A stretch of DNA of 37,197 nucleotides from Capnocytophaga leadbetteri (GTDB lineage: Bacteria > Bacteroidota > Bacteroidia > Flavobacteriales > Flavobacteriaceae): the NCBI RefSeq assembly GCF_003054025.1, contig NZ_QBKG01000019.1, forward strand, positions 1 to 37,197, given 5' to 3'. The translations under genes were made by a program, and so were the position numbers. A model generated the notes under the pieces. It was given only the letters and a program-made list of their open reading frames with translations, was not told the origin of the DNA and searched no databases. Each line of letters begins with the position of its first letter. Position 1 is the first letter of the stretch. Below, in pieces: positions 1-37,197 of the stretch.

Positions 1-78
1 CCTGTAATGAAGCAACAAGCATCACCAACCAAGGACACAAGAACCAAGCATCAGCAAGCAGGAACCTGTAATGAAGCA
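1..78. repeat. short direct repeats at left edge
   Basis: The 14-mer CCTGTAATGAAGCA occurs at 1-14 and again at 65-78, with related AAGCATCA / AGCAAGCAGG stretches between the copies. No coding frame is evident. The first copy touches the window edge, so the array may continue to the left. Function unknown. Confidence 0.6.
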
Positions 79-142
79 GGTACTTCGATACAGGTACGTT
101 CGTAGGGTATCATACAAGCAAAAAAATGTAACCCACTGATAA

Positions 143-252
143 TCAATACAAACTCATTTTTTTTCGTTTATACTGAAAATCAACAAGTTACATAAGTGCC
201 TAAAAATCAATATAAACCCAAATTTGGGTTTATATTGAAAATCAGCAAGTTA
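143..252. repeat. two-copy tandem unit, second copy a perfect 32-bp palindrome
   Basis: Copy 1 (143-190) and copy 2 (207-252) share a TCAATA(C/T)AAAC arm, then GTTTATA(C/T)TGAAAATCA and CAAGTTA, with a period of 64 bp. In copy 2 the arms form a perfect 32-bp palindrome at 207-238, centred on AAATTT. In copy 1 the arms are the same but the centre is a T-run, so the dyad is imperfect. The pair lies just beyond the terminator of the recombinase gene. Possible roles are recombinase or accessory-protein binding sites; this is inferred from position only. Confidence 0.7.
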
Positions 253-261
253 GATTGGAAA

Positions 262-290
262 ATAAAAAAGCACTCCGAAGAGTGCTAAAA
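262..290 (-). terminator. rho-independent terminator of the recombinase gene
   Basis: A 7-bp stem AGCACTC / GAGTGCT (269-275 and 280-286) with a CGAA loop is flanked by A-runs on both sides. Read on the minus strand it gives a UUCG-type tetraloop hairpin followed by a U-tract. It begins about 25 nt past the recombinase stop codon. The flanking A-runs would also permit function on the plus strand. Confidence 0.8.
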
Positions 291-311
291 AAAGAAAATC
301 AAACTAAATAA

Positions 312-1466
312 TTAGAAATTAACGCTTTGTAGGCTGTTTATCATTGTTTCGTCTATTAAGTGTGTATATATTTGCGTTGTATCTATTTTGCTATGCCCTA
401 AAATCTTTTGTACAACGTATATATTTACCCCCTTACTTAGTAAATATGTAGCGGTTGTGTGTCGTGCGCTGTGAAAAGTAATGTGCTTTTCAATGCCTGC
501 AAGTTCGCAAATTCGTTTAATATATCTGTTTAATGTATCATTTCTTATAAACTTAAAAACTTGCATACTACCAAAAATATAGTTACTTCCTATGATTTTT
601 AGGGGTTTCCCATTAAAAAGTAAGTATATAGGTATCATTAATTTTTCATCAGTTTTTTGCTGCTTTTTTTCTATCCACTTTTGCCCGTTAATAGTTACTA
701 TATTAGACGGGCGAAGCGTTATAATATCAGAATAACGTAGCCCCGTATAAACAGAAAATAAAAACAAATCACGGGCATATATTAGTTTTTTGTCTGTTAG
801 TGTTACATTTTCTATTTGTTCAATTTCAGAAGCTAATAAAAACGCCTTATCAGTTTTTTTTACTGTTATTTTGAATTTTCTAAAAGGATATTGATTTATA
901 TTCATAAGGTCGGAATTTATAGCCAAATTAACAAACTTACGAACAAGGCGCAAGTGTGTAGCTACACTATTAGCTTTTAAATTTTGTTCAAGCAAATACT
1001 TTTCAAAGGATTTTAAAAAATCAAAATCAATATCAGAAAAAGACAAATGTTTATTAAAGTTATTAAGGTGCTTAATAGTTAATAAAAGAGCTTTTTTTGT
1101 GCTTTGTTTTACTGTATCTTTTTCAATTTGCAAAGCACACCAAGAGTTAAAAGTATTATTTTTGGAGGAATTTAAAGCATTAGATAGCATTTCCAGATTA
1201 ATAGCTTTATTATTGTTTATTCGTTCAATTTCATAATTTTCTAATGTACGAAGCATTTCAGATATAAGGGCATTTTGCTGTATAGCATTAGGCGTCCCTT
1301 TGATTGTTTTTGTTTTTTCGTGCCATTGTGTAGGTGCTACCTTAATTTTAGTATCAAAGTATTTACGTTTGCCGTTTAAATAGCATTCAATTTGTATGGG
1401 TGCCTGTCCGTGTTTATTAAGTTGGTTTTTGCGGTTGAAACGAAGAGTGTATTTTATCTTTTCCAT
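312..1466 (-). CDS. tyrosine recombinase / site-specific integrase
   Basis: This 384-residue protein has the three-part layout of Bacteroidota phage/ICE integrases: an N-terminal arm-type DNA-binding region (about 5-90), a SAM-like core-binding domain (about 105-200) and a C-terminal catalytic domain. The full catalytic set is visible: R244 in TGLRYSD, K271, H332 and R335 in HSARH, H358 in LGHSK and the nucleophile Y367 in IYTH. It is therefore probably active in strand exchange. The gene is clearly richer in A+T than the purC operon beside it, which suggests transfer. It has its own TAnnTTTG promoter and a terminator, and is divergent from purC. No excisionase, relaxase or phage gene is present in the window, so whether it belongs to an ICE, a prophage remnant or a DNA-inversion module cannot be decided here. 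Confidence 0.93.
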   Translation of the reverse strand: MEKIKYTLRFNRKNQLNKHGQAPIQIECYLNGKRKYFDTKIKVAPTQWHEKTKTIKGTPNAIQQNALISEMLRTLENYEIERINNNKAINLEMLSNALNSSKNNTFNSWCALQIEKDTVKQSTKKALLLTIKHLNNFNKHLSFSDIDFDFLKSFEKYLLEQNLKANSVATHLRLVRKFVNLAINSDLMNINQYPFRKFKITVKKTDKAFLLASEIEQIENVTLTDKKLIYARDLFLFSVYTGLRYSDIITLRPSNIVTINGQKWIEKKQQKTDEKLMIPIYLLFNGKPLKIIGSNYIFGSMQVFKFIRNDTLNRYIKRICELAGIEKHITFHSARHTTATYLLSKGVNIYVVQKILGHSKIDTTQIYTHLIDETMINSLQSVNF

Positions 1467-1490
1467 TATATTTTAATTAAATTAGCGGGG

Positions 1491-1518
1491 CAAAGATAAT
1501 AAAAAAAATCGGTATCAA
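1491..1518 (-). promoter_or_regulatory. promoter of the recombinase gene
   Basis: On the minus strand TATCTTTG (1491-1498) matches the Bacteroidota -7 element TAnnTTTG, with a TTG (1516-1518) 17 nt upstream. GGTATCAAA occurs twice (1511-1519 and 1522-1530) over and next to the -33 element and may be an operator. The start codon follows about 25 nt downstream. Confidence 0.65.
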
Positions 1519-1630
1519 ACGGGTATCAAAAATTTTGATTAAGATAGTAAAAAACACGTATTATTAACAACCTAAAAGAAAGGCAAAAGGTTTAATTTTG
1601 AAATATTTAGCATCAAATTTTGTCAAATAC

Positions 1631-1660
1631 TTGATAATTGACAATTATTTTGTACTTTTG
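1631..1660 (+). promoter_or_regulatory. promoter of the purC operon
   Basis: TACTTTTG (1653-1660) matches TAnnTTTG and a TTG at 1631-1633 lies 19 nt upstream. The purC ATG is 32 nt downstream. No riboswitch-like structure was recognised in the short leader. Confidence 0.7.
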
Positions 1661-1692
1661 CCGCGAGAATGAATATTATCTAAATTTTTAGA

Positions 1693-2646
1693 ATGATGAA
1701 TACCATAACAAAAACTAACTTTAAATTTCCCAAACAAAAATCAGTATACAGAGGGAAAGTACGCGATGTGTATCAGCTGAAAGATGATACCCTCATAATG
1801 ATTGCTACCGACCGTATTTCAGCTTTTGACGTTATCCTTCCTAAAGGGATACCTTACAAAGGACAAATACTCAACCAAATGGCTGTACGCTTCTTAGAGC
1901 AAACTGAAGATATAGTACCCAACTGGCTAACTGCCTCGCCCGACCCTAACGTATCTATTGGGCAGGTATGCGAACCCCTAAAAGTGGAAATGGTAATACG
2001 TGGCTACTTGGCCGGACACGCTGCTCGTCTGTACAAAAACGGTAAGCGTATGCTATCAGGGGTAGCGCTACCTGAAGGATTGAGAGAGTTTGATATTTTC
2101 CCTCAACACCCTATCATCACCCCTGCTACTAAGGCAGAACAAGGACTACACGATGAAGATATATCGCGCGAGGAGATTATCAGAAGAGGTATCGTAAGTG
2201 AAGAAGACTATCGCTTAATGGAGAAATATACCTATGCGCTCTTTGCTCGTGGCACCGAAATAGCGTCAAAACACGGACTTATATTAGTAGATACTAAATA
2301 CGAATTTGGCAAAACTCGCGATGGCGAAATAGTGCTTATAGATGAAATTCACACTCCGGATTCTTCTCGCTACTTCTACAAAGAAGGATATGACGAACGC
2401 CAAGAAAAAGGAGAACCCCAAATACAACTATCAAAAGAATTTGTACGCCAGTGGCTTATCTCGCAAGGCTTTCAAGGTGAAAAAGGACAAAAAGTGCCTG
2501 AAATGAGTGATGCTTATGTGCAATCGGTTTCAGACCGCTATATAGAGCTCTACGAGAACATAATGGGCGAGAAGTTTATACCAGGTGATACTACCGATAT
2601 AGAAGGACGTATCTATGAAAATGTAGAGAAATATTTGAAGAGTTAG
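1693..2646 (+). CDS. purC: phosphoribosylaminoimidazole-succinocarboxamide synthase (SAICAR synthetase)
   Basis: PurC condenses CAIR with aspartate using ATP, in de novo purine synthesis in the cytoplasm. The 317-residue protein has the family signatures GKVRDVY (21-27), [10 protein letters not shown] (38-47) and LVDTKYEFG, and is of the longer bacterial/yeast-like type of about 300 residues. Two adjacent ATGs (1693 and 1696) give MMN; the first is used here but either is possible. It is the first gene of a tightly spaced run; only 4 nt separate its stop from the next start, so folK-dNK is probably co-transcribed and translationally coupled. Base composition matches the following genes and not the recombinase. 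Confidence 0.97.
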
Positions 2647-2650
2647 TTTT

Positions 2651-3781
2651 TTGAATCACGATATATACATATCATTGGGGAGCAATCTGGGAAACCGGAA
2701 AGCATACTTGCAGCAAGCTATTGAAGGAATTGCCATGCGAGTGGGTACTATCGTTGATATTGCCCCTATTTACGAAACACCTTCGTGGGGTTTTGCAGGC
2801 GAGGCATTCCTAAATACTTGTTTGTTATGTAAGTCCTTTCTGTCGCCAGAGGAAGTGTTATCGCAATTACTACAGATAGAACACGAGTTAGGAAGAGAGC
2901 GCGTACCCAACCAAAAGGGGTATCAATCGCGCACTATTGACCTTGATATACTGTTTTATGACGATAAGGTTATCAATAGTGAACTACTGACAATACCACA
3001 CCCTCTGCTACACCGACGCAAGTTCGTACTACGCCCTTTAGCAGCCCTCGATGAACAGAAAGTACACCCTATACTACAGAAAACAATAGGTGAACTGCTA
3101 CGCACTACCGATGACCCATCGCCTGTGCAACGCCTATCTGACCAACTGACATTCCCTGCACAGAAATCACCTTTTCTGAACTATAAATATATAGCTATAG
3201 AAGGGAATATAGGCTCTGGGAAGACTACATTGGCAACTAAGATAGCTGAAGACTTTAATGCTAAGCTCATCTTAGAGCAGTTTTCTGACAATCCTTTCTT
3301 GCCTAAATTCTACGAAAATCCTAAACAATACGGTTTTACCTTAGAAATGTCGTTCTTAACAGAGCGCTACCAACAGATGCGCGAGCAGCTTGCCCAAATG
3401 GATTTATTTAAGGAGTTTGTAGTATCAGATTACGATATATTTAAATCGCTTATTTTTTCTAAAGTTACTCTTAGCGAAGATGAGTTTGTACTATACCGAA
3501 AGCTCTTCTACCTACTCTACAACCAAATTATCAAGCCTGATTTGTACGTATTCTTATACCAGAATACTGACCGCCTGATTGAGAACATCAAAAAGCGCGG
3601 AAGAGCATATGAACAGAATATATCGCCTGATTATCTGAAGAAAATACATTACGGATATTTAGATTTCATACAGAAGAATACCGCTATCAACTCACTCATT
3701 ATCGATGTTACTGACCTCGATTTTGTAAAACATTATAACCATTATGAACTTATCATAGAGAAGATAAGAGAGTGTAATTAA
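2651..3781 (+). CDS. folK: fusion of HPPK (FolK) and deoxynucleoside kinase
   Basis: The N-terminal half (about 1-155) is 6-hydroxymethyl-7,8-dihydropterin pyrophosphokinase of folate synthesis: it has YISLGSNLGNR near the start and SRTIDLDIL with metal-binding D97 and D99. The C-terminal half (about 178-376) is a deoxynucleoside kinase of the dCK/dGK type, with P-loop GNIGSGKTT (185-193) and the ERYQQMREQ and KKRGRAYEQ segments. The start is TTG at 2651, since the next in-frame ATG (residue 29) would remove the catalytic GSNLG loop. The fusion joins folate synthesis to nucleoside salvage in one chain. I believe such fusions occur in other Flavobacteriia, but this is from memory. The gene lies 4 nt after purC and 20 nt before panB. 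Confidence 0.93.
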   Translation: MNHDIYISLGSNLGNRKAYLQQAIEGIAMRVGTIVDIAPIYETPSWGFAGEAFLNTCLLCKSFLSPEEVLSQLLQIEHELGRERVPNQKGYQSRTIDLDILFYDDKVINSELLTIPHPLLHRRKFVLRPLAALDEQKVHPILQKTIGELLRTTDDPSPVQRLSDQLTFPAQKSPFLNYKYIAIEGNIGSGKTTLATKIAEDFNAKLILEQFSDNPFLPKFYENPKQYGFTLEMSFLTERYQQMREQLAQMDLFKEFVVSDYDIFKSLIFSKVTLSEDEFVLYRKLFYLLYNQIIKPDLYVFLYQNTDRLIENIKKRGRAYEQNISPDYLKKIHYGYLDFIQKNTAINSLIIDVTDLDFVKHYNHYELIIEKIRECN

Positions 3782-3801
3782 TTTTATAAAAACATAAGAA
3801 A

Positions 3802-4620
3802 ATGTCAGCTGTTAGAAAAGAATACAAACGCGTAACTACCAAATCGGTAGTAGAAATGAAAGCCAATGGCGAGAAGATATCAATGCTTACTGCCTACGAT
3901 TATACTTTTGCTAAATTATTAGATAGTGCAGGTATTGATGTACTATTAGTAGGCGACTCTGCCAGCAACGTAATGGCAGGACACGAAACTACCCTACCTA
4001 TCACTTTAGACCAGATGATTTATCACGCTTCTTCTGTGATAAGAGGCGTTACACGTGCTTTGGTAGTAGTAGATTTGCCTTTTGGTACTTATCAGTCTGA
4101 CCCTAAGAAAGCATTGCGTTCAGCTACTCGCATAATGAAAGAAAGTGGGGCTCACGCTATCAAATTAGAAGGGGGTAAAGAGGAAGCAGAGAGCATCAGA
4201 CGAATAGTAAATGCTGGCATACCCGTAATGGGACACTTAGGACTCACTCCGCAATCCATACACCAATTTGGTGGGTTTGGTCTGCGCGCAAAAGAAGAAG
4301 CTGAAGCTCAAAAACTAAAAGAAGATGCTAAACTATTAGAGCAGTTAGGCTGTTTTGCAATAGTATTAGAGAAAATACCTGCTGCTTTGGCTAAAGAGGT
4401 AGCTAAGAGCGTACGAATACCTATCATAGGTATTGGGGCTGGCAATGGTGTTGATGGACAAGTATTAGTAATGCACGATATGCTGGGAATGAGCAATGAG
4501 TTTCACCCTAAATTCTTGCGCAAATACGCTAACCTACAAGAAGTTATCAACGAAGCAGTAACCCACTATATAGCCGATGTTAAAAGCGTTGACTTTCCTA
4601 ATGAAAACGAAAGTTATTAG
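3802..4620 (+). CDS. panB: 3-methyl-2-oxobutanoate hydroxymethyltransferase
   Basis: PanB transfers a hydroxymethyl group from 5,10-methylene-tetrahydrofolate to 2-oxoisovalerate, giving ketopantoate, the first committed step of pantothenate/CoA synthesis. The 272-residue length is typical. Visible family segments are the Mg-binding [17 protein letters not shown] (D52), [30 protein letters not shown] and IIGIGAG. Its dependence on a folate cofactor fits its place directly after folK. It is 20 nt downstream of folK-dNK and 11 nt upstream of the DUF1275 gene, on the same strand, so probably in the same transcript. Confidence 0.97.
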
Positions 4621-4631
4621 AATGCCGAAAA

Positions 4632-5444
4632 ATGTTTAGACATCAAGGGAAAAGTCGAACTGCCAAACATAATTTACAAATAGCCGTAGTGCTCTCATTC
4701 GTTGCAGGAATGGTGAACGTTACCGGCTTTTTGTTTATGGATAAACTCACCACCAATGTTACTGGGCATTTTGCTTACTTCATCTACGATGTATCTGTAG
4801 CCGAGTTTTGGAAAGGGCTTATCTACTTCCTTTATATCTTTGCTTTCTTAGCGGGTTCTTTCTGCTCTGGACTACTGATAGAGTACGCCAATTATCACCG
4901 CAAACACAATAAATACCTAGCCCCTACCCTTTTAGAATGCTTTTTGTTATTATTGGTATGGGGGTTAAACACTTTCTCAATAGGTGGTATACCCCAGAAT
5001 ATAACCGCTTGTATACTACTCTTCGCTATGGGGCTACAAAATGCCTTCGTTACCAAAACATCTAATTCGGTAGTGCGTACTACCCATCTAACAGGGCTCT
5101 TCACCGACCTTGGTATCGAACTATCGCAACTGCTTTACCTTCATAAAAATCACTATGAAACATATTTGATAGAACTACGCAACCGTATACGGCTGCGGCT
5201 ATTTATCATTACCTTTTTCTTCTTAGGAGGCTTCTGCGCAGGCTATTTCTACATAGCCCAACAATGGCAACTCTATACTTTACTACTCTCTGTTGCTATC
5301 TTATTATTAGGGCTCTTCTATGACGGAATGCGCTTCTTTTACTTTAGAAATAAACGACATTATGAAACTTACAACAAACGCCGAAAACGTAGACGTGCTA
5401 TACGAAGACAATCACGTAATAGGCATAAACAAGCGCGTGGGTGA
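4632..5444 (+). CDS. YoaK/DUF1275 family membrane protein
   Basis: This 270-residue polytopic membrane protein has about six hydrophobic segments and the DUF1275 (YoaK) features: an N-terminal segment with AGMVNVTGFL, a conserved TTNVTGHFAYF motif, and the mid-protein MGLQNAFVTKTS and VRTTHLTGLFTDLG motifs. The substrate or function of the family is not established. The C-terminus is a strongly basic tail (about 20 Arg/Lys/His in the last 30 residues), presumably cytoplasmic. That tail is encoded in DNA shared with the beginning of the next gene, an overlap of 83 nt in another frame. Confidence 0.85.
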   Translation: MFRHQGKSRTAKHNLQIAVVLSFVAGMVNVTGFLFMDKLTTNVTGHFAYFIYDVSVAEFWKGLIYFLYIFAFLAGSFCSGLLIEYANYHRKHNKYLAPTLLECFLLLLVWGLNTFSIGGIPQNITACILLFAMGLQNAFVTKTSNSVVRTTHLTGLFTDLGIELSQLLYLHKNHYETYLIELRNRIRLRLFIITFFFLGGFCAGYFYIAQQWQLYTLLLSVAILLLGLFYDGMRFFYFRNKRHYETYNKRRKRRRAIRRQSRNRHKQARG

Positions 5445-6045
5445 CATTGTGCAGGGCGACAAAACTGGCGATACCCCCCTTAGCGAACATCTAAAGGCTT
5501 ACCTGAAAAAAAAATACAACAAACCTGGTGAAGCATACCTCGGTGTAGTACATCGGTTAGATCGTCCTACCACTGGGGTAGTTCTTTTTGCTAAAACCTC
5601 CAAAGCCCTCAGTAGGCTAAATGCTATGTTTGCCGACAAAGCGCAGGTACAGAAAACCTATTGGGCATTAGTAGATGCAATGCCCCCTACTACTGAAGGC
5701 ACTCTTACCCACTGGTTAGTGCGCAATGAAAAACAAAACAAATCAGTAGCGCATAATAAAGAAGTGCAGCACAGCAAAAAAGCCGTACTGCACTATAAAT
5801 TATTGAAGTCTTTTGACCATTATCACCTATTAGAAATAGACCTTATCACAGGTAGGCATCACCAGATAAGAGCCCAATTAGCTGCTATAGGATTGCACAT
5901 AAAAGGCGACCTAAAATACGGTGCTAAACGCTCTAACCCCGACGGGGGCATCTGTTTGCACGCCTATAAACTCACTTTTGAGCACCCCGTGAAGAAAGAA
6001 GTCATCAGTATTGAAGCAGCCCCTAATTGGCAATTAAGCAAATAG
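5362..6045 (+). CDS. RluA-family RNA pseudouridine synthase
   Basis: This protein isomerises specific uridines in RNA to pseudouridine. The 227-residue protein begins directly with the family's VLYEDNHVIGINK segment and has the catalytic motif HRLDRPTTG (D67), then HQIRAQLA and the C-terminal HAYKLTFEHP. There is no S4 domain, so it is the short RluA/RluC-like type; the target (23S rRNA or tRNA) cannot be told. The ATG at 5362 is chosen because it lies just ahead of the conserved core; a start at 5320 would add 14 residues that do not look like the family. A GTG at 5395 is possible but would cut into the core. The start overlaps the upstream DUF1275 gene by 83 nt. The stop is only 4 nt from the stop of the convergent ligase gene. 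Confidence 0.9.
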   Translation: MKLTTNAENVDVLYEDNHVIGINKRVGDIVQGDKTGDTPLSEHLKAYLKKKYNKPGEAYLGVVHRLDRPTTGVVLFAKTSKALSRLNAMFADKAQVQKTYWALVDAMPPTTEGTLTHWLVRNEKQNKSVAHNKEVQHSKKAVLHYKLLKSFDHYHLLEIDLITGRHHQIRAQLAAIGLHIKGDLKYGAKRSNPDGGICLHAYKLTFEHPVKKEVISIEAAPNWQLSK

Positions 6046-6049
6046 CTGA

Positions 6050-7843
6050 TTAGCGATACATTGCTTCTATCTCACGACTATAATTAGCATAAATCACCTT
6101 GCGGCGAAGCTTAAGCGTAGGAGTAATCTCATTGCGCTCAATAGAAAAAGCAGTAGGCAGCAGGGTGAATTTTTTTATCTGCTCATAATCAGGTAAATCA
6201 CTTTGGAACTTCTGCAACTGCTTGCCTATATACTCTATTACTTGACTGTGCTTAATGAGGTCTGCCGTGTTTTTATATTTAATATTGAGGTCTTTGAATG
6301 CCTGAGTAAGCATCTCATAATTAGGCACTATCAAAGCTGATACAAACTTCTTGCCATCGGCTATCACCGCTATTTGCTCAATAAGGTTATACTTGCCCAC
6401 CTTACCTTCTATCAGCTGAGGGGCTATATATTTTCCGTTAGAAGTCTTCATCAACTCTTTAATGCGCTCAGTGATGAAAAGATTGTTATTACCGTCTATT
6501 CTACCAGCATCACCCGTACGCAAAAAGCCATCAGGAGTAAAAGCCTTAGCCGTTTCTTCAGGGTTCTTATAATACCCCTTCATCACCATACCTCCTTTTA
6601 CTAATATCTCATTATCCTCGCCTATGCGCACTTGCACATTGGGCATTAGTGTACCTACTGACTGTAAATTGAAACGATTATCACCCCAACAAGATACAGT
6701 AGCCGTAGTTTCGGTCATTCCGTAGCCCAATTTGACATTGATGCCTATCGATTGGAAAAAACGCCCTATACTCGGCTCAAGATTGGCACCTCCGCAAGGC
6801 ATAAACTTAATACGTCCGCCCAAAACCGCTTTAAGCTTGGTATAGACCATTTTATCAAAAAAGTTATACGCCTTTTTCAATAAAAATGATGGTTTGCGGT
6901 TTTGCTCTTTGAGGGTTAATACCCTGCGACCTGTTTTAACAGCCAATTTGAAGAGCATTCGCTTTGCAAAGGACGAAGCATCAGCCTTATCGTGCACGGT
7001 AGCGAATATTTTCTCATAAAAGCGCGGCACAGCACACATCAGCGTAGGACGCACCTCAGCAAGGGCTTCGCGCACCAAATTAGTATCTTCTAAATAATAA
7101 ACCACAATCGCTTTGTAAAGACAGAAGAACGTCCAAGCGCGCTCATATACGTGCGTTAGCGGCAAGAACGACAGCGAAGAATCGGTGTCATCTACCTCAA
7201 GCCTTTGCGAGTGACCAAGCATCTGATAAGCCAGATTTTCGTAAGTAAGCATAACCCCCTTAGGCTCGCCCGTAGTACCCGAAGTGTAGATAACCGTAAA
7301 AAGGTCAGATAAATCTCTACTATCTATGCGCTGTTGTAACTCCTCATCTAAGGCATTATTATTGCCTAAAGCCAAAAAGTCCGTCCAGTGGATAGAGTAT
7401 TTTTGTTCTTTTAGCGGTATATGGTCATCAAAAAGGATTATTTTCTGTAGAGAAGGGCATTGGTCGGCTACTTCTAAAGCCTTGAGATATTGTTTTTCAT
7501 CTCCTACAAAGAGGAATTTTATCTCAGCGTGATTCATCACGTAGAGGGCTTGTTCAGCAGTGTTAGAAGTGTAGATAGGTACGGTTACGGCGCGTATTTG
7601 CAAACACGCAAGGTCGGTAAGTGTCCATTGGGGGGTATTCTGAGAGAGGATACCCACCGTTTGCTGTGGGGCAACCCCTTGCTGTAGCAATGCCTTAGAA
7701 AGCTGAGTAGTGATGGTGCCCAATTTTTCCCAAGAAATCGGTTGCCAATGAGCGTCAATTTTCCTCATCAGTGCCTCTTTCTTAGGGTACTTCTGAATGT
7801 TCTCACGAAAGAGAGAAACATAATGGTAGGCTGTTAAATCCAT
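6050..7843 (-). CDS. long-chain fatty acid-CoA ligase (AMP-forming)
   Basis: This enzyme activates fatty acids to acyl-CoA through an acyl-adenylate. The 597-residue length matches the FadD15/FAA-like long-chain subgroup. Visible motifs are the phosphate-binding loop YTSGTTGEPKGVMLT (186-200), GYGMTETTATVS, the hinge region FLRTGDAGRID, and KELMKTSNGKYIAP containing the C-terminal catalytic area. It is a lone gene on the minus strand, convergent with the rluA-type gene with no room for a separate terminator. Its promoter and upstream region carry the two halves of a sequence that is repeated elsewhere in the window. It may serve fatty acid uptake or recycling; chain-length preference is not deducible. 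Confidence 0.92.
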   Translation of the reverse strand: MDLTAYHYVSLFRENIQKYPKKEALMRKIDAHWQPISWEKLGTITTQLSKALLQQGVAPQQTVGILSQNTPQWTLTDLACLQIRAVTVPIYTSNTAEQALYVMNHAEIKFLFVGDEKQYLKALEVADQCPSLQKIILFDDHIPLKEQKYSIHWTDFLALGNNNALDEELQQRIDSRDLSDLFTVIYTSGTTGEPKGVMLTYENLAYQMLGHSQRLEVDDTDSSLSFLPLTHVYERAWTFFCLYKAIVVYYLEDTNLVREALAEVRPTLMCAVPRFYEKIFATVHDKADASSFAKRMLFKLAVKTGRRVLTLKEQNRKPSFLLKKAYNFFDKMVYTKLKAVLGGRIKFMPCGGANLEPSIGRFFQSIGINVKLGYGMTETTATVSCWGDNRFNLQSVGTLMPNVQVRIGEDNEILVKGGMVMKGYYKNPEETAKAFTPDGFLRTGDAGRIDGNNNLFITERIKELMKTSNGKYIAPQLIEGKVGKYNLIEQIAVIADGKKFVSALIVPNYEMLTQAFKDLNIKYKNTADLIKHSQVIEYIGKQLQKFQSDLPDYEQIKKFTLLPTAFSIERNEITPTLKLRRKVIYANYSREIEAMYR

Positions 7844-7867
7844 TTGTTAGTGAATTAATTAGTGGGG

Positions 7868-7900
7868 CAAAGGTATAAATTATTTATCAATTAGCAAATT
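7868..7900 (-). promoter_or_regulatory. promoter of the acyl-CoA ligase gene (promoter half of dispersed repeat)
   Basis: On the minus strand TACCTTTG (7868-7875) matches TAnnTTTG, with TTG (7895-7897) 19 nt upstream. The 33 bp from here are nearly identical to the promoters at 24932-24964 and 36390-36421: all begin AATTTGCTAATTGA and end TACCTTTG. Confidence 0.75.
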
Positions 7901-7927
7901 ATTTAGTTTAATAAGAGGGGCTGGAGT

Positions 7928-8010
7928 TCGCTTATCCTTCGCTTATCCTTCGTCACATACTCGGCTGTGCCAGCTCGCCGACTTTCCTTCGCTCGTCCTA
8001 AAGGGTACGT
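7928..8010 (+). repeat. dispersed intergenic repeat, copy A (core half)
   Basis: TCGCTTATCCTTCGCTTATC starts at 7928 and is followed, after a divergent middle, by AAGGGTACG at 8001-8009. The core matches the 5' part of copies at 24845 and 36518 (minus). Here the core points toward the DUF2339 gene, while the matching promoter half (7868-7900) points the other way toward the ligase gene, so this locus appears rearranged. Together with the two promoters this accounts for the 291-bp gap between the divergent genes. Confidence 0.6.
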
Positions 8011-8058
8011 ATATCCAAAGTAAAAGGAAGGTAGGTATAAAAGATTTTTCTTCTTTTA

Positions 8059-8089
8059 TTTGCTTTCTAAAAATTATTCATTACTTTTG
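8059..8089 (+). promoter_or_regulatory. promoter of the DUF2339 gene
   Basis: TACTTTTG (8082-8089) matches TAnnTTTG and TTTG at 8059-8062 provides the -33 element, 19 nt apart. A possible TTG start codon at 8060 is therefore part of the promoter, which supports the ATG at 8135 as the real start, with a leader of about 40 nt. Confidence 0.75.
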
Positions 8090-8134
8090 TACTCTGAAAT
8101 CGAAAGCGAACATTCCGCTTCAATCAAGAAACCT

Positions 8135-10678
8135 ATGCGCATAGATAAAGATTTAGATACCTTAATCGACAAAGTAGATAACGTAGTAGATAGACAATAC
8201 GACTTTATCAAAGAAGTAAAAGGCATCAAAGAAACTATATGGAAAATGAAAGCTGAAATGGCTACAATGCCTACTGCTTCAGAAACCGTAGTTGAACCTA
8301 TTGTTGAAGAGGCTGCTGCTGAACAACCTATTGTTGAGGAAGTTACTGCTGAACCTATTGTTGAGGAAATTACTACTGAACAACCTATTGTTGAAGAGGT
8401 TACTACTGAACAACCTATTGTTGAAGAGACCACAACTGAACCTATTACTGAGGAAGTAGAATCTGTAGCCGAGCCTATAGCTGAAGAGGCTCAGGCGCCT
8501 ACTGCTCCTGTAGCTGAAGCTGCTCCTACCGCTTCTTTTTATAACAAAAAGGAAAAAGAGCCTGTGTTTGAAAAATCATTTGATGACCTATTAGGAAAGA
8601 ATAAAAACCGAGATTGGGAGCGCTTTATCGGAGAGAATTTATTTAGCAAAATAGGGATTGGTATTATCCTAATTGGGGTATTTATAGGGGTGAAATATTC
8701 TATCGACCACAACCTTATCAGCCCAGCTATGCGCTTAGTTTTGGGTTACCTAACGGGGGTTGCTCTATTTGTAACCGGAGCTGTGCTCAAGAAGAAATAC
8801 GAGAATTTTAGCGCTGTGTTAGTCAGTGGTGCTATGGCTATTTTCTATTTCGTTACCTTTATAGCGTATTCTGTCTTCGACTTTTTCCCGCAGTCGCTCA
8901 CCTTTATACTGATGTTCCTCTTTACCGCCTTTACGGTATTGGCATCGCTTAGCTATAATCAGGTGGTGATAGCCCTTATTGGCTTAGTGGGCAGCTATGC
9001 TGTGCCTTTCTTGCTGAGCAATAACTCTGGGCGGGTAGATATTCTCTTTGCCTACACGGCTATCATCAATATAGGGGTGCTGGTGCTATCGTTCTACAAG
9101 CGGTGGAATTCCTTGCTCATCTCTGCGTTCTTATTCACGTGGGTATTACTGCTTTCGACTTGGGAACTAGCTGATAACGAAGTGTATTTCAGTGCCTTCC
9201 TAACCTTTAATTTTGTTACTTTTACTACTTTCTACCTCTCGTTTATAGCACAGAAGCTACACCAAGAGCCCGAACTTAGCACCGTAGATGTGGCGCTGTT
9301 CCTTATCAACAGCTTAACATTCTATGGCTTAGGAGCTTGGCTCATCAACAACCATTACCACGACAATACGTGGGTAGCTCTTTTCACCTTGTGCAATGCG
9401 TTGTTGCACTTTGGCGTAGCGGCTTATTTCCATCTGAAAAAAGTACCTTCTACGCAACTGAAATATTTGGTGTTAGTATCAGCGCTTTCGTTCGCCACCT
9501 TAGTAATCCCTATACAATTTAAAGGTTCGTGGATTACGCTATTCTGGAGTGCTGAAGCGGCTCTATTATTCTGGTTAGGGCGCACCAAAGCCTTGGCAGT
9601 GTATGAGCGCATCAGCTACGGGGTATTGGTGTTAGCTACCGGAAGCCTATTAATAGACTGGTATAAAGGTTCTTACAACATCTACCTACTCTCTACTGCC
9701 GATTACGTTACTCCGTTTGCCAATTCATTATTTGTAAACGCCCTATTGTATGCGGCTGCCACCTCTTTTATGGCTTATATACATCAGAAAGTGAAAGGCG
9801 GAGGAGAGTATGCCAATTCGATTACTTTCTTTTTGAATATATTCTCAGTAGGTTCGCTGTTTTGTACCTTCTTCCGCGAAATTATCGTGTTATGCGATAT
9901 GCGCATTTTGCAATACCCTAATGCGTTAGACAATGCTATGCTAATGGAAGATTTATCGCTGTTCAAAAATATCTGGCTACTTATCTACTGCTTGCTATTT
10001 GCATCGGGCTACAGTATGCTGAACCTCAAATACAACAAACAAAAAACGCTGGCTGAAGTACAAATGGGCATCAATTTTATTCTGGGGGCCTTATTTATGA
10101 CCATAGGCTTGTACTACTTTAGCGAGTTGCGCGAACGTTATATAAGCGAGGCGGCTAGAGGTTATCAGCTTTCGTTGTGGTTCTTAAACATCAGATATTT
10201 GGGTATAATAGCATTTGCTGCTTTGTGTTATACTATCTGGCAATTGCAAAAGTTCCTCAACTTATCGGCAAAATCTAAGCTAAAATTAGAGTTATTGCTA
10301 CACTTAGTAGCCTTATGGGTAAGCAGCAGTGAGCTATTGCATTGGACGGAATTGTATGAATCGAGCTCTAACTACAAATTAGGACTTACCATACTATGGG
10401 GAGCCTATGCGGTACTATTGTTAGTATTAGGGCTTTTCAAAAAGAAGAAATACCTACGTGTTTCGGGTATTGTACTTATCAGTTTTAGTGTGTTGAAATT
10501 ATTTTTCTACGACATTACCCACTTAGATACGCTGCGCAAAACGATAGTATTCGTATCATTGGGGGTATTGATGCTAATAGCTTCTTTCTTGTACAACAAG
10601 TACACCAAAGAAATTGATGAGGATAAAGAGGAAAAACCAGAAGAAGAGCCTTCTGTAGAAGAGAAATCAAACAACTGA
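8135..10678 (+). CDS. DUF2339 polytopic membrane protein with repetitive acidic region
   Basis: The 847-residue protein starts with a short coiled-coil-like segment (MRIDKDLDTLIDKVDN), then an acidic region with about six EPIVEE/EQPIVEE repeats, then a DRDUF2339-type body: KNRDWERFIGENLFSKIGIG followed by some 20 or more hydrophobic segments to the C-terminus, ending in an acidic tail. The first motif and the many-helix layout are those of DUF2339, whose function is unknown; the family is thought to lie in the inner membrane. The start is the ATG at 8135, because the promoter overlaps the earlier in-frame TTG. It is followed by 100 bp without a strong terminator before the PAS genes. Confidence 0.85.
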   Translation: MRIDKDLDTLIDKVDNVVDRQYDFIKEVKGIKETIWKMKAEMATMPTASETVVEPIVEEAAAEQPIVEEVTAEPIVEEITTEQPIVEEVTTEQPIVEETTTEPITEEVESVAEPIAEEAQAPTAPVAEAAPTASFYNKKEKEPVFEKSFDDLLGKNKNRDWERFIGENLFSKIGIGIILIGVFIGVKYSIDHNLISPAMRLVLGYLTGVALFVTGAVLKKKYENFSAVLVSGAMAIFYFVTFIAYSVFDFFPQSLTFILMFLFTAFTVLASLSYNQVVIALIGLVGSYAVPFLLSNNSGRVDILFAYTAIINIGVLVLSFYKRWNSLLISAFLFTWVLLLSTWELADNEVYFSAFLTFNFVTFTTFYLSFIAQKLHQEPELSTVDVALFLINSLTFYGLGAWLINNHYHDNTWVALFTLCNALLHFGVAAYFHLKKVPSTQLKYLVLVSALSFATLVIPIQFKGSWITLFWSAEAALLFWLGRTKALAVYERISYGVLVLATGSLLIDWYKGSYNIYLLSTADYVTPFANSLFVNALLYAAATSFMAYIHQKVKGGGEYANSITFFLNIFSVGSLFCTFFREIIVLCDMRILQYPNALDNAMLMEDLSLFKNIWLLIYCLLFASGYSMLNLKYNKQKTLAEVQMGINFILGALFMTIGLYYFSELRERYISEAARGYQLSLWFLNIRYLGIIAFAALCYTIWQLQKFLNLSAKSKLKLELLLHLVALWVSSSELLHWTELYESSSNYKLGLTILWGAYAVLLLVLGLFKKKKYLRVSGIVLISFSVLKLFFYDITHLDTLRKTIVFVSLGVLMLIASFLYNKYTKEIDEDKEEKPEEEPSVEEKSNN
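8292..8461 (+). repeat. in-frame tandem repeat encoding (E/Q)PIVEE units
   Basis: About six imperfect copies of 27 or 30 bp encode EPIVEE-AAA, EQPIVEE-VTA, EPIVEE-ITT, EQPIVEE-VTT, EQPIVEE-TTT and EPITEE. The two copies around 8380-8428 are almost identical at the DNA level, indicating recent expansion. Because unit lengths are multiples of three, copy-number change would alter length but keep the frame. Confidence 0.85.
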
Positions 10679-10770
10679 TAATCAACTTTATAAAAGAAGA
10701 AAAAAGTCAGTATTAAAACTTTTATGAAAAGTTTATGATAAAAAAGTATGGCTTTATTAATAAAAAGATT

Positions 10771-10778
10771 TATCTTTG
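10771..10778 (+). promoter_or_regulatory. -7 element upstream of the first PAS gene
   Basis: TATCTTTG matches TAnnTTTG and lies 29 nt before the ATG. No clear TTG is present at the -33 position (the nearest match is TGG at about 10749), so the promoter may be weaker or activator-dependent. Confidence 0.5.
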
Positions 10779-10807
10779 TGCGATAATAACCAAAATAAAA
10801 TTTTGCA

Positions 10808-11491
10808 ATGATTAGAGATTATAGAGACATTGAGCTCACCGTAGAACGCCCTACCCCTATTGATAAAGAAGTGGTATGGGATAAATCAAAAGTAATTATC
10901 AGTGAAACCGATGTTTATGGGCGCATTACTAACGTAAATGACGTATTTTGCACCGTTTGTGGTTATACAGCTGCTGAAATGATTGGGCAGCCTCATAGCA
11001 TTATCCGTCACCCTGATATGCCTAAAATCACTTTTAAACTCCTTTGGGATAACCTTAAATTAGGGAATAACTTTGCTGGGGTAGTGAAAAACTTGGCTAA
11101 ATCAGGAGAGTATTATTGGGTAATCACCGACTTTGAAATGCGTCGCGACAGTGCAGGCAACATCACTCACTACATCGCTCGCCGTAAGTCAGTGCCTAAA
11201 GGGGTAATTGATAATTACGTAGCTCCTCTTTACCAAACCCTCGTAAAACTTGAAAAAGTAGGAGGTATGGACTTAAGTGCTCGTTTCTTCAAAAACTATT
11301 TGGATAAACAAGGTAAAGACTACATCGACTTTATCATTGATGTGATGAACGAAAACCGCGAAGATGTAGCCTTCCAAGATATACCTATGGCTCCAATGGA
11401 TTCTAACAAAGTAATATCAGATGACATCGTAACGGTAAGCGATGCTATGAACGAAAAACGCAAGAGTTTCTTTGGCAGATTGTTTTCATAA
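10808..11491 (+). CDS. PAS-only protein, Aer-like (copy 1)
   Basis: The 227-residue protein has an N-terminal extension (1-30), one PAS domain (about 28-135) and a helical C-terminal part. The PAS domain closely resembles the flavin-binding PAS of the aerotaxis receptor Aer and related receptors: TNVNDVFCTVCGYTAAEMIG, then SIIRHPDMPK, LLWDNLKLG, KNLAKSGEYYWV and HYIARRKSVP. There is no transmembrane segment, HAMP, kinase or methyl-accepting domain. After RFFKNYLDKQGKDYIDF comes a variable linker and the short tail MNEKRKSFFGRLFS. The next gene, 49 nt downstream, encodes a protein about 70% identical over the PAS-helical region. A redox or oxygen sensor working through protein contact is plausible; the partner is unknown. 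Confidence 0.85.
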   Translation: MIRDYRDIELTVERPTPIDKEVVWDKSKVIISETDVYGRITNVNDVFCTVCGYTAAEMIGQPHSIIRHPDMPKITFKLLWDNLKLGNNFAGVVKNLAKSGEYYWVITDFEMRRDSAGNITHYIARRKSVPKGVIDNYVAPLYQTLVKLEKVGGMDLSARFFKNYLDKQGKDYIDFIIDVMNENREDVAFQDIPMAPMDSNKVISDDIVTVSDAMNEKRKSFFGRLFS

Positions 11492-11540
11492 TCAGGCGAT
11501 GGAACTATAAAATAATAATCATTAAAAAAAAGTAAACAGT

Positions 11541-12218
11541 ATGTCAGATTTTACAAATCCTATCCCTACTATTGAAAGACCTACCCCTATTGACCGCGAA
11601 GTACAATGGGACAAGACCAAAACCCTTATTAGCGAAACAGACGTAAAAGGTACTATTACCAATGTAAACGATGTATTCTGCGCTGTAGCTCACTACTCTG
11701 CAAGCGAACTTATCGGGCAGCCTCATAACCTTATACGCCACCCCGATATGCCTAAACTTATCTTCAAACTCCTTTGGGATAACTTAAAAGTAGGCAATAA
11801 CTTCGTAGGTGTGATTAAAAACTTAGCTAAAACAGGTGAATACTACTGGGTAGTAACCGATTTTGAAATGCGCCGCGATGCTATGGGCAACATTACTCAC
11901 TACATCGGCAGACGTAAATCTGTACCTGAAGCTGCTATCAATAACTATTTGGCTCCTTTTTACGAGTCTCTTTTGAAAATGGAGAAAATAGGAGGCGTTG
12001 AACTTAGTAGCCGCTTCTTCAAAAACTATTTGACAAAACAAGGTAAAGACTATATCGACTTTGTGATTAGCATTATGTCTGAGAACCAAAATGCTTTCAC
12101 AGCAGAAACTGTTAATTCTATTGATAATAGCAATGTAAGTGTTTCTGACAATATCTACCACGTAGATCAATCAATGAACGAAAAACGTAAAAACTTCTTT
12201 GAGCGTCTATTCTCATAA
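11541..12218 (+). CDS. PAS-only protein, Aer-like (copy 2)
   Basis: This is the tandem paralogue of the preceding gene (225 residues). It keeps ERPTPID near the N-terminus, the Aer-like PAS motifs NLIRHPDMPK, LLWDNLKVG and KNLAKTGEYYWV, the RFFKNYLTKQGKDYIDF segment and the tail MNEKRKNFFERLFS. The variable linker (about 180-208) is the only poorly matched part. Differences within the PAS core (CTVCGY in copy 1, CAVAHY here) could tune cofactor or signal. It is followed by a terminator, so the two genes form a small unit. As with copy 1 there is no recognisable output domain. Confidence 0.85.
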   Translation: MSDFTNPIPTIERPTPIDREVQWDKTKTLISETDVKGTITNVNDVFCAVAHYSASELIGQPHNLIRHPDMPKLIFKLLWDNLKVGNNFVGVIKNLAKTGEYYWVVTDFEMRRDAMGNITHYIGRRKSVPEAAINNYLAPFYESLLKMEKIGGVELSSRFFKNYLTKQGKDYIDFVISIMSENQNAFTAETVNSIDNSNVSVSDNIYHVDQSMNEKRKNFFERLFS

Positions 12219-12245
12219 AGTTTAATGTTCTTATTTCATAGTTTA

Positions 12246-12279
12246 AAATCCCTGTATATCTAAATATGCAGGGATTTTT
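12246..12279 (+). terminator. rho-independent terminator after the PAS pair
   Basis: AAATCCCTGTATAT (12246-12259) pairs with ATATGCAGGGATTT (12264-12277), one G-U pair, with a CTAA loop and a T-run after. It lies 28 nt downstream of the second PAS gene and ends the unit before the helicase gene. Confidence 0.8.
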
Positions 12280-12303
12280 ACACAATAATACTTTGCCTAT
12301 TAT

Positions 12304-15162
12304 ATGTTTCTTTTCATCGATTTCACTTTTCACCCTATTATAGAGCTTGTGCTGCCCAATGCTTATATTGCCGAACAGCGCAATGGCTACTGCGTATTTT
12401 ACAAAAAAGCTTCTGATGAAGTATTGCGCAGTTTGCCCAATTGGGAGCTCTCCTCAGCTGAAAAGGAAGCTCTTTCAATTATCAACAGCCTACAACCTAA
12501 CGAATTATACCAAAAATACCTGAAAAAAGGTGATACTTTCTCTAAAATATACCAAAACGCACAAACTAAGAAGCATATTCAGGAGCAAATAGAGGATAAA
12601 ACAGATAAACTACTAATGCTTATCTGTAAGAATGAACTTTTTATCACTACCAATTACACGCATAAAGACGAATTAGTAAAGAAACAAGTCCTCACTACCA
12701 CTCAGGTACTCGAACCTATATTAGAATTGAAAAAAACAGAAGAGGGCATACGCTACCGACTGCTATTAGACGATGGCAAGCAAACCTTATTGCCCTGCCA
12801 GAGCCATATAGAGTTTCTGAACAAGCATCACGCTTGGGTTATCTTAAACAAGAAAGTGGTGAGAATAGCCCATATTAAAACATCGCACCTTACTCCTTTC
12901 TTAAACAAAGAAACGACTATTATACCAGAGAGAAGTTTCCCTGAGTATTTTGAGAAATTCCTTAAGAAAATACTTCGCAATGCAAAAGTATTGCCTATAG
13001 GCTTTGACATCATCGAGAGGAATGAACTGACTGATACTGCTATAGAAATCTTTTTCGACTTTTTTGCTAATCATTATAAAATACACCTGCTATTTCACTA
13101 CAATGACTATGCTTTCAGCAGTCATCAGCATAAAACTATACAATCTGACCTACAAATAGATGATAATAAACGTATTTTTATCTATAATTACCGAAGAAAT
13201 ACTACTGAAGAAGCTAAAAAATATGCTATTTTAGAGCAAATGGGCTTTACTAATCAATCAGGAACTTTCTTTTTAGAGAGTACAGACCCTTTTGCTTCGT
13301 ATTTTCATCTATTGCACCACAGAGAATCGCTCATTGCAGCAGGTTTTAGCTTTCACCCTTTCGTAATAGACGGCGGCAAAGAGGTAACTATAGCTCCGTC
13401 AGAACTGATTTTCAACCACACACACACCGAAAATGACTGGTTTGACCTATCCATAAAAGTAAAACAAGGCGATTCTTTATTCGATTTTAAAGATTTAATC
13501 AAAAATATCAAAGAAAATAACCCTATATACCCACTCCCCAACGGTAAAATATTCATTATACCCCAAGAATGGTTCAGCAAATTTCAATCTATCGCCAAAT
13601 ATGCTAAGGTACAAAAAGAAAAACTACAGCTTGCTAAGAGTAATTACGCTTTATTAGAGGCTATACCCGAAATAAAACCACAGTCGTTAGTAGAAAAAGT
13701 GAGTTACACCCCCTCTGATAAGCTAAAAGCAACGCTACGCCCCTACCAAATAGAGGGTGTTGAGTGGCTACTACAGCACTATCACAACGGGGTAGGCGCT
13801 TGCTTGGCTGATGATATGGGGCTCGGGAAAACCCTACAGACAATAGCTCTGTTAGTAAATATACACGACAGCCTACCCGAAAAATCTATTGACAGCAACG
13901 ACCTATTTTCGGGAGTAGAGGTACAAAAAGAAGCCCTAAAAGTACTCGTTATTTTGCCTTCATCGCTTATTTTCAATTGGTATGACGAAGCTAAGCGCTT
14001 TGCCCCTCACCTAAAGTGTACCCAATATGTTGGCACGGGCATAGAGCGCAAGCGAAAAGTAAGGCGACTCACTAATTACGACCTTGTTTTTACCAGTTAT
14101 CCTATCGTAGAGCGCGACATCAAAGAGCTTCAGCAGCTCGATTTTCGCTATATTATCCTCGATGAAAGTCAGCGTATTAAGAACAAAAACTCTAAGACTT
14201 TTAAGGCTATTAACAGTCTGAAAGCCCCCCATCGCATAGCACTGAGTGGTACCCCTATAGAAAATTCCCTGAGCGATTTATGGTCGCAAATGCAGTTTAT
14301 CAACCCCAATATACTGAAGAGTTACCCTTCTTTTCACAAAAACTACGAGATAGAAATCAGCAAGAAGAAAAACCTTCAGGCATTAGAAGAGCTGAAAACT
14401 ATCATCAGTCCTTTCTTGCTCAGGCGCACCAAAGAGCAAGTACTCGATGACTTGCCCGAAATGGAAGCCCAAATAATCTATTGCCCTCTTACCGAAGAAC
14501 AGGCTAAGTGGTACGAGAGCGAAAAATCAAAAGTGCGCAACCAATTGCTACAGATTGCAGCGCCTATCACAGAGTTTAATGCGCTGAATATGCTTACCAA
14601 ACTCCGACAAATCAGCAATCACCCTATGTTGGCAGATAAGGACAGCCTTATTCCTTCAGGAAAATACGAAGAGGTTGTAAATTGTATGCAAGAGTTGGTA
14701 CAGGCATCGCACAAAGCTCTTATTTTTAGCAGTTTTGTATCTCACTTAAGCATTTATGAGCAATGGTGTAAAGAAAACGGAGTGAAATACGCTAAACTTA
14801 CCGGTAGTACCCCTACTGCCGAGCGCAAAAATGAAGTTGAGGCTTTTCAGCAAAACCCCGAGGTCACGTTCTTTTTTATATCGCTTAAAGCAGGCGAGGT
14901 AGGGCTCAATCTTACTCAGGCGTCATACGTGCTGCTGTTAGACCCTTGGTGGAATCCGTTTTCTGAAAAACAAGCCATTGCAAGGGCGCACCGCTTAGGA
15001 CAGAAAAACAAAGTAAACGTGGTGCGCTTCGTCAGCAAAGATACCGTTGAAGAAAAAATCATTCGGCTGCAAAAAGCCAAAACTGACCTTGCTGACGATA
15101 TTATAGGCGAACAGAATTTTATCAAAGAAGTTATTTCGAATATGAATACTCTTTTGGAATAA
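12304..15162 (+). CDS. SNF2-family DNA-dependent ATPase/helicase
   Basis: The C-terminal half (about 475-952) is a complete Swi2/Snf2 ATPase: LRPYQIEGVEWL, Walker A in DDMGLGKTLQT (about 503-513), LPSSLIFNWYDEAKRF, the Walker B variant LDESQRIKN (about 617), ALSGTPIENSLSDLWSQM, then the second RecA lobe with KALIFSSFVSHLSIYEQW, VGLNLTQASYVLLLDPWWNP and ARAHRLGQKNKV (motif VI, about 891). The first 470 residues contain no zinc-binding SWIM motif or other domain that I recognise. Members act as translocases on duplex DNA, displacing bound proteins; in bacteria RapA is the known case, but this protein is closer to the generic bacterial SNF2 group. The ATG at 12304 gives full length. The next gene starts 53 nt downstream under its own promoter. 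Confidence 0.92.
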   Translation: MFLFIDFTFHPIIELVLPNAYIAEQRNGYCVFYKKASDEVLRSLPNWELSSAEKEALSIINSLQPNELYQKYLKKGDTFSKIYQNAQTKKHIQEQIEDKTDKLLMLICKNELFITTNYTHKDELVKKQVLTTTQVLEPILELKKTEEGIRYRLLLDDGKQTLLPCQSHIEFLNKHHAWVILNKKVVRIAHIKTSHLTPFLNKETTIIPERSFPEYFEKFLKKILRNAKVLPIGFDIIERNELTDTAIEIFFDFFANHYKIHLLFHYNDYAFSSHQHKTIQSDLQIDDNKRIFIYNYRRNTTEEAKKYAILEQMGFTNQSGTFFLESTDPFASYFHLLHHRESLIAAGFSFHPFVIDGGKEVTIAPSELIFNHTHTENDWFDLSIKVKQGDSLFDFKDLIKNIKENNPIYPLPNGKIFIIPQEWFSKFQSIAKYAKVQKEKLQLAKSNYALLEAIPEIKPQSLVEKVSYTPSDKLKATLRPYQIEGVEWLLQHYHNGVGACLADDMGLGKTLQTIALLVNIHDSLPEKSIDSNDLFSGVEVQKEALKVLVILPSSLIFNWYDEAKRFAPHLKCTQYVGTGIERKRKVRRLTNYDLVFTSYPIVERDIKELQQLDFRYIILDESQRIKNKNSKTFKAINSLKAPHRIALSGTPIENSLSDLWSQMQFINPNILKSYPSFHKNYEIEISKKKNLQALEELKTIISPFLLRRTKEQVLDDLPEMEAQIIYCPLTEEQAKWYESEKSKVRNQLLQIAAPITEFNALNMLTKLRQISNHPMLADKDSLIPSGKYEEVVNCMQELVQASHKALIFSSFVSHLSIYEQWCKENGVKYAKLTGSTPTAERKNEVEAFQQNPEVTFFFISLKAGEVGLNLTQASYVLLLDPWWNPFSEKQAIARAHRLGQKNKVNVVRFVSKDTVEEKIIRLQKAKTDLADDIIGEQNFIKEVISNMNTLLE

Positions 15163-15179
15163 ATTTTGCAACTTGTTAC

Positions 15180-15209
15180 TTGCTAATTATTATTTATTTA
15201 TTATCTTTG
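15180..15209 (+). promoter_or_regulatory. promoter with start point nearly at the ATG
   Basis: TTG (15180-15182) and TATCTTTG (15202-15209) are 19 nt apart, a good match to the Bacteroidota consensus. Transcription would begin about 5 nt after the -7 element, at 15213-15216, and the ATG is at 15216, so the mRNA would be nearly leaderless. Confidence 0.7.
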
Positions 15210-15215
15210 CAGATT

Positions 15216-15503
15216 ATGAAGCTAAAGTTATTTCGATTACCTAAAAACAAACGTTTTAATTATACCCCTCGCTATTATGAGGGGAAAGAAGAAGGCAACG
15301 CTTTCGAGATGGGGTCGCGCATTCGCAAAGACCGCGAAACCGTTTCTAACCATTTTACTGAGCAATGGCGCAGTATCCGCAGCGAAAGTAGGAATAAGAA
15401 AAACGCACAATTCAATAAAACTTTCTGGATTGTACTGATTATCTTAGTGCTATTATCACTCTATTTCCTTGATTTCGACCTTTCTATATTCCTGCGGAAA
15501 TAA
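15216..15503 (+). CDS. small one-TM membrane protein of unknown function
   Basis: This 95-residue protein has a basic N-terminus (MKLKLFRLPKNKRFNYTPRY), a charged middle and a single hydrophobic segment near the C-terminus (FWIVLIILVLLSLYFL), followed by DFDLSIFLRK. It is probably a tail-anchored or single-pass inner-membrane protein with the N-terminus in the cytoplasm. Similar short proteins with an RFNY-P-RYY motif are, to my memory, common in Flavobacteriia. The function is unknown. The start at 15216 is chosen because the promoter occupies the 36 nt before it. It is 36 nt upstream of the DUF4252 gene and may be co-transcribed with it and the E2 gene. Confidence 0.75.
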   Translation: MKLKLFRLPKNKRFNYTPRYYEGKEEGNAFEMGSRIRKDRETVSNHFTEQWRSIRSESRNKKNAQFNKTFWIVLIILVLLSLYFLDFDLSIFLRK

Positions 15504-15539
15504 AATAAAAAGATTGTCAAACCAAAATAAACGCTCATT

Positions 15540-16049
15540 ATGAAGATAAATAAGTTATTTATATTGCCCGCACTACTCGTAGCAATGAGTGTCTGTGGGC
15601 AACCCGCTTTTGATAGATTAGAAGCTAATAATGACATCACTACATTAGTGGTCTCGCAAAAGATGTTTCAGATGCTTTCTAAAATCGATAGTAAGGATGC
15701 TGATGCTAAAGAGTTTATGGATATAGCTAATAAACTCAAGAGTATGAAGGTATTCTCTACCGAGAATGCTAAAGCTGCTTCGGTGATGAAAACTGAAGTG
15801 CAACAATATGTTAAAAGTGCAGCTCTCTCTGAACTGATGCGCGTAAAAGACAAAAACCAAAACGTGAAGTTCTATACCAAAGGCGGTAAAGATGCTAACA
15901 AAGTATCTGAACTGCTAATGGTGGTAGAACCCTCTACAAACACTACGCAAATGGTTATCCTATCGCTTACCGGCGACATCGACCTTAGCAAATTAGGTGT
16001 TTTAACTAAGAATATGAACCTTCCACAAGAAATAAAAGATATAAAGTAG
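15540..16049 (+). CDS. DUF4252 family exported protein
   Basis: The 169-residue protein opens with a signal sequence (KLFILPALLVAMSVCG). A lipobox is possible at SVC but weak, so it could be either a periplasmic protein or a lipoprotein. The rest fits DUF4252, a family mainly in Bacteroidota with no known function: TTLVVSQKMFQMLSKID, MKVFSTENAKAASVM, a lysine-rich middle, and LLMVVEPSTNTTQMVILSLTGDIDL at the C-terminal end. It lies 36 nt after the small membrane protein gene and 7 nt before the E2 gene, so the three are likely in one transcript, although no functional link to E2 is evident. Confidence 0.8.
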   Translation: MKINKLFILPALLVAMSVCGQPAFDRLEANNDITTLVVSQKMFQMLSKIDSKDADAKEFMDIANKLKSMKVFSTENAKAASVMKTEVQQYVKSAALSELMRVKDKNQNVKFYTKGGKDANKVSELLMVVEPSTNTTQMVILSLTGDIDLSKLGVLTKNMNLPQEIKDIK

Positions 16050-16056
16050 TACAGAA

Positions 16057-17340
16057 ATGGCAAGATACGAATTAAAATTACCCTCTATGGGTGAAAGTGT
16101 GGCTGAAGCTGTGGTTACCAACTGGCTCAAAAAGGTAGGCGACCCTATTGAAGCCGAAGAAGCTATTGTAGAAGTCGCTACTGACAAAGTAGACTCAGAA
16201 GTGCCCAGCGAAGTAAGTGGCATAGTTTCTGAAATCCTCTTCAAAGTAGATGAGGTAGTAAAAATAGGTCAGGTGATGGCTATCATCGAAACCCAAGAGT
16301 CAGCAGACGCCTCGGCTCCTCCTCAACAAACTGCTGAAATACTGATGCAAAACATAAGCGATATAAAAGAGACTACCCTTAGCCCTCAAATAGACTTTAG
16401 TGGTGCTGAGCGTTTCTACTCTCCTTTGGTGAAGAATATCGCTAAACAAGAAGGTATTAGCTTTGATGAATTAGCCCATATAAAAGGCACCGGACTAAAC
16501 AATAGGGTAACTAAAGATGATATCCTAGCTTATATAGCCCACAGAACCCAGCCTAAAGCTACTACTGTAGCTCCTACTCCGGCACCCCCTGCAACAGCAA
16601 CCTCTATTGATCAGAGAAGCTATACTAAGCACGGCGAGGAGCGCATAGAGATGAGCCGTATGGGCAAGATTATAGCTGAGCATATGACTCTTAGCAAGCA
16701 AACATCTGCACACGTACAAAGCTTTACTGAAGTAGATGTAACCCGTATATGGCAATGGCGCAACAAGGTGAAGAAAGCATTTGAGGCTAATGAAGGCGAG
16801 AAATTTACCTTTACTCCTATCTTTATGGAAGCTGTAGCTAAGGCTCTCATTGACTTCCCGATGATGAATATATCAGTAGAAGGTACCACTATTATTAAGA
16901 AGAAAAACATCAATATAGGAATGGCTACTGCCTTACCTGACGGCAACTTAATAGTACCTGTTATCAAAAATGCTGATGAGCTTAACCTAAGAGGTATGGC
17001 TAAAATAGTAAACGACCTTGCTAAGCGTGCTCGTGCTAACCAGCTAAAACCTGATGAGGTAAAAGATGGTACTTATACAGTTACTAATATAGGTTCTTTT
17101 GGCAACGTTTTTGGCACACCTATTATCAATCAGCCACAAGTTGGTATCTTGGCAATAGGAGCTATACAGAAAGTACCTGCTGTTATAGAAACACCTGAAG
17201 GCGATGTAATTGGTATCCGCTATAAAATGATGCTCTCACACAGCTATGACCACCGTGTGGTAAATGGTGCTTTAGGCGGTATGTTCGTACAACGCGTAGC
17301 TCAATATCTCGAAAAATGGGATATGAACCGCACCCTTTAA
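16057..17340 (+). CDS. dihydrolipoamide acyltransferase (E2) of a 2-oxo acid dehydrogenase
   Basis: E2 forms the core of a 2-oxo acid dehydrogenase complex and passes the acyl group from lipoyl-lysine to CoA. In order: one lipoyl domain (1-80, lipoylated K44 in VATDKVDSE), a linker, a peripheral-subunit-binding domain (about 126-165, SPLVKNIAKQEGIS to RVTKDDILAYI), a Pro/Ala/Thr linker and the catalytic domain (about 200-427). The single lipoyl domain and MGESVAEAVVTNWLKKVGD favour a branched-chain 2-oxo acid E2 over pyruvate E2, but this is not certain. The catalytic motif is SYDHRVVNG: H399 is present, while the usual Asp four residues later is Asn403. No E1 or E3 gene is in the window. Confidence 0.92.
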   Translation: MARYELKLPSMGESVAEAVVTNWLKKVGDPIEAEEAIVEVATDKVDSEVPSEVSGIVSEILFKVDEVVKIGQVMAIIETQESADASAPPQQTAEILMQNISDIKETTLSPQIDFSGAERFYSPLVKNIAKQEGISFDELAHIKGTGLNNRVTKDDILAYIAHRTQPKATTVAPTPAPPATATSIDQRSYTKHGEERIEMSRMGKIIAEHMTLSKQTSAHVQSFTEVDVTRIWQWRNKVKKAFEANEGEKFTFTPIFMEAVAKALIDFPMMNISVEGTTIIKKKNINIGMATALPDGNLIVPVIKNADELNLRGMAKIVNDLAKRARANQLKPDEVKDGTYTVTNIGSFGNVFGTPIINQPQVGILAIGAIQKVPAVIETPEGDVIGIRYKMMLSHSYDHRVVNGALGGMFVQRVAQYLEKWDMNRTL

Positions 17341-17344
17341 AATA

Positions 17345-17399
17345 AAGAGAAAACAAAAAAGGCTGTCTTTTAAAAAGACAGCCTTTTTTGTTTTCTCTT
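17345..17399. terminator. bidirectional terminator between E2 and ftsZ
   Basis: A 27-nt arm (17345-17371) is perfectly repeated in inverse at 17373-17399. Its GC core GGCTGTC / GACAGCC is flanked by an A-run on one side and a T-run on the other, so hairpins with U-tracts form on both strands. It serves the convergent E2 and ftsZ genes. Confidence 0.9.
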
Positions 17400-17417
17400 A
17401 TCAAAAAGATACAATTG

Positions 17418-19217
17418 TTAATCTACATTATCGTGTAGGTACGAATTGTTTTTTCGTATCTGAAACTCTCCTGAAGAGTCCTTCCCTACCGTAGTACGCG
17501 ATTGGGTATTAACCGAGCCAAATTTGTAGTTATAATCTTGCAAACGATTAGAACGTTTGTTCATCACATCTGAAATTCGCGCATCCATAGGGGTTAGCCT
17601 TATTTCAGTTTCTTCATCTTCAAACATTCTCATTTGTACAGGAGCATTATTAGGCTTTACAGGTGCAGCCATCTTCTCTTCTGTATTATATAATACAAAC
17701 TCATTATTATTCACCGTTTTATCTTCTACAAACGAGGTTGGTTTGGCATCGCGAAAGGTGCGCTCTAACTCAGTATATTCCTCTAAAGTATAACGTATTT
17801 CGCCTGCTTCATTCACTATAGGAGCTGAAGTATAACGGTTTTTAGGCTGCGATGGTTGTGGTTCATAATCTTCCTCACGCAATTGGTGTACAATAGGTGC
17901 AGCTACTTCAGCAGCAGCATAGACTTTTTGCTGGCGAGGCACTTCTTGCACTACCTCTTCTTTCTTAGGTTTTTCCCACTTAGGAGCTGTTTTATCTACT
18001 ATTATAAAACTATCTTCTGTAGTTACCAATTCGCAGTCTGTCCAGATATTGAGTAGGTCAGTAAGTGCGGGTTCTTTTTTTACCTCAGGTACTGATGGCA
18101 CAGGGTAAACCTCTGTAGCATTAATAGCGGCATTGACTACCACCCCTTTAGGCTCTGTTAAATCGCGAGTAACAGTTTGATTATCATCAAGGACGTGTAT
18201 TACACGGCGTGGCTCAGCATTTACGATTTCTTTTTGCTGCTCTACATCAAAACCTGTAGCTACTACTACTACCGAAATAGCCTCACCTAACGACTCGTCT
18301 TCACCAATACCATAGATAAGGTCAGCCATATTGTCGCCTGCTTGCTCCTGAATGTAGTTGTTAATTTCAGTCACTTCGCGCTGAGTAGCCTCTTTAGAGC
18401 CGTAAGTAATCAATACCAAGACATTTTTAGCTCCTACTATTTTGTTATCGTTTAGCAGTGGAGAGTTTAATGCCCCTGTTACGGCATCGCTTGCTCTGTT
18501 TTCACCCTCACCTATTGCTGAACCCATAATAGCAGTACCTCCGTTTTCGAGTACTGTACGGGCATCACGCAAGTCGATGTTTACCATATAATGCTTACTA
18601 ATTACCTCAGCCATTCCTTTGGCAGCTTTTAGCAATATCTCATTGGCTTTGCCAAAACTTTCGCTGATAGTCAGTTCGCCATACATTTCGTTTATCTTAT
18701 TGTTATTGATAACGATAAGCGAATCTACAGAATCGCGGAGTTTCTTAATACCAGCTTGTGCCTGACGACTGCGTTTTAAGCCTTCGAAGTTGAACGGAGT
18801 GGTAACGATAGCTACCGTTAATATGCCCATCTCTTTAGCCTTTTTAGCTATGATAGGCACTGCCCCTGTACCGGTACCGCCCCCCATACCCGCTGTGATA
18901 AATATCATTTGGGTATTCCCTTCAAGGGCTTTCTGGATGTTGTTTTCACTCTCTATAGCTGCTTTCTCTCCAATTTCAGGATTATTCCCTGCTCCTAACC
19001 CCTCGGTAAGTGTCACCCCTAACTGTATTTTGTTAGGAATATTGCTGCTCTCAAGTGCTTGTGCATCAGTGTTGCAAATTAGGTAATCTACCCCATTGAT
19101 GCCATTATCGTACATAAAATTGACGGCGTTGCCCCCTCCTCCGCCTACTCCAATAACTTTTATATAATTACTGTTATTTTTTGGAAAATTAAATTGGACA
19201 TCTTGTGTTTGTTCCAT
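17418..19217 (-). CDS. ftsZ: cell division GTPase FtsZ
   Basis: FtsZ is the tubulin homologue that assembles the division ring. The GTPase core (about 18-330) has VIGVGGGGGNAVNFM, the tubulin signature GGGTGTG (112-118), PFNFEG, and a synergy T7 loop NIDLRDA (213-219). The 599-residue length is far above the roughly 380 residues of E. coli: after the core there is a long, acidic, Pro/Glu/Lys-rich linker of some 250 residues. The C-terminus is NSYLHDNVD, in place of the proteobacterial DIPAFLRK peptide; such a tail is, from memory, usual in Flavobacteriia. It follows ftsA by 23 nt on the same strand. Confidence 0.97.
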   Translation of the reverse strand: MEQTQDVQFNFPKNNSNYIKVIGVGGGGGNAVNFMYDNGINGVDYLICNTDAQALESSNIPNKIQLGVTLTEGLGAGNNPEIGEKAAIESENNIQKALEGNTQMIFITAGMGGGTGTGAVPIIAKKAKEMGILTVAIVTTPFNFEGLKRSRQAQAGIKKLRDSVDSLIVINNNKINEMYGELTISESFGKANEILLKAAKGMAEVISKHYMVNIDLRDARTVLENGGTAIMGSAIGEGENRASDAVTGALNSPLLNDNKIVGAKNVLVLITYGSKEATQREVTEINNYIQEQAGDNMADLIYGIGEDESLGEAISVVVVATGFDVEQQKEIVNAEPRRVIHVLDDNQTVTRDLTEPKGVVVNAAINATEVYPVPSVPEVKKEPALTDLLNIWTDCELVTTEDSFIIVDKTAPKWEKPKKEEVVQEVPRQQKVYAAAEVAAPIVHQLREEDYEPQPSQPKNRYTSAPIVNEAGEIRYTLEEYTELERTFRDAKPTSFVEDKTVNNNEFVLYNTEEKMAAPVKPNNAPVQMRMFEDEETEIRLTPMDARISDVMNKRSNRLQDYNYKFGSVNTQSRTTVGKDSSGEFQIRKNNSYLHDNVD

Positions 19218-19240
19218 TATCTAAATCATAATTATTTGTT

Positions 19241-20671
19241 CTATACTTCTTCTTCAGTCTCGCCTATGAAATTTTTTATTTTCTTGCTGACTTTTTCCCA
19301 AAACCCTTTGCTACTCTTAGGTTCTTCCTCTTCCTCATCATCTTCTTCTATTTTTCGGCTGACCGCAGCAGCTGAGTCGTCTATAATAGTAGCTATTACT
19401 TTTTGTGTTTTATTAATTGGCTGTTCTGCAGGGATTTCTGCTCTGTCATCAGCCTCAGTTACTTCTTGTGCTTTAAGCTCTTCTAAACGTTTTTTGAACT
19501 GCTCTTCAGCCTGATTTTCTATAGCGTTCATCACCAATCCTATAGCGGTAGCATATATGGGTGACGTAAGCTTAGGATCTGAATTATCAGCTAAATGTTC
19601 ATCGGGGTAACCTATACGGGTGTCCATACCGGTAATGTATTCTACCAACTGCACTATGTGCTTTAGTTGGCTGCCTCCTCCTGTAAGTACGATACCTGCA
19701 AAGAGTTTCTTCTTAGCCTCTTGGTAACCGTAGTTTTCTATCACCTTAAGCACCAAATTGATAATCTCGCTCACACGAGAGTGGATAATCTTTGAAAGGT
19801 TTTTAAGGGTTATTTCTTTAGGTTCTTTTCCTTTTATCCCAGGTATAGAAACTATTTCATTATCGCGGTTTTCACCAGGCCAAGCCGACCCATATTGCAC
19901 TTTTAGCATCTCGGCCTGACGTGCCAAAATACCACAACCATTTTTAATATCGTCTGTGATGATATTCCCTCCTAAAGGTACTACAGCTGTATGTCTGATA
20001 ATGCCATCTTTGAAGATAGCCACATCGGTAGTACCGCCCCCTATATCGACTAATACTACCCCTGCATCTTTCTCTTCTTCGCTTAACACTGCTTCAGCCG
20101 AAGCGATAGGTTCGAGCGTTAGCCCTACAGGTTTTAGATTAGCAGTCTGTATGCAACGGGTGATACCCTTAATAGCATTTACCTGACCGATTACCAAATG
20201 AAAAGTAGCGTCTAAACGCTTGCCCATCATACCTATAGGCTCTTTTATTTCGCCTACATTATCTACTTTATAATCTTGTGGAAGGGCGTGAATGATTTTT
20301 TCACCAGGAGCCAAAGAAATAGAGAACACTTGCTCTTTCAAGCGTTCTAAGTCTTCAAAATCTATCAGTTTTTCAGGGTCGGTTCTGGTAATATAGTCGC
20401 TGTGCGAACGGCTTTTTATGTTTTGCCCCGCAATACCTGCTACTACATTTTCTATATCGAGACCGGTTTTCTCTTTAGCATCTTGAATAGCATTCATAAT
20501 CGACTGGGTAGCCTGCGCTATGTTATTCACTACTCCCTTATTGATGCCTTCACTCTTAGCCTGACCGTATCCTAAAATTTTTATCTTCCCGTATTCGTTT
20601 TTCGTCCCTACCATAGTTACAATCTTGGTAGTACCGATATCTAACCCTACGAAGTATTCCTTATATTTCAT
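19241..20671 (-). CDS. ftsA: cell division protein FtsA
   Basis: FtsA is the actin-like ATPase that ties FtsZ filaments to the membrane and to later division proteins. The 476-residue protein has the phosphate-1 loop DIGTTK (11-16), the phosphate-2 loop VDIGGGTTDVAIF, the adenosine motif GIVLTGGGSQL and FtsA's 1C insert after the first subdomain. The C-terminus carries an acidic run (EEDDEEEEEP) and then an amphipathic helix, FWEKVSKKIKNFIG, that should act as the membrane-targeting sequence. ftsZ follows 23 nt downstream. Upstream there is no ftsQ or murC but a 253-bp AT-rich gap and then kdsB, so this pair stands apart from the rest of the dcw genes, at least here. Confidence 0.96.
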   Translation of the reverse strand: MKYKEYFVGLDIGTTKIVTMVGTKNEYGKIKILGYGQAKSEGINKGVVNNIAQATQSIMNAIQDAKEKTGLDIENVVAGIAGQNIKSRSHSDYITRTDPEKLIDFEDLERLKEQVFSISLAPGEKIIHALPQDYKVDNVGEIKEPIGMMGKRLDATFHLVIGQVNAIKGITRCIQTANLKPVGLTLEPIASAEAVLSEEEKDAGVVLVDIGGGTTDVAIFKDGIIRHTAVVPLGGNIITDDIKNGCGILARQAEMLKVQYGSAWPGENRDNEIVSIPGIKGKEPKEITLKNLSKIIHSRVSEIINLVLKVIENYGYQEAKKKLFAGIVLTGGGSQLKHIVQLVEYITGMDTRIGYPDEHLADNSDPKLTSPIYATAIGLVMNAIENQAEEQFKKRLEELKAQEVTEADDRAEIPAEQPINKTQKVIATIIDDSAAAVSRKIEEDDEEEEEPKSSKGFWEKVSKKIKNFIGETEEEV

Positions 20672-20797
20672 TTTTTTACACGTTTCTCTACTTCTTACAG
20701 ATGTAGTCTCTCTTTTTTTATTTATTTTATAACAATATTCTTAAAGAATTAGGTAGTTTTATGTATAGTGTGTATTTTAGTGTTGTATTAGACGTAG

Positions 20798-20805
20798 CAA
20801 AGATA
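20798..20805 (-). promoter_or_regulatory. possible -7 element upstream of ftsA
   Basis: On the minus strand TATCTTTG (20798-20805) matches TAnnTTTG and would give a leader of about 120 nt for ftsA. No TTG lies at the right distance. The surrounding gap (20672-20924) is very AT-rich and holds no gene that I can see. Confidence 0.45.
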
Positions 20806-20924
20806 ATAAAAAAATAAAATCTTTCAGTATTTTTTTATCAAGAAGTTATCAACAATTTTATAAACTATTGATTGTCACACAAAAGCAAAAAAAATATTTT
20901 TTATTTTTATATGTATCCCTCTTT

Positions 20925-21662
20925 TTAGCTCCCTTTTTTCGAGAGTCGTATTCGTGCTTTTTCCAAATCATCAGGGGTATCAATCCCTATGGTGGGTATA
21001 TTTGTTAACGCTAAGCGTATTTTATATCCATTTTCTAAGTAACGTAATTGCTCCAACTTCTCTGTTTCTTCTAAAACAGAAGGGGGCAACTCGGTGAAGC
21101 GTTGTAGGGCTGCTTTCCGATAGGCATAGATACCAATGTGCTTGTAATAAGGAGCTCCTACATCAGCACGCTGATAAGGAATTACTGACCTCGAAAAGTA
21201 AAGCGCTTCATTCTGGCGATTTACCACTACCTTTACATTATTAGGATTAGCTATCTCTTCAGGGTCGGTGATTACCTCCATTAGGCTCGCTACATCTACA
21301 GTCTTATCAACATCTTTAGCGAAAATATCGATTACCTTTTCCAGATTTTCTTTATTGGTGAAAGGCTCATCGCCCTGCACATTCACGATAATATCGACTG
21401 GCAGGTCTTGTGAAGCTTCTGCTAAACGGTCGCTACCGCTGTTGTGTTCTTTTTTACTTCTGATAACCCTACCTCCTACTTCGCTGATAGCTTTTTCGAT
21501 GCGGTCATCGTCAGTTACTACATACACCTCATCAAACAGTTGCGTATCCTTAACGCGCTGGTAAGTATGCACAATCACTGGCTTACCACAGAGGTCTTGC
21601 ATCAGTTTGGCTGGGAAACGCGTTGCACCATAACGCGCTGGTATCATTGCTATTACTTTCAT
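20925..21662 (-). CDS. kdsB: 3-deoxy-manno-octulosonate cytidylyltransferase (CMP-Kdo synthetase)
   Basis: KdsB activates Kdo with CTP to CMP-Kdo, the donor for the inner core of lipopolysaccharide, so the cell makes Kdo-containing LPS. The 245-residue length is standard. Visible signatures are the nucleotide-binding [15 protein letters not shown] near the N-terminus, [19 protein letters not shown] with its metal-binding Asp, [11 protein letters not shown] and the [10 protein letters not shown] segment. It lies downstream of accC on the same strand but an 86-bp gap with a long hairpin separates them. It has no obvious promoter of its own, so read-through from the acc operon is possible. Confidence 0.96.
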
Positions 21663-21690
21663 ATTTTTGATTTAACAATTAACCAATAAC

Positions 21691-21733
21691 AAGGGACTAT
21701 TAAAAAAACAACGTTTTTTTTGAATAGTCCCTT
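21691..21733 (-). terminator. long hairpin after accC
   Basis: AAGGGACTATT (21691-21701) pairs with AATAGTCCCTT (21723-21733), and the A-run and T-run between them extend the stem. It lies 16 nt past the accC stop. The U-tract after the stem is short on the minus strand, so it may be a partial terminator or attenuator between accC and kdsB. Confidence 0.5.
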
Positions 21734-21748
21734 TATATTAATACTTCA

Positions 21749-23101
21749 TTATTCTCCCGCTTGGGGTTTCATCTTAAAATCTTCCATAAACTTAGTGGTG
21801 TAATTGCCCGCCAAATAATCGGGGTCATCCATCAACTGCAAATGGAATGGTATCGTGGTCTTTACGCCCTCTACCACAAACTCATCTAACGCACGGCGCA
21901 TCTTGGCTATCGCCTCTTCGCGCGTTTGTGCTGTGGTGATGAGCTTCGCTATCATAGAGTCGTAGTTAGGCGGAATCACATAACCGCTATACACGTGGGT
22001 ATCGAGACGCACTCCGTGTCCGCCCGGTGCGTGTAGGGTAGTGATTTTGCCTGGTGAGGGTCTGAAGTCGTTATAAGGGTCTTCAGCATTGATACGACAC
22101 TCTATAGCGTGTAGTTTAGGGGTGTAGTTCTTACCAGAAATAGGCACTCCTGCAGCTACTAATATTTGTTCTCTAATAAGGTCGTAATCAATTACTTGCT
22201 CGGTAATAGGGTGTTCTACTTGTATACGGGTGTTCATCTCCATAAAGTAGAAATTGCGGTCTTTGTCTACCAAAAACTCTACCGTACCAGCTCCTTCGTA
22301 CTTGATGTACTCGGCTGCTTTTACGGCTGCCTCGCCCATACGCTTGCGAAGGTCTTCGGTCATAAAAGGCGAAGGTGTTTCTTCGGTTAGCTTCTGGTGG
22401 CGACGCTGGATAGAGCAGTCGCGCTCTGATAAGTGACAAGCCTTACCGTATTGGTCGCCTACTATCTGAATTTCGATGTGGCGAGGGTCTACGATAAGTT
22501 TTTCCATATACATAGCATCGTTGCCAAAGGCAGCTCCGGCTTCTTGCATTGCGCTATCGAGGGCTTTTTCGAGGTCTTCCTCTTTCCACACATCGCGCAT
22601 ACCACGCCCCCCGCCTCCGGCAGTAGCTTTCAGCATCACAGGGTAGCCTATCTCGGCCGCTATTTTCTTAGCGTGCTCGAGCGATTGTACTAATCCGTCA
22701 GAACCAGGCACCGTAGGTACGCCCGCCTCTTTCATAGTAGCTTTGGCTGAAGCCTTGTCGCCCATACGCTCTATCATTTCAGGTGATGCCCCGATGAATT
22801 TGATACCGTGTTCAGCACAAATCTTTGAAAACTTGGCATTTTCTGAAAGAAACCCATATCCTGGGTGGATAGCATCGGCATTGGTGATTTCGGCAGCTGC
22901 TATAATATTAGGTATTTTTAAGTATGAATCTTTGCTCGCTGGAGGACCTATACACACGGCTTCGTCAGCAAAACGAACGTGCAAACTATCAGCATCGGCA
23001 GTAGAATATACCGCTACCGACTTGATACCCATTTCCCTACAAGTACGTATTACTCGCAAGGCTATCTCTCCGCGGTTAGCTATTAATATTTTTTTAAACA
23101 T
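21749..23101 (-). CDS. accC: acetyl-CoA carboxylase, biotin carboxylase subunit
   Basis: AccC carboxylates the biotin on BCCP with bicarbonate and ATP, in the first step of fatty acid synthesis. The 450-residue protein has the N-terminal [17 protein letters not shown], the ATP-grasp glycine loop GGGGRGM (162-168), the catalytic [12 protein letters not shown] segment, the Mg-binding [10 protein letters not shown] (288-297) and the C-terminal biotin carboxylase domain. The size is that of bacterial AccC and not of a fused acyl-CoA carboxylase alpha chain. It follows accB by 37 nt. The carboxyltransferase subunits accA and accD are not adjacent. Confidence 0.97.
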
Positions 23102-23138
23102 AGTATTCCTTTTTAAAAATAAAGGTTTTGGGTCTCAT

Positions 23139-23642
23139 CTATGATGGGTCTACCAAATATAATGGTTGATCGAACTCTACAGGAGAAGAGTCGTCTACCA
23201 ATATTTTTACGATTTTACCAGATACTTCTGATTCAATCTCGTTGAAAAGTTTCATCGCTTCGATGATACAGATAACGCTTCCTTTAGAAATAGTTGAACC
23301 TACTTCGACAAACAAAGGTTTATCTGGACCAGGGCGGCGATAGAAAGTGCCTATCATCGGTGATTTGATAGTGATATATTTGCTATCTTCACTAGGTGCA
23401 GGTTTGTTTTCAGTAGCCTCTGGTGCCGCCACCGGAAGGGTCTGGGTAGGTAGGGGTTGCTGAATAGGCAACTGAGGGAGCTGCTGTGCTACAGGTAGTT
23501 GCTGCACATAGACTTGCTCTCTGCCACTCTCATCGGAATTGGTTTTGATAGTGATTTTTACATCCTCCATCTCCAATTTTACCTCACTTGCGCCCGACTT
23601 GACAACAAATTTAATTAAGTTTTGAATGTCTCTTAAATCCAT
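23139..23642 (-). CDS. accB: biotin carboxyl carrier protein of acetyl-CoA carboxylase
   Basis: AccB carries the carboxyl group between AccC and the carboxyltransferase. The 167-residue protein has an N-terminal helical region (MDLRDIQNLIKFVVKSGASE), a Pro/Gln-rich flexible linker (about 46-85) and the C-terminal biotinyl domain with IIEAMKLFNEIES; the biotinylated lysine is K131. The thumb-type PMIGTFYRRPGPDKPLFVEV is present, as usual for AccB. It lies between fabH (27 nt upstream) and accC (37 nt downstream) on the same strand, forming a fabH-accB-accC operon. Confidence 0.97.
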   Translation of the reverse strand: MDLRDIQNLIKFVVKSGASEVKLEMEDVKITIKTNSDESGREQVYVQQLPVAQQLPQLPIQQPLPTQTLPVAAPEATENKPAPSEDSKYITIKSPMIGTFYRRPGPDKPLFVEVGSTISKGSVICIIEAMKLFNEIESEVSGKIVKILVDDSSPVEFDQPLYLVDPS

Positions 23643-23669
23643 ACGAATATATGTTTGCTGAATTGTTGT

Positions 23670-24680
23670 TTATTTTTTTACTTGGGCGCCGTCGTATGCC
23701 CATTTTAGGTATATAGCCCCCCAAGTGAAACCACCACCAAAGGCTGCTAATACTATGTTATCGCCTTTTTTGAGCTGTTGCTCGTAGTCATTAAGGGCGA
23801 GAATGATAGTAGCTGAAGTGGTATTGCCGTACTTGTGAATGTTTAGCATCACTTTTTCGGCAGGTAGCCCCATACGCTCAGCAGTGGCATCGATGATGCG
23901 CTTATTAGCCTGATGCGGGGTAAGCCATTGTACATCATTATTAGTTAGGTTGTTGCGTTTTAGCACCTCTTCAGCCACATCGGCCATACCGGTTACTGCG
24001 TATTTGAAAACGGTCTTACCATCTTGAAACACAAAGTGTTGCTTTTCGGCTACTGTTTGAGCGGTGGTAGGACAAAGAGAGCCTCCTGCCTTGATATACA
24101 GGTGGTTGCGCCCTATACCATCACTTTTTAGGATTTCGTCTTTCACCCCTAATCCTTCGTAGTTAGGCTCGAAAAGCGCTGCCCCTCCTCCATCGCCAAA
24201 GAGGATACAAGTAGCGCGGTCGGTATAATCGATAATAGACGACATTTTGTCGGCACCTACTAACAATACTTTTTTATAACGCCCTGACTCTATGTATTTG
24301 GCAGCCACTGACACGCCAAATAAGAAACTTGAGCAAGCTGCTTGTAGGTCGAAAGCAAAGGCATTGGTTGCCCCTATTTGCGAAGCTACATAAGGGCCTG
24401 TAAGTGCTACGGGCATATCGGGAGTAGCTGTAGCGAGGATAAGCAGGTCTATCTCTTTAGGGTCTAAACCTTTCTTATTGAGGAGGTCTTTAGCAGCCTC
24501 TATAGCCAAGAAAGAGGTACCTTTTTGAGGGTCTTTCAAGATACGGCGTTCTCTGATACCTGTACGAGTGTAAATCCACTCATCATTTGTTTCTACCATT
24601 TTCTCGAGCATAGCATTGCTGAGTACATCCTCTGGTACATAGCCACCGATAGCGGTAATGGCAGCAGATATTTTCTCCAT
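23670..24680 (-). CDS. fabH: beta-ketoacyl-ACP synthase III
   Basis: FabH starts fatty acid chains by condensing acetyl-CoA, or branched acyl-CoA primers, with malonyl-ACP. The 336-residue protein has the catalytic triad C116 (QAACSSFLFG), H256 (TPHQANKR) and N286 (KYGNTTSA), and the family's GGGAALFE and TNDEWIYTRTGI segments. The ATG at 24680 is chosen over an upstream in-frame TTG (24707) because MEKISAAITAIGGYVPE is the usual beginning. It leads the fabH-accB-accC operon, with its own promoter in the divergent gap toward the carboxyltransferase gene. rpmF, often upstream of fabH in other Bacteroidota, is absent here. Confidence 0.96.
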   Translation of the reverse strand: MEKISAAITAIGGYVPEDVLSNAMLEKMVETNDEWIYTRTGIRERRILKDPQKGTSFLAIEAAKDLLNKKGLDPKEIDLLILATATPDMPVALTGPYVASQIGATNAFAFDLQAACSSFLFGVSVAAKYIESGRYKKVLLVGADKMSSIIDYTDRATCILFGDGGGAALFEPNYEGLGVKDEILKSDGIGRNHLYIKAGGSLCPTTAQTVAEKQHFVFQDGKTVFKYAVTGMADVAEEVLKRNNLTNNDVQWLTPHQANKRIIDATAERMGLPAEKVMLNIHKYGNTTSATIILALNDYEQQLKKGDNIVLAAFGGGFTWGAIYLKWAYDGAQVKK

Positions 24681-24741
24681 TGTAAATGTCAAGTTATTGT
24701 TATTCAATTATTGTGTTTTAGTATAGCACACAAATTTGGGG

Positions 24742-24773
24742 CAAAAATACATAATTATTTTGTTTTATCGCAA
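24742..24773 (-). promoter_or_regulatory. promoter of the fabH-accB-accC operon
   Basis: On the minus strand TATTTTTG (24742-24749) matches TAnnTTTG with TTG (24771-24773) 21 nt upstream. The fabH ATG lies about 60 nt downstream. No FapR- or FabR-type inverted repeat was recognised. Confidence 0.65.
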
Positions 24774-24844
24774 AAAAAGTTTAAAAAAATATTGGTTATA
24801 GTAAAATTATAATGAAATTCACTCAGTTATAGCTCGCTAATTTT

Positions 24845-24968
24845 TCGCTTATCCTTCGCTCATCCTATATTGTTCCTATATCGTTTGTATAGGGTAAAAG
24901 CGTAAGAGAAAATTTTTCTGCTAATTGGTAAATTTGCTAATTGACAAATTATACACTACCTTTGTGCC
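24845..24968 (+). repeat. dispersed promoter-carrying repeat, copy B
   Basis: This stretch aligns along nearly its whole length with 36518-36386 on the minus strand. Shared blocks in order are TCGCTTATCCTTCGCT, TTCCT-TATCGTTT, AGGGTAAA, TTTCTGCTAAT, AAATTTGCTAATTGA, AAATTAT and TACCTTTGTGCC. The last block is the -7 element of the promoter for the carboxyltransferase gene, so the promoter is part of the repeat. Confidence 0.75.
24934..24964 (+). promoter_or_regulatory. promoter of the carboxyltransferase gene
   Basis: TACCTTTG (24957-24964) matches TAnnTTTG with TTG (24934-24936) 20 nt upstream. The leader is about 15 nt. The sequence is shared with the promoters of the acyl-CoA ligase and ctlX genes. 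Confidence 0.75.
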
Positions 24969-24983
24969 CTCATTAATTAGTAA

Positions 24984-26612
24984 ATGAATATCGAATTTAA
25001 CAGCAACGAAGATTTTAATAAATTAGCTCTGAGCGAATTGCGAAAACGCCTGAAAAAAGTAAAAGAAGGTGGCGGAGCTAAAAACTTAGAAAAACTACAC
25101 GCTCAAGGTAAACTCTCTGCCCGCGAGCGCATTGACTATTTGTTAGACAAAAACACTCCCTCTATAGAAATCGGTGCTTTTGCCGGCGATGGTATGTATG
25201 CCGAACACGGAGGTTGCCCTTCAGCAGGTGTGGTAGTAGTAATAGGCTATGTATCTGGAAAACAGTGCATAATAGTAGCTAATGACGCTACCGTAAAAGC
25301 AGGGGCTTGGTTCCCCATTACTGCCAAAAAAAACCTACGCGCCCAAGAAATAGCTATCGAAAACAATTTGCCTATCATCTATTTAGTTGATAGTGCAGGC
25401 GTTTTCTTGCCCTTGCAAGATGAGATTTTCCCTGATAAAGAGCATTTTGGACGTATTTTCAGAAATAATGCCCTGATGAGTAGCAAAGGCATCACCCAAA
25501 TAGCCGTAGTGATGGGTAGCTGTGTGGCGGGAGGTGCTTATCTGCCTATTATGAGCGATGAAGCCTTAATCGTAGATAAAACTGGCTCTATCTTCTTGGC
25601 TGGCAGCTACTTAGTAAAAGCTGCTATAGGTGAAAATATCGACAACGAAACATTAGGAGGGGCTACGACTCATTGTGAAATTAGTGGGGTAACCGATTAC
25701 AAAGCTACTGACGACCGCGATGCCTTAGACCGTGTGCGCCGCACTATGGCAAAACTGGCTGACTACGAAAAGGCTGGCTTTAATCGCTCTGAACCTCACG
25801 CCCCTATAAAAGACCCGAACGAAATATACGGTATTCTGCCCAAGCTGCGCAGCGAGCCGTATGATATGAGGGAAATTATCCTACGCTTAGTTGATAATTC
25901 AGAATTTGACGAGTATAAAGAGGGCTATGGACAGACGCTCCTCACCGGCTATGCGCGCATAGATGGCTGGGCGGTAGGCATTGTAGCCAATCAACGAAAG
26001 GTGGTAAAAAGCAAAAAGGGAGAAATGCAATTTGGAGGGGTTATCTATTCTGATAGTGCTGACAAGGCTACTCGCTTCATTGCTAATTGCAACCAAAAGA
26101 AAATTCCGCTTGTATTTCTGCAAGATGTTACCGGTTTTATGGTGGGCTCAAAATCAGAACACGGAGGTATTATAAAAGACGGTGCTAAATTAGTAAATGC
26201 AGTTGCTAACTCGGTAGTGCCTAAGTTTACCGTAGTAGTAGGAAACTCTTATGGGGCAGGCAATTACGCTATGTGCGGCAAAGCCTATGACCCTCGCCTT
26301 ATCGTTTCTTGGCATAGTGGCAATATAGCCGTAATGGGGGGAGCTCAGGCTGCTAAAGTACTCCTACAGATAGAAACTGCTACCCTTAAGAAGAAAGGAG
26401 AGGAGATAACCGCTGAAAAAGAAGCGGCACTGTTTAAGCACATCAAAGATAAGTATGATGAGCAGATTTCGCCTTACTATGCAGCTGCCCGTCTATGGAC
26501 AGATGCTATTATCGACCCTCTACAAACCCGCCAATGGATTTCGATGGGTATAGAAGCGGCGAACCACGCGCCTATAGAAAAACCTTTTAACTTAGGTGTA
26601 ATACAAGTATAA
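24984..26612 (+). CDS. acyl-CoA carboxylase carboxyltransferase (beta) subunit, MCC/PCC type
   Basis: This subunit moves CO2 from carboxybiotin to an acyl-CoA. The 542-residue protein has the two crotonase-like halves of this family: SARERIDYLLD at the N-terminus, the oxyanion segment GSCVAGGAYLPIMSDE (about 179-194) and the second GNSYGAGNYAMCGKAYDPR (about 420). The QDEIFPDKEHFGRIF and GGATTHCEISGVTDY segments are closest to the methylcrotonyl-CoA carboxylase beta branch, but propionyl or another acyl-CoA cannot be excluded. No biotin-bearing alpha chain lies next to it, so it must pair with a subunit encoded elsewhere; the nearby accB/accC are of the acetyl-CoA carboxylase type. Single-gene unit with its own promoter and terminator. 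Confidence 0.9.
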   Translation: MNIEFNSNEDFNKLALSELRKRLKKVKEGGGAKNLEKLHAQGKLSARERIDYLLDKNTPSIEIGAFAGDGMYAEHGGCPSAGVVVVIGYVSGKQCIIVANDATVKAGAWFPITAKKNLRAQEIAIENNLPIIYLVDSAGVFLPLQDEIFPDKEHFGRIFRNNALMSSKGITQIAVVMGSCVAGGAYLPIMSDEALIVDKTGSIFLAGSYLVKAAIGENIDNETLGGATTHCEISGVTDYKATDDRDALDRVRRTMAKLADYEKAGFNRSEPHAPIKDPNEIYGILPKLRSEPYDMREIILRLVDNSEFDEYKEGYGQTLLTGYARIDGWAVGIVANQRKVVKSKKGEMQFGGVIYSDSADKATRFIANCNQKKIPLVFLQDVTGFMVGSKSEHGGIIKDGAKLVNAVANSVVPKFTVVVGNSYGAGNYAMCGKAYDPRLIVSWHSGNIAVMGGAQAAKVLLQIETATLKKKGEEITAEKEAALFKHIKDKYDEQISPYYAAARLWTDAIIDPLQTRQWISMGIEAANHAPIEKPFNLGVIQV

Positions 26613-26630
26613 CCCATAATACAACACAAA

Positions 26631-26673
26631 AAAACTTTGCCAAAGTACTGATTTAGTACTTTGGCAAAGTTTT
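26631..26673. terminator. bidirectional terminator between carboxyltransferase and ruvB
   Basis: A perfect 19-bp stem (26631-26649 with 26655-26673) encloses a 5-nt loop, GATTT. The stem runs from an A-run to a T-run, so it can end transcripts from both convergent genes. Confidence 0.92.
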
Positions 26674-26694
26674 TTTTGTAATCTACAATATAAT

Positions 26695-27717
26695 TTATTC
26701 GAAGTTCATCATCGATAGTTGATAGCTACGCCCTAAGTGTTTGTAAGCTAACTCCGTAACCTCGCGACCACGAGGGGTACGCACTATAAAACCTTGTTGG
26801 ATAAGGAAAGGCTCATACACCTCTTCTATAGTTTCAGCACTTTCAGAAACAGCAGTAGCAAGAGTTGTAATCCCTACAGGGCCTCCTTTAAACTTATCGA
26901 TGAGGGTACTGAGTATTCTGTTGTCCATCTCATCTAAGCCGTGTGCATCGACATTTAGGGCTTTGAGTCCAAATCTGGTGATTTCAATATCTATCTTGCC
27001 ATTACCTTTTATCTGAGCAAAATCGCGGATGCGGCGCAAAAGGGCATTGGCAATACGCGGAGTACCTCTGCTCCTGCTTGCTAACTCGATAGCTGCTTCC
27101 ATAGAGATGGGCATCTTTAGGATAGAAGCACTGCGCTGTATAATGTCAGCCAAAAGCTCAGTAGAATAATACTGTAGTCGGCTTTGTATACCGAAACGCG
27201 CCCGCATAGGGGCTGTGAGCAAACCAGAACGGGTTGTGGCTCCTATCAGTGTAAAAGGGTTTAGATTGATTTGTACCGTACGGGCATTAGGGCCAGACTC
27301 TATCATTATATCAATCTTATAGTCTTCCATAGCTGAGTACAGATACTCTTCTACCACTGGACTCAAGCGGTGTATTTCGTCTATAAAAAGTACATCGCGC
27401 TCCTGAAGATTTGTGAGCAATCCTGCTAAATCACCAGGTTTATCGAGCACAGGGCCTGAGGTTATCTTAATACCTACCCCGAGCTCATTAGCCAAGATAT
27501 GAGCCAATGTAGTTTTACCCAAGCCTGGGGGACCGTGAAAAAGGGTATGGTCTAGGGCTTCGTTGCGCATATTAGCGGCTTTTACGAATACTTTAAGATT
27601 CTCTAATACCGCTTCTTGTCCCGCAAAATCATCAAAAGACAAAGGGCGCAGGGCTCGCTCAATATCAAGCTCCTGCGCCGAGTAATTTTCTTTATTAGGG
27701 TTTAAGTTCTTATTCAT
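26695..27717 (-). CDS. ruvB: Holliday junction branch migration ATPase RuvB
   Basis: RuvB is the hexameric AAA+ motor that drives branch migration at Holliday junctions together with RuvA. The 340-residue protein has [12 protein letters not shown], Walker [10 protein letters not shown] (62-70), Walker B FIDEIHR, sensor 1 GATTRSG, the APMRARFG segment and a C-terminal winged-helix domain ending in [18 protein letters not shown]. Length and motif order are canonical. It is 21 nt downstream of the pseudouridine synthase gene on the same strand and ends at a strong bidirectional terminator. ruvA is not adjacent. Confidence 0.97.
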
Positions 27718-27738
27718 TACAAATTTGCTAATGGCTAA

Positions 27739-28923
27739 TTATCTCATATTTCTAAGATTAATAACCTCTTGCTGCGTGAGTCTGCGCCAATGTCCGCGAG
27801 GCAAGTCTTTTTTAGTAAGCCCCGCAAATACTACACGGTCAAGTTTATCTACCTGATAGCCCAAGTGTTCAAAGATACGGCGTACGATACGATTTCTACC
27901 ACTGTGTATCTTTATTCCGATTTCGTTTTTAGGCTTTTGATCTACATAGCTTATTTCATCTACCTGAATAAACCCGTCTTCTAACTCTAAGCCTTGTTCG
28001 ATAGCTATAAAGTCTTTATACTCAAGCTTGCGGTCAAGGATTACGTGGTATATCTTGCGCACTCCGTGAGTAGGATGAGTTAGCTTTTTAGTCAGCTCTC
28101 CATCATTTGTTAGGAGCAGTAACCCTGTAGTAGCTCTATCTAAGCGCCCTACTGGTAAGATGCGCGCATTGGTAGCGTTAGCGACTAAGTCCATTACTGT
28201 TTTGCGTCCTTTTTCATCATTGGTAGTAGTGATAAAACCTTTAGGTTTGTTTAGCAAGATGTATTCTTTTTTTTCTGAAGAAAGTAGCTTACCATCAAAA
28301 CGCACCTCATCTGTAGGCTTCACTCTATAGCCCAAAGTGGTCATTACCTCGCCATTTACAGTTACATTGCCCGCTGAAATATACATATCAGCATTGCGGC
28401 GTGAACAGATACCTGCATCAGCTATATATTTGTTTAAGCGTATCTCTGTAGCAGGAGCAGGCGCGTATTCTACTGAAGGGGTATTGCTTTGGTAGTTACC
28501 ATAAGGCTTTTTGTAAGGTTTTCTATAGCCTTCATTTCTGTTGAAGCGCTCATTTCTACTGAAATTATCATTCCTGTTAAAGCCTTCATTGCGCTTGTAT
28601 TCATTATTCTTCTTAAATCCGTCATTCTTTCTAAATCCATCATTCTTTTTAAAATCATCATTGCGCTTGTAGCCTTCATTTCGTTTAAAACCTTCCTCAC
28701 TTCTAAAGTTATCATTTCTTTTAAAGTTAGGGGTATATGATTTTCTGTTTTCTGAGGAAGAGTCGTTTTGGTCTCTATTGCTATTGTTATAGCGATTATT
28801 ATTGTAGCGATTAGGGGTATAAGCACCTCTCTCGCTTTTTTCAGAATAATTGTTTTTCTTATAATTATTATTTTTTTGTGAGAAGCCATTGTTGCTCTCT
28901 CTGTAGTTTCTTTTGTTTTCCAT
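27739..28923 (-). CDS. RsuA/RluB-family pseudouridine synthase with long Asn/Arg/Lys-rich N-terminus
   Basis: The C-terminal 240 residues form a normal RsuA/RluB/RluF enzyme: an S4 RNA-binding domain (about 160-205, RLNKYIADAGICSRRNADMY) and the catalytic domain with GRLDRATTG (catalytic D262), IYHVILDRK and GRNRIVRRIFEHLG. It probably modifies 23S or 16S rRNA. The first 155 residues are very unlike a folded domain: almost only N, R, K, F, Y, E, D, G and S, with some ten repeats of the type (F/Y)-(K/N)-R-N-(E/D)-(G/N/D). This basic disordered arm may help in RNA binding. Such extensions are known from other Bacteroidota, from memory. It lies between atpG (70 nt upstream) and ruvB (21 nt downstream). 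Confidence 0.92.
   Translation of the reverse strand: MENKRNYRESNNGFSQKNNNYKKNNYSEKSERGAYTPNRYNNNRYNNSNRDQNDSSSENRKSYTPNFKRNDNFRSEEGFKRNEGYKRNDDFKKNDGFRKNDGFKKNNEYKRNEGFNRNDNFSRNERFNRNEGYRKPYKKPYGNYQSNTPSVEYAPAPATEIRLNKYIADAGICSRRNADMYISAGNVTVNGEVMTTLGYRVKPTDEVRFDGKLLSSEKKEYILLNKPKGFITTTNDEKGRKTVMDLVANATNARILPVGRLDRATTGLLLLTNDGELTKKLTHPTHGVRKIYHVILDRKLEYKDFIAIEQGLELEDGFIQVDEISYVDQKPKNEIGIKIHSGRNRIVRRIFEHLGYQVDKLDRVVFAGLTKKDLPRGHWRRLTQQEVINLRNMR
28506..28716 (-). repeat. in-frame tandem repeats encoding FKRNEG-like units
   Basis: Degenerate units of 18-24 bp encode EGFKRNEG, YKRNDD, FKKNDG, FRKNDG, FKKNNE, YKRNEG, FNRNDN, FSRNER and FNRNEG. The repetition also leaves long open frames in other phases, which are not genes. 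Copy number may vary between strains. Confidence 0.85.
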
Positions 28924-28993
28924 ACAAATTAAATCTCTCTATTTTATCTCTTATTTTTATTTTTGTAATACCTCTCGGCTTTTTCTATTTTCT

Positions 28994-29848
28994 TTATGAT
29001 AGCGCTTCAGAACCTCCTACTATCTCTATAATCTCACCCGTAATAGTGGCTTGGCGAGCTTTGTTGTAGGTAAGTATCAATTCATTTTTAAGGTCTTGTG
29101 CGTTGTCTGTAGCTTTGTGCATAGCCGTCATACGAGCTCCGTGTTCAGCAGCTACTGAATCGCGTAGAGCCTTAAAAAGCTGTGTTTTGAGCGAGCGCGG
29201 TATAAGTTGTGTTACTATCTCTTGTTTTGATGGCTCATAAAGGTAGTCAGTAGTAGTCTTCTTATCGGTTACTACAGGCTGTATAGGCAAGAAAGTTTCT
29301 TCAGTAAGTATTTGGGTAGCAGCATTTTTAAAGCTGTTATACACCAACACTATCTGATCAAACTCGCCATTAGTATAGCGTGTCATCAGTGTTTCTGCCA
29401 ATGAAGCAGCATTAGCAAAAGTGAGCTTATCAAAGATGTGATTATTATTATCGAGTACCTTATCGGTCTTTTTAAGCACATCATTCCCTTTTTTGCCAAT
29501 AGTGTAGTACTGCACCTCCTTATCCTTGTAGGTAGTTTGTGTAAGTTCAATTACTTTTTTTACTACGTTAGCATTAAAGGCACCACAGAGACCTCTGTTA
29601 GAGGTAATTGCCACCAATAGCACACGCTTTACGGCACCTTTGCGAGGGTTGTAAACATTCTCGCTTCCTAATGCCGAACTCAAGTGTTCTAATAGCTGCT
29701 TGAGCTTGTATGCATAAGGTTTCATCGCTATAATAGCATCTTGCGCCTTTTTTAGCTTAGCTGCCGATACCATTTTCATAGCCCCTGTGATTTGCATCGT
29801 TGAGCTTACTGATGAAATCCTGCTTCGTATTTCTTTTAAATTTGCCAT
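28994..29848 (-). CDS. atpG: ATP synthase F1 gamma subunit
   Basis: Gamma is the rotary shaft of F1, connecting the catalytic hexamer with the c-ring. The 284-residue protein begins MANLKEIRSRISSVSSTMQI, with the MKMVSAAKLKKA helix, the mid-protein TSNRGLCGAFN signature and a C-terminal helix with ARMTAMHKATDNAQDL and LTYNKARQATITGEIIEIVGG. The ATG at 29848 is used rather than an in-frame start 15 nt upstream, because ANLKEIR is the standard beginning. It is the last atp gene of the operon and is separated from atpA by a DUF1266 gene. Confidence 0.96.
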   Translation of the reverse strand: MANLKEIRSRISSVSSTMQITGAMKMVSAAKLKKAQDAIIAMKPYAYKLKQLLEHLSSALGSENVYNPRKGAVKRVLLVAITSNRGLCGAFNANVVKKVIELTQTTYKDKEVQYYTIGKKGNDVLKKTDKVLDNNNHIFDKLTFANAASLAETLMTRYTNGEFDQIVLVYNSFKNAATQILTEETFLPIQPVVTDKKTTTDYLYEPSKQEIVTQLIPRSLKTQLFKALRDSVAAEHGARMTAMHKATDNAQDLKNELILTYNKARQATITGEIIEIVGGSEALS

Positions 29849-29883
29849 CTTATCAATTAACAATTAGCAATTTACCATTGCTG

Positions 29884-30591
29884 TTAAAAAGGGTATTTCT
29901 GATAAACATCTATATCTTCTATCTTCCTTAATGAAGGCGATTTGCTGTGGAATAACTGTGAGGTTAGAATTATAAGGTCTTCTAAATCAAAACCTTGAAT
30001 AGTACGTCCTAAAAGGAAAGAGATAGTATATTCATGCCAATTTTTGCCTTGTTCTTTTGCAATAGCTGATACTTGATTTAAAACTTCCCACATTTCAGCT
30101 TCTGTGAGATACTTACACCAATAGCACCATTTAGCTAAAGAAGCCGCTCTACACAAATCCCAAGCATAAGCCGACTTTACAGCCTCTACCTCTGCTACTT
30201 CTATCCCTAACCCTTTAGCTATTTGCTTCTGAATTTTGCTAAGCTCAGGCGAAGTTTCTGTTAGCAAATGCCTAAACTGCAACGAACGTTTCTGTGCCAA
30301 TAAGTCACCAATAGTTTCCTTTGCTGAAGCCGTATCGGTTATTTCCCACTGCTGGCGTAACCCTGACTGATACCTATCTAACACCTCTTTAGGCATAAGA
30401 CTTGTAAGGCTCTCACCGCGATAATAAGCCAATATCGCTCCATAAGTAAGCAATCGTTTTTGCTCGTCTGTAAGTGGTTGCTGATTGATGTGTCCTACTT
30501 GTCCTTGCAAACGTTTCTTTGCATAGGTTCTAGTTACAAAAATTTGTAGCCCAACTGCTGCTACTATTGCAATAATTATATATATAGGCAT
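29884..30591 (-). CDS. DUF1266 family membrane-anchored protein inside the atp operon
   Basis: The 235-residue protein has one N-terminal hydrophobic anchor (IYIIIAIVAAVGLQIFV) and then a soluble part presumably in the cytoplasm. The soluble part fits DUF1266, whose function is unknown: EQKRLLTYGAILAYYRGES, QQWEITDTASAKETIGDLL, the hallmark AYAWDLCRAASLAKWCYWC, LTEAEMWEVLNQV and WHEYTISFLLGRTIQGF. The family call comes from these patterns and is fairly, not fully, certain. It lies 39 nt after atpA and 35 nt before atpG on the same strand, so it is almost surely co-transcribed with them. No counterpart is standard in F-ATPase operons. Confidence 0.78.
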   Translation of the reverse strand: MPIYIIIAIVAAVGLQIFVTRTYAKKRLQGQVGHINQQPLTDEQKRLLTYGAILAYYRGESLTSLMPKEVLDRYQSGLRQQWEITDTASAKETIGDLLAQKRSLQFRHLLTETSPELSKIQKQIAKGLGIEVAEVEAVKSAYAWDLCRAASLAKWCYWCKYLTEAEMWEVLNQVSAIAKEQGKNWHEYTISFLLGRTIQGFDLEDLIILTSQLFHSKSPSLRKIEDIDVYQKYPF

Positions 30592-30630
30592 AATTGAAAT
30601 TATTTAATAATGTTATGAATATTTCTGTTT

Positions 30631-32211
30631 CTATTTAGCATATTTCTCAGCCAATTCTTTAGCTACTTTTTCGAGCGTAGCGGTAATCTCATCGGTTAGT
30701 TTACCTGCTTTAAGTTCGTCTAACACATCGCGATGCGATACATTCAAGAACTCTAAGTATTCTCTTTCAAACTCTTTTACTTTGTTTACAGGTACTTGGC
30801 GCAACAAGTTTTTAGAACCTGCATAGATAATCGCAATTTGGTTTTCTACCGGATAAGGGTCGCTTTGTGGCTGTTTCAAGATTTCCACATTGCGCTTACC
30901 TTTCTCTATCACTCCCATAGTAGCCGCATCAAGGTCAGAACCAAACTTAGCAAAAGCTTCAAGCTCGCGGTATTGCGCTTGGTCTAACTTAAGTGTACCT
31001 GCTACTTTCTTCATCGATTTAATCTGTGCCGAACCTCCCACACGCGATACCGAGATACCTACGTTAATAGCCGGACGTACCCCTGAGTTGAAAAGGTCAG
31101 ACTCCAAGAATATCTGCCCGTCAGTAATCGAAATTACGTTAGTAGGGATATAAGCCGATACGTCTCCTGCTTGTGTTTCGATAATTGGCAAGGCTGTTAA
31201 CGAACCGCCTCCTTTTACTAAAGGAGCTATACTTTCTGGCAAGTCGTTCATTTGGCGCGCTATGGCATCATCACTAATCACTTTAGCAGCACGCTCTAAG
31301 AGGCGAGAGTGCAAGTAGAACACGTCACCAGGGTAAGCCTCACGTCCAGGCGGGCGGCGTAATAGCAATGACACCTCACGGTAAGCTACCGCTTGTTTAG
31401 AAAGGTCATCATAGATAATAAGGGCTGGTCTACCTGTATCGCGGAAGTACTCACCTATAGCGGCACCAGCAAAAGGAGCATATACCTGCATTGGCGCTGG
31501 GTCTGAAGCGTTAGCTGCTACGATAGTCGTATAAGCTAAAGCCCCTGCATCTTCCAAAGTCTTAGTAATACCTGCTACTGTTGAAGCTTTCTGACCGATA
31601 GCCACATAAATACAGTACACTGGTTTACCTGCGTCATAAAACTCTTTTTGATTTAGAATAGTATCTATACACACCGTTGTTTTACCTGTCTGACGGTCAC
31701 CAATTACCAACTCACGTTGTCCGCGCCCTATTGGTATCATTGCGTCAATCGCTTTAACACCTGTTTGTAGCGGCTCGTTCACCGGCTGACGGAAGATAAC
31801 CCCAGGAGCTTTACGCTCTAATGGCATTTCGTATAGTTGCCCAGTAAGAGGCCCTTTACCATCGATAGGTTGTCCTAACGTATTAACCACACGCCCTACG
31901 ATACCCTCACCTACATTGATAGAGGCAATAAGTCCGGTGCGTTTTACAGTATCACCTTCTTTTATATCTGTAGACGGACCTAAAAGGGTGATACCAACGT
32001 TATCTTCCTCAAGGTTGAGGACGATACCTTTCAGTCCGTTATCAAATTTTACTAATTCACCGTACTGCGCATTCGATAGCCCGAAGATACGCGCAATACC
32101 ATCGCCCACTTGCAATACTGTTCCTACTTCTTCTAAGGACGCATTGGCATCAAAGTGTGCTAATTGTTCTTTTAAAATTGCTGAAATTTCAGCGGCTTTA
32201 ATTTCTGCCAT
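30631..32211 (-). CDS. atpA: ATP synthase F1 alpha subunit
   Basis: Alpha forms the non-catalytic nucleotide sites of the F1 hexamer. The 526-residue protein has the beta-barrel N-terminal domain ([13 protein letters not shown]), the P-loop GDRQTGKTT (171-179), the [12 protein letters not shown] segment, the [20 protein letters not shown] signature and [12 protein letters not shown] with the arginine that reaches the catalytic site. It is 53 nt downstream of atpH. A 17-nt motif shared with the leader regions of atpF and apt lies just upstream of its start (32223-32239). The beta subunit gene atpD is not in the window. Confidence 0.97.
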
Positions 32212-32222
32212 CTTTTTCAGTT

Positions 32223-32239
32223 TTTAGTTATGAGTCGTT
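32223..32239 (-). promoter_or_regulatory. 17-nt start-proximal motif, atpA copy
   Basis: Plus-strand sequence TTTAGTTATGAGTCGTT; on the gene strand AACGACTCATAACTAAA ends 11 nt before the atpA ATG. It differs from the atpF copy at one position and from the apt copy at two. Function unknown. Confidence 0.5.
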
Positions 32240-32264
32240 GTCTTTATTCCTTATTATTAACTAT

Positions 32265-32813
32265 TTACACAAACAGTTTCTCTTGAAAATCTTGCTGTAG
32301 CTTGTTCAGTTTATAGGCTACACTATCGTTGTACTGAATATCGCCTACGCGCAATATAAACCCTCCTATAATATTGGCATCTACCTTATTTTCAAGGGTG
32401 ATATTGCTATTATTAGTAAGGCTAATCACCTTTTGTAGCACCTCGCGCTGGGTGCGTTCATCTAAAGGTATCGCAGTGGTAACTACAGCTATTTTGTGGT
32501 GCTTATATTCATTGTATTGCCATATAAACTTCTCTGCTATAACCCCAAGCATAGGCAAACGCCTATTAGCTATCAGCAGGTCGAATAGGCGATGCACTTC
32601 AGGAGTGATAGAAGTAAATACTCTATTGAGAACCTCCTTTTTAACGATAGTTTTAACGATGGGCGAAATAAGCATCCGCTCCAAATCCTTACTACCTTTC
32701 ACGGTTTTATCAATCAGCAACATATCTTGATACACTGCCTCCAAAGCGTTCTGCTGTAGAGCGTATTCCAAGAGTGCTTTAGCATATCTATTAGCAGCTC
32801 TAAATCCGTACAT
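32265..32813 (-). CDS. atpH: ATP synthase F1 delta subunit
   Basis: Delta joins the top of F1 to the peripheral b stalk. The 182-residue protein has the six-helix N-terminal domain (MYGFRAANRYAKALLEYALQ), a MERMLISP-like segment (LERMLISPIV), and the conserved C-terminal NKVDANIIGGFILRVGDIQYNDSVAYKL. Size and order are standard for the OSCP/delta family. It begins 9 nt after the atpF stop, so translation is probably coupled, and is 53 nt upstream of atpA. Confidence 0.95.
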   Translation of the reverse strand: MYGFRAANRYAKALLEYALQQNALEAVYQDMLLIDKTVKGSKDLERMLISPIVKTIVKKEVLNRVFTSITPEVHRLFDLLIANRRLPMLGVIAEKFIWQYNEYKHHKIAVVTTAIPLDERTQREVLQKVISLTNNSNITLENKVDANIIGGFILRVGDIQYNDSVAYKLNKLQQDFQEKLFV

Positions 32814-32822
32814 ACCTTTCCT

Positions 32823-33314
32823 TTAGTTTAAAGTGACACTTTTTAAATAGTCATTGATAAGGGCTGTTTGCCTTTTCTCATCAGAAAGTTCATTCTTCAT
32901 CACCTTCTGTGCCATTTGTATAGAAAGTGAAGCTACTTGGTCTTTCAGCTGTGCTAAGGCTACTTTCTTTTCGCTCTCTATCACTTGTTTAGCTTGTTTA
33001 ATGAGCTTTTCGCCTTCGCGATTAGCTTCTTCTTTAGCTTCAGCTACTATTTTATCTTTTATCTCACGTGCCTCTTTTAGCATAGCATCTCTTTCTGCGC
33101 GTGCTTCAGCCAGCAATTGTTCGTTATCAGCCTTTAGATTTGCCATTTGCGCACGTGCTTCCTCAGCACTTTCTAAGGCTTTATTGATAGACTCTTCGCG
33201 CTGTTTTACTGCTCCCATAATAGGCTTCCAAGCATATTTACCTAAGAGAAAGAGCAATATCAAAAAAATGAGGGTATTCCAAAATAATAAACTTTCAGGA
33301 TGTGCTAAATTCAT
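32823..33314 (-). CDS. atpF: ATP synthase Fo b subunit
   Basis: The b subunit forms the peripheral stalk. The 163-residue protein has one N-terminal transmembrane helix (SLLFWNTLIFLILLFLLGKY) and then a long charged, Ala/Glu/Lys-rich coiled coil (about 30-150), as expected. There is a single b gene and no b' gene nearby. It is 82 nt downstream of atpE; that gap contains a hairpin and the 17-nt start-proximal motif (33319-33335), and atpH follows by 9 nt. Confidence 0.95.
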   Translation of the reverse strand: MNLAHPESLLFWNTLIFLILLFLLGKYAWKPIMGAVKQREESINKALESAEEARAQMANLKADNEQLLAEARAERDAMLKEAREIKDKIVAEAKEEANREGEKLIKQAKQVIESEKKVALAQLKDQVASLSIQMAQKVMKNELSDEKRQTALINDYLKSVTLN

Positions 33315-33318
33315 TTTA

Positions 33319-33335
33319 TTTAGTTATTAGTCGTT
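33319..33335 (-). promoter_or_regulatory. 17-nt start-proximal motif, atpF copy
   Basis: Plus-strand sequence TTTAGTTATTAGTCGTT; on the gene strand AACGACTAATAACTAAA ends 4 nt before the atpF ATG. A partial second copy (AGTTATTAGTCATTA) follows at 33336-33350. Confidence 0.5.
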
Positions 33336-33369
33336 AGTTATTAGTCATTACTAAAACCGCCGTGCAACC

Positions 33370-33387
33370 AACCGTTACACAACGGTT
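33370..33387 (-). promoter_or_regulatory. intercistronic hairpin after atpE
   Basis: AACCGTT (33370-33376) pairs with AACGGTT (33381-33387) around an ACAC loop, about 9 nt past the atpE stop. There is no U-tract after it on the minus strand, so it looks more like an mRNA-stabilising or processing structure than a full terminator. Confidence 0.5.
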
Positions 33388-33396
33388 TTGGGTGTT

Positions 33397-33636
<240 letters not shown>

Positions 33637-33639
33637 TTA

Positions 33640-34710
33640 CTAAGAGTGTTCCTCTTGTACCGCATCGCCTATAAATAGTGCTGATAACAGGGTGAACACG
33701 TAGGCTTGCAAAGCCGCTACCAATAGCTCTAACGTACTCATAAACAGTGTAAAAAGTACTGATACAGGCGATATAGCTACCGTACCAAAAATAAATATCA
33801 GCGATATCAAGCTAAGTATGATGATGTGCCCTGCCGTCATATTGGCAAACAAACGTATCATCAGTGCAAAAGGTTTAGTAAAGATACTGAGCACCTCAAT
33901 AGGTATCATTATAGGCAATATCCATACAGGCACCCCTGGTGGCGCAAAAATATGTCTCCAATAGTGTTTATTACCACTAAATACAGTAAGTAGAAGGGTA
34001 AAAATAGCTAACATACCTGTAAAAAGTATGTTGTTAGTCATTGTACCTGCAAAAGGGAAGAAAGGGATAAGCCCAAAAAGGTTACCTACCCATATCAAGA
34101 AAAACACCGTAAGCAGATAAGGCATATAGCGAGCGTAGTGTTTTTCACCTATATTAGGGATAGCTATATCATCGCGCACAAATAACACTAAAGGTTCTAA
34201 GAAAGCCGCAAGCCCTTTAGGCGCTTTGTCGTTCTTCTTATAAGAGCGTGCCACACTAATAAAAAGACATAGCAACAACGCTGAGGCTAAAAGCATCGAA
34301 AACACATTTTTAGTGATTGAAAAGTTAAGCGGACGTGCATTCGTCACTTGCCCTTTTTCGTCTAAAGAAACTGTATTTTCAGCATTTGCGTAATAAATAT
34401 CTTCATGATAACGCACGAACTTCTGTCCACCGCGTTCTACCACTACTTTGCCCTCATTGTCGTGCTCAAAAGCGTTAGACATAAACATCACTAAGCCGTT
34501 GTCCGTCCACAGGATAACAGGTAGCGGAATAGCATAGGCGTGATGATTAAAGTCCATCACGTGAAAGTCGTGAGAGTCATTGATGTGCTCATCTACCAAT
34601 TTATTGATATTAAAAGGTTCTTGTTCCTGATTATCAGCCGAAAAGCCTATGGCAGGAAGTAGAAACAATAAAAATAAAGCGATATATGCGATGTATTTTT
34701 TAAGTACCAT
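33640..34710 (-). CDS. atpB: ATP synthase Fo a subunit
   Basis: The a subunit forms the ion channels next to the c-ring. At 356 residues it is much longer than the roughly 270 of E. coli, because of an N-terminal signal-like segment (YIAYIALFLLFLLPAIGFSA) and a hydrophilic domain of about 110 residues that is rich in His, Asp and Asn (DSHDFHVMDFNHHAY). This long exported N-terminal part is usual in Bacteroidota. The channel part has the essential R286 in MIRLFANMTAGH, E328 in STLELLVA and Q335. It is the first atp gene; atpE follows by 42 nt. Confidence 0.96.
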   Translation of the reverse strand: MVLKKYIAYIALFLLFLLPAIGFSADNQEQEPFNINKLVDEHINDSHDFHVMDFNHHAYAIPLPVILWTDNGLVMFMSNAFEHDNEGKVVVERGGQKFVRYHEDIYYANAENTVSLDEKGQVTNARPLNFSITKNVFSMLLASALLLCLFISVARSYKKNDKAPKGLAAFLEPLVLFVRDDIAIPNIGEKHYARYMPYLLTVFFLIWVGNLFGLIPFFPFAGTMTNNILFTGMLAIFTLLLTVFSGNKHYWRHIFAPPGVPVWILPIMIPIEVLSIFTKPFALMIRLFANMTAGHIIILSLISLIFIFGTVAISPVSVLFTLFMSTLELLVAALQAYVFTLLSALFIGDAVQEEHS

Positions 34711-34730
34711 TGCTATTTATTTTATTCGTG

Positions 34731-34738
34731 CAAATATA
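34731..34738 (-). promoter_or_regulatory. -7 element upstream of the atp operon
   Basis: On the minus strand TATATTTG (34731-34738) matches TAnnTTTG and lies 20 nt before the atpB ATG. A TTG at the expected -33 distance is missing. The gap between apt and atpB (34711-34886) is AT-rich and without a clear terminator, so read-through from apt is also possible. Confidence 0.5.
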
Positions 34739-34886
34739 GAAGTTTTTATTTAAGTGACGAAATTTTTAAGAAACTTTTTACAATACTATTTTATAAAGCA
34801 CTGACAATCAACAAAAACAAAAATCCTATTTTCGTAATTTTTCTTTTAAGACAGTAGTTTTTCCGATTATTAGTTGCATTAAGCCT

Positions 34887-35405
34887 CTAAAGAATACTGT
34901 ATACGGAGAGTCCCTTTAGTTTTTCGCGCCCGTTAAGGAAGTGCAACTCCATCAAAAAGTCGAGTTGTACTATATCGCCTCCAAGTCGTTCCACTAACTT
35001 TACCACTGCTTCAGCAGTACCTCCTGTAGCGAGTATATCATCGTGTATAAGCACTTTTTCACCTTTAGCGATGGCATCTTCGTGAATTTCAAGTACATCT
35101 TGTCCATATTCCAAATCATAGGTTTGCGAAAGCGTTTTGTAGGGCAATTTCCCTTTTTTGCGTACCGGTACAAAGCCAGCACCCAAGCGTTGCGCTAGTA
35201 GCATACCGAAGAAAAAGCCACGGCTTTCCATTCCTACCACCTTATCAACTTTCTGACCTTTAAGGTTTTCCACCAATAGGTCGATAACGTACTCTACCCC
35301 TTTCACATCCATTAGCAGAGGGGTAATATCTTTAAAAATAATTCCTTCTTTAGGAAAATCTTTAATGTCGCGTATTTTGCTCTGAATATATTCTTTTTTA
35401 TCCAT
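34887..35405 (-). CDS. apt: adenine phosphoribosyltransferase
   Basis: Apt salvages adenine with PRPP to AMP. The 172-residue protein has the type I phosphoribosyltransferase fold: [15 protein letters not shown] at the N-terminus, the [10 protein letters not shown] segment, the flexible loop with [11 protein letters not shown] and the PRPP-binding motif [14 protein letters not shown] (118-131). Length is standard. It lies 11 nt downstream of ctlX on the same strand, in a probable two-gene operon, with a copy of the 17-nt motif just upstream of its start. Confidence 0.97.
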
Positions 35406-35408
35406 TTT

Positions 35409-35425
35409 TTTAGTTATTAATCGTT
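35409..35425 (-). promoter_or_regulatory. 17-nt start-proximal motif, apt copy
   Basis: Plus-strand sequence TTTAGTTATTAATCGTT; on the gene strand AACGATTAATAACTAAA ends 3 nt before the apt ATG and overlaps the end of the ctlX coding region. It differs by one base from the atpF copy. Confidence 0.5.
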
Positions 35426-36355
35426 AGCTATAGGGTTAAACACTTCTGCCATCATACAGCGGGCACTACCGCCGCCACAGGTTTCTATGGTCTCTAAATT
35501 GCTGTGAATAATAGGACAATGCTTCTCAATAGTTTGTCGCTGTGCGGCTGTCAGACAGTTGTAGGCAGCGTCACTCATCACCAAATACGACCTGTCAGCC
35601 CCTTGCACTTGCAGCATATTGCCCGCGTATTGGTACATCTGTTCTGCAGTGATACTGATAATCTCTTTGTGGTCTTCTTTTAGGTGGTGCAACACATTTT
35701 TGCGCTCGCTTTTGTCAGTGATAGTATCCAAACACACCACCGCAAAATCCTCACCCAAAGCCATCATCACATTAGTGTGATAGATAGGCACTTGCTTATT
35801 ATCAACCTGCTGATAAGCGCTAAATATCACAGGGGTATATTCAAAATCCTCGCAAAACTCAATAAAAAGTTCTTCATCAGCACGAGGCGAGAGCGCACAA
35901 TAAGCTTTCCGATTTACCCTATCGAGTATCATAGCCCCTGTACCTTCCAAAAACACATTTTCTTTTTCAGCTTCGGTATAGTCATACACATTTTCTATGG
36001 CGAAACCCTCAGCTTCCACCCTATCCAAAATATCCTCGCGACGTTCACGACGACGATTTTCAGCAAACATAGGGTATATAGCCACATCACCATTTTGGTG
36101 AAAGGTAATCCAGTTGTTAGGAAACACCGAATCAGGAGTATTTTGTTCGTAGATATCATCTACCACTATCACTTTTACCCCTACTATGCGCAGTTTATGC
36201 ACCAACGCATCAAACTCTTGTTGAGCCTGACGGTTAATTTCCTCATTTTTCAAATCCATTTCCTCTTGGAAATAGTTATTAACCACCGTTTCTTCATTCA
36301 TACGGAAGCGCACAGGGCGTACCATTAGTACGGTATTGGTAAGTTGTTTTTTCAT
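35417..36355 (-). CDS. ctlX: CtlX-type guanidino/ureido hydrolase (amidinotransferase superfamily)
   Basis: This 312-residue protein belongs to the arginine deiminase/amidinotransferase (pentein) superfamily and resembles the CtlX citrulline-utilisation hydrolases. Visible features are [18 protein letters not shown] at the N-terminus, [13 protein letters not shown] with the substrate-binding Asp/Asn, the acidic [10 protein letters not shown], the catalytic His in [11 protein letters not shown] and the C-terminal GGGSARCM with the likely nucleophile C300. The exact substrate (citrulline, arginine or a related compound) cannot be deduced, so the symbol is tentative. It heads a unit with apt. 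Its promoter is embedded in copy C of the dispersed repeat. Confidence 0.85.
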
Positions 36356-36385
36356 TATAAATGTTTAATGCGGTCAGCAATCAAA

Positions 36386-36518
36386 GGCACAAAGGTACAA
36401 ATAATTTATCAATTAGCAAATTTGCCTATTAGCAGAAATTTTTTATCTCCACATTTACCCTTTACGAACGATACAGAAACGATACAGGAAGAGCTAACGA
36501 TAAGCGAAGGATAAGCGA
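36386..36518 (-). repeat. dispersed promoter-carrying repeat, copy C
   Basis: Read on the minus strand from 36518, it begins TCGCTTATCCTTCGCTTATC, continues through TTCCTGTATCGTTTCTGTAT, AAAGGGTAAA, ATTTCTGCTAATAGG and AAATTTGCTAATTGATAAAT, and ends TACCTTTGTGCC at 36386. It matches copy B (24845-24968) in the same order and orientation relative to the downstream gene. Confidence 0.75.
36390..36419 (-). promoter_or_regulatory. promoter of ctlX-apt
   Basis: On the minus strand TACCTTTG (36390-36397) matches TAnnTTTG with TTG (36417-36419) 19 nt upstream. The leader is about 30 nt. It forms the gene-proximal end of repeat copy C. Confidence 0.75.
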
Positions 36519-36547
36519 CCCATTACCGAAATATAAACATCTACTAT

Positions 36548-36633
36548 CCCAGCCCTCTCAGTCCTCCCAGCCTTCCCTCAATCGCCGGTGCGGCTCGCCC
36601 TCCCAGCCCTCCCAGCCTTCTCATTCCTCCCAC
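36548..36633. repeat. C-rich degenerate tandem repeat with a G-quadruplex motif on the minus strand
   Basis: Several degenerate copies of CTCCCAGCC(C/T)T occur between 36548 and 36633, interrupted by GCCGGTGCGGC. At 36598-36613 four C3 tracts are separated by 1, 2 and 1 nt, so the minus strand carries a G3-N1-G3-N2-G3-N1-G3 motif. The surrounding DNA is very AT-rich, so this stretch stands out. The rest of the 448-bp gap (36356-36803) is AT-rich sequence in which I see no gene. Confidence 0.75.
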
Positions 36634-36803
36634 CAGTCCCACAATTCAAAATTCATAATTCCCCTCGCACTATTTAGAGCGCTTTATAGACTTAAAAAAC
36701 TCTTATCTCTATAGTGAGTAAAAGAAAATAATAAGGTAGTTCTTTTTTATTGTATTGATTGTTAATGAAATAAATTTTTAACAACACATCTGATACATTA
36801 CCC

Positions 36804-37197
36804 CTACCTATTGAAAATATTTTTTTCCTTAGAAAAGGATGGAATAGGAGCTACTTTACCTACTTTTTCAAGAGCAAGCCCTTTAATGTCTAACTCATTA
36901 AGTATACTTTCTAACTCTTGAGTGCAAAATAATTTTATTTCTGAAGTAGCATCTCTAAATATTATGTTCTTAGATGCTTCTTCATAAAAATACAAATCTT
37001 TGTTTCTGTATAATTCCATTCTCTTTAAATGACTTACCCCTTCATTATTTATACCCTTCACTATATTTTGGATATTGATAAAAACAAAATTCCTCTTTAC
37101 ATTGAAGCTGTTTAAACTTTTTCCTATAATAAAATAAAAGTTCCCGAAAATTAGTAATTTTGTGTTTGAGAAAAAAAGAACACCAAAATTCAAGAAC
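36804..37197 (-). CDS. 3' part of a gene resembling Imm11 (DUF1629) immunity proteins
   Basis: The frame is open to the window edge and stops at 36804, so the gene is cut by the edge; at least 131 codons are present. The stretch NFVFINIQNIVKGINNEG, then IIFRDATSEIKLFCTQEL and LNELDIKGLALEKVGK, follows the pattern of the C-terminal part of Imm11/DUF1629 proteins (a N-x-x-N-V-x-x-x-N-x-E segment, then an IFR segment, a phe-cys/val-ser-glu-leu segment and a closing GL-x-x-E-x-V). Those are immunity proteins of polymorphic toxin systems. This call is from memory of the pattern and rests on part of a protein. An internal ATG at 37019 would give a 72-residue product instead. The DNA is very AT-rich compared with the neighbouring genes, as is usual for toxin/immunity cargo. 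Confidence 0.4.
   Translation of the reverse strand, partial: FLNFGVLFFSNTKLLIFGNFYFIIGKSLNSFNVKRNFVFINIQNIVKGINNEGVSHLKRMELYRNKDLYFYEEASKNIIFRDATSEIKLFCTQELESILNELDIKGLALEKVGKVAPIPSFSKEKNIFNR

What the first reader, a model, noticed from the sequence alone, without database searches (positions are those of the whole stretch)
24845..24968. A ~125-bp repeat that carries a complete promoter lies upstream of two unrelated genes
24845-24968 (+) and 36518-36386 (-) align over their full length in the same order: TCGCTTATCCTTCGCT, then TTCCT-TATCGTTT, AGGGTAAA, TTTCTGCTAAT, AAATTTGCTAATTGA and TACCTTTGTGCC. The last part is a full -33/-7 promoter that drives the carboxyltransferase gene in one case and ctlX-apt in the other. 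The similarity stops near the start codons and the genes are unrelated, so this is not gene duplication. A small non-autonomous element that inserts or is copied with an outward promoter would explain it; co-regulation by conserved sites would also do so. Divergence is greatest in the middle and least in the two end blocks.
Basis: partly seen in the sequence, partly recalled or inferred. Interest (0 to 1): 0.7.

Follow-up and report, generated by a model that had tools for sequence, protein, structure and literature searches.

The report
Fixed-length 11-bp-phased repeat between genes
The two matching stretches are copies of a short DNA element scattered over a hundred times through this bacterial genome, mostly between genes read in opposite directions; in sister species its length, left end and 11-base rhythm are kept while the letters of the repeat change.

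Summary
The two stretches are 81% identical, far beyond chance, and belong to a genome-wide family: 134 model hits at about 125 places. The conserved unit is a non-coding frame of about 131 bp: left end (TAGTATATTTTTCTG), leader, array in 11-bp register, palindromic right end (AGAAAATTTTTCTG); 25 of 41 full-length copies are exactly 131 nt. The promoter is not part of it: both genes keep their promoters in sister species without the element. Copies lie between divergent genes in 53 of 72 classifiable cases, against 14 of 47 long background gaps. In two sister species the left end, length and register recur around array units of unrelated sequence; one genome uses at least five units. No target-site duplication, RAYT transposase, RNA fold or significant 11-bp phasing with the promoter was found. 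Most likely it is a dispersed, MITE-like element serving as a helical-turn-phased protein platform beside promoters; spread and binder are inferred. Nearest described relative: BrickBuilt of Porphyromonas.

The parts
24790..24920 (+). Element copy A, 132 nt when padded to the model ends; left end degenerate, right end intact; between a fabH-type gene (-) and the carboxyltransferase gene (+), i.e. divergent
   Evidence: R1 model hit 24793-24920, model 6-132, 85.9 bits; padded; context
24834..24900 (+). 11-bp-phased array of copy A: TTCGCTTATCC-type units, then TATATCGTTCC-type units, then TATAGGGTAAA
   Evidence: Sequence; tandem repeats of period 11 at 24844-24866 and 24863-24885
24907..24919 (.). 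Right-end palindrome AGAAAATTTTTCT of copy A
   Evidence: Sequence; the same palindrome is enriched in G001, G008 and G013 and sits beside 11-bp arrays in G008 and G013
24933..24964 (+). Promoter of the carboxyltransferase gene (TTTG-N20-TACCTTTG); adjacent to the element, not part of it
   Evidence: Sequence; orthologous promoter without this element in G009 and G013
36433..36553 (-). Element copy B upstream of ctlX-apt; left end degenerate, right end present
   Evidence: R1 model hit, model 23-132, 82.6 bits
36390..36420 (-). Promoter of ctlX (TTTG-N19-TACCTTTG); adjacent to the element, not part of it
   Evidence: Sequence; orthologous promoter without this element in G018, G009 and G013
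7882..8051 (+). Third, diverged element copy between an AMP-binding ligase gene (-) and a DUF2339 gene (+), divergent
   Evidence: R1 hits 7882-7953 (E 0.003) and 7979-8051 (E 2.8e-7); sequence; genes
7950..7987 (+). GC-rich insert of about 38 nt inside the array of the third copy, a secondary repeat seen in other copies too
   Evidence: Sequence; same insert in other copies and in G001

Best explanation
SHOWN: a dispersed non-coding element with a fixed frame of about 131 bp (two similar A/T-rich ends, a leader, an array in 11-bp register) that lies in intergenic DNA, mainly between divergent genes, with its right end often just upstream of a -33 box. INFERRED: (1) copies spread by occasional transposition or ectopic gene conversion and are then kept; (2) the array is a platform for a protein that binds side by side, about one subunit pair per helical turn, on one face of the DNA, with the two ends as borders; (3) it acts as an upstream architectural or regulatory region that insulates or tunes the promoters beside it; (4) because register rather than letters is under selection, the unit can be replaced when the binder's specificity changes or when an array is homogenised. 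I give about 0.9 to the dispersed-element description, about 0.45 to a phase-based protein platform, and about 0.6 to MITE-like spread.
For: Copy number: 134 hits in G000. Length: of 41 full-length copies (ends padded to model positions 2 and 132) 25 are exactly 131 nt, 9 more are within 2 nt, and 7 are longer by 11-12 (3) or 27-32 nt (4), while mean ungapped identity among the 25 is only 68%. Register: mean lag-11 autocorrelation in G000 is 0.56 against 0.23-0.28 at the other lags 8-14. Same frame in other species: sliding the G000 left-end consensus over 140 offsets from the right end, the best offset is 131 in G008 (20 copies) and 130 in G013 (13 copies; next best 111, almost as high); nothing stands out at 130-132 in control genome G015. 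Left end 54% (G008) and 71% (G013) identical against 34-36% with shuffled columns, while array positions 61-110 are at chance (0.26-0.27 against 0.26). Period 11 is best beside 19 of 23 right-end palindromes in G008, 13 of 18 in G013, 0 of 14 examined in G015. Placement: 53 of 72 divergent; background 14 of 47 long gaps. A full promoter lies in the 80-nt window beginning 12 nt inside the right end in 30 of 68 copies, in the mirror window at the left end in 10 of 68 (Fisher p 3e-4). G009, which lacks this element at both window sites, has its own 11-mer repeats upstream of both genes. Analogy: ParR of plasmid R1 needs at least two 11-bp repeats, and ParR repeats vary between plasmid systems (PMC9426499, passages).
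Against: No binder identified or searched for. Right-end conservation in G008 and G013 is by construction, since those copies were picked by the palindrome, and the array side was chosen by its lag-11 score, which favours 11. No significant 11-bp phasing between element end and promoter (Rayleigh p 0.09 at period 11; 0.02-0.04 at 9.5-10.5, uncorrected for 13 periods and three distance measures). Neither window site has the element in any of the 19 other genomes. No target-site duplications. Divergent share is lower for array hits of sister species: G001 13 of 30, G013 5 of 10, G009 4 of 9. Many copies are partial: 41 of the 78 examined are full-length, and A and B are degenerate at the left end.
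Confidence: 0.45

Rival explanations
1. A plain MITE: a non-autonomous transposon with short terminal inverted repeats, moved in trans by an IS transposase, with no role of its own; it accumulates in divergent gaps because insertions there do least harm.
For: High copy number and sharp ends; the ends also read as an imperfect inverted repeat, 11 of 15 by my count; absent at both window sites in 19 sister genomes; in two cases the same divergent gap holds an array in opposite orientation in two species (C9:68243 and L287 of G001; C9:39776 and L306 of G013).
Against: No TSD at k 2-10 beyond small 2-mer fluctuations in 41 copies. The ends match better as direct repeats (13 of 15 by my count). Near-constant length at 68% identity and unit replacement in a constant frame are not expected of decaying inserts. 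Only 1 of 72 copies is in a convergent gap, which should be as harmless (not significant against 4 of 47, p 0.08).
Confidence: 0.3
2. Neutral minisatellite turnover: 11-mers expand by slippage and spread by ectopic conversion, and the frame is kept only because conversion homogenises it.
For: The genomes carry other intergenic minisatellites, e.g. periods 7, 8, 9, 14 and 16; G000 and G001 copies at one orthologous site differ by a 61-nt array block; stand-alone 11-mer arrays without ends are common in G001 and G013.
Against: The same length and register recur in G000, G008 and G013 although array letters are unrelated, so homogenisation within one genome cannot explain it; placement is strongly non-random in G000.
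Confidence: 0.2
3. One reading: insertion or copying brings a complete promoter to the gene.
For: A, B and the copy at C3:48564 share element plus promoter letters; in G000 the two promoters are more alike (score 73) than the two cross-gene pairs tried in sister species (33 and 28).
Against: Both genes have recognisable orthologous promoters without the element. In many other copies the letters downstream of TTTTTCTG differ, and 38 of 68 right-complete copies have no full promoter in the 80-nt window.
Confidence: 0.07
4. Co-regulation: the repeat is a set of binding sites of one regulator kept at a regulon's promoters.
For: Conserved letters within G000; position next to promoters.
Against: Not kept at the orthologous promoters of either window gene; the window genes beside the three copies are of unrelated families; unit letters change between and within genomes.
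Confidence: 0.1
5. A structured RNA or leader element.
For: None.
Against: Consensus folding energy -1.5 kcal/mol with 5 pairs and no compensatory change; no Rfam match in the window at gathering thresholds.
Confidence: 0.02

Closest known systems
BrickBuilt, minisatellite-bearing MITE of Porphyromonas gingivalis (PMC4596501; abstract, sections 5 and 9, and part 1 of 2 of section 7 read)
   Same: Dispersed intergenic Bacteroidota element; tandem core between a leader and a tail; unit gain and loss; promoter elements reported in its abstract
   Different: 23-nt unit, 19 copies, 84-991 nt long; its 12-bp TIRs resemble those of IS5-family elements, and three of the four copies with both TIRs have possible TSDs. 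By my reading of the strands in its Table 1, 2 of 19 copies are divergent and 6 of 19 convergent. The element here has an 11-nt unit, over 100 places, a near-fixed 131 bp, no TSD, and 53 of 72 divergent
parC iteron arrays bound by ParR (plasmid R1) and other ribbon-helix-helix protein arrays (PMC9426499 and PMC5016525, passages read)
   Same: Direct repeats near one helical turn (11 bp for R1 ParR), next to promoters; repeat letters differ between systems
   Different: Those are plasmid centromeres with their own binder gene; here there are over a hundred chromosomal places and no known binder. Analogy only
REP/BIME elements with RAYT transposases (recalled)
   Same: Short, dispersed, intergenic
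   Different: No conserved hairpin; no Y1_Tnp in G000, G001 or G013
Bacteroidetes -33/-7 (TTTG/TAnnTTTG) promoters (consensus recalled)
   Same: Found just downstream of many copies
   Different: Belongs to the gene, not to the element, at both window sites

Membership tests
MITE / non-autonomous transposon | Terminal inverted repeats | tested here: inconclusive
   Ends agree 11 of 15 as inverted and 13 of 15 as direct repeats, counted by eye on the consensus; the right end is itself nearly palindromic
MITE / non-autonomous transposon | Target-site duplication | tested here: not met
   41 copies, k 2-10, all offsets -6..6: no excess beyond small 2-mer fluctuations (best 10 observed, 5.4 expected, k 2)
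MITE / non-autonomous transposon | Parent transposase with the same ends | tested here: inconclusive
   17 of 18 left-end matches with at most 1 mismatch coincide with model hits; the 18th (C5:131159) also has a short array. No full IS search was made
MITE / non-autonomous transposon | Multiple dispersed copies, some sites empty in relatives | tested here: met
   134 hits; both window sites lack the element in 19 of 19 other genomes, two with little upstream DNA; strains of one species could not be compared
BrickBuilt | 23-nt unit and BrickBuilt TIRs | tested here: not met
   Unit 11 nt; ends TAGTATATTTTTCTG / AGAAAATTTTTCTG against the TIRs listed in its Table 2
REP-RAYT | RAYT (Y1_Tnp, PF01797) in the genome | tested here: not met
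   None in G000; found in 2 of 20 genomes (G016, G017), which have at most one element hit each
RHH-bound iteron array (parC-like) | Array of direct repeats of about 11 bp | tested here: met
RHH-bound iteron array (parC-like) | Cognate ribbon-helix-helix binder | not tested
   No search for a binder gene was made
Structured RNA | Covarying base pairs | tested here: not met

The most novel reading that the evidence does not exclude
A class of chromosomal element in which the register and length (about 12 turns of 11 bp between two fixed ends), not the letters, are the conserved information: a unit-swappable, phase-locked array that a family of array-binding proteins reads beside divergent promoters, with unit sequences turning over between sister species and coexisting within one genome.
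Probability: 0.3. Interest if true: 0.85.

Novelty: new variant of a known kind. Interest (0 to 1): 0.62.

Why it matters
If true, it is a bacterial non-coding element conserved in geometry while its letters are free to change, which sequence searches largely miss between species. In a 300-kb sample of this genome it is found in 5 of 20 divergent gaps, so it could affect how neighbouring promoters interfere, and it gives a simple test (re-space the array by one base per unit) of whether helical register is what is read.

Tried and rejected
Promoter inside the element: rejected at both window sites. RNA structure: not supported. RAYT-driven REP: not supported. Target-site duplication: none. Helical phasing between element and promoter: not significant at 11. 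Intrinsic curvature: not clearly raised. Relatives in the plasmid collection of a 301-base stretch around copy A: none. A name for the organism: the genome-contig scan returned its 80 best loci (Flavobacteriaceae and other Bacteroidota records), none labelled as the genus I suspect, and says that near records may be left out; the genus name Capnocytophaga is recalled, from genome size and protein look only. Literature: searches listed no paper that describes this repeat; I judged from listings, the library lacks most subscription journals, and several searches used the recalled genus name.

Limits of counts: searches scored 150 candidates per genome (of 2042 and 1931 for G000). Only the 78 best of 134 hits were analysed for context; 6 of the 78 were unclassifiable, 4 of the 53 divergent ones had a called ORF overlapping the element, and two loci (C13:13835/13922 and C8:8027/8102) were counted twice as divergent, so 51 of 70 without the duplicates. 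Genes were called by an ORF rule of at least 80 aa, not by a gene finder; a variant of the rule gave 16 of 240 gene pairs and 13 of 52 long gaps as divergent background. In one search the G013 copies were partly chosen by their left end and one (L434) proved mis-oriented, 4 of the 11 G008 copies had been seen to match at 131, and the right ends were selected by their motif; one search is the fairer length test. The number of G008 sites with best period 11 is 19 and 20 because ties were settled differently. In one search several ctlX starts were mislocated by my rule; one search repeated the check with tblastn starts and a profile search. The first terminus regex found few sites and was replaced by the pattern.

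Full report
Observation. The two stretches are as described: 24834-24968 (+) and 36518-36386 (-) align at 81%, and 1000 shuffled pairs never come near the score (81 against a maximum of 25). Both have a complete -33/-7 promoter and unrelated downstream genes. The window holds a third, diverged copy at about 7882-8051.

The family. A BLAST search of the window's own genome with copy B gives 52 matches at E<=10, 42 of them at E<=1e-5. A sequence-only model of 14 copies gives 134 hits at E<=1, about 125 places after merging adjacent halves by hand (only 150 of 2042 candidates were scored). At E<=0.1 the model has 101 hits in G001, 145 in G013, 18-19 in G008, 16 in G009, and at most 1 in each of the other 15 genomes. 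Many hits in G001 and G013 are arrays without ends.

Anatomy. Consensus: TAGTATATTTTTCTG, a leader with TTATTAGACGTTTATAC, TTCGCTTATCC-type 11-mers, TATATCGTTCC-type 11-mers, TATAGGGTAAGTG, AGAAAATTTTTCTG. Of 41 full-length copies among the 78 best hits, 25 are 131 nt, 6 are 130, 2 are 132 and 1 is 129; three are longer by 11-12 and four by 27-32 nt; copies with a GC-rich insert of about 38 nt are among the latter. The 25 copies of 131 nt are on average 68% identical without any gap (range 40-86%). There is no RNA fold and no target-site duplication.

Placement. Of 78 copies examined, 72 could be classed: 53 divergent, 12 with both neighbours against the element's direction, 6 with both along it, 1 convergent. 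In 300 kb of the same genome 20 of 245 gene pairs, 14 of 47 gaps of at least 150 bp, and 25% of intergenic bases are divergent, and 6 of 7 profile hits there are divergent, in 5 of the 20 divergent gaps. Binomial p is 2e-14 against long gaps and 2e-5 if each promoter counts once; the 47 best copies alone give 33 of 43. A full promoter (TTG-N18-21-TAnnTTTG) lies in the 80-nt window that begins 12 nt inside the right end in 30 of 68 copies with a right end, and in the mirror window at the left end in 10 of 68; shuffled right flanks give 0.8 on average, in a longer, 120-nt window. Of 32 promoters with the -7 box less than 80 nt from the end, 30 have it at 21-54 nt, without significant 11-bp phasing. 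In sister genomes the divergent share of array hits is lower: 13 of 30, 5 of 10 and 4 of 9.

The promoter is not part of it. The orthologous loci of both genes were fetched from 20 genomes. A profile of the 41 copies finds the element only in G000 (E 1.7e-22 and 7.9e-21); the one other match at E<=1 is a partial one of E 0.68 in G002 (little upstream DNA for G017 at one site and G014 at the other). The ctlX promoter aligns with those of G018, G009 and G013, and the carboxyltransferase promoter with G009 and G013, above all 500 shuffles, while two cross-gene pairs in these species do not exceed theirs. G009 has its own repeats at both sites: its multi-copy 11-mer element, on the other strand, upstream of the carboxyltransferase, and arrays of AGTGGCTCTAC, ACGAACAAAAG and GAAGATAAGGT upstream of ctlX. 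The shared tail of A and B resembles a promoter-type repeat with about 20 copies each in G010 and G018, which have at most one element hit each; why it is so alike at A, B and C3:48564 is not explained.

Relatives by position. One G001 site is clearly orthologous to a G000 copy and differs by a 61-nt array block; another shares only the left flank and left half, the rest being different DNA. In C9:68243/L287 (G001) and C9:39776/L306 (G013) the same divergent gap holds an array in both species but in opposite orientation, as inferred from hit and gene strands.

Same frame, other letters. The right-end palindrome AGAAAWWWTTTCT exceeds its reversed-pattern control in G000 (31 against 3), G008 (23, 5), G013 (18, 6), G001 (10, 3) and G015 (38, 5); several others are two- to threefold above control (for example G017 12 and 4, G016 13 and 6, G004 14 and 7) and the rest near it. 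I examined all 23 sites of G008, all 18 of G013 and 14 of 38 of G015. Taking the side with the higher lag-11 score, period 11 is the best of periods 5-20 in 19, 13 and 0 cases. A lag-11 identity of at least 0.5 is seen in 13 of 23, 5 of 18 and 0 of 14, where shuffles give 0.35, 0.05 and 0.8. G008 uses at least five units (GAGATGTGTTC, CCGTACTGATA, CCTATACTCAT, GTGAACCCCAC, TTTGTTTTCCC), G013 mainly CTCTATGGTAG. Sliding the G000 left end over 140 offsets from the palindrome gives the best mean match at 131 in G008 (7.65 of 15; mean of offsets 4.79, sd 0.70) and at 130 in G013 (8.31; mean 4.90, sd 0.96; next 8.00 at 111), and nothing at 130-132 in G015. The left end is conserved between species and array positions 61-110 are at chance. 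This is the strongest and most unexpected result; its weak points are small numbers, selection of G008 and G013 copies by palindrome and period, and the near-tie in G013.

Mechanism. To be explained are a near-constant length, a constant register, conserved ends, free unit letters and a place between divergent promoters. A protein that packs about one subunit pair per turn, bounded by the ends, would explain these; R1 ParR, which needs 11-bp repeats, shows that such arrays exist on plasmids (PMC9426499, passages). Spread by transposition in trans or by ectopic conversion is open. Curvature alone did not stand out.

Comparison. BrickBuilt (PMC4596501: abstract, sections 5 and 9, part 1 of section 7) is the nearest described kind, but unit, size range, ends, TSDs and gene context differ. 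I therefore file this as a new variant of the dispersed intergenic minisatellite-element kind and keep the phase-locked reading as the bold case.

Noticed in passing
L352-L360 (G009), e.g. L356:4779; also L234 upstream of the carboxyltransferase gene: G009 has another multi-copy element with fixed 11-mers (AAGATTCGTATAAGCTTCCTATAAGCTCTCTATAAGC), 10 copies in 200 kb, very uniform; one copy lies upstream of the carboxyltransferase gene on the other strand.
   Followed up: partly
window 36386-36420 and 7868-7900: A promoter-like repeat AATTTGCTAATTGATAAATTATTTGTACCTTTG recurs about 20 times in each of G010 and G018, which have at most one hit of the 131-bp element.
   Followed up: partly
window 7950-7987: GC-rich repeat of about 38 nt (TCGTCACATACTCGGCTGYGCCAGCTCGCCGACTTTCC) inserted in arrays of several copies and in G001.
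   Followed up: partly
window 36547-36640: 9-nt minisatellite (TCCCAGCCC type) upstream of copy B; similar GGGCTGGGAGGA stretches flank several element copies.
   Followed up: no
L271 (G001) against G000:C4:99062: Left flank and left half of the element are shared, right half and right flank are different: a possible rearrangement point inside the element.
   Followed up: no
G015: 38 right-end palindromes against 5 controls, but no 11-bp arrays beside the 14 examined; cause unknown.
   Followed up: partly
window 312-1466 (-): Tyrosine integrase gene (PF00589, PF17293) near the contig start.
   Followed up: no
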